Under the pieces are notes generated by a model. That model had not been told where the DNA came from and ran no database searches. It saw only the letters and a list, made by a program, of their open reading frames with translations. Positions 1 to 64,000 of a stretch of DNA of 64,000 bases are shown here, piece after piece (position 1 is the stretch's first letter; each line of letters begins with the position of its first letter). The stretch is from positions 868,001 through 932,000 of the forward strand of contig NZ_CAJZAH010000002.1 of NCBI RefSeq assembly GCF_914271545.1. Reading direction: 5' to 3'. Made by a program: the position numbers and the translations under genes. Origin of the DNA: Cupriavidus respiraculi. GTDB taxonomy: Bacteria; Pseudomonadota; Gammaproteobacteria; Burkholderiales; Burkholderiaceae.

Positions 1-493
1 TCAAATGAGCGATCAGCTCCGCGACGGTATTGGCCGGGAACGAGGGATGGGCCACCAGCACGTTGGGCGCGCGCACCGCGACCGTCAGCAGGTCGAAGTC
101 CTTGGCCGGATCGTAAGGCAGGTTCTTGTGCAGGAAGGGGTTGATCGCATACACCGATATCGGCGCCACCAGCATGGTGTAGCCGTCGGCCGGCGCGCGC
201 TTGACCATGGCCGCGCCGATGGAGCCCGTCGCGCCTGGCTTGTTTTCGATCACGAAGGGCTGGCCCAGCTTCTCGTTCAGCGGTGGCGCCAGCATGCGGG
301 CAATGGTGTCGGACGAGCCGCCCGCCGGGAAAGGCACGATCACCGAGACCGGCTTCTGCGGCCAGCTCTGGGCGACCGCGGCGGTCGTGACCATCAGGCC
401 GGCGGCGATGGCGAACAAGGCGTTGCGCAAGCGCCGGGCGGTGCCGTTCAGCACGGCGGGGCGCTGCCGGGTCGGCGGATATGGCTGGGTCAT
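1..493 (-). CDS. Bug/TctC-family solute-binding protein (partial)
   Basis: First 164 codons of a Bug-family (TctC) periplasmic binding protein; the stop lies beyond the left edge of the window. Residues 1-42 are a signal peptide with an Arg-rich n-region and a hydrophobic core ending VAQS. After it come the family hallmarks: WPQKPVSVIVPFPAGGSSD at the mature start and the loop GATGSIGA near residue 88. Such proteins carry carboxylates to TctAB-type membrane partners or act as orphan binding proteins; none of the partners is visible here. It is divergent from a FadR-type regulator and close to sugar-diacid genes, so a sugar acid is a reasonable guess for its ligand. Family is sure; ligand is inference. 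Confidence 0.9.
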   Translation of the reverse strand, partial: MTQPYPPTRQRPAVLNGTARRLRNALFAIAAGLMVTTAAVAQSWPQKPVSVIVPFPAGGSSDTIARMLAPPLNEKLGQPFVIENKPGATGSIGAAMVKRAPADGYTMLVAPISVYAINPFLHKNLPYDPAKDFDLLTVAVRAPNVLVAHPSFPANTVAELIAHL

Positions 494-610
494 GTGTCGT
501 CTCCTGTATCAATATGTGCGACCCGCTGCGGGGCCGTCCGCCAGGGGGCGACCACGCCCCCCATACGCGACGACCGTCCGACGATCCGCGCGACGTTGCC
601 TCTGTCGCGC

Positions 611-658
611 CGTCATATCTGTTATCAGTCGTCATATGACTTACGAGGGCAGTATAAT
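611..658 (+). promoter_or_regulatory. Promoter and operator of the FadR-type regulator gene
   Basis: A perfect 10-bp palindrome GTCATATGAC lies at 631-640, and a second copy of its left half (GTCATAT) starts at 612. A consensus TATAAT sits at 653-658, so the palindrome falls where the -35 box would be. A related site, GTCGTATGAT, is found at 1498-1507 before kdgD. This is a typical layout for a GntR repressor that controls itself and its target genes. No good -35 match is present, and regulator binding is inferred. Confidence 0.55.
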
Positions 659-694
659 AACGCCACCGCGAACCGGTCAAGTCTCGTTACCCCC

Positions 695-1438
695 ATGAAA
701 AACCCCTCGCTCGCCAATCCCGCCCCCCTGCGCCGCCGCGGCCGCACGCTTGCCGAAGAGGCCGTGAACAGCCTCACCGAGAGCATCCAGGAAGGCAAGC
801 TGCAGCCCGGCGACAAGCTGCCGACCGAGTCGGAGATCATGGCCGCGCTGGGCGTAAGCCGCACGGTGGTGCGCGAGGCGCTGTCCCGCCTGCAGGCGAG
901 CGGGCTGGTCGAGACGCGGCACGGCATCGGTACCTTCGTGCTGGCGCCACCGGCCGATTCGCAGTCCCCTTTCCGCATCGACACGGCCGCCATGGGCACG
1001 GCGATGGACGTGCTGGCCATGCTGGAATTCCGGGTCAGCCTCGAGGCGGAGGCCGCCAGCCTGGCCGCCTCGCGCCGCACCGACGAGCAACTGCGGGCCA
1101 TGCGCCGGGCGCTGGACGATCTGAAGCGCACCGCCGGCGAAGGCAAGGATTCGGTGGGGTCGGACTTCGAGTTCCACCTGGCCATTGCGCGCGCCACCGG
1201 CAACCGCTATTTCACCGACTTCATGGGCCATCTGGGCACCATGGTGATCCCGCGCAGCCGGCTGCATGTCAGCGCCGTGGAGCGCGAGCAGTATCTGGAG
1301 CGGGTGAATTTCGAGCACGAGAGCATTTACGACGCCATCGAACGCCGCGACCCCGAGGGCGCGAAGGCCGCGATGCGCATGCACCTGACCAACAGCCGCG
1401 AACGGTTGCGCAAGGCATCCGCCGCGGCGGCAAGCTGA
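695..1438 (+). CDS. FadR-subfamily GntR transcriptional regulator
   Basis: A 247-residue regulator. Residues about 16-85 form the GntR winged helix (PGDKLPTESEIMAALGVSRT, then EALSRLQASGLVETRHGIGTFV). Residues about 105-235 form an all-helical FCD domain with the metal-binding pattern DFEFH near 155 and a late MRMHL near 230. FCD regulators usually sense organic acids. The ATG at 695 was chosen because homologues begin with a short tail before the HTH and because TATAAT lies about 37 bp upstream. It stands between the Bug protein and kdgD and probably represses the sugar-diacid genes when the inducer is absent. Confidence 0.9.
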   Translation: MKNPSLANPAPLRRRGRTLAEEAVNSLTESIQEGKLQPGDKLPTESEIMAALGVSRTVVREALSRLQASGLVETRHGIGTFVLAPPADSQSPFRIDTAAMGTAMDVLAMLEFRVSLEAEAASLAASRRTDEQLRAMRRALDDLKRTAGEGKDSVGSDFEFHLAIARATGNRYFTDFMGHLGTMVIPRSRLHVSAVEREQYLERVNFEHESIYDAIERRDPEGAKAAMRMHLTNSRERLRKASAAAAS

Positions 1439-1497
1439 GCGCGCAGGCCGGCTATCCCATAGGCAGCCGAAAAACGCTTGCCCGTCGTATCGCCTAT

Positions 1498-1517
1498 GTC
1501 GTATGATGTCCTATAAG
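1498..1517 (+). promoter_or_regulatory. Operator-like site upstream of kdgD
   Basis: GTCGTATGATGTC at 1498-1510 matches the palindrome before the regulator gene in 8 of its first 10 bases. It is followed at once by TATAAG (1512-1517), a possible -10 element. Shared sites before regulator and target suggest autoregulation by the FadR-type protein; this is inference from similarity only. Confidence 0.45.
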
Positions 1518-1618
1518 AAACGACCGTAACGACACGGTCCGTGTTCCCCGGCCCGCGGCGCGCCAACACCGCAACTCCTTTCGACTCTCCGGATCCCTTC
1601 CGACCGTTCCTCAGCGAC

Positions 1619-2530
1619 ATGACGCCTCAAGACCTCAAGACCATCATCAGCTCCGGCCTGCTTTCCTTCCCGGTCACCGACTTCGACGCCCAAGGTAACT
1701 TCAACGCCGCTTCGTATGCATCGCGTCTGGAATGGCTCGCTCCCTACGGCGCCAGCGCGCTGTTCGCCGCGGGCGGCACCGGCGAGTTCTTCTCGCTCGA
1801 GCCGAAGGAATACACCGACATCGTGCGCACGGCGGTGGACACCTGCCGTGGCAAGGTGCCGATCATCGCCGGCGCTGGCGGCCCCACCCGCGTCGCCATC
1901 GCCTATGCGCAGGAAGCCGAACGCCTCGGCGCGCATGGCGTGCTGCTGCTGCCCCACTACCTGACCGAAGCGAGCCCGGAAGGCATCGCCGACCACGTCG
2001 AGGCCGTGTGCCGCTCGGTCAAGTTCGGCGTGATCGTCTATAACCGCGCCGTGTGCCGCCTGAACGCGACGCAGCTGGCTCGCCTGGCCGAGCGCTGCCC
2101 CAACCTGATCGGCTACAAGGACGGCCTGGGCGACATCGAGCTGATGGTCTCGATCCGCCGCAAGCTGGGCGACCGCTTCGCCTACCTGGGCGGCCTGCCT
2201 ACCGCCGAGGTCTACGCCGCGGCCTACCGTGCCCTGGGCGTGCCCGTGTACTCGTCGGCCGTGTTCAACTTCATCCCCAAGACGGCGATGGACTTCTATC
2301 ACGCCGTGGCCAACAACGACGAAGCGACGGTCGGCCGCCTGCTGGACACCTTCTTCCTGCCGTACCTGGAGATCCGCAACCGCAAGCAAGGCTACGCGGT
2401 GAGCATCGTCAAGGCCGGCGCCAAGCTGGTGGGCCACGACGCGGGTCCGGTGCGCGCGCCGTTGACCGACCTGACCGAGGAAGAATGCGGGATGCTGGCC
2501 CGGCTGATCGACCGCGCGGGCGCACAATAA
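1619..2530 (+). CDS. kdgD: 5-dehydro-4-deoxyglucarate dehydratase
   Basis: 303 residues, the usual length for this DHDPS/NAL-family TIM-barrel lyase. It turns 5-keto-4-deoxy-D-glucarate into 2-oxoglutarate semialdehyde with loss of water and CO2. The Schiff-base Lys is in IGYKDGLGD near residue 164, and the Tyr of the active site is in VIVYNRA near 140. The substrate-binding motif GGTGEF is near residue 60. The ATG at 1619 fits the family start ([20 protein letters not shown]); no strong Shine-Dalgarno is visible. The next gene, 58 bp on, encodes the dehydrogenase for its product, so the two make the last two steps of glucarate/galactarate breakdown to 2-oxoglutarate. Confidence 0.93.
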
Positions 2531-2588
2531 CGCCTGTGGCGGCGCGCACCCCGCCCGCCGCCATCCAACCGTCTAGCAGGAACGAGCT

Positions 2589-4166
2589 ATGAATATCACC
2601 GGCGACATGCTGATCGGAGCCAGCGCGGTGCGCGGCACCGAAGCGAAGCTCCAGGCCATCGATCCCGCCACCGGCGACGTGATCGGGCCGGATTTCCACG
2701 GCGGCGGCGCGGCGGAAGTGGAGCGCGCGTGCGCGCTCGCGGAAGCCGCATTCGACGAATACCGTGCCATTTCTCCAGAGCGCCGCGCGACGTTTCTCGA
2801 AGCGATCGCCAGCGGCATCGAAGCGCTGGGCGATACGCTGATCCAGCGTGCGCAGCGCGAAAGCGGCCTGCCCGTTGCGCGCCTGCAGGGCGAGCGCGGC
2901 CGCACCGCCAATCAGCTGCGCCTGTTCGCCAGCGTGCTGCGCGATGGGCGCTGGCAATCGGCCACGCTCGACAGCGCGCTGCCCGAGCGCACGCCGCCGC
3001 GGCCCGACCTGCGCATGCAGAAGATTCCGGTGGGCCCGGTCGCCGTATTCGGCGCGAGCAATTTCCCGCTGGCGTTCTCGGTGGCGGGCGGCGATACCGC
3101 GGCCGCGCTGGCCGCGGGCTGCCCCGTCATCGTCAAGGCGCACTCCGCGCATCTGGGCACCTCGGAACTGGTCGGGCGCGTGATCCAGCGCGCCGTGGCC
3201 GATGCCGGCCTGCCCGAAGGCGTGTTTTCGCTGCTGGTGGGCGCAGGCGTCAATATCGGCACCGCGCTGGTGACGCACCCGGTCATCCAGGCCGTGGGCT
3301 TTACCGGCTCGCGCGCCGGCGGACTGGCGCTGGTCCAGGCTGCCAACAACCGTCCGCAGCCGATTCCCGTCTATGCGGAGATGAGCAGCATCAACCCGAT
3401 GTTCCTGCTGCCCGATGCGATGTCGAACCGCGGCCCGCAGATCGCGCGCGATTTCGTCGAATCGCTGGTGCTGGGCGTGGGCCAGTTCTGCACGAATCCG
3501 GGCCTGGCCATCGCCATGGAAGGTCCGTCGCTGGACGCGTTCCGCGAAGCCGCCATCGCGGCGCTGACGGAAAAGGCCGCGGCCACGATGCTGACGCCCG
3601 GCATCCACGCCGCGTATGAAAAAGGCGTGGCGCAGTTGGGCGATATCGAGGGCCTGAAGCAGATCGGCGCCGGCAAGGCCCCGGCGGGACCGAACCAGGC
3701 GCGTCCGGTGCTGTTCGAGACCACGGCGCAGCGTTTCGCCGAAGACCATCGCGCCCAGGCCGAGGTGTTCGGCCCCTCGTCGGTACTGGTGGTCTGCCAG
3801 GACCAGGCCGAGATGGTGGCGCTCGCCACCAGGCTGGAGGGCCAGCTGACGGCCACCATCCAGGCCGATGCGCCGGACTACGAGTCCGCCGGCCGCCTGC
3901 TGACCGTGCTGGAGCGCAAGGCCGGACGGGTGTTGTTCAACGGCTACCCGACCGGCGTCGAGGTCTCGCACGCGATGGTGCATGGCGGACCCTTCCCCGC
4001 CACGTCGGACACGCGCGCGACGTCGGTGGGCGCCACCGCGATCGAGCGCTTCCTGCGCCCGGTGTGCTATCAGAACGTGCCGGCGGCCCTGCTGCCGGAG
4101 GCGCTCAAGGACGGCAATCCGCTGGGCCTGTGGCGCCTGCAGGACGGCAAGCTGTCGCATCGTTGA
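2589..4166 (+). CDS. 2,5-dioxovalerate (ketoglutarate semialdehyde) dehydrogenase
   Basis: 525 residues, long for an aldehyde dehydrogenase but normal for the NADP-type 2-oxoglutarate semialdehyde subfamily. The cofactor region reads VAVFGASNFPLAFS near residue 155 and GFTGSRAGG near 240. The general base Glu is in VYAEMSSINP near 265, and the nucleophile Cys in GQFCTNPG near 302. It oxidises the KdgD product to 2-oxoglutarate for the TCA cycle. An AGGAACGAG ribosome-binding site precedes the ATG. It is very probably cotranscribed with kdgD and ends at a long hairpin. Confidence 0.92.
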   Translation: MNITGDMLIGASAVRGTEAKLQAIDPATGDVIGPDFHGGGAAEVERACALAEAAFDEYRAISPERRATFLEAIASGIEALGDTLIQRAQRESGLPVARLQGERGRTANQLRLFASVLRDGRWQSATLDSALPERTPPRPDLRMQKIPVGPVAVFGASNFPLAFSVAGGDTAAALAAGCPVIVKAHSAHLGTSELVGRVIQRAVADAGLPEGVFSLLVGAGVNIGTALVTHPVIQAVGFTGSRAGGLALVQAANNRPQPIPVYAEMSSINPMFLLPDAMSNRGPQIARDFVESLVLGVGQFCTNPGLAIAMEGPSLDAFREAAIAALTEKAAATMLTPGIHAAYEKGVAQLGDIEGLKQIGAGKAPAGPNQARPVLFETTAQRFAEDHRAQAEVFGPSSVLVVCQDQAEMVALATRLEGQLTATIQADAPDYESAGRLLTVLERKAGRVLFNGYPTGVEVSHAMVHGGPFPATSDTRATSVGATAIERFLRPVCYQNVPAALLPEALKDGNPLGLWRLQDGKLSHR

Positions 4167-4180
4167 CGCGGCAGGTGTGC

Positions 4181-4222
4181 CAACGACAAAGCGGCGACCA
4201 TCCGGTCGCCGCTTTGTCGTTG
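4181..4222. terminator. Long bidirectional hairpin between convergent genes
   Basis: A perfect 19-bp stem (4181-4199 with 4204-4222) closed by the loop ATCC. It stands between the convergent ends of the aldehyde dehydrogenase gene and the ABC ATPase gene. There is no T-run on either side, so it may stop or block read-through by structure, or protect 3' ends. Confidence 0.75.
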
Positions 4223-4265
4223 CGAGGACGGGTCAGCGGTGCCGCCCCGTGCCGCCTCCTTGCCG

Positions 4266-5456
4266 TCAGGCTGCCGCGCGCAGCGCCTCCAGCTCCGCCA
4301 CCGCGGCCGCCGGGGGCGCGATGGTGGTGGTGCCGCGCGAACGGCCCGAGCTCAGATAGCCGGCGATCGATTCCTGCGTCACCTCGCCCAGATAGGCGCC
4401 GTCGGCATCGAGCACCGGCAGCCAGCTGGTGTTGTGCTGATACATGCGGGAGAGCACGATGCGCAGATGCTCGTCGCACTGCGCCGTCGCCGGGAACGGC
4501 TTCATTACGTCGGCGCAGGTGCGCTGCTCCGGCCGCGGCGCGCGCGCGTCGCGGCGCGCGACGTAGCCGATGGCGCGCTGCTCCCGATCCACGACCGGCA
4601 GGTGGCGCACGTCGTTGTCGTCCATCAGCGCCACGGCCTGCGCCAGCGGCGTGCCCGGCAGGCAGGTCGGCGGCATGGTGGCGGCGTCGCCGGCGCTGAC
4701 CAGCAGCAGGCGCTTGAGCGTGTTGTCGTGACCGACGAAGGCCTGCACGAACTCGTCTGCGGGGTGCGCGAGCAGCGCGTCCGGATGATTGAACTGCACG
4801 AGCTGTCCGCGGCGGAACACCGCGACCTTGTCGGCCAGCTTGATGGCCTCGTCGATGTCGTGCGAGACCATGATCACGGTCTTGCCGAGCTGGCGCTGCA
4901 TCTGCAGGAATTCGTTCTGGATGCTCTCGCGGTTGATTGGATCCACCGCGCCGAACGGTTCGTCCATCAGGAGCACCGGCGCGTCGGCCGCCAGCGCGCG
5001 GATCACGCCGATGCGCTGCTGCTGGCCGCCCGAGAGTTCGCGCGGGTAGCGCGACAGCATCTTGCCGGGATCGAGCTGCACCATGGCCAGCAGCTCGCGG
5101 GCGCGCTCGCGGCAGCGCTTCTTGTCCCAGCCCAGCAGGCGCGGCACCACCATGATGTTTTCCTCGATCGTCATGTTGGGGAACAGGCCGATCTGCTGGA
5201 TGACATAGCCGATCTTGCGCCGCAGGCTGACCTCGTCGATGCCCGCGGTGTCCTCGCCGTGGATGCGCACCGTGCCGGAGGTCGGCGCGATCAGCCGGTT
5301 GATCATCTTCAGCGTGGTGGTCTTGCCGCAGCCCGAGGGGCCGAGGAACACGCAGATCTCCCCGGCCGGCACGGCCAGCGATACCGAGTCCACCGCGCGC
5401 ACCACGGTGCCGTCCTTCTGCGTGAACGTCTTTGTCAGTTGGTCCAGTTCGATCAT
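4266..5456 (-). CDS. Osmoprotectant ABC transporter, ATP-binding protein with CBS domains
   Basis: 396 residues. ABC domain at residues 1-240: Walker A GPSGCGKTT near 38, signature LSGGQQQR near 140, Walker B VLLMDEPFGAVD near 160, switch His in VSHDIDEA. Two CBS repeats follow (about 255-375; RHLPVVD and SWLPVLD), as in OpuCA and OsmV, where they sense ionic strength. The substrate is likely glycine betaine, choline or a related solute. Its ATG overlaps the stop of the permease gene by 4 bp (ATGA), so the two are translationally coupled. The far C-terminus is Ala-rich and unconserved in look. Confidence 0.9.
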   Translation of the reverse strand: MIELDQLTKTFTQKDGTVVRAVDSVSLAVPAGEICVFLGPSGCGKTTTLKMINRLIAPTSGTVRIHGEDTAGIDEVSLRRKIGYVIQQIGLFPNMTIEENIMVVPRLLGWDKKRCRERARELLAMVQLDPGKMLSRYPRELSGGQQQRIGVIRALAADAPVLLMDEPFGAVDPINRESIQNEFLQMQRQLGKTVIMVSHDIDEAIKLADKVAVFRRGQLVQFNHPDALLAHPADEFVQAFVGHDNTLKRLLLVSAGDAATMPPTCLPGTPLAQAVALMDDNDVRHLPVVDREQRAIGYVARRDARAPRPEQRTCADVMKPFPATAQCDEHLRIVLSRMYQHNTSWLPVLDADGAYLGEVTQESIAGYLSSGRSRGTTTIAPPAAAVAELEALRAAA

Positions 5457-6103
5457 GTCCGTAGTCCTTTAGGTGTCAGTGCCCGCTGCAACCACTGCAG
5501 GCAGGCGTCGGCGACGATGGCGAGCACGCTGACCAGCACAGCGCCCACGGCGAGCTTGCTCATATTGCTTTGGCTGATGGCCTGGAGGATCAGCACGCCC
5601 AGCCCGCCCGCGCCGATGATGGCCGCGATGGTAGCCACGCCGATATTCATCACGACCGCGGTGCGCACGCCGCCCAGGATGACCGGCACTGCCAGCGGCA
5701 GGTCCACCAGCCGCAGGCGTTGCCACGTCGTCATGCCGATGCCGCGGCCGGCTTCCTGAATGCCGGCGTCGACATTGGCCAGCGCCACATAGGTGTTGCG
5801 CATGATCGGCAGCAGCGAATACAGGAACACCGCCGTCACCGCCGGCACATATCCCAGCGAGTGGCCGAAGTTGGCGAAGATCGGGATCATCAGGCCGAAC
5901 AGCGCGATCGACGGCAGCGTCAGCACGACCGTGGCCAGCGTCAGCAGTGGGGTCGCCAGCCAGCGCTGGCGCGTAATCAGGATGCCGAGCGGCACGCCGA
6001 TGGCGATGGCCAGGCCGACGGCCGTGCCCACCAGCGCGAGATGCTCGGCGGTGAGCTTGAGCAGCGTGGGCCAGCTGTGTTGCAAATAGTGGATCAGGTC
6101 CAT
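5453..6103 (-). CDS. Osmoprotectant ABC transporter permease (second)
   Basis: 216 residues with about six hydrophobic segments. The EAA-type loop that docks to the ATPase reads QEAGRGIGMTTWQRLRLVDLPLAVP near residues 117-140. The pattern, with LPSIALFGLMIPIF before it, is that of OpuCB/OsmW-type permeases. It lies 10 bp after the binding-protein gene and overlaps the ATPase gene by 4 bp. With the other permease at 7094-7810 it forms a heterodimeric channel. Confidence 0.9.
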   Translation of the reverse strand: MDLIHYLQHSWPTLLKLTAEHLALVGTAVGLAIAIGVPLGILITRQRWLATPLLTLATVVLTLPSIALFGLMIPIFANFGHSLGYVPAVTAVFLYSLLPIMRNTYVALANVDAGIQEAGRGIGMTTWQRLRLVDLPLAVPVILGGVRTAVVMNIGVATIAAIIGAGGLGVLILQAISQSNMSKLAVGAVLVSVLAIVADACLQWLQRALTPKGLRT

Positions 6104-6113
6104 GGCGTCCTCC

Positions 6114-7058
6114 TCAGATCAGGCCGTGGCGCCGGAGAAAATCCCCGGCCACCTTGTCGACCGGCTGTTGCTCGATATCGACCTGATAGTTCATGTCCGT
6201 CATCGCCTCGCTGTCGAGTCTGGCGGCCAGCGCGTTCAGCAACTCGCCCAGTTGCGGATGCGCGTCCAGCACCGCGCGGCGCACCACCGGCGCCGCCTGG
6301 TAGGCGGGGAAGAAACCAAGGTCGTCTTCCAGCAGCACTAGTTCGAAGCCCTTGACGCGACCGTCGGTGGCGTAGACCAGGCCCGTCTCCACCTGGTCGT
6401 TCTTCAGCGCCGTGTAGACCAGGCCCGGATCGAGCTGGATCACGTCGCGGCGGGTGAGCGGCAGCTTGTACACGGCCTTGAGCGGCTCCAGCCCGTCGGG
6501 ACGCGCGGCGAACTCCATATCCACCGCGAACGGATGCCGCGCGCCTTCCTTGCCGGCGCGCATCGCGGCCGCGAGCGCCGACAGCGTCTTCACGCCGGTG
6601 GCCTGCGCGCGCCGCTTGGGCATGGCCAGCGCATAGGTGTTGTTGATGCCCGACGCGTCCAGCCAGACCAGGCCCTTGCCGGCATCCATCGCCTTGACGC
6701 GCGCGTAGCTCGCCGCCGGGTCCAGCTTCTCGTTGACCTTGTTGAAGACGATCAGCGCCGTGCCGGTGTAGTCCCACACCACGTCCAGCTGCGCGCTTTC
6801 CATGGCTTGCCGCATCAGCGTGCTGCCAAGGCCGGACGTCAGCTCGGTCTGGAAGCCCTTGGCGCGCAGGTACTGCTCCGTCATCGACGAGAGAATCAGT
6901 TGCTCGGTGAAGTTCTTGCCGCCGATGCGCAGTTTGTCGGCAGCGTGCGCGGCCGGTGCCAGCAGCAGCATGGCCGCGGCGATGGCGGCCATCGCGCCGC
7001 CTGCGGCGGTGCGGGCCATGCGGGCCATGCGCGTCGTCAGTCCAGGTATGGAAGTCAT
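6114..7058 (-). CDS. Osmoprotectant ABC transporter substrate-binding protein
   Basis: 314 residues. Signal peptide 1-39, ending APAAHA before ADKLRIGG. The mature part has the OpuAC/OsmF signatures GGKNFTEQLILS and VVWDYTGTAL, and aromatic residues typical of quaternary-amine pockets. The ATG at 7058 was chosen because AAGGAGAG lies 6 bp ahead and because it starts directly with the signal peptide. An upstream in-frame ATG overlaps the stop of the previous permease gene and would add 13 residues (MSADRGTTPKESA); it lacks a ribosome site. The substrate is probably betaine-like, but not proven. Confidence 0.9.
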   Translation of the reverse strand: MTSIPGLTTRMARMARTAAGGAMAAIAAAMLLLAPAAHAADKLRIGGKNFTEQLILSSMTEQYLRAKGFQTELTSGLGSTLMRQAMESAQLDVVWDYTGTALIVFNKVNEKLDPAASYARVKAMDAGKGLVWLDASGINNTYALAMPKRRAQATGVKTLSALAAAMRAGKEGARHPFAVDMEFAARPDGLEPLKAVYKLPLTRRDVIQLDPGLVYTALKNDQVETGLVYATDGRVKGFELVLLEDDLGFFPAYQAAPVVRRAVLDAHPQLGELLNALAARLDSEAMTDMNYQVDIEQQPVDKVAGDFLRRHGLI

Positions 7059-7093
7059 TGCACTCTCCTTCGGTGTCGTTCCGCGGTCGGCGC

Positions 7094-7810
7094 TCATCGG
7101 GCGAGTCCCCGCCGGCTCAGGTAGAACCGGCCGCACGCGGCAAAGATGCCGTCCAGGGCCAGGGCCAGCAGCGCGGTGGCCGCGGCGCCAAGCAGCAGCA
7201 ACGGCTGGTCGTTCAGGTAGATGCCGGGGAAGATCAGCTCCCCGAGGCTGTTCGCGCCGATCAGGAAGGACAGCGGCACGGTGCCCACGTTGATCACGAG
7301 GCTGGTGCGGACGCCGGCGAGAATTACCGGCAACGCGTTGGGCAGTTCCACCTTGAACAGCTGCTGGCGCGCCGTCATGCCCACCCCGCGTGCCGCCTCC
7401 CGCAGCGCGGGCGACAGGGTGCGCAGCCCTTCGCAGGTGTTGCGCACGATGGGCAGCAGCGAGGCCAGCCACAGCGCAAGGATCGCGGGACGCTCGCCGA
7501 TGCCGAGCACGGCCAGCGACAGCGCCAGCACGGCGAGCGAAGGCACGGTGTTGCCCACGTTGAAGATCTGCATCAGCCGGTCGGCCCAGCGGCGCATGCA
7601 CGGACGGCTGAGCAGGATGCCCGCGGGCAGGCCGGTGGCGAGAGCCAGCGTCATCGACCAGCCGACCAGCCGCAGGTGATCGGCCACGTCGTACAGCAGG
7701 CGTTCGCGATGGCGCTGCAGGACATCGGGGCCGACCCAGGCGATCAGGCCGGCCAGGCCGGCCAGCGACAGCGCGGTCCACGCCGCGATGCGGACGGATT
7801 GTTTTGACAT
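7094..7810 (-). CDS. Osmoprotectant ABC transporter permease (first)
   Basis: 238 residues, about six membrane segments, first gene of the four-gene minus-strand importer operon. The ATPase-docking loop reads REAARGVGMTARQQLFKVELPNALPVIL near residues 145-170 (given here in pieces of the family pattern EA..GVGMT.....LPNALP). GGAAGGAAG precedes the ATG. Paralogous to the permease at 5453-6103, as in OsmW/OsmY and OpuCB/CD pairs. Confidence 0.88.
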   Translation of the reverse strand: MSKQSVRIAAWTALSLAGLAGLIAWVGPDVLQRHRERLLYDVADHLRLVGWSMTLALATGLPAGILLSRPCMRRWADRLMQIFNVGNTVPSLAVLALSLAVLGIGERPAILALWLASLLPIVRNTCEGLRTLSPALREAARGVGMTARQQLFKVELPNALPVILAGVRTSLVINVGTVPLSFLIGANSLGELIFPGIYLNDQPLLLLGAAATALLALALDGIFAACGRFYLSRRGLAR

Positions 7811-8523
7811 GCTTCCTTCCCTCTCCAGGGCCGCCAGGGCGGCGCGCGGGCGGTTGCGCGCGGCAAGGCGCGGCCCGCACCGGCGCCGGTGGCGACGGAT
7901 GGCAAACAGGACGACGGCGCGACGATGGCCGATGTGGGCAATCGGCGCCGGCCCGGACTAGATTGGCTTGCCGCCATGACCGGCGAAGGAGCCGGCGGAC
8001 GGGCGAAGGTCCGTGCCGTGACGGCGGGACCCGATTGACGGAAGGTCCGCGATGCGGGCGGACGCCTCCTGAAGCGGCGCAAGCCTTGCCGGCAGGCAGG
8101 GCGATGGCCAAGGGTGACGGCGCTGTATGTGGATTGCGGCGCGCCGTCGGATTGATTCGGCCGTGCTGGGAAGACCCGACGCCGGTGACGGCGCGATAAC
8201 TTTCAGCAACGGATGGCAATGCGGCCGCTATTCTAGCCAATTTCTGGCATCTTGTCACCACCTGATTGCGCCGCCGGAGTTTCGCCGGCAATTTCCTGCG
8301 AAATCCGGCGTTGCCGGCACTCCCGGTCGCGCGCCGGTGCGCGCCCCGTTCCGCCAGGCGTCGTTTCGTTTTCCGCCTCACTCATGCCACTGCCGTTCCA
8401 TCAGCAGAACAATGAGTTGCCTCCCGTCCCCCTACTGTTTTCGCGCCAAACCCGTACATTGGATGCATGCCAGGCCGCCGCGCGAATGCCGCGGGGGCCG
8501 TTCCCCTTACCGGAGAAGACAAC
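7811..8523. other. 713-bp gap between divergent operons
   Basis: No convincing gene on either strand. It must hold the promoters of the minus-strand importer and the plus-strand pirin. The one structure I see is an imperfect inverted repeat, left arm 8272-8285 (CGCCGGAGTTTCGC) and right arm 8298-8310 (GCGAAATCCGGCG), with one bulged G and a 12-base loop. The 8201-8260 stretch is less GC-rich than its surroundings, as expected for regulatory DNA. Confidence 0.5.
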
Positions 8524-9462
8524 ATGGAAACCACTCGCCTCGCCGACCACCCCACCGCGACCGCCGTTCCCGCCAGCGCCGAGGAAACCGTGCGCCGCTC
8601 GCGCACGGTCGATCGCGTGGTGCGCGGCATCGCGACCTCGGACGGTGCGGGCGTCAAGCTCACCCGCGTGCTGACGCAGAATCTGCAACGCCGGCTCGAC
8701 CCCTTCCTGATGCTCGATGCCTTCGGCACCGACAGCAAGGACGACTACATCGGCGGCTTTCCCGACCACCCGCACCGCGGCTTCGAGACCATCACCTACA
8801 TGCTGGCCGGCCGCATGCGCCATCGCGACAGCGCCGGCAACGAGGGCCTGCTCGAGAACGGCGGCGCGCAGTGGATGGTGGCGGGCTCGGGCGTGATCCA
8901 CTCGGAGATGCCCGAGCAGGAAGACGGCAGCATGGAAGGCTTTCAGCTGTGGCTGAACCTGCCGGCGTCCGACAAGATGACCACGCCTTGGTACCGCGAC
9001 ATTCCGTCGGATGCGATCCCCGCGGTGGCCCTGCCCAATGGCGCTGTGGCCCGCGTGCTGGCCGGCCGGTCCCACGGCGTGGAGGGTGCGATGACGCGTC
9101 CGGTGACCGAGCCGCTGTACCTGGATATCGCCTTGCCCGCGGGCCAGACGTTCTCGCAGGCGTTGCCGGCCGGACATAACGCGTTCGTCTATGTCTATCG
9201 CGGCGAGGTCACTGTCGGCGAAGGCAGCGACGCCATCGTGCTGGAGCCGCAGCGCATGGGCGTGCTGGACAACGATGCGCAGGCGGACGGCGTCACGCTG
9301 ACCGCCTCGGCCGACGCGCGCCTGCTGCTGATCGCCGGCAAGCCGCTGGGCGAGCCCATCGTGCAGTACGGGCCGTTCGTGATGAACACGCAGGAGCAGA
9401 TCTACCAGACCCTGGCCGACTTCCGCGAAGGCAGGTTCAACGCGGCGGCCCCCGCGGCCTGA
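8524..9462 (+). CDS. Pirin family protein
   Basis: 312 residues, two cupin domains. The N-terminal cupin carries the metal site: FPDHPHRGFETIT near residues 77-89, then GVIHSEMPE near 120. Bacterial pirins are Fe-binding proteins; some have quercetinase activity and some bind metabolic enzymes, so the exact job is open. The ATG at 8524 has GGAGAAG just upstream; an in-frame ATG at 8467 would add a Gly/Ala-rich tail with no family match. It stands alone with its own terminator. Confidence 0.9.
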   Translation: METTRLADHPTATAVPASAEETVRRSRTVDRVVRGIATSDGAGVKLTRVLTQNLQRRLDPFLMLDAFGTDSKDDYIGGFPDHPHRGFETITYMLAGRMRHRDSAGNEGLLENGGAQWMVAGSGVIHSEMPEQEDGSMEGFQLWLNLPASDKMTTPWYRDIPSDAIPAVALPNGAVARVLAGRSHGVEGAMTRPVTEPLYLDIALPAGQTFSQALPAGHNAFVYVYRGEVTVGEGSDAIVLEPQRMGVLDNDAQADGVTLTASADARLLLIAGKPLGEPIVQYGPFVMNTQEQIYQTLADFREGRFNAAAPAA

Positions 9463-9512
9463 GGCCACCGCCATCGCGGCACCCCGCGGGGTGACGGCCC
9501 TCTCCTCTCCCA

Positions 9513-9539
9513 CGCGCCCGTCCGGGCGCGTTTTTTTTT
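9513..9539 (+). terminator. Intrinsic terminator of the pirin gene
   Basis: CGCGCCC stem, GTCC loop, GGGCGCG stem, followed by nine T residues (9531-9539). This is the clearest intrinsic terminator in the window. Confidence 0.95.
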
Positions 9540-9648
9540 GCGCCCCATCCTCGCGTGCCTGCCCCGGCATGCGACTTGCAACCACCGTGCAGGCATTGCG
9601 GGGCCGGCATCCGCGTCGTCAACCGGTCGCCAGCCCCCCGCCCGCTTA

Positions 9649-9654
9649 TATAAT
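9649..9654 (+). promoter_or_regulatory. Probable -10 of the BmpA-type importer operon
   Basis: A consensus TATAAT inside an AT-rich island flanked by the inverted pair CCCGC (9641-9645) and GCGGG (9656-9660). It follows the pirin terminator and precedes the ATPase gene by about 130 bp. I see no good -35 match. Confidence 0.4.
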
Positions 9655-9784
9655 CGCGGGCGAATAACGGGCATCACATGGTCATGATGAATGGCGCAAC
9701 GCCGTGCGGCAAAACAGGCCGCACGCGCATTGCGCCTCGTTCGGAAAGACCACGGGTGCCGACACCAACAATCGAGCCGCTTCA

Positions 9785-11371
9785 GTGACACCACAGACCC
9801 CTCCCAGGTTGGCGCTATCGCACATCGTCAAGCGCTATCCCGGCGTGACCGCGAACGACGACGTATCGCTGGCCGTCGCCCCCGGCGAAATCCATGCCGT
9901 TCTCGGCGAAAACGGCGCCGGCAAATCGACGCTGATGAAGATCATCTTCGGCGCGGTCAAGCCCGACGCGGGGCAGATGCACTTCAACGGCGCGCCCGTC
10001 ATCATCGGCAGTCCGCACGATGCCCGCAACCTCGGCATCGCGATGGTGTTCCAGCATTTCTCGCTGTTCGATACGCTGACCGTCACCGAGAACATCGCAC
10101 TGGGCCTTCCCGGCGGACGGCTGCCCGATGCCGAAGGCGGCAAGGGCGCGTCGATGAGGCAGCTGGCCGAGCGCATCCGCGCCACCGCGCAGCGCTATGG
10201 CCTGCCGCTGGAGCCGGACCGTCATGTCCATACCCTGTCGGTGGGCGAGCGCCAGCGCGTGGAAATCGTCCGCGCGTTGCTGGCCCGGCCTCAGCTGCTG
10301 ATTCTCGACGAGCCGACTTCGGTGCTGACCCCGCAGGCGGTGCAGACGCTGTTCGTGACCCTGCGCCAGCTGGCCGCCGAAGGCACCAGCATTCTCTATA
10401 TCAGCCACAAGCTCGACGAGATCCGCGAGCTGTGCCACCACGCGACCGTGATGCGCATGGGCCGGGTCACCGGCGTGTGCGACCCGCGCGAGGAAAGCGC
10501 GGCCTCGCTGTCCCGGCTGATGATCGGCGGGGAGCCGCCGCGCGAGACGCGCGTGAGCGCCGAGCCGGGCGCCGCGCGCCTGACCGTGCGCGGACTGAGC
10601 CTGCCGCGCTCGCACGCGTTCGCTACCGAGCTCGACGGCATCGCGCTGGACGTGCGTGCGGGCGAGATCGTCGGCATCGCTGGCGTATCGGGCAACGGCC
10701 AGCAGGAACTGCTGGCCGCGCTCTCCGGCGAGGACGCGCGCGGCGCGCGCGATGCGGTCGCGCTGGACGGCAAGCCCGTCGGCAAGCTCGATGCACGCGC
10801 GCGCCGCCGCGCCGGCCTCGCCTTCGTGCCGGAGGAGCGCCTGGGCCGTGGCGCGGTGCCCGGCATGAGCCTGGGCGCCAATACGCTGCTGTCGCACCAG
10901 ACCGCCCCCTTCGTCCGGCGCGGACTGATTTCGCCGGCCGCCGCCGCCGGGCTGGCCGCGGCCATCATCCAGCGCTTCCGCGTCAAGGCGAGCGGCCCGG
11001 ATGCGCTGGCGAAAAGCCTGTCGGGCGGCAATCTGCAGAAATTCATCGTGGGCCGCGAGATCGAGAGCGGTCCGAAGGTGCTGATCGTTGCCCAGCCCAC
11101 CTGGGGCGTCGACGTCGGCGCCGCGGCGCAGATCCACAACGAGATCCTGGCGCTGAAGGCCACGGGCTGCGCGGTGCTCGTGGTCTCGGAAGAGCTCGAC
11201 GAGCTGTTCGCCATCTGCGACCGCCTGCACGTGATCGCCAAGGGCCGCCTGTCGCCATCGATCCCCACGGAGGCGGCCACACGCGAACAGATCGGGCTGT
11301 GGATGAGCGGCCTGTGGACCGGCGGACCCGCCGGCCAGGGCGCGCACGCGGAGGGCCTGACCCATGGCTGA
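9785..11371 (+). CDS. Nucleoside/purine ABC transporter, ATP-binding protein
   Basis: 528 residues with two ABC domains, the layout of RbsA/YufO-type ATPases of simple-sugar and nucleoside importers. Domain 1 has Walker A GENGAGKST near residue 43, signature LSVGERQR near 155 and Walker B LLILDEPTSVLT near 175. Domain 2 has a degenerate Walker A (GVSGNGQQE near 303) and signature LSGGNLQK near 415, as usual for the family. The GTG at 9785 gives the family start (MTPQTPPRLALSHIVKRYPGV); a GTG at 9704 would add 27 unlike residues. The stop overlaps the first permease gene by 8 bp. Confidence 0.9.
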   Translation: MTPQTPPRLALSHIVKRYPGVTANDDVSLAVAPGEIHAVLGENGAGKSTLMKIIFGAVKPDAGQMHFNGAPVIIGSPHDARNLGIAMVFQHFSLFDTLTVTENIALGLPGGRLPDAEGGKGASMRQLAERIRATAQRYGLPLEPDRHVHTLSVGERQRVEIVRALLARPQLLILDEPTSVLTPQAVQTLFVTLRQLAAEGTSILYISHKLDEIRELCHHATVMRMGRVTGVCDPREESAASLSRLMIGGEPPRETRVSAEPGAARLTVRGLSLPRSHAFATELDGIALDVRAGEIVGIAGVSGNGQQELLAALSGEDARGARDAVALDGKPVGKLDARARRRAGLAFVPEERLGRGAVPGMSLGANTLLSHQTAPFVRRGLISPAAAAGLAAAIIQRFRVKASGPDALAKSLSGGNLQKFIVGREIESGPKVLIVAQPTWGVDVGAAAQIHNEILALKATGCAVLVVSEELDELFAICDRLHVIAKGRLSPSIPTEAATREQIGLWMSGLWTGGPAGQGAHAEGLTHG

Positions 11372-12455
11372 CTGGATGCCCCTGTCGCTGGCGCCGCGCG
11401 GCCTGCCCTCGCGCCGCATGGCTTATGCCTCTCCGTTTATTGCGCTGGCGCTAACGCTCGCGTTTGGCGCGCTGCTGTTCCTGCTGTTGGGCAAGGACCC
11501 GGTCGCGGGCCTCAAGGTCTTCCTGGTAGACCCGCTCAAGGACAGGCGCGCCATCGGCGAGGTCCTGCTCAAGACCGTGCCGCTGGTGCTGGTCGCGCTC
11601 GGCCTGTGCGTGTGCTACCGCGCCAATGTGTGGAATATCGGCGCGGAAGGCCAGCTGGTGGTGGGCGGCATCTTCGCCGGCGCCACGGTACTGTGGTTCG
11701 ATGTCCCGGACCATGGCATGAGCGGCCCGCTGGTGCTGGTGCTGGCCGCGCTCGCCGGCGTCGTCGGCGGCATGCTGTGGGCGGCCATCACCGCCTTGCT
11801 GAAGGACCGCTTCAACGCCAACGAGATCCTCGTCTCGCTGATGCTGACGTATATCGCCCAGCAACTGATCCTGTACATGGTCAACGGGCCGCTGAAGGAT
11901 CCGCAGGGCATGAACTTCCCGCAGTCCAAGGTGTTCTCGTCCGAATTCCTGCTGCCCAACCTGCTGTCGGGCTCGCGGCTGCACGCCGGCTTCGCCGTGA
12001 TGCTGGTGCTGGTGGCGGTGATGACGGTGTTCATCTTCCGCAGCTTCGCCGGCTACCGGCTCCAGGTGGGCGGCACCGCGCCCGCGGCGGCGCGCTATGC
12101 GGGCTTCTCGGCGCGCTCGTCGCTGTGGAGCGCGCTGCTGATCTCGGGCGGCTTCGCGGGCCTGGCGGGCGCGTTCGAGGTGACCGGCCCGATCGGGCAG
12201 CTGCTGCCCTCGATCTCGCCGGGCTACGGGTTCACCGCGATCATCGTGGCCTTCGTCGGGCGGCTGCACCCGGTCGGCGCGGTGTTCGGCGGCATCGTGA
12301 TGTCGCTGTTCTATATCGGTGGCGAGATGGCGCAGTCCCGGCTGGGCCTGCCCTCCGCGCTCGGCTGGGTGTTCCAGGGCATGCTGCTGTTCTTCCTGCT
12401 CGCCTGCGACTCCCTCATTGACAACCGCCTGCGCTGGCGCGCCACCGCGGCCTGA
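11364..12455 (+). CDS. Nucleoside ABC transporter permease (YufP/BmpB type)
   Basis: 363 residues, 8-9 membrane segments. The BPD_transp_2 signature is in YRANVWNIGAEGQLVVGG near residues 89-106 and in NEILVSLMLTYIAQQ near 152. The start overlaps the ATPase gene by 8 bp, so the two are translationally coupled. The partner permease follows 16 bp on. The transported compound is probably a nucleoside or purine, judged from the BmpA-type binding protein. Confidence 0.9.
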   Translation: MADWMPLSLAPRGLPSRRMAYASPFIALALTLAFGALLFLLLGKDPVAGLKVFLVDPLKDRRAIGEVLLKTVPLVLVALGLCVCYRANVWNIGAEGQLVVGGIFAGATVLWFDVPDHGMSGPLVLVLAALAGVVGGMLWAAITALLKDRFNANEILVSLMLTYIAQQLILYMVNGPLKDPQGMNFPQSKVFSSEFLLPNLLSGSRLHAGFAVMLVLVAVMTVFIFRSFAGYRLQVGGTAPAAARYAGFSARSSLWSALLISGGFAGLAGAFEVTGPIGQLLPSISPGYGFTAIIVAFVGRLHPVGAVFGGIVMSLFYIGGEMAQSRLGLPSALGWVFQGMLLFFLLACDSLIDNRLRWRATAA

Positions 12456-12471
12456 CGAGGCCGCCCACGCT

Positions 12472-13392
12472 ATGGAACAATTCGCTCCCCTCATCGCCAC
12501 GGCGATCAACGCCGGCACGCCTCTGCTGCTGGCCGCCCTGGGCCTGCTGATCAACGAGCGCGCCGGCGTGCTGAACCTGGGCGCCGAAGGCATGATGCTC
12601 GTGGCCGCGGTCTTCGGCTTCATGATCGGCTACCAGACCCAGTCGCCGCTGATCGGCTTCGCCGCGGGCGCGCTCGCCGGCATGGCGATGGCCGCGCTGT
12701 TCTCCTGGCTCGCCCTGGTGCTGGCCACCAACCAGGTCGCCACCGGCCTCGCGCTGTCGATCTTCGGCACCGGGCTGTCTGCCTTCATGGGCCAGCGCTT
12801 CGTGGGCCTGGCCATGCCGGCCCAGGCGCGCGCCATTCCAGGACTGGCGGACCTGCCCTTCTTCGGGCCGGCCTTCTTCCAGCATCACTGGATGGTCTAT
12901 GTCAGCGTGCTGCTGTGCGGGGCCATCATGTGGTTCCTGTTCCGCACGCGCGCCGGCCTGACGCTGCGCGCGGTGGGCGAGTCGCCCGAATCCGCCCATG
13001 CCCTCGGCTATCCGGTGCGCCTGATCCGCTTCGGCGCGCTGCTGTTCGGCGGCGGCTGCTGCGGGCTCGCGGGCGCCTATCTGTCGCTGGTCTACACCCC
13101 GATGTGGGTCGAGAACCTGGTGGCGGGGCGCGGCTGGATCGCGCTGGCGCTGACCACCTTCGCCACCTGGCGGCCGGGACGCGTGCTCGTGGGCGCGTGG
13201 CTGTTCGGCGCCGTGACCATCCTGCAGTTCTACCTGCAAGGCATCGGCGTGTCGGTCCCCTCGCAGATCCTGTCGATGCTGCCGTATGCGGCCACCATCG
13301 TGGTGCTGGCGCTGATCTCGCGCAATCCCGCCTGGATCCGCCTGAACATGCCGGCCTCGCTCGGCAAGCCATTCCGCCCGGGCAATGCCTGA
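12472..13392 (+). CDS. Nucleoside ABC transporter permease (YufQ/BmpC type)
   Basis: 306 residues, about eight membrane segments. The family motif NERAGVLNLGAEGMMLVAA lies near residues 26-44 and the cytoplasmic loop GESPESAHALG near 171. It is paralogous to the previous permease. The ATG at 12472 starts directly before the first hydrophobic segment. Confidence 0.92.
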   Translation: MEQFAPLIATAINAGTPLLLAALGLLINERAGVLNLGAEGMMLVAAVFGFMIGYQTQSPLIGFAAGALAGMAMAALFSWLALVLATNQVATGLALSIFGTGLSAFMGQRFVGLAMPAQARAIPGLADLPFFGPAFFQHHWMVYVSVLLCGAIMWFLFRTRAGLTLRAVGESPESAHALGYPVRLIRFGALLFGGGCCGLAGAYLSLVYTPMWVENLVAGRGWIALALTTFATWRPGRVLVGAWLFGAVTILQFYLQGIGVSVPSQILSMLPYAATIVVLALISRNPAWIRLNMPASLGKPFRPGNA

Positions 13393-13454
13393 CGCCCGGG
13401 CGCTACCATGCCACGGCGCGCGAGAACAACGGGCCAGCGCGCGCCGGGCGTTTT
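13392..13454 (+). terminator. Hairpin with short T-run between permease and binding-protein genes
   Basis: ACGCCCGGGCGC just after the permease stop (13392-13403) pairs with GCGCCGGGCGT (13441-13451) with one bulge, enclosing a GC-rich loop; TTTT ends the structure. It could be a partial terminator or a 3'-end protector that sets the ratio of membrane proteins to binding protein. Confidence 0.45.
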
Positions 13455-13489
13455 CCAGCCTTGAACACCATCATCACCCAGGAGAAATC

Positions 13490-14632
13490 ATGATCGTCAC
13501 CCGCAGGCAAACCCTGGCGGCCCTTGCCGCCACCACCCTGCTGGCCCTCGCCGGCTGCGGCAAGAAGGACGCCGACAAGCCGGCCGAAACGGCCGCGCCC
13601 GGCGCACCGGCCGCCGAGCAGAAGGCCGAGCCGCTGAAGGTTGCCTTCGTCTATATCGGACCGGTGGGCGACGCCGGCTGGACCTACGCCCACGACAACG
13701 GCCGCAAGGCCGTGGAAGAAAAGTTCGGCGACAAGGTCAAGACCACCTACGTCGAGAACGTGCCCGAGTCGGCCTCCGACGCGGAACGCGTGTTCCGCGA
13801 CCTGGCCAGCCAGGGCAACAAGCTGATCTTCGGCACCACCTTCGGCTACATGGAATCGATGCTCAAGGTCGCCAAGGAATTTCCGGACGTCAAGTTCGAG
13901 CACGCGACCGGCTTCAAGACCGCCGAGAACGTCGCCCAGTACGACGTGCGCACCTACGAGGGCGCCTACCTGGCCGGCGTGGTCGCCGGCAAGATGAGCA
14001 AGACCGGCAAGATGGGCGTGGTGGCCTCGGTACCCATTCCCGAAGTGATCCGCAATATCGACTCGTTCGCGCTGGGCGCGCGCAGCGTCAATCCGAACGC
14101 CACGGTCAAGGTCGTCTGGGTCAACAAGTGGTTCGATCCGGGCAAGGAGCGCGAAGCCGCCACCACGCTGATCGGCCAGGGCGTCGACATGCTGATGCAG
14201 AACACCGATTCCGCCGCCGTGGTGCAGACCGCGCAGGAAAAGGGCGTGCATGCGTTCGGCTGGGACAGCGACATGACCCGGTTCGGCGAGAAGGCGCACC
14301 TGGCCGCCTCGGTGATCACGTGGGGCGTCTACTACAACAAGGTCGTCGAGGACGTGCTCAACAACCAGTGGAAGACGAACACCACCTGGTGGGGTCTGAA
14401 GGAGAACATGATCGACCTGAAGGCGTACAACGGCGACGTGCCCGAGGACGTCAAGGCGCTGGTCGCCGAGCGCAAGAAGGGCATCGTCGATGGCACCGCG
14501 CCGATCTGGAAGGGCCCCGTCAAGGACAACACGGGCAAGGAACAACTCGCCGCCGACCAGGTCGCCGACGACAAATTCCTGCACAACGTGAAGTTCTACG
14601 TCGAGGGCGTGGAAGGCAAGATTCCGGGCTGA
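13490..14632 (+). CDS. BmpA-family lipoprotein, nucleoside-binding
   Basis: 380 residues. Lipoprotein signal peptide with lipobox LAGC (Cys near residue 23), then a Pro/Ala linker and the BmpA/Med fold starting LKVAFVYIGPVGDAGWTYAHD. The motif GTTFGYMES is near 120 and AFGWDSDMTRFG near 255. AGGAGA precedes the ATG. It is the solute receptor for the three genes before it; homologues bind purine nucleosides or purine bases such as xanthine and urate. Which one applies here cannot be told by eye. Confidence 0.92.
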   Translation: MIVTRRQTLAALAATTLLALAGCGKKDADKPAETAAPGAPAAEQKAEPLKVAFVYIGPVGDAGWTYAHDNGRKAVEEKFGDKVKTTYVENVPESASDAERVFRDLASQGNKLIFGTTFGYMESMLKVAKEFPDVKFEHATGFKTAENVAQYDVRTYEGAYLAGVVAGKMSKTGKMGVVASVPIPEVIRNIDSFALGARSVNPNATVKVVWVNKWFDPGKEREAATTLIGQGVDMLMQNTDSAAVVQTAQEKGVHAFGWDSDMTRFGEKAHLAASVITWGVYYNKVVEDVLNNQWKTNTTWWGLKENMIDLKAYNGDVPEDVKALVAERKKGIVDGTAPIWKGPVKDNTGKEQLAADQVADDKFLHNVKFYVEGVEGKIPG

Positions 14633-14646
14633 CCCGGGGGCCCGCT

Positions 14647-14670
14647 GCCATCCCGCGCTGGCGGGATGGC
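14647..14670 (+). terminator. Perfect hairpin after the BmpA gene
   Basis: GCCATCCCGC, loop GCTG, GCGGGATGGC: a perfect 10-bp stem 14 bp after the stop codon. It has no T-run. Confidence 0.6.
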
Positions 14671-14782
14671 GGCGATTGCGCGCCGGCCGGATCGCATTGA
14701 CTTGAACCGATCCGCAACGGCCCAACCTAAACTGGCATGGCTGACCATTGCAGGATCAGACCACCCGTGAAGGAGGCCTCAC

Positions 14783-15076
14783 ATGTGGAAGAAATTTTCG
14801 GCGCTATGGACGCTCGTGCGGCGCGACGGCCGCTTGCTGTGGTACGCCCTGCGGCACCCCGATGCGCCGGCATGGCTCAAGCCCGCCGCCCTGGGCCTGC
14901 TGTTCTACGCGATCTCGCCCATCGACCTGGTGCCGGATCTGGTGGCCGGCCTGGGGATCGTCGATGACGTGGTGCTGATCCCGCTGGCCGTCCACTTCAT
15001 GCTCAGGCGCCTGCCACCGCATATCCTGCGGCAGGCGCAGATGCGGGCGACCGCCACCCGCGTGCGTCCGCACTGA
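14783..15076 (+). CDS. DUF1232 (YkvA-like) small membrane protein
   Basis: 97 residues. DUF1232 core at about residues 30-75, with the signature LLFYAISPIDLVPDLVAGLGIVDD (near 38-61, residues P, D, P and D conserved) followed by a hydrophobic helix. AAGGAGG lies 8 bp before the ATG, a strong ribosome site. Function of the family is not known. It stands alone between two terminators. Confidence 0.88.
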   Translation: MWKKFSALWTLVRRDGRLLWYALRHPDAPAWLKPAALGLLFYAISPIDLVPDLVAGLGIVDDVVLIPLAVHFMLRRLPPHILRQAQMRATATRVRPH

Positions 15077-15091
15077 ACGCTTACCCGCAAG

Positions 15092-15118
15092 AAAAAGGGC
15101 CGCGACGCGGCCCTTTTT
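15092..15118. terminator. Bidirectional terminator (DUF1232 gene / qor)
   Basis: A-tract, stem GGGCCGC, loop GAC, stem GCGGCCC, T-tract of five. Works for the plus-strand DUF1232 gene and for the minus-strand qor cluster, which ends at 15134. Confidence 0.92.
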
Positions 15119-15133
15119 CCATGCTCCGCTGCC

Positions 15134-16108
15134 TTACGGCAGCAGGATCGTCGAGCCGGTGGTCTTGCGGCTCTCCAGATCGCGGTGCGCCTGCGCCGCG
15201 TCCGACAGCGCGTAGCGCTGGCGGATCTCGATCTTCACCTTTCCGCTGGTCACCACATCGAACAACTCCGCCGCCATCGGCTCCAGCAACTGGCGCTGCG
15301 TCACATAGGTCATGATCGTCGGGCGTGTGAGCCGCAGCGAACCCTTGCTGCCGAGCAGGCCCACGTCGAACGGGGGCACCGGGCCGGAGGCGTTGCCGAA
15401 GATCACCATGGTGCCGCGCGGCGACAGGCAGTCCAGCGAGTCGTTGAAGGTGTCCTTGCCGATCGAGTCGTAGACCACCGGCACGCCCTTGCCGCCGGTA
15501 ATTTCCTTGACGCGCTCCAGGAACGGCTCGCGCGAATAGACGATGGTGTGGTCGCAGCCATGTGCCTTGGCCAGCGCGGCCTTGTCGTCGCTGCCGACGG
15601 TGCCGATCACGGTGGCGCCCAGCGCCTTGAGCCACTGGCAGGCGATCAGTCCCACGCCGCCCGCCGCCGCATGCAGCAGCACGGTGTCGCCCGGCTGCAC
15701 GCGATAGCTGTCGCGCACGAGGTATTGCACGGTCAGGCCCTGCATCATCATCGCGGCGGCCTGCTCGAACGACACCGCGTCCGGCAGCTTCACCACGATA
15801 TCGGCCGGCATCACGCGCGCCTGCGCGTAGGAGCCGGTCGGGCGCCCCGCGTAGGCGACGCGGTCGCCCGCCTTGAGATGCGTCACGCCGGGCCCCACGG
15901 CCTCGACCACGCCGGCCCCTTCCATGCCGATGCCGCCGGGCAGCGGCTGCTTGTACAGGCCCGTGCGGAAATACACGTCGATATAGTTCAGGCCCACCGC
16001 TTCGTGCCGCACGCGGATTTCGCCGGGACCGGGCTCGCCGATTTCCACGTCGACCCACTGCATGACCTCGGGTCCGCCGTTCTCGTAGATGCGAATGGCT
16101 TTGCTCAT
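15134..16108 (-). CDS. qor: NADPH:quinone oxidoreductase
   Basis: 324 residues of the zinc-free medium-chain dehydrogenase/reductase family. N-terminal GroES-like part (KAIRIYENGGPEVMQW; GLNYIDVYFRTGLY near 50), Rossmann motif HAAAGGVGLI near 148. It reduces quinones with NADPH by one electron. It is the last gene of a minus-strand cluster and ends at the bidirectional terminator. The ATG follows a GGAGAGCAACGCA-like ribosome site. Confidence 0.93.
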   Translation of the reverse strand: MSKAIRIYENGGPEVMQWVDVEIGEPGPGEIRVRHEAVGLNYIDVYFRTGLYKQPLPGGIGMEGAGVVEAVGPGVTHLKAGDRVAYAGRPTGSYAQARVMPADIVVKLPDAVSFEQAAAMMMQGLTVQYLVRDSYRVQPGDTVLLHAAAGGVGLIACQWLKALGATVIGTVGSDDKAALAKAHGCDHTIVYSREPFLERVKEITGGKGVPVVYDSIGKDTFNDSLDCLSPRGTMVIFGNASGPVPPFDVGLLGSKGSLRLTRPTIMTYVTQRQLLEPMAAELFDVVTSGKVKIEIRQRYALSDAAQAHRDLESRKTTGSTILLP

Positions 16109-16167
16109 TGCGTTGCTCTCCTGACTTCGCGAATGGGGATGGTGTGTTGGTGCCGCGCGGCGTGCGG

Positions 16168-16569
16168 TCAGTCCGGCTCGCCGCGGGCCTCGCTGCGCCT
16201 GCGCAGTTCGGCGATCAGCAGTTCCGCGGTGGCGACATTGGTCGCGCACGGCACGTCGTGCACGTCGCAGGCACGCACCAGCGCGTTGATATCGGGCTCG
16301 TGCGGCTGCGGGGTCATGGGGTCGCGCAGGAAGACCACGGCGCCGACGCGGCCCTCGGCCAGCTGCGCGCCGATCTGCAGGTCGCCGCCCCACGGGCCGG
16401 ACAGCATGCGCGTGACCGCGAGCCCCACCTCGTCGACCAGCCGGCCACCGGTGGTGCCGGTGGCCAGCAGTTCGCAGCGCGCGAGGAAATCGCGGTGCCG
16501 CGCGGCGAACGCGACGATCTCGTCCTTCTTGCGGTCATGCGCGATCAGCGCGATGCGGGGATAGGTCAT
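16168..16569 (-). CDS. mgsA: Methylglyoxal synthase
   Basis: 133 residues, near the E. coli length of 152 without its tails. It makes methylglyoxal from dihydroxyacetone phosphate, a bypass when phosphate sugars pile up. Seen: [12 protein letters not shown] at the start, phosphate loop TGTTGG near 45, catalytic Asp region [17 protein letters not shown] near 83-98, and NVATAELLI at the end. The start at 16569 ([12 protein letters not shown]) fits the family; the in-frame extension upstream is Arg/Pro-rich and not conserved in look. Confidence 0.92.
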
Positions 16570-16624
16570 GGTGCGGCTCGCCGGAACGTTGGGACGGACA
16601 GTTCTTGCCAGGAAACGCGCCGGC

Positions 16625-17413
16625 TCAGAACGTGCCGGGATAGGCGCCGCCATCGAGCAGCACGTTCTGGCCCGTCATGTACGCCGCCTGCTGGCTGCAC
16701 AGGAAGGCGCAGGTGGCGCCGAACTCGGCGGGGTCGCCGAAGCGGCGGCTCGGATTGGCGGCGGCGCGGCGCTGGGCCACCTCGTCGATGGGCAGGCCGG
16801 CCTTCTTGGCCGCGCCTTCCATGGTCTTGAACAGGCGGTCGGTATTGAACGGTCCCGGCAGCAGGTTGTTGATGGTCACGCCATGCTGGGCGACCTCCCG
16901 CGCCACGCCGGCGACGAAGCCGGTCAGGCCCGAGCGCGCGCCATTGGACAGGCCCAGCACGTCGATCGGCGCCTTGACCGCGCCGCTGGTGATATTGATG
17001 ATGCGGCCCCACTTGCGGGCGATCATGCCGTCCACGGTGGCCTTGATCAGTTCGATCGGCGTGAGCATGTTGGCATCGAGCGCGGCGATCCACGTGTCGC
17101 GGTCCCAGTCGCGGAAATTGCCCGGCGGCGGCCCGCCCGCGTTGTTGACCAGGATATCCAGGTCGCCCAGCTTCGCCGCCGCTTCGAGCGCCAGCTTGCG
17201 GCCTTCCGGCGTGGTGATGTCCGTCGCCACCGCCAGCACGCGCCGGCCGTGCCGCGCGCGCAGATCGGCCGCGGCCTTCTCCAGCGCCTCGGCGCCGCGC
17301 GCCACGATCACCACATCGACACCCTCGGCCGCCAGCGCATCGGCGCAGGCAAAACCCAGGCCCTTGCTGGCACCGCATACCAGCGCATGCTTTCCGCGCA
17401 ATCCAAAGTCCAT
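16625..17413 (-). CDS. SDR-family oxidoreductase lacking the YxxxK pair
   Basis: 262 residues. Rossmann motif GASKGLG near residue 13 and NNAGG near 90 are normal. The active-site stretch reads [20 protein letters not shown]: the catalytic Ser is present, but 13 residues on, where Tyr is expected, there is Ser, and four residues later Arg replaces Lys. A divergent subgroup of FabG-like SDRs shows this LSN..R pattern, so it is likely a real subfamily trait and not damage. The reaction is unknown. AAGGAGAAACGG precedes the ATG. It lies in the cluster EamA-SDR-mgsA-qor, 58 bp after the EamA gene. Confidence 0.85.
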
Positions 17414-17471
17414 TTCCGTTTCTCCTTGCTTGTGATCGTGACGGGCGACGCGCCGTCCTTGCTTGATGACG

Positions 17472-18419
17472 TTATCGGGCTGGCTGCGCGGCAACCCGCG
17501 GCTTGACCGACAGCAGATAGATGCCGCCCATGACGAGCGCGCTGCCGACCAGCTGGACCCACGTCATGGGTTCGCCCAGCAGCCAGAATCCGAGGAACAG
17601 GGTCGATACCGGGCCGATCATGCCGGCCTGCGAGACCATCGGTGCGCCGATGCGCGCCACGGCCATCATGGTCATGGATACGGGCAACACGGTGCAGAAC
17701 ACGGCGTTGACCAGCGACAGCCACATCACCGGCGCGGGTTGCAGCAGTTCGGCCAGCGGGCGCCGCAGCACCAGGTACTGGATGATGCAGCAGGCGGTGG
17801 ACACGCACATCGCATACGCCACCAGGCGCAGCGAGCCGACCCGGCTGACCAGTTCGCCGCTGGCGATCAGATAGATCGCGTAGGTCAGCGCGCTGCCCAG
17901 CACCAGCGCACCGCCCAGCCATACCTGGCTGCCGCTCACGTCGAGATCGTGCACGAATACCAGCACGATGCCGGCATAGGCCAGCAGCAGCGACAGCCAC
18001 TGGCGAGCGCTGATCGGGCGTTTGAGCCAGAAGGCGGTCGCCAGCAGCACGAAGGACGGCGTCAGGAAGAGAATCAGCCGCTCCAGGCCCGCGGTGATGT
18101 ACTGGAGACCAATGAAATCGAGGAAGCTCGACAGGTAGTACCCGATAAAGCCCAGCATCACGATGCGGCCCCGGTCGGCCCACGACAGCGGGGGGAGCTT
18201 GCGCGACTGCCACCAGCCGATGGCCATGAACAGCGGCACGGCGAACAGCATGCGCAGCGTCAGCACCATCACCGCATCGACGTTGTAGCGGTACATCAGC
18301 TTGGCGACGATGGCCTTGCCGGAGAACAGCACCGCGCCGATGGCGGCGACGGCCAGCCCGGCGCGCTGCCCGGACACGGACGCGGCGGGAAGGGCAAGGG
18401 ATTTCTGGGAAGCGGACAC
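17472..18419 (-). CDS. EamA (DMT-superfamily) transporter
   Basis: 315 residues from a GTG start, ten hydrophobic segments in two EamA halves. Half 1 begins GLAVAAIGAVLFSGKAIVAK; half 2 ends LVGSALVMGGIYLLSVKPR. Such proteins export amino acids or other metabolites. An open frame runs back to 18551, but those 44 codons are Arg-rich and overlap the probable -10 TACAAT (18525-18530, minus), so the shorter start is preferred; no clear Shine-Dalgarno supports it. First gene of the minus cluster. Confidence 0.82.
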   Translation of the reverse strand: MSASQKSLALPAASVSGQRAGLAVAAIGAVLFSGKAIVAKLMYRYNVDAVMVLTLRMLFAVPLFMAIGWWQSRKLPPLSWADRGRIVMLGFIGYYLSSFLDFIGLQYITAGLERLILFLTPSFVLLATAFWLKRPISARQWLSLLLAYAGIVLVFVHDLDVSGSQVWLGGALVLGSALTYAIYLIASGELVSRVGSLRLVAYAMCVSTACCIIQYLVLRRPLAELLQPAPVMWLSLVNAVFCTVLPVSMTMMAVARIGAPMVSQAGMIGPVSTLFLGFWLLGEPMTWVQLVGSALVMGGIYLLSVKPRVAAQPAR

Positions 18420-18776
18420 GAGAGAAACGGAATGACTGCGAACGGAGTGGCGGCGCCACGCCGGGCGTGATCGGGCGGCATGGAGGTCAGCGCGCAGCGC
18501 CGAGGGGCGGCGCGCGACGCGACGATTGTATGCCAAAAGCCGCATGCGCATCGGCGGGCACCGGCGCGGGCGACGGAGCAGCGGTGCAGGCGGCGGCTTC
18601 CATTACAATCCCGCTCCATTGGAGTCGAAGGCTTCGTCGGCGGCGCGAGCCGCCTGCGCCGGTTTCGCGCACGATCGCGCTGGACGGCGCCTTCCCCTCT
18701 CTCGCCCCGTTGCCGCCCTTTCGCCGCCCTTTCGTCGCCCCTTTTGCTGCCCATTTCCCGCCGAGCCGCTACCGCC
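18420..18776. promoter_or_regulatory. 357-bp divergent promoter region (EamA cluster / upp)
   Basis: On the minus strand TACAAT at 18530-18525 fits a -10 for the EamA cluster. On the plus strand TACAAT at 18604-18609 fits a -10 for upp, leaving a leader of about 160 nt. Neither has a clear -35. I see no gene or other structure in the rest; it is GC-rich with C/T-rich stretches before upp. Confidence 0.4.
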
Positions 18777-19427
18777 ATGAAGCAAGACCCGCGCTTTCCC
18801 AACCTGTTCATCCTCGACCACCCGCTGATCCAGCACAAGCTGTCGCACATGCGGGATCGCGATACCTCGACGCGCACGTTCCGCGAGCTGCTGCGCGAGA
18901 TCACGCTGCTGATGGGCTATGAAATCACGCGCAGCCTGCCGCTGACCACGCGCCGCATCGAGACGCCGCTGGTCGAGCTGGACGCGCCGGTGATCGCGGG
19001 CAAGAAGCTGACCATCGTGCCGGTGCTGCGCGCCGGGGTCGGCATGAGCGACGGCCTGGTCGAGCTGATTCCGTCGGCGCGCATCGGCCATATCGGCGTG
19101 TACCGCGACGAGCAGCATCGCCCCGTGGAATACCTGGTGCGCCTGCCGGACGTAGAGGACCGCAGCTTCATCCTGTGCGATCCGATGGTGGCCACCGGCT
19201 ACTCGGCGGCCCATGCGGTCGACGTGCTCAAGCGCCGCGGCGTCAAGGACGAGGCCATCACGTTCGTGGCGCTGGTCGCCGCGCCCGAAGGCGTCGAAGT
19301 CTTCCAGAAGGCCCATCCCGGCGTGAAGCTTTATGTGGCATCGCTGGACAGCCATCTGGACAGCCATGCCTACATCATCCCGGGGCTCGGCGATGCCGGG
19401 GACCGGTTGTTCGGGACGAAGAACTGA
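18777..19427 (+). CDS. upp: Uracil phosphoribosyltransferase
   Basis: 216 residues, the family length. It makes UMP from uracil and PRPP in pyrimidine salvage. The PRPP loop is in [14 protein letters not shown] near residues 128-141 and the uracil-binding end reads [16 protein letters not shown] near 197-212. The ATG at 18777 gives the usual start [19 protein letters not shown]. It is single, with a nested palindromic repeat after it. Confidence 0.96.
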
Positions 19428-19450
19428 GAAAACAGTCGCGCTTGGCGACC

Positions 19451-19575
19451 GGTCACCCTCACGCCCGGCCCTCTCCCGCTGGCGGGAGAGGGGAGGAACA
19501 CCGTCAGCCTGTGTATTGCAATCGGTTTGCTCCCCTCTCCCGCACGCGGGAGAGGGGACGGGGGTGAGGGTGACC
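19451..19575. repeat. 125-bp nested palindromic repeat
   Basis: Outer arms are a perfect 12-bp inverted repeat: GGTCACCCTCAC (19451-19462) and GTGAGGGTGACC (19564-19575). Inside are two hairpins with the same core: CCCTCTCCCGC with its complement (19469-19479/19482-19492, loop TG) and TCCCCTCTCCCGC with its complement (19531-19543/19546-19558, loop AC). The middle (19500-19530) is AT-richer. The shape is that of a REP/BIME- or MITE-like intergenic element. It lies between the convergent ends of upp and the HerA-like gene and may also end their transcripts. Confidence 0.85.
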
Positions 19576-19600
19576 GCCTGCCATCCCGCAAGCCCTCACA

Positions 19601-21121
19601 TCATCGCCGACCCTTCTTCCCCGTCCCCAGCAGACTTCCCAGCACCCCGCGTACCAGCTCGCGTCCCACCTGCGAGCCAACCGTACGCGCGGCCGTCTTG
19701 GCCATCGTCTCCAGAATCGAATCGCCCCGCCCGGTCTTGCCCGTGCCCTTGGTCAGCCCGCCGAACAGATCCCCTGCCTGATCCAGCCAGCCGCGCTCGC
19801 CCGCCTCCGCGTCCTGCGGCGCCGGTGCGGCTTCGCCCGCCGGCGCGGCCGCCCGGCCCTTGAGGCGCTCGTACGCCGACTCGCGGTCCACGGTCTTTTC
19901 GTAGGTTCCCGCCACCAGCGAGCCGGCGATCAACTGCTGCCGCTCCTGCTCGTCGATCGGGCCGATACGGCTGCCCGGGGGCAGGATCCACGCGCGCTCG
20001 GTCACCGTGGGCGTGCCCTTGGCGTCCAGCAGCGACACCAGCGCCTCGCCCACGCCGAGTTCCCCGATGGCGGTCTCCAGGTCCAGCTTCGGGTTCGCCC
20101 GCATCGTCGTCGCCGCGACCTTGACCGCCTTCTGGTCGCGCGGCGTGAAGGCCCGCAGCGCGTGCTGCACGCGGTTGCCGAGCTGCCCCAGCACGGTGTC
20201 CGGAATATCGACAGGGTTCTGCGTGACGAAGTACACGCCCACGCCCTTGGAGCGGATCAGCCGCACCACCTGCTCGATCTTGTCCAGCAGGGCCTTGGGC
20301 GCGTCGTTGAACAGCAGGTGCGCCTCGTCGAAGAAGAACACCAGCCGCGGCTTGTCCAGGTCGCCTGCCTCGGGCAGCTTCTCGAACAGCTCCGAGAGCA
20401 TCCACAGCAGGAAGGTCGCGTAGAGCCGGGGCGAATGCAGCAACTGGTCGGCGGCCAGGATATTGACCACGCCCATGCCCTTCTCGGTCTGCATGAAGTC
20501 GTCCAGGTTCAGCATCGGCTCGCCGAAGAACGCGTCCGCGCCCTGCGATTCGAGCGCGATCAGCCCGCGCTGAATGGCGCCGACCGACGCGGCCGAGATA
20601 TTGCCGTACTCGGTGGTGAACTGGCTGGCGTTCTCGCCCACGTGCTGCAGCATCGCGCGCAGGTCCTTGGCATCGAGCAGCAGCAGGCCGTTGGCGTCGG
20701 CGATGCGGAACACCAGGTTCAGCACGCCCTGCTGGGTATCGTTGAGCTCCAGCATCCGCGCGAGCAGCAGCGGGCCCATGTCCGACACGGTGGCGCGCAC
20801 GGGGTGGCCCTTCTTGCCGAACACGTCCCACAGCGTGGTCGGACAAGCACCCCACTGCGGCTCGGGCAGGCCCAGGTCGTCGAGCCGGGCCTTGAGCTTG
20901 TCCGACAGCTTGCCGGGCTGCGAGATGCCGGTCAGGTCGCCCTTGACGTCGGCCATGAACACCGGCACGCCCAGCCGCGAGAAGCCCTGCGCCAGCGTCT
21001 GCAGCGTCACGGTCTTGCCGGTGCCGGTGGCGCCGGTGATCAGGCCGTGCCGGTTGCCCATCTGGGGCAGCAGCGCGAGTTCTTGTTCGGCATTGCGGGC
21101 AATCACGATGGGGTCGGCCAT
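19601..21121 (-). CDS. yjgR: HerA-like P-loop ATPase, YjgR/DUF853 family
   Basis: 506 residues. Walker A is in [15 protein letters not shown] near residues 28-42 and Walker B in [12 protein letters not shown] near 260. The domain order fits the DUF853 helicase-like family, whose role is unknown; it is related to HerA/FtsK-type motors. The C-terminus (about 440-506) is linker-like and ends GKKGRR. It is divergent from yebC, and 310 bp of promoter DNA lie between. Confidence 0.9.
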
Positions 21122-21242
21122 GGCGGGTCAGGTTGCTCTGTGGTGGACGGGGAACGGGCAGCGGCACGGCCGGCTGGCCGCGAGCGCCCGCGACGCGCCG
21201 GAAATCGCCGTCTCGGGCGGCCGGCGGCGCAGGGGCGCGTGA

Positions 21243-21263
21243 TAAAATCTCCGGCCGATTATA
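21243..21263. promoter_or_regulatory. Overlapping divergent promoters (yjgR / yebC)
   Basis: Plus-strand TAAAAT at 21243-21248 and minus-strand TATAAT at 21263-21258 lie ten bases apart in the 310-bp gap 21122-21431. They fit -10 boxes for yebC and for the HerA-like gene. No clear -35 on either strand. Nothing else is seen in the gap. Confidence 0.4.
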
Positions 21264-21431
21264 GCCAGCGGCAAGCCGGACCAGCAGCACCATGACGGGT
21301 CCCCTTGCCGGGCGCGCGGGGCATCCGGTGCCCATGCCGCGCCAGCGCATCGTACTTTGGCAGACAGCGGCCAGGCCGCACCCGTCCCGCCCTTACGCAC
21401 ACATCGCAGGTATTCCGCTTCGGAGAGAATC

Positions 21432-22157
21432 ATGGCCGGTCATTCCAAATGGGCCAATATCAAACATAAGAAAGCCGCCGCCGACGCCAAGCGCGGCAAG
21501 ATCTGGACCCGCCTGATCAAGGAAATCACCGTGGCCGCCAAGCTCGGCGGCGGTGATCCCGACTCCAATCCGCGGCTGCGCCTGTCCATGGACAAGGCGA
21601 TGGACGCGAACATGCCCAAGGACAATATCCAGCGCGCGATCCAGCGTGGCGTGGGCGGGCTCGAGGGCGCCAACTACGAGGAAATCCGCTACGAGGGCTA
21701 CGGCCTGTCCGGCGCGGCCATCATCGTCGACTGCCTGACCGACAACCGCACGCGCACCGTCGCCGAAGTGCGCCACGCCTTCTCGAAGCACGGCGGCAAC
21801 ATGGGCACCGAAGGCTCGGTCGCCTTCATGTTCACGCATTGCGGCCAGTTCCTGTTCGGCCCGGGCACGCCCGAGGACAAGCTGATGGAAGCGGCGCTCG
21901 AAGCCGGCGCCGACGACGTGGTGACGAACGACGACGGCTCCATCGAGGTGCTGTGCCCGCCCAACGACTTCGGCACGGTCAAGGCCGCGCTGGAAGCCGC
22001 CGGCTTCAAGGCCGAGCTGGCCGACGTCATCATGAAGCCGCAGAACGAGGTGGTCTTCACCGGCGACGACGCGGCCAGGATGCAGAAGCTGCTCGACGCC
22101 ATCGAAAACCTGGACGACGTGCAGGAAGTCTTTACCAACGCGGTGATCGAGGACTGA
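21432..22157 (+). CDS. yebC: YebC/PmpR-family regulator or translation factor
   Basis: 241 residues of the TACO1/YebC family, full length. The start [22 protein letters not shown] (first residues) is almost invariant in the family; FTNAVIED at the end is typical too. Members act as DNA-binding regulators and, by recent work on the family, help ribosomes through proline runs. GGAGAGAATC precedes the ATG. First gene of the long plus-strand run to rng. Confidence 0.95.
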
Positions 22158-22262
22158 CGGTCCCCGGCGCTTCGTTCTGCATCACCCTACCGCGGCGTGC
22201 CGCGATCCGCTTCGCCGGGTCCGGCCGCCGCTTCGCATGCGACTCTTTTCTGGCAGTGGATC

Positions 22263-23531
22263 ATGAAAGTATTGGTTGTCGGCTCCGGCGGACGTGAACA
22301 CGCGCTGGCCTGGAAACTGGCCCAGTCCCCCAAGGTGCAGGTCGTCTACGTGGCGCCCGGCAATGGCGGCACGGCGCTCGACAAGCGCCTGCAGAACATT
22401 CCGCTGACCGACCCCGAGGTGCTGGCCGCCTTCGCCGAGCGCGAAGGGGTCCACTTCACCGTGGTCGGTCCCGAGGCCCCGCTGGCCGCCGGCATCGTCG
22501 ACATCTTCCGCGCCAAGGGCCTGCGCATCTTCGGGCCGACGAAGGCCGCGGCGCAGCTCGAATCGTCGAAGGACTTTGCCAAGGCGTTCATGCAGCGCCA
22601 CCAGATCCCGACGGCCGCCTACCAGACCTTCACCGATGCCGCGCAGGCGCATGCCTATATCGACGCGCAGGGCGCGCCGATCGTGATCAAGGCCGACGGC
22701 CTGGCCGCCGGCAAGGGCGTGGTGGTCGCCACCACGCTGGAAGAGGCCCACGGCGCGGTCGACATGATGCTGGCCGACAACAAGCTGGGCGATGCCGGCG
22801 CGCGCGTGGTGATCGAGCAGTTCCTGGAAGGCGAGGAAGCGAGCTTCATCGTGCTGGTCGACGGCAACAACGTGCTCGCGCTGGCCACCAGCCAGGACCA
22901 CAAGCGCCTGCTGGACGGCGACGCCGGCCCGAACACCGGCGGCATGGGCGCGTACTCCCCGGCCCCGGTGGTCACCCCCGCCCTGCACGCGCGGGTGCTG
23001 CGCGAGATCATCATGCCGACGGTGCGCGGCATGGAGAAGGACGGTATTCCGTACACCGGCTTCCTGTACGCCGGCCTGATGATCGACAAGGAAGGCACGC
23101 CGCGCACGCTGGAATTCAACTGCCGCATGGGCGATCCCGAAACCCAGCCCATCATGGCGCGCCTGAAGACCGACCTGTTCGACGTGATGGAGCATGCCGT
23201 GAACGGCAAGCTCGACAGCATCGAACTGGACTGGGACCGCCGCACCGCCCTGGGCGTGGTGATGGCCGCCCACGGCTATCCGGATTCCCCGCGCAAGGGC
23301 GACGCCATCACCGGCATTCCGGCCGAGACCGACGACAGCGTGACGTTCCACGCCGGCACCACGCTGGCCGACGGCACGCTGCGCACCTCGGGCGGCCGCG
23401 TGCTGTGCGTGGTGGGTCTGGCAGATACGGTCCGGGCCGCGCAGCGCGCGGCCTATGCCGCCATCGAGCAGATCCAGTTCGACGGCATGCAGTACCGCAC
23501 CGATATCGGCTACCGCGCCATCAAGCGCTGA
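22263..23531 (+). CDS. purD: Phosphoribosylamine-glycine ligase
   Basis: 422 residues, normal length. Second step of purine synthesis: phosphoribosylamine plus glycine and ATP give GAR. Seen: KVLVVGSGGREHALAWKL at the N-terminus, ATP-grasp loop VIKADGLAAGKGVVVA near 142-157, metal-binding LEFNCRMGDPETQ near 285. It begins 105 bp after yebC. No fusion with purN or purM. Confidence 0.97.
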   Translation: MKVLVVGSGGREHALAWKLAQSPKVQVVYVAPGNGGTALDKRLQNIPLTDPEVLAAFAEREGVHFTVVGPEAPLAAGIVDIFRAKGLRIFGPTKAAAQLESSKDFAKAFMQRHQIPTAAYQTFTDAAQAHAYIDAQGAPIVIKADGLAAGKGVVVATTLEEAHGAVDMMLADNKLGDAGARVVIEQFLEGEEASFIVLVDGNNVLALATSQDHKRLLDGDAGPNTGGMGAYSPAPVVTPALHARVLREIIMPTVRGMEKDGIPYTGFLYAGLMIDKEGTPRTLEFNCRMGDPETQPIMARLKTDLFDVMEHAVNGKLDSIELDWDRRTALGVVMAAHGYPDSPRKGDAITGIPAETDDSVTFHAGTTLADGTLRTSGGRVLCVVGLADTVRAAQRAAYAAIEQIQFDGMQYRTDIGYRAIKR

Positions 23532-23587
23532 TCGTGTCGTGGCGCAGGTCGGCGGATGCGGGGAAAACCCCTGCATCCGTCACCCAG

Positions 23588-23593
23588 TACAAT
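23588..23593 (+). promoter_or_regulatory. Possible -10 upstream of hemF
   Basis: TACAAT in the 170-bp purD-hemF gap, about 108 bp before the hemF start. The same hexamer stands before maf, upp and the TM2 gene. No -35 match was found. Confidence 0.3.
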
Positions 23594-23701
23594 GACAGCG
23601 CCGTGACGTCGCCATGACGGCGGTGCATCGGCTCGCGTGCCGGCCGTCTTCGATGGCGACCGGTCCGGCCATGCCGGCCTTTTGATCCCGATCCGCACAC
23701 C

Positions 23702-24613
23702 ATGATCGATTCCCAGGCAGTCCGTGCCTACCTGCTCGGTCTTCAGGACCGCATCACCGACGCAGTCGCCGCCATCGACGGACAGCCGTTCGCCACCGAT
23801 GCCTGGGAGAAGCCCCCCACCGAACGGCTGCGCGGCAGCGGCCGCACGCGCATCCTCGAGGAAGGCGCGGTGATGGAGCGGGCGGGCGTGGGCTTCTCGC
23901 ACGTGATGGGCGACACGCTGCCGCCCTCCGCCACGGCCAACCGGCCTGAACTGGCGGGCCGCAGCTTCGAAGCCATGGGCGTGTCGCTGGTGTTCCACCC
24001 CCGCAATCCGTACGTGCCCACGGTCCATATGAACGTGCGCTGCTTCCTGGCGGTCAAGCCGGACTCGGAGCCGGTCTGGTGGTTCGGCGGCGGCATGGAC
24101 CTGACGCCCTACTATGGCCAGGCCGAGGACTGCGGGCATTTCCACCGCACCTGCAAGGACGCGCTCGACCCGTTCGGCACCGACCTCTATCCCCGCTTCA
24201 AGCAGTGGTGCGACGAGTACTTCTACCTGAAGCACCGCGGCGAGGCGCGCGGCATCGGCGGCGTGTTCTTCGACGACTTCCAGGCGCTCGGCTTCGAGCG
24301 CAGCTTCGCGATGATGCGCGCGGTGGGCGATGCCTTCCTGCCCGCCTACCTGCCCATCCTCGCGTCCCGCAAGGACCAGCCGTACGGCGAACGCGAGCGC
24401 GACTTCCAGGCCTACCGGCGGGGGCGCTATGTCGAATTCAACCTGGTGTTCGACCGCGGCACGCTGTTCGGCCTGCAGTCGGGCGGGCGCACCGAATCGA
24501 TCCTGATGTCGATGCCGCCGCGCGCCGCGTGGCGCTACGACTGGCAGCCGCAGCCCGGCAGCGCGGAGGCGGCGTTGTACACCGACTACCTGCCCGCGCG
24601 CGACTGGGTGTGA
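23702..24613 (+). CDS. hemF: Coproporphyrinogen III oxidase, oxygen-dependent
   Basis: 303 residues, family length. Converts coproporphyrinogen III to protoporphyrinogen IX with O2 in haem synthesis. Seen: [23 protein letters not shown] near 90-112 (in part), [10 protein letters not shown] near 128, [15 protein letters not shown] near 180, [18 protein letters not shown] near 246. The dimer-interface and active-site stretches are intact. It is followed by nadD 11 bp on. Confidence 0.97.
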
Positions 24614-24624
24614 AGCGCGCATCC

Positions 24625-25341
24625 ATGGACCGCAATCCTTCGAGCCCCGCGCCCGCCGGCGCGCCCGAAAACCCGGCTCCCTCCCGGCCCTACCGCCTGG
24701 GCATCCTCGGCGGCACCTTCGATCCGCCCCATGTCGGCCATCTGGCGCTGGCGCGGCTCTATATCGGCCATCTCGGACTGGACGAACTGGTGTGGATCCC
24801 CACCGGCCAGTCGTGGCAGAAGGGCGCCGACGTAACCCCGGCGAGCGATCGCCTGGCCATGACGGAACTGGCGGCCGCGGCGCTGGCGGACGCGCCGGCG
24901 CGGGTCCATGTCAGCCGCATGGAAGTGGACCGCGCCGGCCCCAGCTACACCGTCGATACGGTACGGCAGTTGCGCGAGCAATACGGGCCGGCCACCTCGC
25001 TGGCCTGGCTGATGGGCGCCGACCAATTGCTGCGCCTCGATACCTGGCACGGCTGGCAAGACCTGTTCGACTACGTGCACCTGTGCGTGGCCACGCGACC
25101 CGGTTTCGACCTCGCGCAACTGGACGGTCCGGTGCGGGAAGCACTGGGCGCGCGGCAGGCGGACACCCGCCTGATACAATCCACGCCCTCCGGCAGGATG
25201 TGGATCGACCAGACGCTAGCCGTCGACCTCTCCTCCACCGCCCTGCGCCAGCGCCTCGCCGCCGGCGCGCCGGCGGATGACCAACTCCCCCCGGGCGTGG
25301 CAAACTACATTGCCGCCCACGGTCTCTATCGCCATGGCTGA
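24625..25341 (+). CDS. nadD: Nicotinate-nucleotide adenylyltransferase
   Basis: 238 residues. Joins nicotinate mononucleotide and ATP to NaAD in NAD synthesis. The nucleotidyltransferase motif GGTFDPPHVGH is near residue 31 and the C-terminal SSTALRQRL near 208. The first 24 residues are Pro/Ala-rich and precede the core (YRLGILGG); a GTG at 24610 just ahead, overlapping hemF, is an alternative start. Upstream of rsfS in the usual beta-proteobacterial order. Confidence 0.95.
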   Translation: MDRNPSSPAPAGAPENPAPSRPYRLGILGGTFDPPHVGHLALARLYIGHLGLDELVWIPTGQSWQKGADVTPASDRLAMTELAAAALADAPARVHVSRMEVDRAGPSYTVDTVRQLREQYGPATSLAWLMGADQLLRLDTWHGWQDLFDYVHLCVATRPGFDLAQLDGPVREALGARQADTRLIQSTPSGRMWIDQTLAVDLSSTALRQRLAAGAPADDQLPPGVANYIAAHGLYRHG

Positions 25342-25399
25342 ACAGCGCGGGCGGCAAGGGCCAGAGCCCGCAACCGATCACAGCTGAAAGAACAACCAC

Positions 25400-26158
25400 A
25401 TGGATATTCGCAAACTGCAGCGCGCCATCGTCGACGGCCTCGAAGATGTCAAGGCGCAGGACATCAAGGTCTTCGACACCTCCCACCTGACGGAGCTGTT
25501 CGACCGTGTGGTGATCGCCAGCGGCACCTCGAACCGCCAGACCAAGGCGCTCGCCGCCTCCGTGCGCGATACGGTCAAGGACGCCGGCGGCCATATCGTG
25601 GCGGTCGAGGGCCTGGAAACCGGCGAGTGGGTGCTTGTCGATTGCGGCGACGCGGTCGTGCATATCCTGCAGCCGCAACTGCGCCTGTACTACAACCTCG
25701 AGGAAATCTGGGGCGACAAGCCGGTGCGCATCAAGCTGGCCTCTGCCCGTGGCCTGGCCAAGGCCAGCGAGCCGATGGACGGCGAAGACGATGACGCGCC
25801 GCGCCCGCGCACCCGCCGCGCCGTGGGCGAGCGCCCGTCGCTGGCGCGCCTGCCCGAAGGCATGAAGGAACCCTCCCCGCCGATGGGCCACGAGGATACC
25901 GACCCGGACGCCATCGCCACCATCCGCAAGCCGGCGCGCACGCGCACCACCAGCAGCAGCGGCGCCGCGCCTTCGCGCACGGCAGCGGCCAAGTCGGCGC
26001 CGCGCAAGACGGCCGCCACCGGCACGGCGCGCAAGACCGCCACCAAGGCCACGGCCAAGACGGCGGGCAAGACGGCCACCAAGACCGCGGCGAAAACCGC
26101 CACCAAGTCCGCCGCCAAGACCGCCGCGCCGCGCAAGCGCACCACGCGTTCGGCCTGA
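25400..26158 (+). CDS. rsfS: Ribosome silencing factor RsfS with Lys/Ala-rich tail
   Basis: 252 residues, about twice the family length. Residues 1-120 are the RsfS/iojap domain ([30 protein letters not shown] near 80; [10 protein letters not shown] near 98), which binds L14 and blocks subunit joining in slow growth. Residues about 130-252 are a low-complexity tail: first acidic/Arg/Pro stretches, then Lys-Thr-Ala repeats of the KTAAKTATK kind, as in bacterial histone-H1-like proteins. The tail keeps the same reading frame and codon bias, so it looks real. Confidence 0.93.
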
Positions 26159-26219
26159 GGCCGGCGGCACATGCGGGAAAACGGCATCTTCGGCATCCGG
26201 CCGGCACGAGCATGACACC

Positions 26220-26690
26220 ATGCAACTGCTGATCGTCGCGGTGGGCCACAAGATGCCAGGCTGGATCGAGGCCGGCTTCGCCGAGTATGCCAAGCGCATG
26301 CCGCCGGAGTTGCGCATCGAACTGCGCGAGATCAAGCCCGAGACCCGCTCCTCCAGCAACAACGCCGCCACCGTGATGCAACGCGAGGCGGCGCGCATCG
26401 AGGCCGCGCTGCCGCGGCAATGCCGCATCGTCGCGCTCGACGAGCGCGGCCGCGATCTCACCACCGTGCAGCTGGCCGAACAGCTCACCGGCTGGCAGCG
26501 CGAAGGCGGCGATGTCGCCTTCGTGATCGGTGGCGCGGACGGGCTCGATCCGTCCATCAAGTCGCGCGCCAACACCCTGCTGCGCCTCTCCAGCCTGACC
26601 CTGCCGCATGGCATGGTCCGCGTGCTGCTCGCCGAGCAGCTCTACCGGGCCTGGTCGGTCACGCAGAACCACCCCTACCATCGCGCCTGA
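26220..26690 (+). CDS. rlmH: 23S rRNA (pseudouridine1915-N3) methyltransferase
   Basis: 156 residues, exact family length. SPOUT methyltransferase that methylates pseudouridine 1915 of 23S rRNA. Seen: [15 protein letters not shown] at the start, [10 protein letters not shown] near 102 (AdoMet knot), and the conserved end [15 protein letters not shown]. It follows rsfS by 61 bp. Confidence 0.97.
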
Positions 26691-26736
26691 ATTCCCGCAT
26701 GCCGGCGCCGCCCCGCGCCGGCATGCGCTCCCGCGC

Positions 26737-26764
26737 TTGCGGTGCACTAGGCCACGCGTACAAT
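26737..26764 (+). promoter_or_regulatory. Promoter upstream of maf-rng
   Basis: TTGCGG (26737-26742), 16-bp spacer, TACAAT (26759-26764). It lies about 94 bp before the maf start, in the widest gap (167 bp) of the rsfS-rng run, and could drive maf and rng. Confidence 0.5.
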
Positions 26765-26857
26765 GCGACTCATCCGGCCAGCGCCATCGCGACGCGAGGC
26801 GCGGCATTGCGGCATCGCGATGCCGCCCGGCCATCCCGCTGACTTCCGCCATCCGCC

Positions 26858-27463
26858 GTGATCCATCCCTACGTCTATCTCGCCTCCCAGAGCCCGCGCC
26901 GGCGCGAACTGCTGAGCCAGCTCGGCGTCAGCTTCGAACTGCTTCTCGCCGATGACGACGAGGATGCCGAGGCGCTCGAAGCCGTGCTGCCGGGTGAAAC
27001 GCCCGACGACTATGTCCAACGCGTGTGCGCGCTGAAGGCCGAGGCCGCGCTGCGGCGCCGCGAACGGCGCGCGCTGCCGGAGGCGCCGATCCTGACGTCG
27101 GACACGACGGTGTGCCTCGGCGGCGCGATCCTGGGCAAGCCCGACGATGCCGACCACGCCACGCGCATGCTGACCGCGCTTTCCGGCATGACGCACCGCG
27201 TGCTGACCGCCGTCACCGTGGTCTCGACCTTCGGCGCCCACCACGCGCTGTCCGTTTCCGAGGTCACCTTCCGCCCGATGGACGAGGACGAAATCGCGCG
27301 CTACGTGGCCAGCGGCGAGCCCGTCGGCAAGGCCGGCGCATACGGCATCCAGGGCCGCGCCGCCGAGTTCGTGCAACGGATCGCGGGTAGCTATTCGGGT
27401 ATCATGGGTCTGCCCCTGTTCGAGACGGCCGCGCTGCTGCGACAGGCGCGGCTGCGGTTCTGA
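26858..27463 (+). CDS. maf: Maf-like nucleotide pyrophosphatase
   Basis: 201 residues from a GTG start. House-cleaning NTP pyrophosphatase of the Maf/YhdE type (dTTP/UTP class by its motif set). Seen: [14 protein letters not shown] at residues 5-18, SDTTVCLGG near 81, and [20 protein letters not shown] near 160-179. The GTG gives the conserved start immediately. rng follows 16 bp on. Confidence 0.93.
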
Positions 27464-27479
27464 CCGGCGGCCTCCTCCT

Positions 27480-28943
<1,464 letters not shown>

Positions 28944-29033
28944 TGGCGCCCCCGGTCTCGGGGTAAGCCCTCCGCGCGGCCCGTGGCCGCGTCCGCTATA
29001 ACGGAATCAGCAAGCCCGACGACAGGAGCGACG

Positions 29034-29567
29034 ATGAAAGCGGACCGCCCCACCCCTCTGCTGCTCGTTCTTTCGCTGGTGCTGGGAATCGCCGCGATGG
29101 TGCCGGGCTGCGCGCCGCTGCCCGTCCCCGCGGGCCCCACCGCCGCGGCCACTCCCCCCGCCCCCGCCGGCGAAGCGCCGCGCATTGCCCCACCCACGCC
29201 CATTCCAACGCGCGTCATCGAGATCACTGGCGAATGCAGCCAGACCGAGGACGACGGCTTTCGCGAGGAAGCGCGCGTGCATGTATCGAATAACGAGGTG
29301 CGCAGCCTGACCTGGCGGCTGTGGGTGCCGAAGCAGCGGGGGCAGTGCAGCTTCGATCTGGCCGAATTCCGCCAGAGCCGCAGCGCTCCCCATATCGAAC
29401 TGAAGGCGCTCGATGGCAGCAGCTGCACGCTGATGGTCTGGCAGGATCCCCGGCGCGTGACGCTGGCCCATGCGGGCTGCGAGAAGCGCTGCACGCCGGG
29501 CATCTACGAGCAGGCGTGGCCGGTCATGTTCGATCCGGCGAGCGGCCGTTGCGCGCGGCTGCGCTAG
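29034..29567 (+). CDS. Hypothetical secreted protein, likely lipoprotein
   Basis: 177 residues. Hydrophobic N-terminal helix (residues 10-28) ending MVPGC, a poor lipobox because Pro is at -2, then a Pro/Ala linker to about 60. The mature part has five Cys residues and a beta-rich look (NNEVRSLTWRLWVPKQRGQC). GACAGGAGCG precedes the ATG at 29034. I recognise no family. It ends 21 bp from the convergent inhibitor-like lipoprotein gene. Confidence 0.72.
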   Translation: MKADRPTPLLLVLSLVLGIAAMVPGCAPLPVPAGPTAAATPPAPAGEAPRIAPPTPIPTRVIEITGECSQTEDDGFREEARVHVSNNEVRSLTWRLWVPKQRGQCSFDLAEFRQSRSAPHIELKALDGSSCTLMVWQDPRRVTLAHAGCEKRCTPGIYEQAWPVMFDPASGRCARLR

Positions 29568-29588
29568 CGTGCCGTAGCCAGGCCCGGA

Positions 29589-29936
29589 TCAGCCGCGCCT
29601 GACCCAGACCACGATGCCGCCCGCGATACCGAGCGTGCGGCGGTCGGGGTTGTAGTCCATGGTGCCGGGATACTGCTGTGCATCGCGCTGGCCGATGCGC
29701 CAGGGGCAACCCTTGAGCAGCGCGACGGCCTCCGCCTCGGGCTTTCCGACCAGCGCATCGTCGGACATCTTGTTCGCCTCGCAACCCTGCTCCGTGCCGG
29801 GAGCGCCTTGCGGCCCCGCGTTGGGCGGCGCGCCGGGGTCGATCATCGGCCGGCTGGCGCAGGCGGCCAGCGCGACGGCGCAGGAGGTGAGGCACAGCAG
29901 CCGGGCAAGCAGTCGTGAACCGAAGAACGAGGGCAT
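29589..29936 (-). CDS. Lipoprotein with I78-type peptidase-inhibitor domain
   Basis: 115 residues. Signal peptide with lipobox LAAC (Cys near residue 24). The C-terminal 65 residues match the I78 inhibitor pattern as I remember it: LVGKPEAEAVALL, then YPGTMDYNPDRRTLGIAGG and a final hydrophobic strand (IVVWVRRG). Members of that family inhibit serine proteases; an envelope role is likely. The usual final Cys-Gly of the family is absent here. Start at 29936 chosen for the signal peptide; upstream in-frame codons look unlike coding. Confidence 0.75.
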   Translation of the reverse strand: MPSFFGSRLLARLLCLTSCAVALAACASRPMIDPGAPPNAGPQGAPGTEQGCEANKMSDDALVGKPEAEAVALLKGCPWRIGQRDAQQYPGTMDYNPDRRTLGIAGGIVVWVRRG

Positions 29937-30047
29937 GCGGAATCCTTTGTCGTTTTGGGGTCGATCTCGGGGAGCCATGTCGGGGACCATGTGCTGGGCC
30001 GATTTGGTGTCGATCCAGCGGCAGGCGCCCCGGCACCGCCCGCGAGC

Positions 30048-30668
30048 TTACTTCGCCTTGGGCACGCGGCCTATCAGAAAGAACTCATCGTTGGGGCGCA
30101 TGCCGATGGTGTTGGCCATGCGGTTCGACAGCCCGAAGAAGGCGGTGATGGCCGCAATATCCCAGGCGTCCTCGTCGCTGAAGCCGTGTTCGCGCAGCGC
30201 CGCGAAGTCGTCCTCGTCGATCTGGTGCGAGGCCTCGCACACCTTCATCGCAAAATCCAGCATGGCGCGCTGGCGCGGGCTCAGGTCCGCCTTGCGGTAG
30301 TTGACGGCAACCTGGTCGGCCAGCAGCGGCTGCTTTTCGTAGACCCGCAGGATGGCGCCATGGGCCACCACGCAATACAGGCACTGGTTGGCGCCCGAGG
30401 TGGCCACCACGATCATCTCGCGCTCACCCTTGGTCAGGCCGCCCTCCTTGAGCATCAGCGCGTCGTGATAGGCGAAGAAGGCGCGGAATTCGTCCGGGCG
30501 GTGCGCGAGCGTGAGAAAGACGTTGGGCACGAAGCCCGCCTTCTCCTGGACTTCCAGCATGCGCTGGCGGATATCGTCCGGCAGGTCGGCCAGCGCCGGC
30601 ACCGGGTAGCGGCTGATGGGGCGGGCGCCGGTCTGCGGCGCGGATGCTGCGCGAGGCTGGGCGGTCAT
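30048..30668 (-). CDS. AhpD-like peroxidase-related enzyme
   Basis: 206 residues, carboxymuconolactone-decarboxylase (AhpD) fold. The redox motif is NQCLYCVVAHG near residues 108-118 with the CxxC pair and His. N-terminal part RYPVPALADLPDDI is typical of the 'peroxidase-related' subfamily. Probably a thiol-dependent peroxidase. The ATG at 30668 has CAGGAGACAGCC just ahead. It lies 120 bp after msbA on the same strand. Confidence 0.88.
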   Translation of the reverse strand: MTAQPRAASAPQTGARPISRYPVPALADLPDDIRQRMLEVQEKAGFVPNVFLTLAHRPDEFRAFFAYHDALMLKEGGLTKGEREMIVVATSGANQCLYCVVAHGAILRVYEKQPLLADQVAVNYRKADLSPRQRAMLDFAMKVCEASHQIDEDDFAALREHGFSDEDAWDIAAITAFFGLSNRMANTIGMRPNDEFFLIGRVPKAK

Positions 30669-30788
30669 GGCTGTCTCCTGCGGGAAGCCGTGCGTGCGGC
30701 TCCGTCTGGTTGGCATCTTCCACCCGCCGCGGGACGGCGGATGGCCCCTCAACGCGCCGCGTTCGGCCAGCCGCCCGAAGGCGCCGGC

Positions 30789-32549
30789 CTATTGCGTCGC
30801 GAACTGAATCCGGTGCAGGCCGGCATAGAGGCCGTTGGCCTCGATCAGCGCGGCATGCGTTCCTTGTTCGGCAACCCGGCCATGGTCGAGCACGACGATG
30901 CGGTCGGCGTTCTCGATGGTCGACAACCGGTGCGCGATCACCAGCGTGGTGCGGCCCGCCATCAGCGACTCCAGCGCCTGCTGGACCTGGCGCTCGGATT
31001 CCGAATCCAGCGCCGAGGTCGCCTCGTCCAGGATCAGAATCGGGGCGTCCTTGTAGATCGCCCGGGCGATCGCCATGCGCTGCCGCTGGCCGCCCGACAG
31101 CTTCATGCCATTGTCGCCGATATTGGTCTGCACGCCCTGGTCCAGGCGCGCCACGACGTCGGTGAGGTACGCCGCGGCCAGTGCGCGCTCGACGCGCGCC
31201 AGGTCGATCTGGTCCGCCGAATGCACGCCGTAGGCCACGTTCGCCGCCACCGTGTCGTTGAACAGCACCACGTCCTGGCTGACGAAGGCGATCTGGCGGC
31301 GCAGGTCCTTCAGCGACAGCGCGCTCAGCGGCTGGCCATCGAGCAGGATGCGGCCTTCGGTGGGGTCGAAGAAGCGCGGCACCAGATTGACCAGCGTGGT
31401 CTTGCCGCTGCCGGAGGGACCGACCAGCGCCACCACCTCGCCCGCCGCCACGCGCAGATCGACCTTCTCCAGCGCGGCGCGACCTGCGTCGCCGTAGCGG
31501 AAGCCGACCTGCTCGAACGACAGCTCGCCGTGCGCGCGCTCCAGCGGCAGGCCGCCTTCCTGCGGCTCCACCGGCTCGTCGATCAGGCGGAAGATCATCT
31601 CTGCCGCCGTCAGCCCGCGCGTGAGCGGCTGGTTCAGGTCGGTCAGGTGCTTCAGCGGCGAGATCAGCAGCAGCATGGCCATCACAAAGCCAGTGAAGGC
31701 GCCTACCGTGGTCTGGTTGGCCTGCGACTGGATCATCGCAATGGTCAGGATCACCGACAGCGCGACCGAAGCCAGGAACGCCGTCACCGGCTGGTTCAGG
31801 CCGCCGGCCACCGCCATGCGCATCGCATAGCCGCGCAGCCGCTCGGCCATCGCATGAAAGCGCGAGGTCTCGTAGGCCTCGCCGCCATGCAGCTTGACCA
31901 CCTTGTAGCCGCCGGCGGCTTCCTCGACCACGTAGGCGGCGGTATTGGTCAGCGTCTGGTGCTCGCGGTTCAGGCGGCGCAGGCGCCGGTTGACCTTGGA
32001 CATGATGAATCCGATCACCGGCAGGATCACGGCCACCACCAGCGTCAGCTGCCAGTTCGTGTAGAAGAGGTAGATCAGCAGGGCCACCACGGTCAGCGAG
32101 TCGCGCACCAGCGTGATCAGCACGCCGGTCAGGATCTGCATGACCTGGTTGACCTCGAAGATCACCGCGTTGATCAGCGAGGCCGCCGTATTGCGGTGAA
32201 AGAACATGGCCGGCGCATGCAGCATGCGCTCGAACATCTGCATGCGCATCTTCAGCAGCACGCGGTTGGAGATGGCCGCGAGCAGATAGCCCGAGGCGAA
32301 CTGCGCGAGGCCGCGCAGCAGTGCCACGCCAATCAGCAGCGCCGGCACGTGCCACAGCTTGCCGGCATAGGAGCCGCCGAATCCCTTGTCGAGCAGGTCG
32401 TTGACCACCTTCGGGATGGCACCCTCGCAGGCGGCAACCACGGCCATGGCCAGGATGGCCAGGGCGAACACCCGCACTTCGGGACGCAGATAGGACCAGA
32501 CGCGCTTGAGCGTGTCGGTCTCTGTGGGGGATTGCAGTGGCTTGTTCAC
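30789..32549 (-). CDS. msbA: Lipid A export ABC transporter
   Basis: 586 residues: membrane domain 1-320 with six helices, ATPase domain 345-586. Walker [10 protein letters not shown] near 378, signature LSGGQRQR near 485, Walker [13 protein letters not shown] near 505. It flips core-lipid A across the inner membrane. Its ATG overlaps the stop of the O-antigen ligase gene by 4 bp (ATGA), so the two genes are one unit. The N-terminus ([20 protein letters not shown]) and length match MsbA. Confidence 0.93.
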
Positions 32550-33802
32550 AGTGATTCGTTGTTGTTCCGAGGTTTGCCCTGGTTGACGATGGCCAATCCC
32601 AGCAGCAGGCCGACGGTGCCGGCATAGAAGACGATATTGGCCTGGTGCGCCATGGTGACCTGGGTCAGGCCGCCGATCACGCTGGTCAGCACCACGGCCA
32701 GCCCCGCCGCGGCGAGGCTCAGCCCCACCGGGTGCTCGTCACTACTGCGACGCAGCAGCCGCCAGAACAGCGCCGCCGGCACCAGGAACATGCCCATCAA
32801 CGCCAGCAGGCCGGGAATGCCCGTGGTCGCGAGCGCCTCCATGACGTCGTTGTGCGCATGCTCCAGGCAGAACTCGTGCCGCTTGTGGCTTGCCTGGCAG
32901 GCCGGCAGCTCGCGCGTGAGCCGGCTGAACCGGCCCAGGCCCACGCCGGTCCACGGGTGTTCCTTCACCGCCGAGGCGGCCAGCTGCCACATCAGCAGCC
33001 GCGCGCCGGTCGAGGAATCGGGATTGCCTTCCTTGAACTGCGCGATGTCCTGCCCGACCTTGTCCACGCGCTTGGCCACCGGGCTGTCGGGCAAGGCGTA
33101 CAGCGCCGCCGCCGCGGCCACCAGCATGGCGACCAGCGCGACGAAGGCCACCGGCCGGATATGCCGATGGCGCACGGGCAGCATCACCACGGTGGTGACC
33201 ATCAGCGCCAGCCAGGCACCGCGCGAACCGTTGACCACCAGGATCGCCACGGCCGCGATCAATACGCCCCAGCCCAGCAGGTGATCGACCGCCCGCTGCC
33301 CGGGCCGAACGAAACCGATCAGGCCGAACGCCGCCACCATGTTGCCGAAGGCGATCGGCTGCACCCATGCCGCCGGTCGCGCCTCGCCCAATGCCAGCTT
33401 CTGGTAGCTCACGATCACCAGCGTCAGCGCGATCGCGACCGGCACACCGTACCAGAGCCAGCGGCTGTCCGGCCGGTAGCGCAGTATCACCAGGCAGGCG
33501 AGCCAGGCGAGCAGGATGCGCGAGGGATTGTCCAGCGACGACCACTCGAGGTCGAAGTACACCTTCGAGGCCAGGCACACGGCGCCTACCGCTAGAATGG
33601 CAAGCCCGAGCGGCTTGAGCCACTCGCCGTGCTCCGCCAGAATGCGGCCGGCGCCGCGGAAGCTCAATATCGCACCGACCAGGATGGCGGCGAGAAACAC
33701 GCCCGAGCCCCTTGGCACGCCAAGCAGCAGGACGGGAAACGCCAGCACTAGTCCATTGGCCAGCCAGCTTTGGCCGGTGGCCGCGGTCGCACGAAACACC
33801 AT
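32546..33802 (-). CDS. O-antigen ligase/polymerase-like membrane protein (WaaL type)
   Basis: 418 residues, about twelve membrane segments. The Wzy_C signature is the periplasmic loop with [10 protein letters not shown] near residue 285 and [19 protein letters not shown] near 312, with the His residues of the ligase family. It likely joins O-antigen or another glycan to core-lipid A. The ATG at 33802 lies only 10 bp from the divergent glycosyltransferase ATG; the open frame continues upstream (to 33976), so a longer start is possible. Coupled to msbA. Confidence 0.85.
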
Positions 33803-33812
33803 AAGAAACTCT

Positions 33813-34604
33813 ATGAAGATCTCAGTCGTACTGATTACAAAAAACGAGGCGCACAATATCCGAGCGTGCCTGGAGAGCGTGTCATGGTGCGACCGCGCGA
33901 TTATAGTGGATTCGGGTAGCGAGGACGGCACCGTGGAGCTGGCTCGCAGCATGGGCGCCGAGGTTTTCGAAACCACGTCCTGGCCCGGTTTCGGTCCTCA
34001 GAAAAACCTCGCGCTGGCCCACGTCGACAGCAACACCGAATGGGTGTTTTCCATCGACGCGGACGAGCGCGTCACGCCCGAGCTGCGCGACCAGATCCTG
34101 GCCGCCGCTGCCTCGGGCGCGGCCGATGCCTACGAAATGCCCCGGCTGTCCCGCTTCTGCGGCCGCTTCATCCACCACGGCGGCTGGTACCCGGACTACG
34201 TCACCCGCCTGTTCCGGCGCGGCCGTGCCCGCTTCTCCGACGATCTGGTGCACGAGCGCCTGATCGTCGACGGCGCCACCGCCCGCCTCGCCTCGCCGCT
34301 GCTGCACTACACCTACGACGACTATTCCCAGGTCCTGCGCAAGATCGACCAGTACTCGACGCTCGGTGCGCGCCAGGGCCTGGCGCGCGGCAAGACCGCC
34401 ACGCCGGCGAGCGCCGTGCTGCACGGCGCCTGGGCGTTCCTGCGCACGTACCTGCTGCGGCGCGGCTTCCTCGATGGCGGCCAGGGGCTGGGCGTGGCGT
34501 TGATGAACGGTCAGGCCAGCTACTACAAATACATCAAGCTCTGGCATCTGCAGCAGCAGGCGCGGGATGGCGCGCCGCCAGCAGGTCCGCAACACAGTCG
34601 CTGA
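33813..34604 (+). CDS. Family 2 glycosyltransferase, WaaE-like
   Basis: 263 residues, GT-A fold. Seen: ISVVLITKNEAHNIRACLESV at the start, VDSGSEDGTVELA near 33, and SIDADERV near 80 (DxD-like). Later HHGGWYPDYVTRLFRR near 127 and DDLVHERL near 147 fit WaaE/KdtX-type lipopolysaccharide core glucosyltransferases. It is the only plus-strand gene among the lipopolysaccharide genes, and its last 71 bp overlap the end of the convergent glycosyltransferase gene. Confidence 0.88.
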   Translation: MKISVVLITKNEAHNIRACLESVSWCDRAIIVDSGSEDGTVELARSMGAEVFETTSWPGFGPQKNLALAHVDSNTEWVFSIDADERVTPELRDQILAAAASGAADAYEMPRLSRFCGRFIHHGGWYPDYVTRLFRRGRARFSDDLVHERLIVDGATARLASPLLHYTYDDYSQVLRKIDQYSTLGARQGLARGKTATPASAVLHGAWAFLRTYLLRRGFLDGGQGLGVALMNGQASYYKYIKLWHLQQQARDGAPPAGPQHSR

Positions 34605-35796
34605 ACGCGCGGGCGGTCGGGCCGAAGCCCATCTGGGCGATATGCGCGGCAGCGTAAGCCAGCAGTTGCTGGCGCAGCGCCTCGTCGCGCAGCCCGCGCG
34701 CCATCGCATCGGCCAGCGCCTCGACGTCGCCCACCGGGGTCAGCATGCCGGCGCGGCCTTCGTCCAGGATCTCGCGCGGGCCCACCGGGCAATCGGTGCT
34801 GATCACCAGCTGTCCCACCGCCATGCCTTCGAGCAGCACGTTCGGCAGCCCTTCCATCTTGGAGCTGTACGCCATCAGCCGCGCATGGCGGATCCACACA
34901 TAGGGATTGGCCTGAAAGCCGACAAAGCGCACGCGCGCGGCCAGGCCGAGCTCGCGCGCCAGCCCCTCCAGCGCCTTGCGGGACGCGCCGTCGCCCACGA
35001 TCACCAGCGCCTCCGGCGCACCAGTGCGCTCGACCAGCAGCGCGTAGGCCTTGAGCAGCGTGGTGAAATCCTTCTGGCTTTCCTCCAGCCGGCCCACCGA
35101 CACGATGTACGGTTCGGGCGCCCCGTCGAAGGGCTGCGCCGCGAGCGCGCGGATATGCTGCAGGTCGATGGCGTTGTAGAGGCGCACGAACTTGTCCGCC
35201 GCCTCGGGGATCAGGGCGCGCGCATCGCGCAGCATGGTGTCGTTGAGCACCACGATGCGGTCGTAGTGCTCGCGGCATTGGCGCTTGAGCTTGCGCAGCT
35301 TGCGGCGATGGCCCTGCGCCAGATGGGCGACGCTGAAATGCGAATAGCCGAGCATCGGCACCGGCAGCGGACCGGTCAGGCGCGACAGCGACATGTCGTA
35401 GTCCACCACCACGTCGTAGCCGGCGGCGATACGGCGAAAGCGCTGATTGAAGATCGGCTTGCGGATCGCCGGCAGCAGCAGGTCTTCGCAGATCTTGCCA
35501 AGCGGTCCCAGCTGGCCTGCCTTTTTCAGCTGGCGCGTGCGCGACAGCCACGCTTCGGGGCCCAGCACGTGAATGCTTACCTGCGGCGCGATGCGTGCGC
35601 GGAAATGGGTCTCCAGCGCCTCGGTCGGAAAGGCCACCGTCAGTCCCACGTCGACGCCCTCGCCGGCGAGCGCGTTCATCAGCGACACCAGCGAAGTCTC
35701 GATCCCGCCGCGCAGGAACTGGGTGATGTGAAACAGCACCCGGGGCCGGGATCCCGGCGAGCGCGCAGACTGGCGAGCGGCTTGCCGTTCAGCCAT
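34534..35796 (-). CDS. GT4-type (GT-B) glycosyltransferase
   Basis: 420 residues. N-terminal domain opens VLFHITQFLRGGIETSLVSL; C-terminal domain has VSVGRLEESQKDFTTLLKAY near 212 and the donor site SSKMEGLPNVLLEGMAVGQ near 308. The E-x7-E pattern is that of retaining GT4 enzymes. Sugar and acceptor are unknown, but the neighbours suggest lipopolysaccharide. Its start overlaps the dnaE stop by 8 bp, so it is probably made by coupled translation. Confidence 0.9.
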   Translation of the reverse strand: MAERQAARQSARSPGSRPRVLFHITQFLRGGIETSLVSLMNALAGEGVDVGLTVAFPTEALETHFRARIAPQVSIHVLGPEAWLSRTRQLKKAGQLGPLGKICEDLLLPAIRKPIFNQRFRRIAAGYDVVVDYDMSLSRLTGPLPVPMLGYSHFSVAHLAQGHRRKLRKLKRQCREHYDRIVVLNDTMLRDARALIPEAADKFVRLYNAIDLQHIRALAAQPFDGAPEPYIVSVGRLEESQKDFTTLLKAYALLVERTGAPEALVIVGDGASRKALEGLARELGLAARVRFVGFQANPYVWIRHARLMAYSSKMEGLPNVLLEGMAVGQLVISTDCPVGPREILDEGRAGMLTPVGDVEALADAMARGLRDEALRQQLLAYAAAHIAQMGFGPTARAFSDCVADLLAARHPAPAAADARA

Positions 35797-38700
35797 AAAT
35801 CACACGCACGCTGTCACCCGGCAGCGCCGCGCGGAAACTGCCCAGCGCATCGTCGGACGGCGTGACCTGCCAGTCCTTGCCAAGCATCGCATCGCACTGC
35901 GCGCCCGCGGTGACATAGCTGATGCGCACCGGCACGCCCGGCGTATTGGTCGTGCCGGCCAGATACGGCGTCAGCAGCTCGCGCAGCAGCGCGGTCGAGG
36001 CATTGCCGTTGAACGACAGCTGCACCGCCTCCGCATAGCGGGCGCGCGCGGCCACCAGGTCCATCACCGACTCCGCGGTGAAACGCACACCGCCCGTGAA
36101 GGTATCGTGGCGGGCATTGCCCTGGGCGATGAGCATCTCGTCCTCCCGGAACATGTGGCGGTTCGCGTCGAACAGTTCGTTGAACACCGTCATCTCGACC
36201 TGCCCGGTGCCGTCGTCCAGCAACACGATCAGCATCTTGCCGCGCTGCGTCATCTGGGTGCGGATGCCGGTGATCACGCCGGCGACGACCTTGTTGCGCA
36301 CATCGCGGCCGAAGCCGCCACCGTTGCCCTGCACTTCCTTTTCCAGCGCCGCCAGCGTGCCCTTGACGAAGCGCCGCACCTCATCGCGGTACGCGTCGAA
36401 CAGATGGCCCGAGAAGTAATAGCCAAGCGCCTGCTTTTCTTCCTGCAGCGTGCGCTTCGGCGTCCAGCGCGGTTCGTCCAGCAGTTCGGGGCGATGGGCG
36501 TCGCCCGCGTCGCCCATCAGGTCGAACAGCGACACCTGGTTGGCGGACTCGGCCTTCTGCTCGGCCGCTTCCATCGCGCGCGACACCGAGGCCAGCAACT
36601 GCGCGCGGTTGTCGTTCAGGCTGTCGAAGGCCCCGGCGCGGATCAGCGCCTCGATGGTGCGGCGGTTCACCTGGCGCCGGTCCACGCGTTCGCAGAAGTC
36701 GAACAGGTCGGTGAACGGCTGCTCCGCGCGGGCGCGCAGGATGTCCTCGATCGCACCCTGGCCGGAGCCCTTGATGCCGCCCAGGCCGTAGCGGATGGTC
36801 TTGGCATCGGTCGGCGCGAAGCGGTACTCGCTGGCGTTCACGTCGGGCGGCAGCACCTTCAGGCCGTTCAGCTTGCAGTCCTCGTAGAGGATCTTGACCT
36901 TGTCGGTGTCGTCCATGGCGAGCGACATGTTCGCCGCCATGAATTCGGCCGGATGGTGTGCCTTGAGCCAGGCGGTGTAGTACGCCAGCAGCGCGTACGC
37001 GGCCGCGTGCGACTTGTTGAAGCCGTAGCCCGCGAATTTCTCCATCAGGTCGAAGATGTCGTCGGCCTGCTGGGCGGTCAGCCCGTTCACGGCGGCGCCC
37101 TCGCGGAACAGCTCGCGGTGCTTGGCCATCTCCTCGGGCTTCTTCTTGCCCATGGCCCGGCGCAGCAGGTCAGCGCCGCCCAGCGAATAGCCGCCGATGA
37201 TCTGCGCCATCTGCATCACCTGCTCCTGGTAGACCATGATGCCGTAGGTCTCCTTGAGCACGGGCTCGACGCGCGGGTCCGGATATTCCACTTTCTCGCG
37301 GCCATGCTTGCGGGCGCAGAAGCTGGGGATCAGGTCCATCGGGCCGGGACGATAGAGCGCCACCAGCGCGATGATGTCCTCGAAGCGGTCGGGCTTGGCG
37401 TCCTTGAGCATGCCCTGCATGCCGCGGCTTTCCAGCTGGAACACGGCCACCGTGTTCGCCGTCTTCAGGATGTCGAAGGCGGGCGCGTCGTTCAGCGGAA
37501 TCTGGCTGCAGTTCCAGTCCGCCTTGCTCGGGTCGAGCCGGCGGATATAGCGCTCGGCCCAGTCGAGGATCGTCAGCGTGGTCAGGCCCAGAAAGTCGAA
37601 CTTGACCAGGCCTGCGGCCTCCACGTCGTCCTTGTCGTACTGGCTGACCACGCCGCTCATGCCGTCGTTCTGCGCGCCTTGCGTGTAGAGCGGGCAGAAG
37701 TCGGTCAGCTTCCCGGGCGCGATCAGCACGCCGCCGGCGTGCATGCCGACGTTGCGGGTCATGCCCTCCACGCGCTGCGCGAGTTCGAGGAGCTGGCGCA
37801 CCTCCTCCTCGTTGCTCTCGCGCTCGCCGAGCATCGGCTCTTCCTTCTTCGCCTCCTCGATCGTCACCAGCTTGCCCGGCTTGAACGGGATCAGCTTGGC
37901 CACGCCGTCGACGAAGTTGTACCCCAGGTCCAGCACCCGGCCCACGTCGCGCACCGCGGCCTTCGCCGCCATGGTGCCGAAGGTCGCGATCTGCGACACC
38001 GCGTCCTTGCCGTATTTCTCCTTCACGTACGTGATCACGCGATCCCGCCCGTGCTGGCAAAAGTCGATGTCGAAGTCGGGCATCGAGACCCGTTCCGGGT
38101 TCAGGAACCGCTCGAACAGCAGCGCGTACTTGAGCGGATCGAGGTCGGTGATGCCGAGCGCGTAGGCCACCAGCGAACCGGCGCCGGAACCCCGTCCGGG
38201 GCCCACCGGCACACCGTTGTTCTTGGCCCAGTTGATGAAGTCGGCCACGATCAGGAAGTAGCCGGGAAAGCCCATCTTGATGATGGTGTCGGTCTCGAAC
38301 TTCAGGCGCTCGTAATATTCGGGCCGCTTGCCTTCGCGCACGGTCTCGTCGGGGAACAGCACCTCCAGCCGGCGCTCCAGCCCTTCCTTGGCCATATGGA
38401 CGAGGTAGTCGTCGAGCGACATGCCGTCCGGCGTGGGAAACAGCGGCAGGCGCGGCCTGCCAAGTTCCAGCGTCAGGTTGCAGCGGCGCGCGATCTGCAC
38501 CGCGTTCTCGAGCGCGGACGGGATGTCGGCGAACAGCGCGCACATCTCGTCCTGCGTCTTGAAATACTGGTCGGTGGTGAAGCGGCGCGTGCGCCGCGGG
38601 TTGGCGAGCAGCTCGCCCTCGGCGATGCACACGCGTGCCTCGTGCGCGGTGAAATCGTCCGGGGTCATGAACTGCACCGGATGCGTGGCCACCACCGGCA

Positions 38701-39301
38701 GCTGCAGCGAGGCGGCAAGCTGCACGGCGCGCTGCACGTAGGCCTCGGTGCCTGGCAGTTCCGCGCGTTGCAGCTCGATGTAGAAGCGCTGCGGGAACAC
38801 GCTCGCCCAATGGCGGGCCGCGCGTTCGGCGCCGGCCTCGTTGCCGTTGGCAAGCGCCATGCCGATATCGCCGCCCATGGCGCCCGACAGCGCGATCAGG
38901 CCGGCCGACAACGGCAGTCCGTCCGCCCCGGCCTCCTCGAACCAGGCGGGCTCGATTTCGGCTCGCCCGCGATGCTGGTTCGCCAGCCACGCGCGCGACA
39001 GCAGCATGCAAAGGTTCAGGTAGCCCCGCTGGTCCTGCACCAGCAGCAACAGCCGCGTGGGCTTGTCGCGGTCGTCGCCATTGGTGAGCCACACGTCGGC
39101 GCCGACGATCGGCTTCACGCCGCCGGAGCGCGCCTCCTTGTAGAAGCGGATCAGGCCGAAGGCGTTGGCCAAGTCGGTCAGCGCGAGCGCGCCCATGCCA
39201 TCGGCGGCGGCGGCCGAAACGGCATCGTCCAGGCGCACGATGCCGTCGACGATGGAGTATTCGGAGTGGAGGCGGAGGTGTACGAAGCGGGGCGAAGACA
39301 T
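35789..39301 (-). CDS. dnaE: DNA polymerase III subunit alpha
   Basis: 1170 residues, the replicative polymerase. PHP domain at the N-terminus (FVHLRLHSEYSIVDG), polymerase core with GRGSGAGSLVAYALGITDLDP (in part) and the catalytic Asp pair in MPDFDIDFCQ, third Asp in KFDFLGLTTL. A clamp-binding motif QVSLFDL lies near residue 925; OB fold behind it. The ATG at 39301 (MSSPRFVHL) is preferred over one 9 bp upstream. It runs straight into the GT4 gene with an 8-bp overlap, an odd mix of replication and cell-envelope functions. Confidence 0.97.
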   Translation of the reverse strand: MSSPRFVHLRLHSEYSIVDGIVRLDDAVSAAAADGMGALALTDLANAFGLIRFYKEARSGGVKPIVGADVWLTNGDDRDKPTRLLLLVQDQRGYLNLCMLLSRAWLANQHRGRAEIEPAWFEEAGADGLPLSAGLIALSGAMGGDIGMALANGNEAGAERAARHWASVFPQRFYIELQRAELPGTEAYVQRAVQLAASLQLPVVATHPVQFMTPDDFTAHEARVCIAEGELLANPRRTRRFTTDQYFKTQDEMCALFADIPSALENAVQIARRCNLTLELGRPRLPLFPTPDGMSLDDYLVHMAKEGLERRLEVLFPDETVREGKRPEYYERLKFETDTIIKMGFPGYFLIVADFINWAKNNGVPVGPGRGSGAGSLVAYALGITDLDPLKYALLFERFLNPERVSMPDFDIDFCQHGRDRVITYVKEKYGKDAVSQIATFGTMAAKAAVRDVGRVLDLGYNFVDGVAKLIPFKPGKLVTIEEAKKEEPMLGERESNEEEVRQLLELAQRVEGMTRNVGMHAGGVLIAPGKLTDFCPLYTQGAQNDGMSGVVSQYDKDDVEAAGLVKFDFLGLTTLTILDWAERYIRRLDPSKADWNCSQIPLNDAPAFDILKTANTVAVFQLESRGMQGMLKDAKPDRFEDIIALVALYRPGPMDLIPSFCARKHGREKVEYPDPRVEPVLKETYGIMVYQEQVMQMAQIIGGYSLGGADLLRRAMGKKKPEEMAKHRELFREGAAVNGLTAQQADDIFDLMEKFAGYGFNKSHAAAYALLAYYTAWLKAHHPAEFMAANMSLAMDDTDKVKILYEDCKLNGLKVLPPDVNASEYRFAPTDAKTIRYGLGGIKGSGQGAIEDILRARAEQPFTDLFDFCERVDRRQVNRRTIEALIRAGAFDSLNDNRAQLLASVSRAMEAAEQKAESANQVSLFDLMGDAGDAHRPELLDEPRWTPKRTLQEEKQALGYYFSGHLFDAYRDEVRRFVKGTLAALEKEVQGNGGGFGRDVRNKVVAGVITGIRTQMTQRGKMLIVLLDDGTGQVEMTVFNELFDANRHMFREDEMLIAQGNARHDTFTGGVRFTAESVMDLVAARARYAEAVQLSFNGNASTALLRELLTPYLAGTTNTPGVPVRISYVTAGAQCDAMLGKDWQVTPSDDALGSFRAALPGDSVRVIYG

Positions 39302-39426
39302 GGCCGCCATTGTAACGGCTCACACCGCAGCGAGCGGCCTCCTTTCCGTAACCGCATGTGTGTGGCGCCCGCGCGCGATACGCCGAAAGAGCCGCCGGCA
39401 AGGCCCGGATCGCGGCCCGAAACGGC

Positions 39427-39432
39427 TATAAT
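39427..39432 (+). promoter_or_regulatory. Probable -10 of trhO
   Basis: Consensus TATAAT in the 191-bp gap between the dnaE start and the trhO start, 61 bp before the ATG. No -35 match stands out. Confidence 0.45.
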
Positions 39433-39492
39433 TTCGCCTTTCCAATCAGGCAGTTACTGCGCGCTTCACCGCGCAGGCCAGGCTCGCGGCAC

Positions 39493-40341
39493 ATGCAGAT
39501 CGTCAATATTTCCGCCTATCTCTTCGTCACGCTCGACGATATCGAAACCCTGCGACCCGCGATGCGCACGCGGTGCGAGGCGCTGGGTCTGAAGGGCACG
39601 ATCCTGCTGGCCCCCGAAGGGATCAATCTGTTCCTCGCCGGCACGCGCGAGGCCATCGACGGCTTCGTCGCGTGGCTGCGCGACGATCCGCGTTTTGCCG
39701 CCATCGAGCCAAAGGAAAGCCTGTCGGACACGCAGCCCTTCAAGCGCATGCTGGTGCGCCAGAAGAAGGAAATCATCACGATGAAGATGCCGCTGATCCG
39801 GCCCGAGGAAGGACGCGCGCCGTCGGTGCGGCCCGTGGACCTGAAGCGGTGGCTGGACCAAGGGCACGACGACGAGGGCCGGCCGGTGGTGATGCTGGAC
39901 ACGCGCAATGCCTTCGAGGTCGCGGTCGGCACGTTCGAGCAGGCGGTGGACTACGACATCGCCAAGTTCAGCGATTTCCCGCCCGCGGTGGCGGCGCGCC
40001 GCGCAGAGTTCGAAGGCAAGACCGTGGTGTCGTTCTGCACTGGCGGCATCCGCTGCGAAAAGGCCGCCATCCATATGCACCAGGCCGGCATCGAGAACGT
40101 GTACCAGCTCGAGGGCGGCATCCTGAAGTACTTCGAGGAAGTGGGCGGCAGCCACTACCGCGGCGACTGCTTCGTCTTCGACTACCGTACGGCGCTGAAT
40201 CCCGAACTGCTGCCGGCGGGGCCCAAGCAGTGCTTCGCCTGCCGTGCGGTGGTCACGCCGGAGGAACAGCAGCGTCCCGAATACGTGGTGGGCAAGAGCT
40301 GCCCGCACTGCCACGCGGGGCAGCAGGCCACGGCAGCCTGA
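39493..40341 (+). CDS. trhO: tRNA uridine(34) hydroxylase
   Basis: 282 residues, YceA/TrhO family with a rhodanese domain. It hydroxylates U34 of tRNAs with O2, the first step to cmo5U/mo5U. Seen: [21 protein letters not shown] near 25-45 (in part), catalytic Cys in [18 protein letters not shown] near 182, [16 protein letters not shown] near 203. The C-terminus has a Cys2-Cys2 pair (CFAC, CPHC) that may bind zinc. Convergent with the Nudix gene. Confidence 0.93.
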
Positions 40342-40359
40342 CTGCGCGCTGGCAGCCGG

Positions 40360-41040
40360 TCAGGCCGCCAGCAGGTGATACAGGTTGCGCAGCATGCCGG
40401 CGGTGGCGCCCCAGATAAAGCGATGCCCGCCGTCCTCGCGCGGGAACGGCATGGCGTAGAACAGCCGCTCGCCGTCGATCCAGCGGAACAGGCGCCGCTC
40501 GTGCCGCGACGGGTCCATCAGGAAGGCCAGTGGCACCTCGAACACATCGGCCACTTCCCGCACATCGGGCCGCAGCACGAAGCCATCGCGCACCAGCGCC
40601 ACCACGGGGCTGACGTGAAAGCCCGTCCCGGTGATGTAGTCCGGCAACGCGCCCAGCACCTCGATAAAGCTGCGGTGCAGGCCGACCTCCTCCTCCGTTT
40701 CCCGCAAGGCCGTCTCGACGCGGTTCGCGTCCGTCTCCTCCCACCGCCCGCCCGGAAAGCTGATCTGGCCGGCGTGGGCCGTCAGGTTGGCGTTGCGCTG
40801 CGTGAGCAGCACAGTCAGCCCGTCCTCGCGTTCGACGAGCGGAATCAGCACCGCCGCGTCGCGCAACGCCATGCTGCGGTCGTACAGCTTCGATTCGTCC
40901 GTCAGCTCGGGCGCCCAGGCCGGGGGCGAGCGGAAGCGATGGCGGATGAAGTCCGGCTGCAGCCGCGGTTCGCCCAGTGGCGGCCGCTGCGAGTCGACGG
41001 AGAGAACGGGAAGTGATTCGGGGTCGAAGACGGGACGCAT
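40360..41040 (-). CDS. CoA pyrophosphatase, Nudix family
   Basis: 226 residues. The NudL/YeaB-type signature LLTQRNANLTAHAGQISFPGG (near 80-100, in part) runs into the Nudix box with ALRETEEEVGL. It cleaves CoA or oxidised CoA to 4'-phosphopantetheine and 3',5'-ADP. The ATG at 41040 is preferred to one 33 bp upstream because the family starts here (MRPVFDPESLP). It ends 18 bp from trhO. Confidence 0.9.
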   Translation of the reverse strand: MRPVFDPESLPVLSVDSQRPPLGEPRLQPDFIRHRFRSPPAWAPELTDESKLYDRSMALRDAAVLIPLVEREDGLTVLLTQRNANLTAHAGQISFPGGRWEETDANRVETALRETEEEVGLHRSFIEVLGALPDYITGTGFHVSPVVALVRDGFVLRPDVREVADVFEVPLAFLMDPSRHERRLFRWIDGERLFYAMPFPREDGGHRFIWGATAGMLRNLYHLLAA

Positions 41041-41101
41041 AACGGCAAAGTATGACAGAAGCCCGATAGACAAGCCGGCGCATACGGTCTGGCCGCATCA
41101 A

Positions 41102-41133
41102 GCAAAAAGGGCACCCGAAGGTGCCCTTTTTGC
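41102..41133. terminator. Terminator of the rpsP operon
   Basis: GCAAAAAGGGCACC, loop CGAA, GGTGCCCTTTTTGC: a 14-bp stem with A- and T-tracts, so it works both ways. It ends rpsP-rimM-trmD-rplS, with rplS ending at 41171. Confidence 0.95.
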
Positions 41134-41170
41134 GCAGCGACGACCGGCGAACCGGTCATCCAGCCTTGGC

Positions 41171-41566
41171 TTACTCCGCCGCGGCGGCCTTGGCAGGCGC
41201 GGCCTTGTACGCCAGCTTTTCCTTGATCCGCGCGGACTTGCCCGAACGCTGACGCAGGTAGTACAGCTTGGCGCGGCGCACGTCGCCACGGCGCTTCACT
41301 TCGATGCCGGCGATCAGCGGCGAGTACAGCTGGAACGTACGCTCCACGCCTTCACCCGACGAGATCTTGCGCACGATGAAGGACGAGTTCAGGCCGCGAT
41401 TGCGCTTGGCGATCACGACACCTTCGTACGCCTGGACGCGCTTGCGGTTACCTTCGACCACATTCACGCTGACGATCACGGTGTCGCCGGGTGCGAATGC
41501 GGGGATGGTCTTGTTCGCGGTCAGACGCGCGATCTCTTCCTTCTCGATCTGCTCGATGATGTTCAT
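41171..41566 (-). CDS. rplS: Ribosomal protein bL19
   Basis: 131 residues. Core matches the L19 family: [15 protein letters not shown] at the start, [20 protein letters not shown] near 49-68 and [17 protein letters not shown] near 94. The last dozen residues are Ala/Lys-rich, an extension seen in relatives. AAGGAGAAAACG precedes the ATG. Last gene of its operon. Confidence 0.97.
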
Positions 41567-41636
41567 CGTTTTCTCCTTGACCATCATGCCGGCGTTGTGT
41601 GCCCAGGTCTTCCTGGCCCCGGCAGAGGATGGGGTT

Positions 41637-42419
41637 TCAACCGGCGGGAGCGAACTCCCGCCCTTCTTTCGCCAACCATTCCGACAAGAATTTCTCGTCG
41701 GCACGAGATAGCAAACCTTGACTGCGCGCCGCCACGATCAGATCGGGCCGCTTCTTGGCAGTGTTGACGAGCGCCTGCTGGCGCCGCCATTTTTCAATCT
41801 CGGCATGATGGCCACCGAGCAGGATGTCGGGGACCCGTACGCCTTCGTATTCTTCCGGCCGCGTGTAGTGCGGACAGTCCAGCAGGCCATTGACGAAGCT
41901 GTCCTGCACCGCGGACTGGGCATCGCCCAGCACGCCCGGCAACAGCCGCACCACGGCATCGATCACCGCCATCGCGGGCAGCTCGCCGCCCGACAGCACG
42001 AAATCGCCGAGGCTGATTTCCTCGTCGACACGGCGGTCGATCAGCCGCTGGTCGATCGCCTCATACCGGCCGCACAGCAGCACCAGACTCGGCTTGCGCG
42101 CCAGCTCCACCGCCTTGGCATGCGTGAGCGGCGCGCCCTGCGGCGACATCAACACCACGTGCGACGGCGCAGCCCCGGCTTCGGCCTGGGCCGCGCAAGC
42201 CGCGTCCAGCGCGTCTTCCAGCGGCCTCGCCAACATCACCATGCCAGGGCCGCCGCCGTAGGGGCGATCGTCGATGGTCCGGTAATTGTCGGTGGTGAAA
42301 TCTCGCGGATTCCAGGTACGCAACTGATAGCGCTGCTGCTTGGCCGCCCGGCTGGTGATACCCCAGTCGGTCAGGGCGCGAAACATCTCGGGAAACAGCG
42401 TGATTACATCGAACTGCAT
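41637..42419 (-). CDS. trmD: tRNA (guanine37-N1)-methyltransferase
   Basis: 260 residues, SPOUT fold. Makes m1G37 in tRNAs that read C-starting codons and prevents frameshifts. Seen: [11 protein letters not shown] at the start, [19 protein letters not shown] near 58-76, [17 protein letters not shown] near 110, [16 protein letters not shown] near 138. GAGAAGGGGAAGCGG before the ATG contains the ribosome site. rplS follows after 70 bp. Confidence 0.97.
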
Positions 42420-42441
42420 CCGCTTCCCCTTCTCCACGGCC

Positions 42442-43125
42442 TCAGTAGTCCAGCCCCCAGTCCACCACGATCTTCTTGCCCGCGGTGTCCACGGTGCGCA
42501 GATACGCGTCGACGAAGGGGATCAGCCGCTCGTCGGCCTTGCCATCCGGCTGCACGTAGGCCACCTGCAATACCTGGTGCGCGCCGTTGTCGATCAGCCC
42601 GGACACTTCGCCGAGGCTCTCGCCCTGTTCGTTGAACACGGCGCAGCCGATCAGATCGACCCAGTAAAACTCGTTGTCGGCGGGCGCCGGGAAGTCCGCG
42701 CGCCGGATCCAGACGCGGCGGCCCTTCAGTGCCTCGGCCAGATTGCGGTCCGATATGCCCACCGCCTGCGCCACCACCGTGCCGCTATGCTCGCGCGACT
42801 GGGCGATCTTCACGCTCAGCGCCTCGGGCTGCCCGGATCCGGCAGCCTGCACGCCGGTGCGCGGGGGCATCAACAGCCACCAGCGGCCCGCATTCAGCAG
42901 CCCGCCCGCGTCGTCGGCATGCGGCTGGACCTTGATCCACCCGCGAATGCCATAAGCCGCGCCGACATAGCCCACCTCGACCAAATCGTCGGGCAGGCCC
43001 TCCGTGCAGACAACGGCCGCCGGAAACTTCGCGACCTGCTTCGGCGTGGCGCGCGTGGACGCGGGCGGCACATTCAATGGCCGCCTGTTCACGGCACCCG
43101 GCTTGTCGCTCGGCTTTTCGCTCAC
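42442..43125 (-). CDS. rimM: Ribosome maturation factor RimM
   Basis: 227 residues, longer than E. coli RimM (182) because of a basic N-terminal tail of about 45 residues. RimM barrel: [19 protein letters not shown] near 48-66; PRC barrel: [19 protein letters not shown] near 155-173; end [14 protein letters not shown]. It binds uS19 and helps 30S assembly. 62 bp after rpsP, 22 bp before trmD. Confidence 0.95.
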
Positions 43126-43187
43126 GTAGCGCTATCGCACTTCAACCGGCATCGGCCACATCGCGCCGCTGCCAGTGGGGATGCCAA

Positions 43188-43442
43188 TCAGGCGGCGGCC
43201 TTGGCGGCGCCTTGCTTGACCAGGCGAGCCACGGTCGGCGACAGCTGCGCGCCAACGCCTTGCCAGTAGGTCAGGCGGTCTTGCGCCAGGCGCAGGCCTT
43301 CTTCGGATTCCGAAGCGAGCGGGTTGTAGAAGCCAATACGCTCGATGAAACGGCCATCGCGACGGTTACGCGAATCGGCTGCAACGATATTGAAGAACGG
43401 GCGCTTCTTGCTGCCACCACGAGCCAGACGGATTACGACCAT
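43188..43442 (-). CDS. rpsP: Ribosomal protein bS16
   Basis: 84 residues, family length. Start [20 protein letters not shown] and the middle [13 protein letters not shown] are nearly invariant. First gene of rpsP-rimM-trmD-rplS; its promoter lies in the next 80 bp upstream. Confidence 0.97.
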
Positions 43443-43488
43443 GGGATTGATTCCTCAGAAAACTTGGTGTTCGAACACGAAACGCGAG

Positions 43489-43517
43489 AGTATAGCCCAA
43501 TACCCGAGCCCAAACAA
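43489..43517 (-). promoter_or_regulatory. Promoter of the rpsP operon
   Basis: Read on the minus strand: TTGTTT (43517-43512), 17-bp spacer, TATACT (43494-43489), about 47 bp before the rpsP start. Good spacing makes it one of the better promoters in the window. Confidence 0.65.
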
Positions 43518-43586
43518 ACACTTAGGGTGGTTGACGCGTCGTGACGCCGCGGGCATCGTGGCGAAAACCCCAATGGAGAAGAAACC

Positions 43587-44705
<1,119 letters not shown>

Positions 44706-44765
44706 CCGGGCCGTGCCCGAGGCCCGTTGACGGTGCGCCAGGGCCACGCCGGCGGGCGAAACAAT

Positions 44766-44783
44766 CCGTTACACCGGTAACGG
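44766..44783. promoter_or_regulatory. Palindrome CCGTTAC-ACCG-GTAACGG
   Basis: Perfect 7-bp inverted repeat with a 4-bp centre, extended imperfectly by AAT/ATT on the outside, in the 163-bp gap before the 134-residue protein gene. It looks like an operator for a dimeric regulator or a small hairpin. Confidence 0.4.
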
Positions 44784-44868
44784 GATTGGCATAGGCTCCC
44801 CAAATAGCGGTAAGTACCATGGTCGAAATCGCCACAACGAACAACACGCGACAGGACCTGGATTCCGC

Positions 44869-45273
44869 ATGCTTTTCCGCTCTCCCCTGCGCGACATGGT
44901 GGCTGGCGTACTGCTGGCCGCGTCGCTGCTGGTCCTGACGGCCGGCAGCCACGCACAAGTCGCCCTCTGGAAACAAGGCAACGCCGGCGGCGTCATGCCG
45001 GCCACCGAGCGCCTGTCGGAAAGCGATATCAAACCCATCGTCATGCGAACGCAGAGCGCGGACCATGTCCGCGCTCAGATAGAGCGCATGGAAGCCCGCG
45101 CCCGCGCCGACGATCGGCTCAGCGGCCGCGGCGTCCCTTCCCAGCCACTGCGCAACGATGAACGGGGCAGGCCGGCCGAACGCGACAACCAGGCCGACAA
45201 TGCCCGCCCCGAGGCGCGCCAGAGCCACGCCGGCCCCGGCTGGCAGGCGCGGGAACGCGAAGGCGTACGCTGA
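44869..45273 (+). CDS. Hypothetical periplasmic protein
   Basis: 134 residues. Signal peptide 1-29 (MVAGVLLAASLLVL core, SHA cleavage). The mature part is short, charged and probably disordered beyond residue 85 (Arg, Asp, Asn, Glu rich: RNDERGRPAERDNQADN). I know no family. Start chosen for the signal peptide. It is followed by a small membrane protein gene. Confidence 0.65.
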   Translation: MLFRSPLRDMVAGVLLAASLLVLTAGSHAQVALWKQGNAGGVMPATERLSESDIKPIVMRTQSADHVRAQIERMEARARADDRLSGRGVPSQPLRNDERGRPAERDNQADNARPEARQSHAGPGWQAREREGVR

Positions 45274-45506
45274 TCCGGGCGCCCGCTCGGCGGGAGACGT
45301 GCCGGAACTTGCCCAATTGGTCAGGAGTCGAAAAGTCGTGGCTCCGGTTCGCCGGACCATACTGGCTGCCGCCCGGCGCTGACCGGTGATCAGCAGCGTG
45401 CCGTCGTGCGCAGACGGCAGACGCGTACTGACATGCCTCTCCCCGGCACCTTCTGTATTGCCCCGGCGACGGGCGCGGCCTCCGTTCCCCAACCAACGAG
45501 GTCCTT

Positions 45507-45662
45507 ATGTTCTCCCTATTTTCCGATCTGGCCCGTCACGCCGGTCAACTGACGCTGGCCGTGCTGTTCATGGCGCTGCTGTCCATGGTGCTTTACGGCG
45601 AAACCACCGCCGGCGAACACGCCAAATCCCTGTTCAGCCTGTTCTCCACCGCGCCCCGATGA
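45507..45662 (+). CDS. Small membrane protein, 51 residues
   Basis: ATG to TGA, 51 residues: a polar N-terminus (MFSLFSDLARHAGQ), one membrane helix around residues 15-31 (LTLAVLFMALLSMVLYG), then a short polar end with FSLFSTAPR. ACGAGG lies about 6 bp before the ATG. Third-position GC and clean borders support coding. The 233-bp gap ahead (45274-45506) holds only a 7-bp hairpin (TGCCGTC at 45399, GACGGCA at 45413). No family known. Confidence 0.6.
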   Translation: MFSLFSDLARHAGQLTLAVLFMALLSMVLYGETTAGEHAKSLFSLFSTAPR

Positions 45663-45813
45663 CGCATTCCGGACGTTGCTGCAAGACATTGCGCGTTTTG
45701 CACCAGCGCCCTGGCTGCGGGCACGGCCTGACGGTCCGATACACGAACCGCCACCGGTCCTTGCACGGGCAGCCCATGTCTCGCAAGCGGCCCGTCGCTC
45801 ATGGGTGACGGCG

Positions 45814-45901
45814 TACAATGGCGGCGTCGCGGGCCATACGCTCGCGTGCCCGCCGCTTTCCACGGTTTCACACCCATCGCCGGCGCCTTGCCGGCGTTTT
45901 T
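45814..45901 (+). promoter_or_regulatory. Leader of the TM2 gene: -10 box and terminator-like hairpin
   Basis: TACAAT at 45814-45819 is a likely -10. About 55 bp on, CGCCGGC (45878-45884) pairs with GCCGGCG (45890-45896), followed by five T residues (45897-45901). The TM2 ATG is 15 bp later. Such an intrinsic terminator inside the leader could attenuate the gene or end a short RNA of about 75 nt. Confidence 0.5.
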
Positions 45902-45915
45902 CATTGCTACCGCAC

Positions 45916-46404
45916 ATGTCCGCTACCGCCTCCGCCCCCGCTCGCCCTGCCCGCCCAGCCGCGTCTGGCCGCAAATCGAAATTGCTGACGGTGGCCCTGG
46001 CTTTTCTGTTCGGCTCGCTGGGCGCGCATCGCTTCTATCTTGGCGGCGCGGGCGACAAGTACGCGTGGCTCCATCTGCTCGCCACGCTCGCCGGCGCGAT
46101 TGGCATCGCCTCGATGGTGGTCGGCGCCGGCGCTCCGGCATTGAACTGGACGTTCGCCGTAGCAGGCGGCACCTCGCTGATCAGCGCCTTTCTTGCCGCG
46201 ATCGTCTATGGCCTGCGGCCGGACGACAAATGGGATGCCCGCTTCAATCCGCAGGGCCGGCCGACGCGGTCGGGCTGGCCGGTGGTCATCCTGGTGATTC
46301 TGTCGCTGCTGATCGGCACGGGCCTGCTGATGGCGGGCCTGGCGATCAGCTTTCAGACCTTCTTCGAATCGCAGGTCGAAGCGGCGCGCGAACTGTCGCA
46401 GTGA
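45916..46404 (+). CDS. TM2-domain membrane protein
   Basis: 162 residues. After an Ala/Pro/Arg-rich tail of 20 residues, the TM2 signature KLLTVALAFLFGSLGAHRFYLGG (in part; GxxGxHRFYLG) lies near 22-44. Two more hydrophobic pairs follow (60-100 and 120-150). Function of TM2 proteins in bacteria is unknown. No clear ribosome site is seen between the leader hairpin and the ATG. Confidence 0.83.
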   Translation: MSATASAPARPARPAASGRKSKLLTVALAFLFGSLGAHRFYLGGAGDKYAWLHLLATLAGAIGIASMVVGAGAPALNWTFAVAGGTSLISAFLAAIVYGLRPDDKWDARFNPQGRPTRSGWPVVILVILSLLIGTGLLMAGLAISFQTFFESQVEAARELSQ

Positions 46405-46556
46405 AGGCCGCCGCACCCGGCCTGCAGTTCCGGTTCGGCAAGCCCGCGCTTATTTGACACACGTCATCCCACTGGGCCGACTGTGGACCATACTGTTGTC
46501 ACTGCCCGCGCGCGGCAAGGCGGCGGCGGGCCATGCGGTCACTGCCAGGAGTGGAG

Positions 46557-46793
46557 ATGAATACCCCAAGCTACGAGGTGGGCCGGCTCGCGGCCCTCAC
46601 GGTGCGGATGGTCCTTTCGTCCGGACTGTCGCGCGACGAAGCAAGCGCCGCGCTGAGATTGGCGCGAACGATGATCGAGGACGACAACGAAGCCGGCACG
46701 GCGAAGGACGACCGGAAGATACCGCGGCCGATGTATGCAACCCCGGCGGCCGCGGATCGCGGCGCCGGCACCATGTCCACACCGCGCGGCTGA
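46557..46793 (+). CDS. Hypothetical small protein, 78 residues
   Basis: 78 residues, soluble, helical N-terminal half (YEVGRLAALTVRMVLSSGLS, then DEASAALRLARTMIEDD) and a polar, Pro/Ala-rich end. AGGAGTGGAG lies before the ATG. No family recognised; the N-terminal half resembles a short helical hairpin. It converges on phaZ, 18 bp away. Confidence 0.62.
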   Translation: MNTPSYEVGRLAALTVRMVLSSGLSRDEASAALRLARTMIEDDNEAGTAKDDRKIPRPMYATPAAADRGAGTMSTPRG

Positions 46794-46811
46794 GCCGCGC
46801 CGCATCCCATA

Positions 46812-48047
46812 CTATGCCTGCGGCTCCGTGGCGGCCATCCAGCCTCGTACGACAGGATGGACCTTGTTCCGCCACGGATCGCCGCTGAACAACCCGTAGT
46901 GATCGCACCCCGGCACCGTCACGCGCCGTCTGCGCGCCAGCGGCAGGCCGGTGCAAAGCCCGTGCGCGGCGTGGGTCTGCCCCGCCCCGGAAATATCGTC
47001 GAGTTGTCCTTCGATCGTCAGCAGCGCGGTGCGGCGCAGGCATTCCGGCCGCACGGCCTGACCGGCGACCGACCACGTGCCCCTCGCCGGCAGCATCTGC
47101 TGGAACACCACGCGGAGCGTGTCGAGAAAGAATTCGGCCGGCATGTCGAGCACCGCGCCATATTCCGCCACCGCGCGGTCGATGCCGCGCGCGGTCTCTG
47201 CATCGCATCGGGGGCGGCGATACAGGTAGTCGGCCATCAGCTTGAACTGCCGGTCCGGATGCGCGGCGACCAGTGACGGATATTGCAGGAAACCGGGATA
47301 CACCCTGCGCCCCGCGCCCGCATAGCCGGCCGGCACGGTACCGATGGCGCTGGCGTCCAGCCACGGCAGCCACATGCTGACCGCCATGCGGTTCAAAGCG
47401 GTTGGCGACAGCCGTGCGTCGACGGGGCCGCCGACCAGCGTGAGGCTGCGTGCCTCCTCCTCGCCGGCGTTCGCCAATCGCGAAACCGCCGCCAGGGCCG
47501 GCACGGTGGCCTGGCAAACGGCAATGACATCGAGCCTGGCGGCGCCAAGCTCGCGCATGAAGCGCTCCAGCAGCAGCACGAAGTCGTCGAGGCCAAACCG
47601 GCCGGCCGACACCGGGACGTCCCGGGCATCCATCCAGTCGGTGAGATAGACGTCGGTGTGCTGCAGCAGAGCCAGCACGGTGTCGCGCAGCAGTACGGCG
47701 CGGTGGCCCGCCAGCGGCGCGCACAGCAGTACACGCGGGCTGTCGGCGCCGACGACGGCCGGATCGCGCCGGAAGGCGAGCAGCTTGCAGAACGGCGTGT
47801 CGATGGCGACGGTCTGTTCCACCGCGACCGACTTTCCTTCCACCGCGACGCCGTGGATATCGAAGCCCGGCACGCCCAGCGCCTCCATGCCCTTCTGAAA
47901 CCACTGGTAATACTGCTCGAACTGCTGCCGTCTGCTCAGCAGCGAAAACGGATAGGGGGCGACCGCCCACGCCGCGTCGGCCGCCTGACCCCAGGCGGCA
48001 AAAGGATTGAACGTGGCGAGGTGGTTTGCGCGCGTGCCATGCCGCAT
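46812..48047 (-). CDS. phaZ: Intracellular polyhydroxybutyrate depolymerase
   Basis: 411 residues. Degrades stored PHB granules. The nucleophile elbow reads VCQATVP near residue 179 with Cys in place of the lipase Ser, as in PhaZ1 of Ralstonia eutropha. Asp is in EGQLDDISGAGQT near 350 and His in GCDHYGLFSGDPWR near 385. GGAGAGCCT precedes the ATG at 48047; an in-frame ATG 36 bp upstream lacks one. The neighbours are not PHB genes. Confidence 0.9.
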   Translation of the reverse strand: MRHGTRANHLATFNPFAAWGQAADAAWAVAPYPFSLLSRRQQFEQYYQWFQKGMEALGVPGFDIHGVAVEGKSVAVEQTVAIDTPFCKLLAFRRDPAVVGADSPRVLLCAPLAGHRAVLLRDTVLALLQHTDVYLTDWMDARDVPVSAGRFGLDDFVLLLERFMRELGAARLDVIAVCQATVPALAAVSRLANAGEEEARSLTLVGGPVDARLSPTALNRMAVSMWLPWLDASAIGTVPAGYAGAGRRVYPGFLQYPSLVAAHPDRQFKLMADYLYRRPRCDAETARGIDRAVAEYGAVLDMPAEFFLDTLRVVFQQMLPARGTWSVAGQAVRPECLRRTALLTIEGQLDDISGAGQTHAAHGLCTGLPLARRRRVTVPGCDHYGLFSGDPWRNKVHPVVRGWMAATEPQA

Positions 48048-48148
48048 AGGCTCTCCATGGGACGGCCGCGGACGCGGCTCCAATCCGCATTATGGATACC
48101 GGGGCGCGAGCGACCAAGCTTTGGGACTGGCGGAACAGGCCGTCGACA

Positions 48149-48164
48149 CTGTACATTCATACAG
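48149..48164 (+). promoter_or_regulatory. LexA (SOS) box
   Basis: CTGTACATTCATACAG has the full CTGT-N8-ACAG form of the gamma/beta-proteobacterial LexA site, with an AT-rich centre. It ends 29 bp before the ATG of the radical SAM gene, where a repressor would cover the promoter. Confidence 0.75.
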
Positions 48165-48193
48165 TACCAGCAGCCATTCCCGGACAGGCAAAG

Positions 48194-49279
48194 ATGTCGT
48201 CACTAATTCCCAAGTTTCACAAGGGCAGAGGCGCCCTGACCAGTTCGGAGTCCCGTTTCGAGGCCTGGTCGCGCGAAGCCGACGACGGGGCGTTGTCAGA
48301 ACTCGAGGAGCTCCATGGCGCCCGCGCCGCACCGAAGACTACGCTGGTGCTGGAAGACGCGCGGACGATCATCACCCGCAATCAGTCGCCCGATGTTCCC
48401 TTCGACCAATCGATCAACGCGTACCGCGGTTGCGAACATGGCTGCTCCTACTGCTTCGCGCGGCCCACGCATGCCTATCTCGGCCTCTCTCCCGGGCTCG
48501 ACTTCGAAACGAGGCTGTTCGCCAAGCCCAACGCCGCGCAGCTGCTCGCGCGGGAGCTGGGAAGAAAGTCGTATGTGCCCAGCGTCATTGCGATCGGCAC
48601 CAATACCGACCCGTACCAGCCCGTCGAACGCAAGCTTTGCATCACCAGGGAGATACTGGCCACGCTGGAGCGCTTCCAGCATCCGGTGGCGATCACCACC
48701 AAGTCCGCGCTGGTGACCCGGGATATCGACATCCTCGAAAGGATGGCGGCCAAAGGGCTCGCGCGGGTGTTCATGTCGGTGACAACGCTGGATGCCGACA
48801 TCGCGCGGAATATGGAACCCCGGGCCAGCACGCCCACGCGGCGGCTCGAAGCCATCCGGAAGCTGGCGGATGCGGGCATTCCCACGGGGGTGATCTTTGC
48901 CCCCGTCATCCCCGCGCTGACCGACTACGAACTCGAGAACATTCTGAAAGCGGCGTCGCAGGCCGGAGCGTCTTCGGCGGCCTACGTGCTGCTGCGGCTG
49001 CCACTGGAGGTACGCGACATTTTCGCGGAATGGCTGGAGCAACACTACCCGGGCCGCAAGAAGCACGTGTTGAGCGTGATCGAGAACATGCGTGACGGCA
49101 AACTCTACGACGCGCAATTCGGCACCCGCATGCGCGGGACCGGCATCTTCGCCGAACTGATCAGCCAGCGCTTCCGGCTCGCTTGCCAGAAATTCGGGCT
49201 CAACGCGGAACGGCCGCCGCTGCGCACGGATCTGTTCCGGCGCCCCGGGGAGGACAGTGGGCAAGGCGTGCTGTTCTAG
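48194..49279 (+). CDS. PA0069-family radical SAM protein (spore-photoproduct-lyase-like)
   Basis: 361 residues. Radical SAM cluster CEHGCSYC near residues 80-87, then IGTNTDPYQPVERKL near 137 and a TIM-barrel remainder with TRRLEAIRKLADAGIPTGV near 215. The family is related to spore photoproduct lyase and its reaction is unproven. The ATG at 48194 was chosen over one at 48092 because the LexA box lies between and because the family starts SxIPKFHKGRGA. SOS control suggests a part in DNA damage repair or its response. It is single. Confidence 0.87.
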   Translation: MSSLIPKFHKGRGALTSSESRFEAWSREADDGALSELEELHGARAAPKTTLVLEDARTIITRNQSPDVPFDQSINAYRGCEHGCSYCFARPTHAYLGLSPGLDFETRLFAKPNAAQLLARELGRKSYVPSVIAIGTNTDPYQPVERKLCITREILATLERFQHPVAITTKSALVTRDIDILERMAAKGLARVFMSVTTLDADIARNMEPRASTPTRRLEAIRKLADAGIPTGVIFAPVIPALTDYELENILKAASQAGASSAAYVLLRLPLEVRDIFAEWLEQHYPGRKKHVLSVIENMRDGKLYDAQFGTRMRGTGIFAELISQRFRLACQKFGLNAERPPLRTDLFRRPGEDSGQGVLF

Positions 49280-49450
49280 CGACCGCCATGCCCTCCCGCA
49301 GCCATCACGTCGCCGCGCCTATCGACCACCCCGCGGTCGAGCAGCACCCGCAGGCCCATCGGTTCGCCGAACTGCGGGCGATAGGCCGTCGCACGAAAGG
49401 TCCTGGCGCGTAGCCACAGGAAAGACGCCACGGCCGCCCGCGGTGCGCCG

Positions 49451-50050
49451 CTAGCGCCTGGCCAGCAGGCCGATGCACAGGCTCATCAGGCCGAGGCGGC
49501 CTTTGACGCCCAGCTTGCGGTAGATGCCGGTCGCATAGGAATGCGTGGTCGAGACCGCCAGCTCCAGCCGTTGCGCAATCTGTTTCTCGCTGGCTTCCGT
49601 CAGCAGCAACTGCAATACCCGGCGCTCATACGGTGCCAGGCACCACAGCAATTCAAGCGGCGGCAGGAGTTCGCCGCCCGCAATCGGCCTGGCGTGCAGC
49701 GCGGTGGTGTTGCGCGCCACGCCGATGCGCAACCGCTGGGGCTCGAGCCATGACGCGGACCACGAAAAATGGACGTCGCTCCCGTCCTTGTGTCGATAGC
49801 GGTTCTCGAAACCCACGCGGCTCGCGCCGGCCAGCACCTTGGCTGCTTCGGCGCGCGTGCGTTGCCGGTCGGCCGGCACCACCAGATCCATGATCGCCTG
49901 GTCGACGATATCGCCGCGCGGAAATCCCAGCGTGTCGACGCATGCCCTGTTGATGTACTGGATCTTCCCAACCTCGTTCACGAGAAAGACGGCATCCGGC
50001 ACGCTGTCGGCAAAGCGGACGATGGCCTCTTCGGTAGCGGACTTGGTCAT
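49451..50050 (-). CDS. PAS domain LuxR-type regulator
   Basis: 199 residues. PAS domain about 8-120 (FADSVPDAVFLVNEVGKIQYIN; PRGDIVDQAIMDLVVPADR; FENRYRHKDGSDVHFSWS, each in part). LuxR HTH about 133-195: LAPYERRVLQLLLTEASEKQ then LAVSTTHSYATGIYRKLGVK. It senses a ligand or redox state through PAS and binds DNA. The ATG at 50050 fits the PAS start; the open frame runs on upstream without conserved look. It is divergent from the beta-lactamase-like gene. Confidence 0.85.
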   Translation of the reverse strand: MTKSATEEAIVRFADSVPDAVFLVNEVGKIQYINRACVDTLGFPRGDIVDQAIMDLVVPADRQRTRAEAAKVLAGASRVGFENRYRHKDGSDVHFSWSASWLEPQRLRIGVARNTTALHARPIAGGELLPPLELLWCLAPYERRVLQLLLTEASEKQIAQRLELAVSTTHSYATGIYRKLGVKGRLGLMSLCIGLLARR

Positions 50051-50479
50051 TTCGTGTCCCGGCGCGAGTTTGGAAGTCTCCAAAACAGACGCCGACACAT
50101 TGCCACAGCGCCGCAACGGTGGCAAACCCCGCTCGCCAACCGCAAATTGGCGCGGAATCGGCGCCACGCCGGCCGCTCCCCCTCTTGTTCCTCCCGCGTT
50201 GCGGAAGGCATGGGACAGATCCGAGCCACCATGGCGCCTCCGTTCGCGCGCACGCTCCCCTGATCGCCGGCACGCCGCGCATGCGCGCATGCATTGCCGT
50301 CTCTCACCCTGATACGGGAACAATGCTGGCGGGAGACCAGGCGTGGACATAGCCTGCTATTCAGCAGGCTATTGGGCACACCCTCGTTTTGCTAAGGTCG
50401 AGCCCGCGACCCTGCGACATGCCGGGCCCATACGGGGAACAGGCATGGGAACTGCGCAACCTGACAAGGACATCCACCC
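50051..50479. promoter_or_regulatory. 429-bp divergent region with a 24-bp palindrome
   Basis: No gene seen. At 50349-50372 there is a perfect 10-bp inverted repeat, ATAGCCTGCT-ATTC-AGCAGGCTAT, 107 bp before the beta-lactamase-like gene. GCGCATGC repeats occur near 50277-50292. Both genes' promoters must lie here; I could not pick good -10/-35 pairs. Confidence 0.5.
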
Positions 50480-51526
50480 ATGAAGCTCTTCGACCGCGCA
50501 CTCCACACCCCGATGGGTCGGCGCCAACTCCTGCGCGCCGCCAGCGCGGCCGTCGTGGCCCCGGCCCTGGCTGCCTGCAGCGATTCATCGATGGCGCAGA
50601 CCGCCCCGGTGGAGCTGCAGAACGCGATCCACGATTTCGCCCGGCTGGAACCGGACATGACCGGCGCACTGGTCCGCGCGGACGTACCGGACAGCCCGTG
50701 GGCCGCGAGCTATTTCCCGGAACGGCAGCTGTTCGTGGGGAGCGCCATCAAGACCTTCATCCTCGGGCAATTCCTGCGGGACAGCGAAGTGTCGCGCAAC
50801 GGCATTACCGGGGACAGTACCGTGGAAGTGAGCGATCTGCGCCGCTCGCCCGGCGGCGGCGTATTCGAAGGACTGACCGGCACCACGCACTATCGCAATG
50901 TGCTGGAGGCGATGATCGCCCACAGCGACAACACCGCGACCGATATCGCCATCGCGCAGGCGGAACCGGCCCGGGTGCGCGCGTTGATCGCCGAGGCGGG
51001 CCTGGCGCAGACGCAGATCCCCGACTCCACCCGCATGGAGTTCTCGTATCTGGCCGGAGCGCCACTGGGAGTGGACATCGGCTGGGCCGGCACCCAGAAC
51101 ATCGACGGCCTGGGCTACACCGCCCGCTCGACCGTCATCAATCCGGACGTGGCCATGCTCAGTTCGCCGAACGATATGGTGAGCTGGTACCAGCAGGCGC
51201 TCAGCGGCAAGTTCTTCGCCAAGCCCGCCACACTGAAGGAATTCAAGCGGATTTCGGCCATGGCCAACGCCATGCCGGTGATCGTGCCGGACGACACGGT
51301 CGCGTACGGCAAGGGCGGGAGCATCGACTGGGCCGGCTTTCACTGCATCTGCGTGGCGGGTCAGATGCGCGTACGGGATGTGCCGGTAACCTTCTGCTTT
51401 GTGCTGAACTGGAAGAGCGAGTCCAGCAATTCGATGACGCGCTCGGGCGAATTCGTCGCGCCCATCGTCAGGGCGCTGGAAGCGGTATCGACATCGATCA
51501 AGCAGATGTATCCGCGCAAGGCCTGA
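50480..51526 (+). CDS. Class A beta-lactamase-like serine hydrolase, altered motifs
   Basis: 348 residues. N-terminus MKLFDRALHTPMGRRQLLRA then a hydrophobic core ending LAAC, a lipobox (possibly Tat). Active-site motifs: SAIK (SxxK) near residue 88, SDN near 148, and KGG near 277 where KTG is usual. I do not see the class A ExxLN omega-loop motif. It may be an unusual beta-lactamase, a DD-peptidase-like protein or an esterase, so resistance should not be assumed. Confidence 0.8.
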   Translation: MKLFDRALHTPMGRRQLLRAASAAVVAPALAACSDSSMAQTAPVELQNAIHDFARLEPDMTGALVRADVPDSPWAASYFPERQLFVGSAIKTFILGQFLRDSEVSRNGITGDSTVEVSDLRRSPGGGVFEGLTGTTHYRNVLEAMIAHSDNTATDIAIAQAEPARVRALIAEAGLAQTQIPDSTRMEFSYLAGAPLGVDIGWAGTQNIDGLGYTARSTVINPDVAMLSSPNDMVSWYQQALSGKFFAKPATLKEFKRISAMANAMPVIVPDDTVAYGKGGSIDWAGFHCICVAGQMRVRDVPVTFCFVLNWKSESSNSMTRSGEFVAPIVRALEAVSTSIKQMYPRKA

Positions 51527-51574
51527 GCGGGCCGCGATGGCGTTCCGTCCCGCGCGGCGCCGGCCGCGCCGGCC

Positions 51575-52078
51575 TCAGCCCGCCTGGCCCCGCTCGTCCA
51601 CCGAGATGGCCAGCGTCTCCTTGATCTCCTCCATCACCACATAGCTCTTCGACTGGGCCGCGCCGGGCAACTGGAGCAGGATATCGCCGAGCAGCCGCCG
51701 GTACTCGCCGATCTCCCGGATGCGGGCCTTGAGCAGGTAGTCGAAGTCGCCCGACACCAGATGGCATTCGAGCACCTCGGGAATCCGCAGCACCTCCCGG
51801 CGGAACTGCTCGAACATGTTGCCGGCCTTGTTGTTCAGCGAGATCTCGACGAACACCAGCAGCCCGCTGCCCAACAGCGCCGGGTTGAGGCGGGCGTAGT
51901 AGCCCATGATGATGCCGTCGCGCTCCAGGCGCTTGACGCGCTCGATGCACGGCGTGATGGTCAGCCCGACCGCCTCGGCCAGGTCCTTCATCGACATCCT
52001 GCCGTCGCCTTGCAGCAGCGTCAGGATCCTGCGGTCCAGCCGATCCAGGCCGCGCTGCGGCAGTCGGGTCGTTCGCAT
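51575..52078 (-). CDS. Lrp/AsnC-family regulator (DadR-like)
   Basis: 167 residues. HTH at about 12-60 (LDRLDRRILTLLQGDGRMS; LAEAVGLTITPCIERVKRLE), RAM ligand domain 75-155 (CHLVSGDFDYLLKAR). It is divergent from dadA with 108 bp between, so it probably controls D-amino-acid breakdown in answer to alanine or a related amino acid, as DadR does. Confidence 0.9.
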   Translation of the reverse strand: MRTTRLPQRGLDRLDRRILTLLQGDGRMSMKDLAEAVGLTITPCIERVKRLERDGIIMGYYARLNPALLGSGLLVFVEISLNNKAGNMFEQFRREVLRIPEVLECHLVSGDFDYLLKARIREIGEYRRLLGDILLQLPGAAQSKSYVVMEEIKETLAISVDERGQAG

Positions 52079-52094
52079 GACTATTTACTGTTTC

Positions 52095-52115
52095 CGTGAA
52101 TTATTCGTGAATTAT
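52095..52115. promoter_or_regulatory. Direct repeats in the lrp-dadA gap
   Basis: CGTGAATTAT occurs twice, at 52095-52104 and 52106-52115, 11 bp apart, one helical turn. The AT-rich repeats lie in the 108-bp gap and are good candidates for the binding sites of the Lrp-type regulator. Confidence 0.55.
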
Positions 52116-52186
52116 GACTGGATGAGTTCCAATAACATAGACGGAAATCCTATACCCACCTGACATTCCGGTCGGAGTTCCGAAAG

Positions 52187-53479
52187 ATGCGTGTTCTAGT
52201 TCTCGGTAGCGGCGTCATTGGCGTGACCAGCGCCTGGTATCTGGCCAAGGCAGGCCACGACGTCACCGTCGTGGATCGCGAAGCCGCGCCCGCGCTGGGC
52301 ACCAGCTTCGCCAACGCCGGGCAGATATCGCCGGGATATGCATCGCCCTGGGCGGCGCCGGGTGTGCCGCTGAAGGCCATCAAGTGGATGTTCCAGCAGC
52401 ATGCGCCGCTGTCGATCCGGCCGGACGGCAGCCTGTTCCAGTTGCAGTGGATGTGGCAGATGCTGATGAACTGCAACGCGCGCAGCTATGCCACCAACAA
52501 GGAGCGCATGGTGCGCCTGGCCGAGTACAGCCGCGACTGCATCCGCGCGCTGCGGGCCGATACCGGCATCGCCTACGAGGGCCGCCAGCGGGGCACCTTG
52601 CAGGTGTTCCGCACCGAGGCGCAGCTCGAAGACGCGGCCAAGGACATCGCCGTGCTGGAAGAGGCCGGCGTGCCGTACGAGCTGCTGTCGCGCGAGGAAC
52701 TCGCCCTCAGCGAACCGGCGCTGGCCGCGGCCGGCGACAAGCTGACCGGCGGCCTGCGCCTGCCCAACGACGAGACCGGCGATTGCCAGCTGTTCACGCA
52801 GCGGCTTGCCGCGATGGCCGAGGGCCTTGGCGTGAAATTCGTCCAAGGCCGCTCCATCGACAGCCTCCTGACCCAGGGCGATGCGGTGACCGGCGCGGTG
52901 ATCGCCGGCGAGCCGACCTTCGCCGATCTGGTGGTGGTGGCGCTGGGCAGCTGGTCCACGCCCTTCGTGCAGAACTTCCTGCGCATCCCGGTCTATCCGC
53001 TCAAGGGCTTCTCGATCACGGTGCCGATGACCGACGCCGCGCGCAGCCCGGTGTCGACGGTTCTTGACGAGACCTACAAGGTGGCGATTACGCGCTTCGA
53101 CGACCGCATCCGCGTCGGCGGCATGGCGCAGATCGTGGGCTACGACAAGACGCTCGATCCGGCCAAGCGCAAGACGCTGGAGCACGTCGTCACCGACCTG
53201 TTCCCGGGTGCCGGCGATGTCAGCCGCGCCACGTTCTGGACCGGCCTGCGCCCGATGACACCCGACGGCACGCCCATCGTCGGCCCGACCCCGGTAAAAG
53301 GACTGTGGCTGAACACCGGACACGGCACGCTGGGGTGGACCATGGCGTGCGGGTCCGGCAAGCTGCTGTCGGACCTGGTCTCGGGCACCTCGCCCGCGAT
53401 CCGCGCGGACGACCTGTCGGTGGCGCGCTACCAGCGGCAGACGCAGCGGCACCCGATGCCGCGGCCGGCCACGGCGTGA
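52187..53479 (+). CDS. dadA: D-amino acid dehydrogenase
   Basis: 430 residues, DAO-type flavoprotein. FAD motif [17 protein letters not shown] at residues 2-18 and [23 protein letters not shown] near 32-54 (in part). Near the end [16 protein letters not shown] and [19 protein letters not shown] are typical. It oxidises D-amino acids, mainly D-alanine, to keto acids and passes electrons to the respiratory chain. GGTCGGAGTTCC contains the ribosome site. Confidence 0.95.
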
Positions 53480-53516
53480 TGCTGGCGGCGACTCAACGCA
53501 ACGGCACTGAAACGAA

Positions 53517-53547
53517 AAGACGGCCCCTCGGGGCCGTCTTCTTTTTT
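53517..53547. terminator. Terminator between dadA and acyl-CoA dehydrogenase gene
   Basis: AAGACGGCCC, loop CTCG, GGGCCGTCTT, then CTTTTTT. A 10-bp stem with a T-run for dadA; the A-rich left side gives some function for the convergent gene. Confidence 0.93.
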
Positions 53548-53564
53548 GGTGCCCGCTCAGCCGG

Positions 53565-55349
53565 TCAGAACTGTGCCTCCGACAAGGCAACGGTCGCCGC
53601 GCCGCCGGCCACGATCGCGTCGCGCAGGCCGCCGGCCTGGGACAGGATGTGTTCGGCGAAGAAGTGGCCGGTCGCGATCTTGGCGGCGCAGAATGCCGGA
53701 TCGTCCGCCATGCCCGCATCGGCCGCCAGCATCGCGCGGCCCATTTGCCAGCCGCTGAACACGATGCCGCACAGTTTCAGATACGGCACGCTGCCCGCGT
53801 AGGCCGCGTTCGGATCGGATTTTCCATTGGCGACGATAAAGTCGATCGCCTCCACCAGCGCTTCCCGAGCCTTGGCCAGCTGCCGGCGCATCGCGCCGAA
53901 CGCGGCGCCGCCGTGGTCGCCCAGCCGCGCCTCCGTTTCCGCGATGCGGGCGCACAGCGCGCGCGCCACCGCGCCGCCGTCGCGCACGGTCTTGCGGCCG
54001 ACCAGGTCGTTGGCCTGGATGGCCGTGGTGCCCTCGTAGATCGGCAGGATGCGCGCATCGCGGTAGTGCTGCGCGGCGCCCGTTTCCTCGATAAAGCCCA
54101 TGCCACCGTGCACCTGCACGCCCAGGCTCGTCACGTCGATGGACAGTTCCGTGCTCCACCCCTTGACGATGGGCACCAGGAATTCGTACACCGCCTGGCT
54201 TTCCTTGCGCACCGCTTCGTCGGGATGCTGGTGCGCCGTATCGCTCTCGGCCGCGGCCACATAGGCCACCGCCCGCCCGCCTTCGGTGAGCGCACGCATC
54301 GTCATCAGCATCCGCTTCACGTCGGGATGGTGGATGATCGTTACGGCCTGGCGCGCCGAGCCGTCCACCGGCCGGCTCTGCACGCGCTCCCGGGCGAACG
54401 CCACCGCCTGCTGGTAGGCGCGCTCGGACACCGCGATCCCCTGCATGCCGACCGAGAAGCGCGCGGCGTTCATCATGATGAACATGTACTCCAGACCTCG
54501 GTTCTCCTCGCCGACCAGCGTGCCGATGGCGCCGCCGTGGTCGCCGAACTGCAGCACCGCCGTCGGGCTGGCCTTGATGCCGAGCTTGTGTTCGATCGAG
54601 ACGCAATGCACGTCGTTGCGAGCGCCGAGCGAGCCGTCGTCGTTCACCAGGAACTTCGGGACAATGAACAGCGAGATGCCCTTGACGCCCTCGGGCGCAT
54701 TCGGGGTGCGGGCCAGCACGAGGTGGACGATGTTGTCCGCCATGTCGTGCTCGCCATAGGTGATGAAGATCTTGGTGCCGGACAGCTTGTAGGTGCCGTC
54801 GCCCTGCGGCTCGGCGCGCGTGCGCACCGCGGCCAGATCCGAGCCGGCCTGCGGCTCGGTGAGGTTCATGGTGCCGGTCCACTCGCCCGAAATCAGTTTG
54901 GGCAGGAACGTCGCCCGCTGCGTTTCGGTGCCGGCCGTGAGCAGGGCCTCGATCGCGCCATCGGTCAGCAGCGGACACAGCGCGAACGACAGGTTGGCCG
55001 AGTTCAGCATTTCGTTGCAAGCGGTTGCGATCAGCTTGGGCAGCCCCTGCCCGCCGAACTCCTGCGGATGCAGCACGCCCTGCCAGCCGCCTTCGCCGAA
55101 CTGGCGGAAGGCGTCCCGGAATCCGGCCGTCGTGCGGACCTCGCCGTCGTGCCACGCGCTCGGCTCGATGTCGCCGGCCCGGTTCAGCGGCGCCACCACC
55201 TCTTCGTTGAAGCGGGCCGCCTCTTCCAGCACGGCCTGCGCGGTGTCGGGCGTCGCATCTTCGAACCCGGGCAGGCGGCTGACGGCATCAAGACCCGCAA
55301 GCTCGTTCATCACGAACAGCATTTCCTTGAGCGGGGCACGGTAGGTCAT
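53565..55349 (-). CDS. Acyl-CoA dehydrogenase
   Basis: 594 residues, the longer FadE/AcdB-like form with an extra C-terminal domain (about 470-594). FAD/substrate motifs: MNLTEPQAGSDLAAVRTRA near 157, GGMGFIEETGAAQHYRDARILPIYEGTTAIQAND near 410-443 (in pieces); the Glu of YEGT is the likely catalytic base. First step of a beta-oxidation cycle. The neighbours etfB and etfA, just upstream on the same strand, supply its electron acceptor. Confidence 0.93.
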   Translation of the reverse strand: MTYRAPLKEMLFVMNELAGLDAVSRLPGFEDATPDTAQAVLEEAARFNEEVVAPLNRAGDIEPSAWHDGEVRTTAGFRDAFRQFGEGGWQGVLHPQEFGGQGLPKLIATACNEMLNSANLSFALCPLLTDGAIEALLTAGTETQRATFLPKLISGEWTGTMNLTEPQAGSDLAAVRTRAEPQGDGTYKLSGTKIFITYGEHDMADNIVHLVLARTPNAPEGVKGISLFIVPKFLVNDDGSLGARNDVHCVSIEHKLGIKASPTAVLQFGDHGGAIGTLVGEENRGLEYMFIMMNAARFSVGMQGIAVSERAYQQAVAFARERVQSRPVDGSARQAVTIIHHPDVKRMLMTMRALTEGGRAVAYVAAAESDTAHQHPDEAVRKESQAVYEFLVPIVKGWSTELSIDVTSLGVQVHGGMGFIEETGAAQHYRDARILPIYEGTTAIQANDLVGRKTVRDGGAVARALCARIAETEARLGDHGGAAFGAMRRQLAKAREALVEAIDFIVANGKSDPNAAYAGSVPYLKLCGIVFSGWQMGRAMLAADAGMADDPAFCAAKIATGHFFAEHILSQAGGLRDAIVAGGAATVALSEAQF

Positions 55350-55370
55350 CGAAGTCTCCGTTGTAGGTAT

Positions 55371-55406
55371 GAAAAAGCCGTTCGCGGGCGGCGCCCGGAA
55401 CGGCTT
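55371..55406 (-). terminator. Terminator of etfBA
   Basis: Stem AAGCCGTTC (55375-55383) with GAACGGCTT (55398-55406), GC-rich inner stem, then five T residues on the minus strand (55376-55372). It ends the etfBA transcript before the acyl-CoA dehydrogenase gene, which so needs its own promoter or read-through. Confidence 0.88.
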
Positions 55407-55452
55407 GCAATGCTGTCCGCACCGCCCCTTGCCGGGCGGTGCCCCGGGCCTG

Positions 55453-56388
55453 TCAGCCCAGCGCCGCGACCAGTTCCGGCACGACCGTGTTCAGGTCCCC
55501 GACCAGGCCGTAGTCGGCCACCGAGAAGATCGGCGCTTCGGCATCCTTGTTGATCGCCACGATCACCTTGGAGTCCTTCATGCCGGCCAGATGCTGGATC
55601 GCGCCGGAGATGCCGACGGCGATATAGAGCTGCGGCGCGACGATCTTGCCGGTCTGGCCGACCTGATAGTCGTTAGGCACGAAGCCCGCGTCCACCGCCG
55701 CGCGCGAGGCGCCCAGCGCGGCGCCCAGCTTGTCGGCCAGCGGCGTCAGCACCTTGGTGTAGTTGTCCCCCGAGCCCACGCCGCGGCCACCGGAGACGAT
55801 GATCTTGGCGGCGGTCAGTTCGGGACGATCGCTCTTGGTGACTTCGCGCGACACAAACTGCGAAACGCCCGCGTCGGCGGCGGCCGGCACGTTGTCGACC
55901 GAGGCGGAGCCGCCTTCGCTGGCGGCCGGGTCGAACGCCGTGCCACGCACGGTGATGACCTTGACCTTGTCGGACGACTTGACGATGGCGATCGCGTTGC
56001 CGGCGTAGATCGGACGCTCGAAGGTATCGGGGCCGTCGACGCGGGTGATGTCGGACAGCTGGGCCACGTCGAGCTTGGCGGCCACGCGCGGCAGGATGTT
56101 CTTGCCGTAGGCGGTGGCGGGGGCCAGGATGTGGCTGTAGTCGCTGGCGACGGCCAGCACCTGCTCCGCCACGTTCTCGGCCAGGCCGTCGGCGAAATGC
56201 GGCGCGTCGGCCAGCAGCACCTTGGAGACGCCGGCGATCTTCGCGGCGGCGGCGGCAGCGGCAGCGGCATTGGAGCCGGCCACCAGTACGTGGACATCGC
56301 CGCCGGTCTGGGCGGCGGCCGTCACGGTATTGAGCGTGGCGGCCTTGATCGATTGATTGTCGTGTTCAGCAATGACGAGTGCAGTCAT
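55453..56388 (-). CDS. etfA: Electron transfer flavoprotein subunit alpha
   Basis: 311 residues. FAD-binding C-terminal part: [16 protein letters not shown] near 200, [20 protein letters not shown] near 251-270 (in part), [21 protein letters not shown] near 285. Carries electrons from acyl-CoA dehydrogenases to ETF-ubiquinone oxidoreductase. 18 bp after etfB. Confidence 0.96.
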
Positions 56389-56406
56389 GTTCTATCTCCT
56401 GGCCGC

Positions 56407-57156
56407 TCAGATGACCTTGGCTTCGTTCTTCAGCTTTTGCACCAGCGTCGCGACGTCCGGCACCATCACGCCAGCGCTGCGCTTGGCGGGCTCGACCACC
56501 TTGACGGTCGACAGGCGCGGGGCCACGTCGACGCCGAGGTCTTCCGGCTTCACGGTTTCGAGCGGCTTCTTCTTGGCCTTCATGATGTTGGGCAGCGTGA
56601 CGTAGCGCGGCTCGTTCAGGCGCAGGTCGGTCGTCACGACGGCCGGCAGGGTCACCGACAGGGTTTCGAGGCCGCCGTCGACTTCGCGGGTCACCGAAGC
56701 CTTGCCGTCCGCGACCACGACCTTCGAGGCGAAGGTGGCCTGGGGCAGGTTCGCCAGCGCGGCAACCATCTGACCGGTCTGGTTGGAGTCGTCATCGATG
56801 GCCTGCTTGCCGAGGATGACCAGTTGGGGCTGTTCCTTGTCGATCAGGGCCTTGAGCAGCTTGGCGACGGCCAGCGGCTGCAGGTCCTCGTTGCTCTCCA
56901 CCAGAATGCCGCGGTCGGCGCCGATGGCCATGGCAGTGCGCAGCGTCTCCTGGCATTGCGTTGCGCCGCACGACACGGCGATCACTTCGGTGGCCACGCC
57001 CGCTTCCTTCAGACGCACCGCCTCTTCCACGGCGATCTCGTCGAACGGGTTCATGCTCATCTTCACGTTGGCCAGATCCACACCCGAGCCATCGGACTTC
57101 ACACGGACCTTCACGTTGTAGTCCACCACGCGCTTGACTGCGACAAGTACTTTCAT
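56407..57156 (-). CDS. etfB: Electron transfer flavoprotein subunit beta
   Basis: 249 residues, family length. Start [23 protein letters not shown]-site region [19 protein letters not shown] near 113-131; [26 protein letters not shown] near 170 (the conserved ETF-beta motif, in part). First gene of etfBA. Confidence 0.96.
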
Positions 57157-57195
57157 GCGCTACTCCACTGATAGTCAGAAATTGGTTCGCCCGCC

Positions 57196-57201
57196 ATTAT
57201 A
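57196..57201 (-). promoter_or_regulatory. Probable -10 of etfBA
   Basis: TATAAT on the minus strand, 40 bp before the etfB ATG. No -35 consensus at 16-18 bp. Confidence 0.5.
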
Positions 57202-57260
57202 ACCACCGGGTCGATGGCCCTCTTGCTTTTCGAACGACCGTACTATTTTATCGGCAAAGA

Positions 57261-57283
57261 ATTGCCGGGCAAAGCCCGGCAAT
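57261..57283 (-). terminator. Hairpin after metQ
   Basis: ATTGCCGGGC, loop AAA, GCCCGGCAAT: perfect 10-bp stem, 95 bp after the metQ stop on the minus strand, followed there by TCTTTG, a weak T-run. Confidence 0.65.
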
Positions 57284-57377
57284 GAAAAATCTGGCGCCTA
57301 TTGTGCCGCAGGAATCGCAGCGGCACACGGATTTCGACGTTTTCTTCGGTTTGCCCGCGTCAGCCCGGGCACGCCGC

Positions 57378-58175
57378 TTACCAGGCGGTGATGACCGATT
57401 CCTTGTACGTCTTGGCGACGTAGTCCTTGATCTCGGCCGAGTGGTAGGCCTTGATCAGCTTGGCGACCCACGGCTTGTCCTTGTCCGCGGCGCGCACGGC
57501 GATCAGGTTGGCGTACGGACCCTTGGGGCCTTCCGACGCGATGGCGTCCTTGGTCGGCGACAGGCCGGCGGACTCGGCGTAGTTGCCGTTGATCGCGGCG
57601 GCGTCCAGGTCGTCCAGCGAGCGCGGCAGTTGCGCGGCGTCCAGCTCGACGATGCGGATCTTCTTCGGGTTCTCCACCACGTCCAGCGGCGTGGCCTTCA
57701 GGCCCGCGTCCGGACGCAGCTTGATCACGCCCTTGCTCTGCAGCAGCAGCAGGCCGCGGCCGCCGTTGGTCGGATCGTTGGGCACGCCCACGCGCGCGCC
57801 CTGCTTGAGCTGGTCGAGCGACTTGATCTTCTTCGAATACACGCCCATCGGGAACGTGACGGTGAAGCCGACATTGGCGAACTTGTAGCCACGGTCCTTC
57901 ATCTGCGCCTCGAGGTACGGCAGATGCTGGTAGCTGTTGGCGTCCAGGTCTCCGGCGGCCAGCGCCGCGTTCGGCTGGATGTAGTCGCTGAACTCCACCA
58001 CCTGGATGTTCAGGCCATCCTTGGCGGCGACCTTCTTGACCTGTTCCATGATCTGGGCGTGCGGGCCGCCGGTCACGCCGATCTTGATCGGCTTGTCCTG
58101 GGCGGTGGCGCCCGTCGCGAGGGTGGCGCCCACGGCGACACCGGCAATCCATTGCAGCAAGCTACGACGTTGCAT
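57378..58175 (-). CDS. metQ: Methionine ABC transporter substrate-binding protein
   Basis: 265 residues, NlpA family. Signal peptide 1-26 without a lipobox Cys (ends ATGATAQ), so a free periplasmic protein. Mature start KPIKIGVTGGPHAQIM; DLDANSYQHLPYLE near 82; VGVPNDPTNGGRGLLLLQ near 135. GGAAGGAAG precedes the ATG. Last gene of metNIQ; substrate L-methionine (perhaps also D-methionine) by family and gene order. Confidence 0.92.
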   Translation of the reverse strand: MQRRSLLQWIAGVAVGATLATGATAQDKPIKIGVTGGPHAQIMEQVKKVAAKDGLNIQVVEFSDYIQPNAALAAGDLDANSYQHLPYLEAQMKDRGYKFANVGFTVTFPMGVYSKKIKSLDQLKQGARVGVPNDPTNGGRGLLLLQSKGVIKLRPDAGLKATPLDVVENPKKIRIVELDAAQLPRSLDDLDAAAINGNYAESAGLSPTKDAIASEGPKGPYANLIAVRAADKDKPWVAKLIKAYHSAEIKDYVAKTYKESVITAW

Positions 58176-58261
58176 GTTGTGACTTCCTTCCTTGACTCTG
58201 GAGTTGATGCTTGTGTTGATGTTGTATGCGACCGGGAAACTCTCTGCCGGGCGAACCCGGT

Positions 58262-58915
58262 TCAACGATGGCTGATCCGGCGCACCAGCCAGTCGCCAAA
58301 GCTCTGCACCGCCTGTACCAGCACGATGAGGATCACCACCACCGCCACCATCACCTCGGTAATGTAGCGCTGGTAGCCATAGCGGATGCCGAGGTCGCCG
58401 AGCCCGCCGCCGCCGATGGCGCCGGCCATGGCGGAGTAGCCCACCAGGCTGACGAAGGTGATCGTCAGGCCGGCCACGATGCCGGGCATCGCCTCGGGCA
58501 GCAGCACCTTCCACACGATCTGGCGCGTGGTGGCGCCCATGGCCTGCGCCGCCTCGACCAGGCCCTTGTCGACCTCCCGCAGCGCGCTCTCGACCAGCCG
58601 CGCGATAAACGGAATGGCGGCGATGGTCAGCGGCACCACGGCCGCCGCCGTGCCGATCGACGAGCCGGCGATGAAGCGCGTGAACGGAATCACCACCACC
58701 AGCAGGATGATGAACGGAATGGACCGCACCGCGTTGACCACCACGCCGATGGTGCGGTTGAACAGCGGATGCGCCAGCACCCCGCCGCGATTGGTCAGGT
58801 GCAGCACCACGCCGAGCGGCACGCCAAGCAGCGCCCCGACCACGCCGGAGATGCCCACCATCAGCATGGTTTCGCCGAACGACACCAGGAACAGATCAAG
58901 CAACTCAGACCACAT
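58262..58915 (-). CDS. metI: Methionine ABC transporter permease
   Basis: 217 residues, five membrane helices. ATPase-docking EAA loop [27 protein letters not shown] near 125-150 (in part) is the MetI pattern. Its start overlaps the end of metN by 11 bp. Confidence 0.94.
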
Positions 58916-59939
58916 GTTCGATCTCCTCCACCACCACGCCCTGCTGCTGCAGATATTCCATGGCCGCCTTCACATCGGCCGGTTCCCCGGTGGCCATGAT
59001 GGCCAGCGAGCCGAACGCCTGGCCCTGGATCTCGTCGATATGGCCATGCAGGATATTGAAGTCCAGCCCATAGCGGCGGATGGCCTGGGCCAGCACGGGC
59101 TGGTCCACGCCCTCGCCGGTGAAGGCCAGCCGATATACATGGTCGCGGCCGTTGCCGAGCCGGCTTTCCACGCGCTTGAGCACGCTTTGCGGCAGCTCCT
59201 GCGCGATGACGTCGCCGATCATGGCGCGGGTGACTTCGTGCTGCGGGCGCAGGAACACGTCGATGACGCGGCCCTGCTCGACCACGCGGCCGGACTCGAG
59301 CACCGCCACGCGGTCGCAGACCTGCTTGATCACTTCCATCTGGTGCGTGATCAGCACGATGGTCAGGCCCAGCTCGCGATTGATCTTCTTGAGCAGATCC
59401 AGGATGGCCCGCGTCGTTTCCGGATCCAGCGCCGAGGTGGCTTCGTCCGACAGCAGTACCTTGGGCTTGGACGCCAGCGCGCGCGCAATGCCCACGCGCT
59501 GCTTCTGGCCGCCGCTGATCTGCGACGGGTAGCGATCCTTGAGCGCGGTCAGGCCGACCAGGTCGAGCAAAGGCAGGACGGTGGCGGCGATGGTGTCCCG
59601 ACTCTGGCCGGCCAGCTCCAGCGGCAGCGCCACGTTCTCATAGACCGTGCGCGAGGACAGCAGGTTGAAGTGCTGGAAGATCATGCCGATGTCGCGGCGG
59701 GCGCGGCGCAGGGCATCGTTGTCCAGCGTGGTCAGGTCCTGGCCGTCGACCACGACGCGGCCATCGGTGGGCCGGTTGAGCAGGTTGATGGCGCGCACCA
59801 GGGTGCTCTTGCCCGCGCCGCTTCGGCCGATGATGCCGAAGACCTCGCCCGCCGCAATGGACAGGCTCACATCCCGCAGCGCATGCACATCCCCCGACCC
59901 GCCGGGAAAACGCTGCGACAGACCTTGCAGTTCGATCAT
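58905..59939 (-). CDS. metN: Methionine ABC transporter ATP-binding protein
   Basis: 344 residues. Start [23 protein letters not shown], Walker [10 protein letters not shown] near 39, signature ISGGQKQR near 145, Walker [13 protein letters not shown] near 162. The C-terminal NIL domain (about 270-340), which binds methionine and shuts the pump, is present ([17 protein letters not shown]). The ATG at 59939 lacks a clear Shine-Dalgarno and lies just after a leader hairpin. Confidence 0.95.
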
Positions 59940-59947
59940 GAGAAGGC

Positions 59948-60030
59948 GAAAAGAAAACGGCAACAGGCGAGATTTGGGGTCTCCAGCGCTGTTGCCGCAT
60001 TTTTATGTTCTTGTGGAAGCGTGCATTTTA
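59948..60030 (-). promoter_or_regulatory. metNIQ leader with -10 box and terminator-like hairpin
   Basis: On the minus strand: TAAAAT (60030-60025) as -10, then stem CGGCAACAG (59997-59989) with CTGTTGCCG (59966-59958), a small inner GAGA/TCTC stem, then TTTTCTTTT (59957-59949). metN starts 9 bp later. The layout is that of an attenuator or terminator in the leader. I see no known SAM riboswitch in the short leader. Confidence 0.65.
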
Positions 60031-60130
60031 AGCGATCCGCTTCATGCCAGAAACGACTTTTTACCGATGTCCTTAGAAGTACAGGGAATATAGACGGCCT
60101 GAGAGGCCACTTTCGACGCCGGCCGGCGCC

Positions 60131-60958
60131 TCAGGCGCCACACCAGGCAGGCGGGCGCTTGTCCAGGAACGCCTGGACACCCTCCAGCGCGGCGTCGTCC
60201 ATCATGTTGCAGGCCATGGTCTGGCCGGCGAGCTGGTAGGCCGCCTCGACGCCCATTTCCAGCTGGCGGTAGAACAGCCCCTTGCCCGCCGCGATGGCCG
60301 CGGCCGGCTTGGCCAGGATGGCCGCGGCCAGTCGCGCGACCTCGGCATCCAGTTCCGCGGCCGGCACGACCCGGTTGACCAGCCCGCGCGCCTGGGCCTG
60401 CGCCGCGTCGATCATGTCGCCGGTCAGCAGCATTTCCAGCGCCTGCTTGCGCGGCAGGTTGCGCGACAGCGCCACGCCGGGCGTCGAGCAGAACAGGCCC
60501 AGGTTCACCCCGGACACCGCGAAGCGCGCATCGTCCGCCGCCACGGCCAGATCGCACATCGCCACCAGCTGGCATCCGGCCGCGGTGGCGATGCCGTGCA
60601 CGCGCGCGATGACCGGCTGCGGCATGCGCTGGATGGCCATCATCATCCGCGTGCAGCGCTCGAACAGGCCGCGGTAGTAGTCGTGCGACGGGTTGGCGCG
60701 CATCTCACGCAGATCGTGGCCGGCACAGAAGGCCTTGCCGGCACCGGCAATCACCACCACCCGCACCGTCGGGTCCTGCGCGTGCCGCGCCAGCGCCGCG
60801 GTCAGCGCGTCGAGCATGGCTTCGGACAACGCGTTGAAGGCATCGGGCCGGTTCATCGTCAGGCGGACTACGCCCGCGCCGTCCCGGCTCTCGCCGACGG
60901 TTTCGGACTGGTTCCCCGCCGCGGCACCCACCACAGCGCCAGCATCGTTCTCGGCCAT
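60131..60958 (-). CDS. Enoyl-CoA hydratase/isomerase family protein
   Basis: 275 residues, crotonase fold. Oxyanion-hole motifs: GKAFCAGHDLREM near 73 and GIATAAGCQLVAMCDLAVA near 121. Only one of the two catalytic Glu residues of true hydratases is apparent, so it could be a hydratase, isomerase or relative; Cys and Ala at these places resemble the EchA10-type group. It lies 10 bp after the deacetylase-like gene and is coupled to it. Confidence 0.87.
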   Translation of the reverse strand: MAENDAGAVVGAAAGNQSETVGESRDGAGVVRLTMNRPDAFNALSEAMLDALTAALARHAQDPTVRVVVIAGAGKAFCAGHDLREMRANPSHDYYRGLFERCTRMMMAIQRMPQPVIARVHGIATAAGCQLVAMCDLAVAADDARFAVSGVNLGLFCSTPGVALSRNLPRKQALEMLLTGDMIDAAQAQARGLVNRVVPAAELDAEVARLAAAILAKPAAAIAAGKGLFYRQLEMGVEAAYQLAGQTMACNMMDDAALEGVQAFLDKRPPAWCGA

Positions 60959-60968
60959 CGCGCCCTCC

Positions 60969-61892
60969 CTAGCCTTCGAGCAGTACCTTCAGATGGGCGA
61001 GCACGCTGCGGCCCAGCGCGCTCAGGTTGTATCCGCCTTCCAGGCAACTGACGATCCGCCCCTGCGCATGGGCGCGGGCCACCGCCATCAGTTCCCCCGT
61101 GATCCAGGCGTAGTCCTGCTCCACCAGGCCCATCTGGCCCAGGTCGTCCTCGCGATGCGCGTCGAAGCCGGCCGAGATGAACAGCATCTGCGGCTTGAAC
61201 TCGTTCAGGCGCGGCAGCCAGATGGTTTCGACCACCTCCCGCACCACCATGCCGTTGCTGTAGGCGGGGAGCGGAATGTTTGACATGTTCGCGGCCACGT
61301 GCTCGGTGCCGCTGTACGGGTAGAACGGATGCTGGAAGAAGCTGCACATCAGCACGCGGGAATCGCCGCGGAAGGCGGCCTCGGTGCCATTGCCGTGGTG
61401 AACGTCGAAATCGATCACGGCCACGCGTTCCAGCCCGTGGGCTTGCAGCGCATGGCGGGCCGCCACGGCCACGTTGTTGTAGAAGCAGAAGCCCATGGCG
61501 CGGTCCGGCTCGGCGTGATGGCCGGGCGGGCGGACGCAGCAGAAGGCATTTTCCAGCTCGCCCGAGATCACGGCGTCGGTGGCCGCCACGGCGGCGCCCG
61601 CCGCATGCACGGCTGCGGCGAGGGTGTGGGCGTTCATCGACGTATCGGGGTCGATCGCGTGATAACCGCTGGCCGGGCTGCATTCGGCCAGCGAGGCGAC
61701 GTAGTCGGGCCGGTGAACGCGTTCGAGCTGCTCCGTGGTGGCCGCCGGCGCTTCGCGCCGGTCCAGCAGCCCGTCGATGCCATGGGAGATCAGATGGTCT
61801 TCGATCGCGGTCAGGCGTTCCGGGCATTCCGGATGGAAGTGTCCCATCTCGTGAAGCAGGAACTCGGGGTGCGTGTAGTAGCCCGTTGGCAT
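60969..61892 (-). CDS. Histone deacetylase-family amidohydrolase
   Basis: 307 residues, arginase/deacetylase fold. Seen: HPECPERLTAI near 20-30, RPPGHHAEPDRAMGFCFYNNVA near 120-141 (in part), zinc ligands in DFDVHHGNGTE near 158 and SAGFDAHREDDLG near 235. Bacterial members remove acetyl groups from acetylpolyamines or acetoin-related substrates. First gene of a two-gene unit with the crotonase-fold protein. Confidence 0.92.
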   Translation of the reverse strand: MPTGYYTHPEFLLHEMGHFHPECPERLTAIEDHLISHGIDGLLDRREAPAATTEQLERVHRPDYVASLAECSPASGYHAIDPDTSMNAHTLAAAVHAAGAAVAATDAVISGELENAFCCVRPPGHHAEPDRAMGFCFYNNVAVAARHALQAHGLERVAVIDFDVHHGNGTEAAFRGDSRVLMCSFFQHPFYPYSGTEHVAANMSNIPLPAYSNGMVVREVVETIWLPRLNEFKPQMLFISAGFDAHREDDLGQMGLVEQDYAWITGELMAVARAHAQGRIVSCLEGGYNLSALGRSVLAHLKVLLEG

Positions 61893-62011
61893 CTTGTTTT
61901 TTCGCGATGTTGTCTCCAGTCGCTACGGTAGCACAGGAGATGGCCGCCGCCGCCCTCGTCCGGACGGCGGGAGGCATCCGCTATACTCGGTCCCGACTTG
62001 CAAAGGACACC

Positions 62012-63127
62012 ATGACCGACATCGAGCGCTCCCTGCGCCGCCCGCTGCTGGGCGCCGCACTCTCCGCTGCCGCCCTGGGCCTGTGTGGCATCTCCCCCAA
62101 CTTGCTCGCCGCCGGCAAACGCCGCGTCAGCATCCGTGAAGAAGAAATCGATCCCGGCCGCTATCGCGCCGACGGCGGCAATGCGCAAGCCCGCGCGTTT
62201 ATCGACGAGATGGTCGTCAGGCACGGTTTCGAGCGCGCCGCGCTCAACGACTGGTTCAGCCAGACCGCCTACTCCGCCACCGTGGCGCGCCTGATCATGC
62301 CGCCCTCGACGCCGGGCCGGAAAAGCTGGCGCGCCTATCGCTCGCGCTTTATCGAGCCGATCCGCATCAACGCCGGCGTGCGCTTCTGGCAGGAGCATCG
62401 CGACACGCTGCGCCGCGCGGAAGCCGAGTTCGGCGTACCGGCCTCGGTCATCGTCGGCATCATCGGCGTCGAAACCATCTACGGCCGCGACATGGGCACG
62501 TTCCGCGTGATGGACTCCCTGTCGACGCTGGCATTCGACTATCCCGACACGCCCAACCGCGCCGCGCGCACCACGCTGTTCCGCAACCAGCTGCAGGACT
62601 ACCTGCTGTGGTGCCGTGAAACCCGCACCGACGTCTTCTCCGTGCTGGGCTCGTATGCCGGCGCGATCGGCATCCCGCAGTTCATGCCGACGAGCCTGCG
62701 CGAGTATGCGCTGGACTACAACGGCGACGGCCGCATCGACCTGCGCAACAGCGCGGTCGACGCCATCGGCAGCGTCGCGCGCTTTCTGCAGCTGCATGGC
62801 TGGGAACCCGGCAGGCCCGTGGCCTGGCGCCTGGGGCAGGACGAGGGCAGCCGCGGCGTAGCGGCCGCCGCGGCGGATGGCGAACCGTGGCCGACGCGGA
62901 CCCTGAACCAGTTGCTCAAGGCGGGACTGCGCGTGGACGAGCCCATCGACATCGCGCGCGAGGGAGAGACGGGCGTGCTGGTGGTCGACCTGCCGACGCC
63001 GGACGCGCCCACCGAGTACATGATCGGCCTGCGCAATTTCTATGTGCTGACGCGGTATAACCGCAGCTTCTTTTATGCGCTGTCGGTGTATCAGCTGGGC
63101 GAGGCGGTGAAGGCGGCGATGGTTTGA
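62012..63127 (+). CDS. mltB: Membrane-bound lytic murein transglycosylase B
   Basis: 371 residues. N-terminal signal with a twin Arg (RSLRRPLLGAALSAAALGL) and no lipobox at its end, so perhaps soluble periplasmic. Catalytic Glu in GIIGVETIYGRDMG near residue 153; GSYAGAIGIPQFMPTSLREYALDYNGDG near 210-237 (in pieces) is typical. It cuts peptidoglycan glycan strands to anhydro ends. AAAGGACACC precedes the ATG; TATACT at 61982-61987 is a possible -10. Confidence 0.93.
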   Translation: MTDIERSLRRPLLGAALSAAALGLCGISPNLLAAGKRRVSIREEEIDPGRYRADGGNAQARAFIDEMVVRHGFERAALNDWFSQTAYSATVARLIMPPSTPGRKSWRAYRSRFIEPIRINAGVRFWQEHRDTLRRAEAEFGVPASVIVGIIGVETIYGRDMGTFRVMDSLSTLAFDYPDTPNRAARTTLFRNQLQDYLLWCRETRTDVFSVLGSYAGAIGIPQFMPTSLREYALDYNGDGRIDLRNSAVDAIGSVARFLQLHGWEPGRPVAWRLGQDEGSRGVAAAAADGEPWPTRTLNQLLKAGLRVDEPIDIAREGETGVLVVDLPTPDAPTEYMIGLRNFYVLTRYNRSFFYALSVYQLGEAVKAAMV

Positions 63128-63156
63128 GGTTTTCTGGCGTCCTGACACCCCATACG

Positions 63157-63185
63157 AAAAAAGCCGCGAAATCCGCGGCTTTTTT
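63157..63185. terminator. Bidirectional terminator between mltB and cysM
   Basis: A-tract, stem GCCGCG, loop AAATC, stem CGCGGC, T-tract. It serves mltB on plus and cysM (ending at 63207) on minus. Confidence 0.92.
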
Positions 63186-63206
63186 CTTGCCCCTGGGAAG
63201 AACCCC

Positions 63207-64000
63207 TCACGCCGGAAACACCCCCGTCGACAGATAGCGGTCGCCGCGGTCGCAGACCACGAACACGATCGTCGCGTTCTCCACCTCTTCGGCAATCCGC
63301 AGCGCCACGCACAGCGCCCCGGCGGCCGAGATGCCGCAGAAGATGCCTTCCTCGCGCGCCATGCGGCGGGCCATATGTTCGGCGTCCGCCTGGCTGACCG
63401 GCTCGGTGCGGTCGACATGCCGGGCATCGTAGATCTTCGGCAGATAGGCCTCGGGCCACTTGCGGATGCCGGGGATCCGCGAGCCTTCCGCCGGCTGCGC
63501 GCCGACGATCTGCACCTGCGGGTTCTGCTCCTTCAGATAGCGCGACACGCCGGTAATGGTGCCGGTGGTCCCCATCGCGGATACGAAATGCGTGATGCGG
63601 CCTTCGGTGTCGCGCCAGATTTCCGGGCCCGTGGTTTCGTAATGCGCCTGCGGATTGTCCGGGTTGGCGAACTGGTCCAGGATGATGCCCTTGCCTTCGC
63701 GCTCCATCGAGTCGGCCAGGTCGCGGGCGTATTCCATGCCGCCCTTGACCGGCGTGAGCACGATCTCGGCGCCATACGCGGCCATGCTCTGGCGGCGCTC
63801 CAGGCTCAAGTCCTCGGGCATGATCAGCACCATGCGGTAGCCGCGAATGGCGGCGGCCATGGCCAGCGCGATCCCGGTATTGCCGGAGGTCGCTTCGATC
63901 AGGGTATCGCCGGGCTTGATGCGGCCACGCGCTTCGGCGCGCGCGATCATCGATACGGCGGGACGGTCCTTGACCGAGCCGGCCGGGTTGTTGCCTTCTA
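63207..64000 (-). CDS. cysM: Cysteine synthase B (partial)
   Basis: The last 264 codons or so; the start lies beyond the right edge of the window. PLP Lys in EGNNPAGSVKDRPAVSM at the visible start, phosphate loop EATSGNTGIALA near 30, GTTGTITGVSRYLKEQNP near 135 and GISAAGALCVALRIA near 212. The PSVKDR-type motif and shorter end match CysM rather than CysK. It makes cysteine or sulfocysteine from O-acetylserine with sulfide or thiosulfate. Confidence 0.93.
   Translation of the reverse strand, partial: EGNNPAGSVKDRPAVSMIARAEARGRIKPGDTLIEATSGNTGIALAMAAAIRGYRMVLIMPEDLSLERRQSMAAYGAEIVLTPVKGGMEYARDLADSMEREGKGIILDQFANPDNPQAHYETTGPEIWRDTEGRITHFVSAMGTTGTITGVSRYLKEQNPQVQIVGAQPAEGSRIPGIRKWPEAYLPKIYDARHVDRTEPVSQADAEHMARRMAREEGIFCGISAAGALCVALRIAEEVENATIVFVVCDRGDRYLSTGVFPA

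What the first reader, a model, noticed from the sequence alone, without database searches (positions are those of the whole stretch)
48149..49279. LexA box before a spore-photoproduct-lyase-like radical SAM gene
CTGTACATTCATACAG has the full CTGT-N8-ACAG form, 29 bp before the start. From memory, the Pseudomonas aeruginosa homologue PA0069 is also in the LexA regulon. A conserved SOS link across two classes suggests an uncharacterised DNA- or nucleotide-repair enzyme.
Basis: partly seen in the sequence, partly recalled or inferred. Interest (0 to 1): 0.7.

Follow-up and report, generated by a model that had tools for sequence, protein, structure and literature searches.

The report
SOS-controlled radical-SAM enzyme with clamp-like tail
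This gene makes an iron-sulfur enzyme that bacteria probably switch on when their DNA is damaged, and the enzyme family ends in a short tag resembling those that hook repair proteins onto the DNA-copying ring; the damage control was already known in part, while I found no mention of the tag.

Summary
CTGTACATTCATACAG (48149-48164) lies 29 bp before a 361-aa PA0069-family radical SAM gene. It scores 25.5 bits; the window's next best site scores 5.4. Similar boxes precede lexA, recA, imuA and dnaE2 in this genome.

The link recurs: CTGT box in 30 of 30 Pseudomonadaceae loci examined; GTTC-N7-GTTC in 67 of 80 named, mostly alphaproteobacterial loci (0.35 expected), CTGT box in 4 more; exact GAAC-N4-GTTC in 2 of 4 actinobacterial relatives. 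But the box is missing in 14 of 30 genus loci and 49 of 58 class-sample loci. SOS control of 'splB' is already in print (PMC3323433, PMC8565304).

Not found in print: the family ends in Q-x-x-L-[F/L] behind a variable linker (193 of 202 distinct proteins, commonest letters QLSLF; 0 of 612 control ORFs after removing three kin), like the beta-clamp-binding motif. A second SOS-boxed radical SAM family, TIGR03916, shares it (43 of 46). The window's own tail, QGVLF, misses the strict consensus at position 2.

Best reading: an SOS-induced DNA-repair enzyme tethered to the sliding clamp. Substrate, LexA binding and clamp binding are untested; no structure could be predicted.

The parts
48149..48164 (+). 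LexA (SOS) box CTGTACATTCATACAG
   Evidence: 25.5 bits, next best in window 5.4
48194..49279 (+). PA0069-family radical SAM protein, 361 aa
   Evidence: NF033668 512.7 bits (cut-off 360); PF04055 72.6 bits
48431..48454 (+). C80-x3-C84-x2-C87 cluster motif of radical SAM enzymes
   Evidence: invariant in 42 of 42 aligned homologues
49262..49276 (+). C-terminal QGVLF, candidate beta-clamp-binding motif (family form Q-x-x-L-[F/L], commonest letters QLSLF)
   Evidence: strict consensus Q-phi-x-[L/M]-[F/L] not met at position 2 in this protein

Best explanation
The gene is repressed by LexA and switched on by DNA damage. Its product is a stand-alone radical SAM enzyme: a [4Fe-4S] cluster bound by C80/C84/C87 splits SAM and makes a 5'-deoxyadenosyl radical, which attacks a damaged base or crosslink in DNA and so reverses or remodels the lesion without cutting the strand. 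A flexible C-terminal tail ending in Q-x-x-L-F docks the enzyme in the hydrophobic pocket of the beta sliding clamp, placing it at stalled forks or gaps where the SOS response is active. Shown here: the box, its recurrence before homologues with three kinds of LexA-type box, the radical SAM cluster motif, and conservation of the tail. Inferred: LexA binding, clamp binding, DNA as substrate, direct reversal. My guess at the lesion is an intrastrand or interstrand crosslink or another replication-blocking adduct.
For: LexA: box and matrix score; same-genome boxes before lexA (228.5 bits), recA, imuA and, as best family hits of partial ORFs, an error-prone DnaE2, a PcrA/UvrD-like and a Rad3-like helicase; box of 15 bits or more in 30 of 30 Pseudomonadaceae loci examined, 0 of 30 with one elsewhere in the locus; GTTC-N7-GTTC in 67 of 80 named loci against 0.0044 expected per locus, CTGT box in 4 others; exact GAAC-N4-GTTC upstream in 2 of 4 Rv2578c-family loci, a near match in a third, none in the fourth. 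A search of the fetched loci with 12 proteins from this genome's SOS loci, several of them partial, found no SOS neighbour. Tail: relaxed motif in 193 of 202 distinct proteins, strict published form in 110, 156 if Met at position 2 and W or I at the end are allowed; of 615 mechanically picked control ORFs 3 match, two of them TIGR03916 proteins and one a truncated second copy of this family; the linker before it runs from 5 to 23 residues while Q and L are invariant in 42 of 42. MutS of the same genome carries QLDLF. The motif is described in PMC9690074, PMC13254535 and PMC4549789 (passages). Archaeal parallel: SplB-like genes beside NreB; NreA needs its PCNA-binding motif for mitomycin C repair (PMC4929162).
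Against: The window protein's own tail QGVLF has Gly where the consensus wants an aliphatic residue; 26 of 30 loci of the genus sample have Gly there and 0 of 30 meet the strict form. CTGT box absent in 14 of 30 genus loci and 49 of 58 class-sample loci; other LexA motifs were not sought there beyond GTTC-N7-GTTC. No invariant cysteine outside the cluster, so an SPL-type hydrogen-donor cysteine (recalled) seems lacking. Transposases carry the same tail, so it marks clamp use, not repair as such. No sigma-70-type promoter found at the box. No binding, induction or activity data; structure prediction never ran.
Confidence: 0.68

Rival explanations
1. It is a true spore photoproduct lyase or photoreactivation enzyme for UV thymine lesions, as the 2012 paper suggested for splB.
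For: Weak matches to SPL models (TIGR04070 25 bits, PF20903 23.3 bits); PMC3323433 proposes it.
Against: Below the cut-offs (400 and 27 bits); no invariant cysteine beyond the three of the cluster. Spore photoproduct is described as found exclusively in UV-irradiated spores (PMC4929162). 14 SPL-like ORFs printed lack the tail, but all are below the TIGR03886 cut-off, so true SPL tails were not examined.
Confidence: 0.12
2. LexA-controlled radical SAM enzyme that acts on nucleotides, RNA or a protein rather than on DNA; the tail is an unrelated C-terminal motif.
For: Radical SAM enzymes act on many substrates (established knowledge); no substrate is shown here.
Against: The tail matches the clamp motif in alpha-, beta- and gammaproteobacterial and actinobacterial members and in a second SOS-boxed radical SAM family.
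Confidence: 0.15
3. The box is a chance palindrome in this genome.
For: CTGT-N8-ACAG alone is common by chance; 14 of 30 genus loci lack it.
Against: Score, and recurrence in lineages with different LexA-type boxes; all nine genus loci of 60% identity or more have it.
Confidence: 0.03

Closest known systems
PA0069 family radical SAM protein (NF033668)
   Same: 512.7 bits over the full model; LexA-type box in 30 of 30 Pseudomonadaceae loci examined
   Different: It is a member. The model is a 'hypoth_equivalog' whose description names no function; I found no paper that mentions the tail
Rv2578c family radical SAM protein (NF038135)
   Same: 229.6 bits; four sampled actinobacterial members (all over the cut-off) also end in QLTLL, QESLF, QLRLL, QEPLF
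   Different: The window protein is below that family's cut-off of 430; in the four members the tail lies beyond the modelled part
Spore photoproduct lyase (TIGR04070, PF20903)
   Same: Distant match; a radical SAM enzyme that repairs DNA
   Different: Cut-offs not met; no invariant fourth cysteine
TIGR03916 rSAM_link_UDG (repair radical SAM, COG4277-type)
   Same: Also SOS-boxed (38 of 46 loci at 15 bits or more) and also ends in a clamp-type motif (43 of 46)
   Different: Different family, 21% identity in alignment A2; weak HhH match; its name links it to a uracil-DNA glycosylase
Archaeal SplB-like / NreA-NreB proteins (PMC4929162)
   Same: SplB-like radical SAM gene linked to a sliding-clamp-binding repair protein
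   Different: There the clamp motif is described on NreA/NreB, separate proteins; here it is on the enzyme itself

Membership tests
PA0069 family radical SAM (NF033668) | Score over curated cut-off 360 | tested here: met
   512.7 bits, positions 1-348 of 348
Radical SAM superfamily | CX3CX2C cluster motif and PF04055 | tested here: met
   C80/C84/C87 invariant in 42 of 42; 72.6 bits
Radical SAM superfamily | SAM cleavage by a [4Fe-4S] cluster | not testable with these tools
   needs biochemistry
Spore photoproduct lyase | Score over TIGR04070/PF20903 cut-offs | tested here: not met
   25 of 400 and 23.3 of 27 bits
Spore photoproduct lyase | Conserved hydrogen-donor cysteine besides the cluster (recalled) | tested here: inconclusive
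   no other invariant Cys; the best other column has Cys in 28 of 42 and Pro in this protein. The equivalent position was not aligned to a real SPL
LexA regulon | LexA box in the promoter region like those of the same genome's lexA/recA | tested here: met
   25.5 bits, 29 bp before start
LexA regulon | LexA binding and damage induction | not testable with these tools
   no assay
Beta-clamp-binding proteins | QL[S/D]LF or Q-phi-x-[L/M]-[F/L] motif, often C-terminal | tested here: inconclusive
   QGVLF in this protein keeps Q, L, F but not phi; family 110 of 202 strict, 193 of 202 relaxed
Beta-clamp-binding proteins | Binding to DnaN | not testable with these tools
   no complex prediction or assay
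Rv2578c family | Score over cut-off 430 | tested here: not met
   229.6 bits

The most novel reading that the evidence does not exclude
PA0069/Rv2578c enzymes and TIGR03916 proteins form a widespread class of SOS-induced radical SAM repair enzymes that work on the sliding clamp, removing replication-blocking lesions by direct radical chemistry at stalled forks; archaea built the same link through PCNA-binding Nre proteins.
Probability: 0.4. Interest if true: 0.85.

Novelty: new variant of a known kind. Interest (0 to 1): 0.6.

Why it matters
If true, a widespread enzyme family of unknown function in proteobacteria and actinobacteria gains a place of action (the clamp) and a testable partner, and the SOS response gains a radical-based repair arm. 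The tail gives a cheap decisive test (peptide binding to DnaN, tail removal) for a family whose substrate is unknown.

Tried and rejected
Spore photoproduct lyase as identity: rejected on cut-offs. Solved relatives: only weak SPL matches by single sequence (best E 0.03) and no clear relative by profile. Neighbours as a clue: 12 proteins from this genome's SOS loci, several partial, against loci L030-L242 and L310-L316 (flanks 0.1-2.5 kb) gave only the TIGR03916 loci themselves and one partial Ada-like match in L215; uvrA and complete dnaE2 were not among the queries. Anti-phage defence: no PADLOC match. Sigma-70 promoter scan of 48000-49450: none. Phage records: 11 weak matches, none covering 80%.

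Literature, open-access library only: 'PA0069' + LexA 0 papers, 'Rv2578c' + LexA 0; 'PA0069' 1, 'Rv2578c' 2; 'spore photoproduct lyase' + LexA + SOS 11; splB + SOS + radical SAM 2; LexA regulon set 10; 'sliding clamp' + 'radical SAM' 9, seen as a listing only, none about this by title or abstract start; 'clamp' + 'photoproduct lyase' 5, 4 listed, two opened: PMC4929162 is relevant, PMC3765255 shows no 'clamp' in its main text; 'clamp-binding motif' or QLSLF 40, three opened, two of them searched for photolyase and radical SAM with 0 occurrences. 'I found no mention of the tail' rests on these searches. LexA regulation of PA0069 and Rv2578c, and the LexA boxes of alphaproteobacteria and actinobacteria, are recalled.

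Proteins without the tail under both patterns: L058 (split by insertion), L075, L130, L134, L197, L198, L204. Rows dropped: two Pseudomonadaceae matches without a fetched full locus (G239, G253); in the class sample the own genome and G091 (cut by contig end) and all matches below cut-off; in the TIGR03916 count ten weak partial matches (L172-L178, L287-L289). Other relatives fetched (read): Gemmatirosa ends QLSLGI, Acetoanaerobium EQLSFF, Sphingomonas (PA0069 family) QGELF; Paenibacillus, Halopiger and the Bacteroides mobile pair B show no such end; in Subdoligranulum the frame met an early stop and its end was not seen.

Full report
What was checked. The 361-aa product is a full-length PA0069-family radical SAM protein (512.7 bits, cut-off 360). 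It matches SPL models only below their cut-offs.

The box against chance. The bare pattern CTGT-N8-ACAG is not rare, and in the whole genome 31 sites stand against 19 for the reversed pattern. This site has the AT-rich core of the likely real sites. Scored with 16 other boxes of the genome it gets 25.5 bits, within their range (17.7-27.7); the next best site in 64 kb gets 5.4. Those 16 were picked by eye among pattern matches, so the matrix is partly circular. Genes behind them by family search: lexA (228.5 bits; two boxes), recA (box 231 bp upstream), imuA, a TIGR03916 radical SAM protein, and, as best hits of ORFs cut by the locus end, an error-prone DnaE2, a PcrA/UvrD-like and a Rad3-like helicase.

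Own genus. 30 of 30 genomes have a match, 28 over the cut-off. 16 of 30 loci have a box of 15 bits or more (all 16 at 25.5 or more), 14 do not; one of the 14, L059, is a fragment behind an insertion and cannot be judged. All nine loci of 60% identity or more, the window's included, have the box; of the 21 others 7 do. In 23 of 30 loci the gene follows an Lrp-type regulator gene (best hit Lrp, 209 bits, under its cut-off of 233) on the same strand. In 10 boxless loci it starts 6-42 bp behind that gene; in three more (L048, L052, L053) the gap is 89-108 bp with the starts I chose. The 10 same-strand loci with a box have gaps of 52-132 bp. So part of the genus seems to have lost the promoter region and LexA control with it; no tree was built to prove loss. 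The tail is still there in those loci.

Wider. In Pseudomonadaceae (family of G191, named by me from an OprF match) 32 of 59 genomes have the family over cut-off. I examined 30 of these: all carry a box of at least 18.7 bits that begins 30-38 bp before the chosen start, and none has one elsewhere in the locus. In a sample of the class with few genomes per family, 9 of 58 have the CTGT box; these 58 are the 60 genomes over cut-off less the own genome and one gene cut by a contig end, and one of them, L080, is also in the Pseudomonadaceae count. Aeromonas caviae has a box (26.3 bits) and ends QLRLF. In four actinobacterial loci over the Rv2578c cut-off an exact GAAC-N4-GTTC stands upstream in two and a near match in a third. 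Boxes of three kinds before relatives of one gene suggest selection for SOS control rather than mere shared ancestry of the DNA; that they are the LexA boxes of their classes is recalled.

Prior knowledge. PMC3323433 (section 7 and passages read; [quoted passage not shown] It says the trait is not observed in gammaproteobacteria; the Pseudomonadaceae result differs, though that paper dealt with species with several chromosomes. That its splB is this family is my inference through COG1533, the class named in PMC8565304 (passages; [quoted passage not shown] PMC3765255 (passages) links SplB-like proteins to ImuB-C domains. PMC12924846 (passages) calls a DNA-repair link of an Rv2578c-family protein speculative.

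The tail. In the alignment of 42 homologues 67 columns are invariant; two of them are Q357 and L360 at the end of a 361-residue protein, behind a linker of 5-23 residues. Of 202 distinct complete proteins 193 have Q-x-x-[LM]-[FLWI] within three residues of the end, 182 of them exactly at the end; the commonest letters give QLSLF. The strict published form fits 110, and 156 if Met is allowed at position 2 and W or I at the end. Of 615 other ORFs of the loci, picked mechanically and not all real genes, 3 match: two TIGR03916 proteins and a truncated second copy of this family, leaving 0 of 612. Beta-clamp-binding proteins are described with QL[S/D]LF, C-terminal (PMC9690074, passages), or Q-phi-x-[L/M]-[F/L] (PMC13254535, passages); transposases have it at their C-terminus (PMC4549789, passages). 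MutS of this genome has QLDLF. Against it: the window protein has QGVLF, and 26 of 30 genus loci have Gly at position 2.

A second family. TIGR03916 in this genome has a box 9 bp before its start and ends EQLSLL. Of 46 loci from three searches (ten weak partial matches left out) 43 have the tail and 38 a box of 15 bits or more, five more 13.6-14.4. Two distinct radical SAM families thus share the same build.

Archaea. PMC4929162 (section 5 read) reports SplB-like genes beside NreB in a number of archaea; Haloferax NreA mutants are mitomycin C sensitive, and so are those lacking only the PCNA-binding motif. The authors speculate about crosslink repair by the SplB-like proteins. This fits a clamp-linked role.

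Limits. No structure could be predicted, no binding or activity is shown, and the substrate is a guess.

Noticed in passing
L006 / L171 (G000:C1, around 779933-781144): TIGR03916 repair radical SAM gene right behind a 27-bit LexA box; protein ends EQLSLL. Same tail in 43 of 46 loci.
   Followed up: yes
L015, L016, L017, L029 (own genome): Four similar copies of an unknown 87-aa protein, each 15-17 bp behind a LexA-type box; the L015 copy was run against NCBIfam, Pfam and PHROGs without a match.
   Followed up: partly
L007, L010, L014 (own genome): Three further unknown small proteins (120-132 aa) beside LexA-type boxes; only that of L014 has a PHROGs match, of unknown function. L007 has two boxes 19 bp apart.
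   Followed up: partly
L258 (G029) and L259 (G012): The radical SAM gene is interrupted by stretches with transposase-like ORFs (by eye) in two genus members.
   Followed up: partly
L262 (G017:C28) and G017:C34:703900-704160: Two divergent types of this gene lie side by side, the second lacking its 5' part; a match to that missing part lies on another contig. It looks like a resident copy broken by rearrangement next to another type.
   Followed up: no
L316 (Sphingomonas parapaucimobilis plasmid): The homologue has two GTTC-N7-GTTC sites upstream and lies near a convergent gene annotated dnaE.
   Followed up: no
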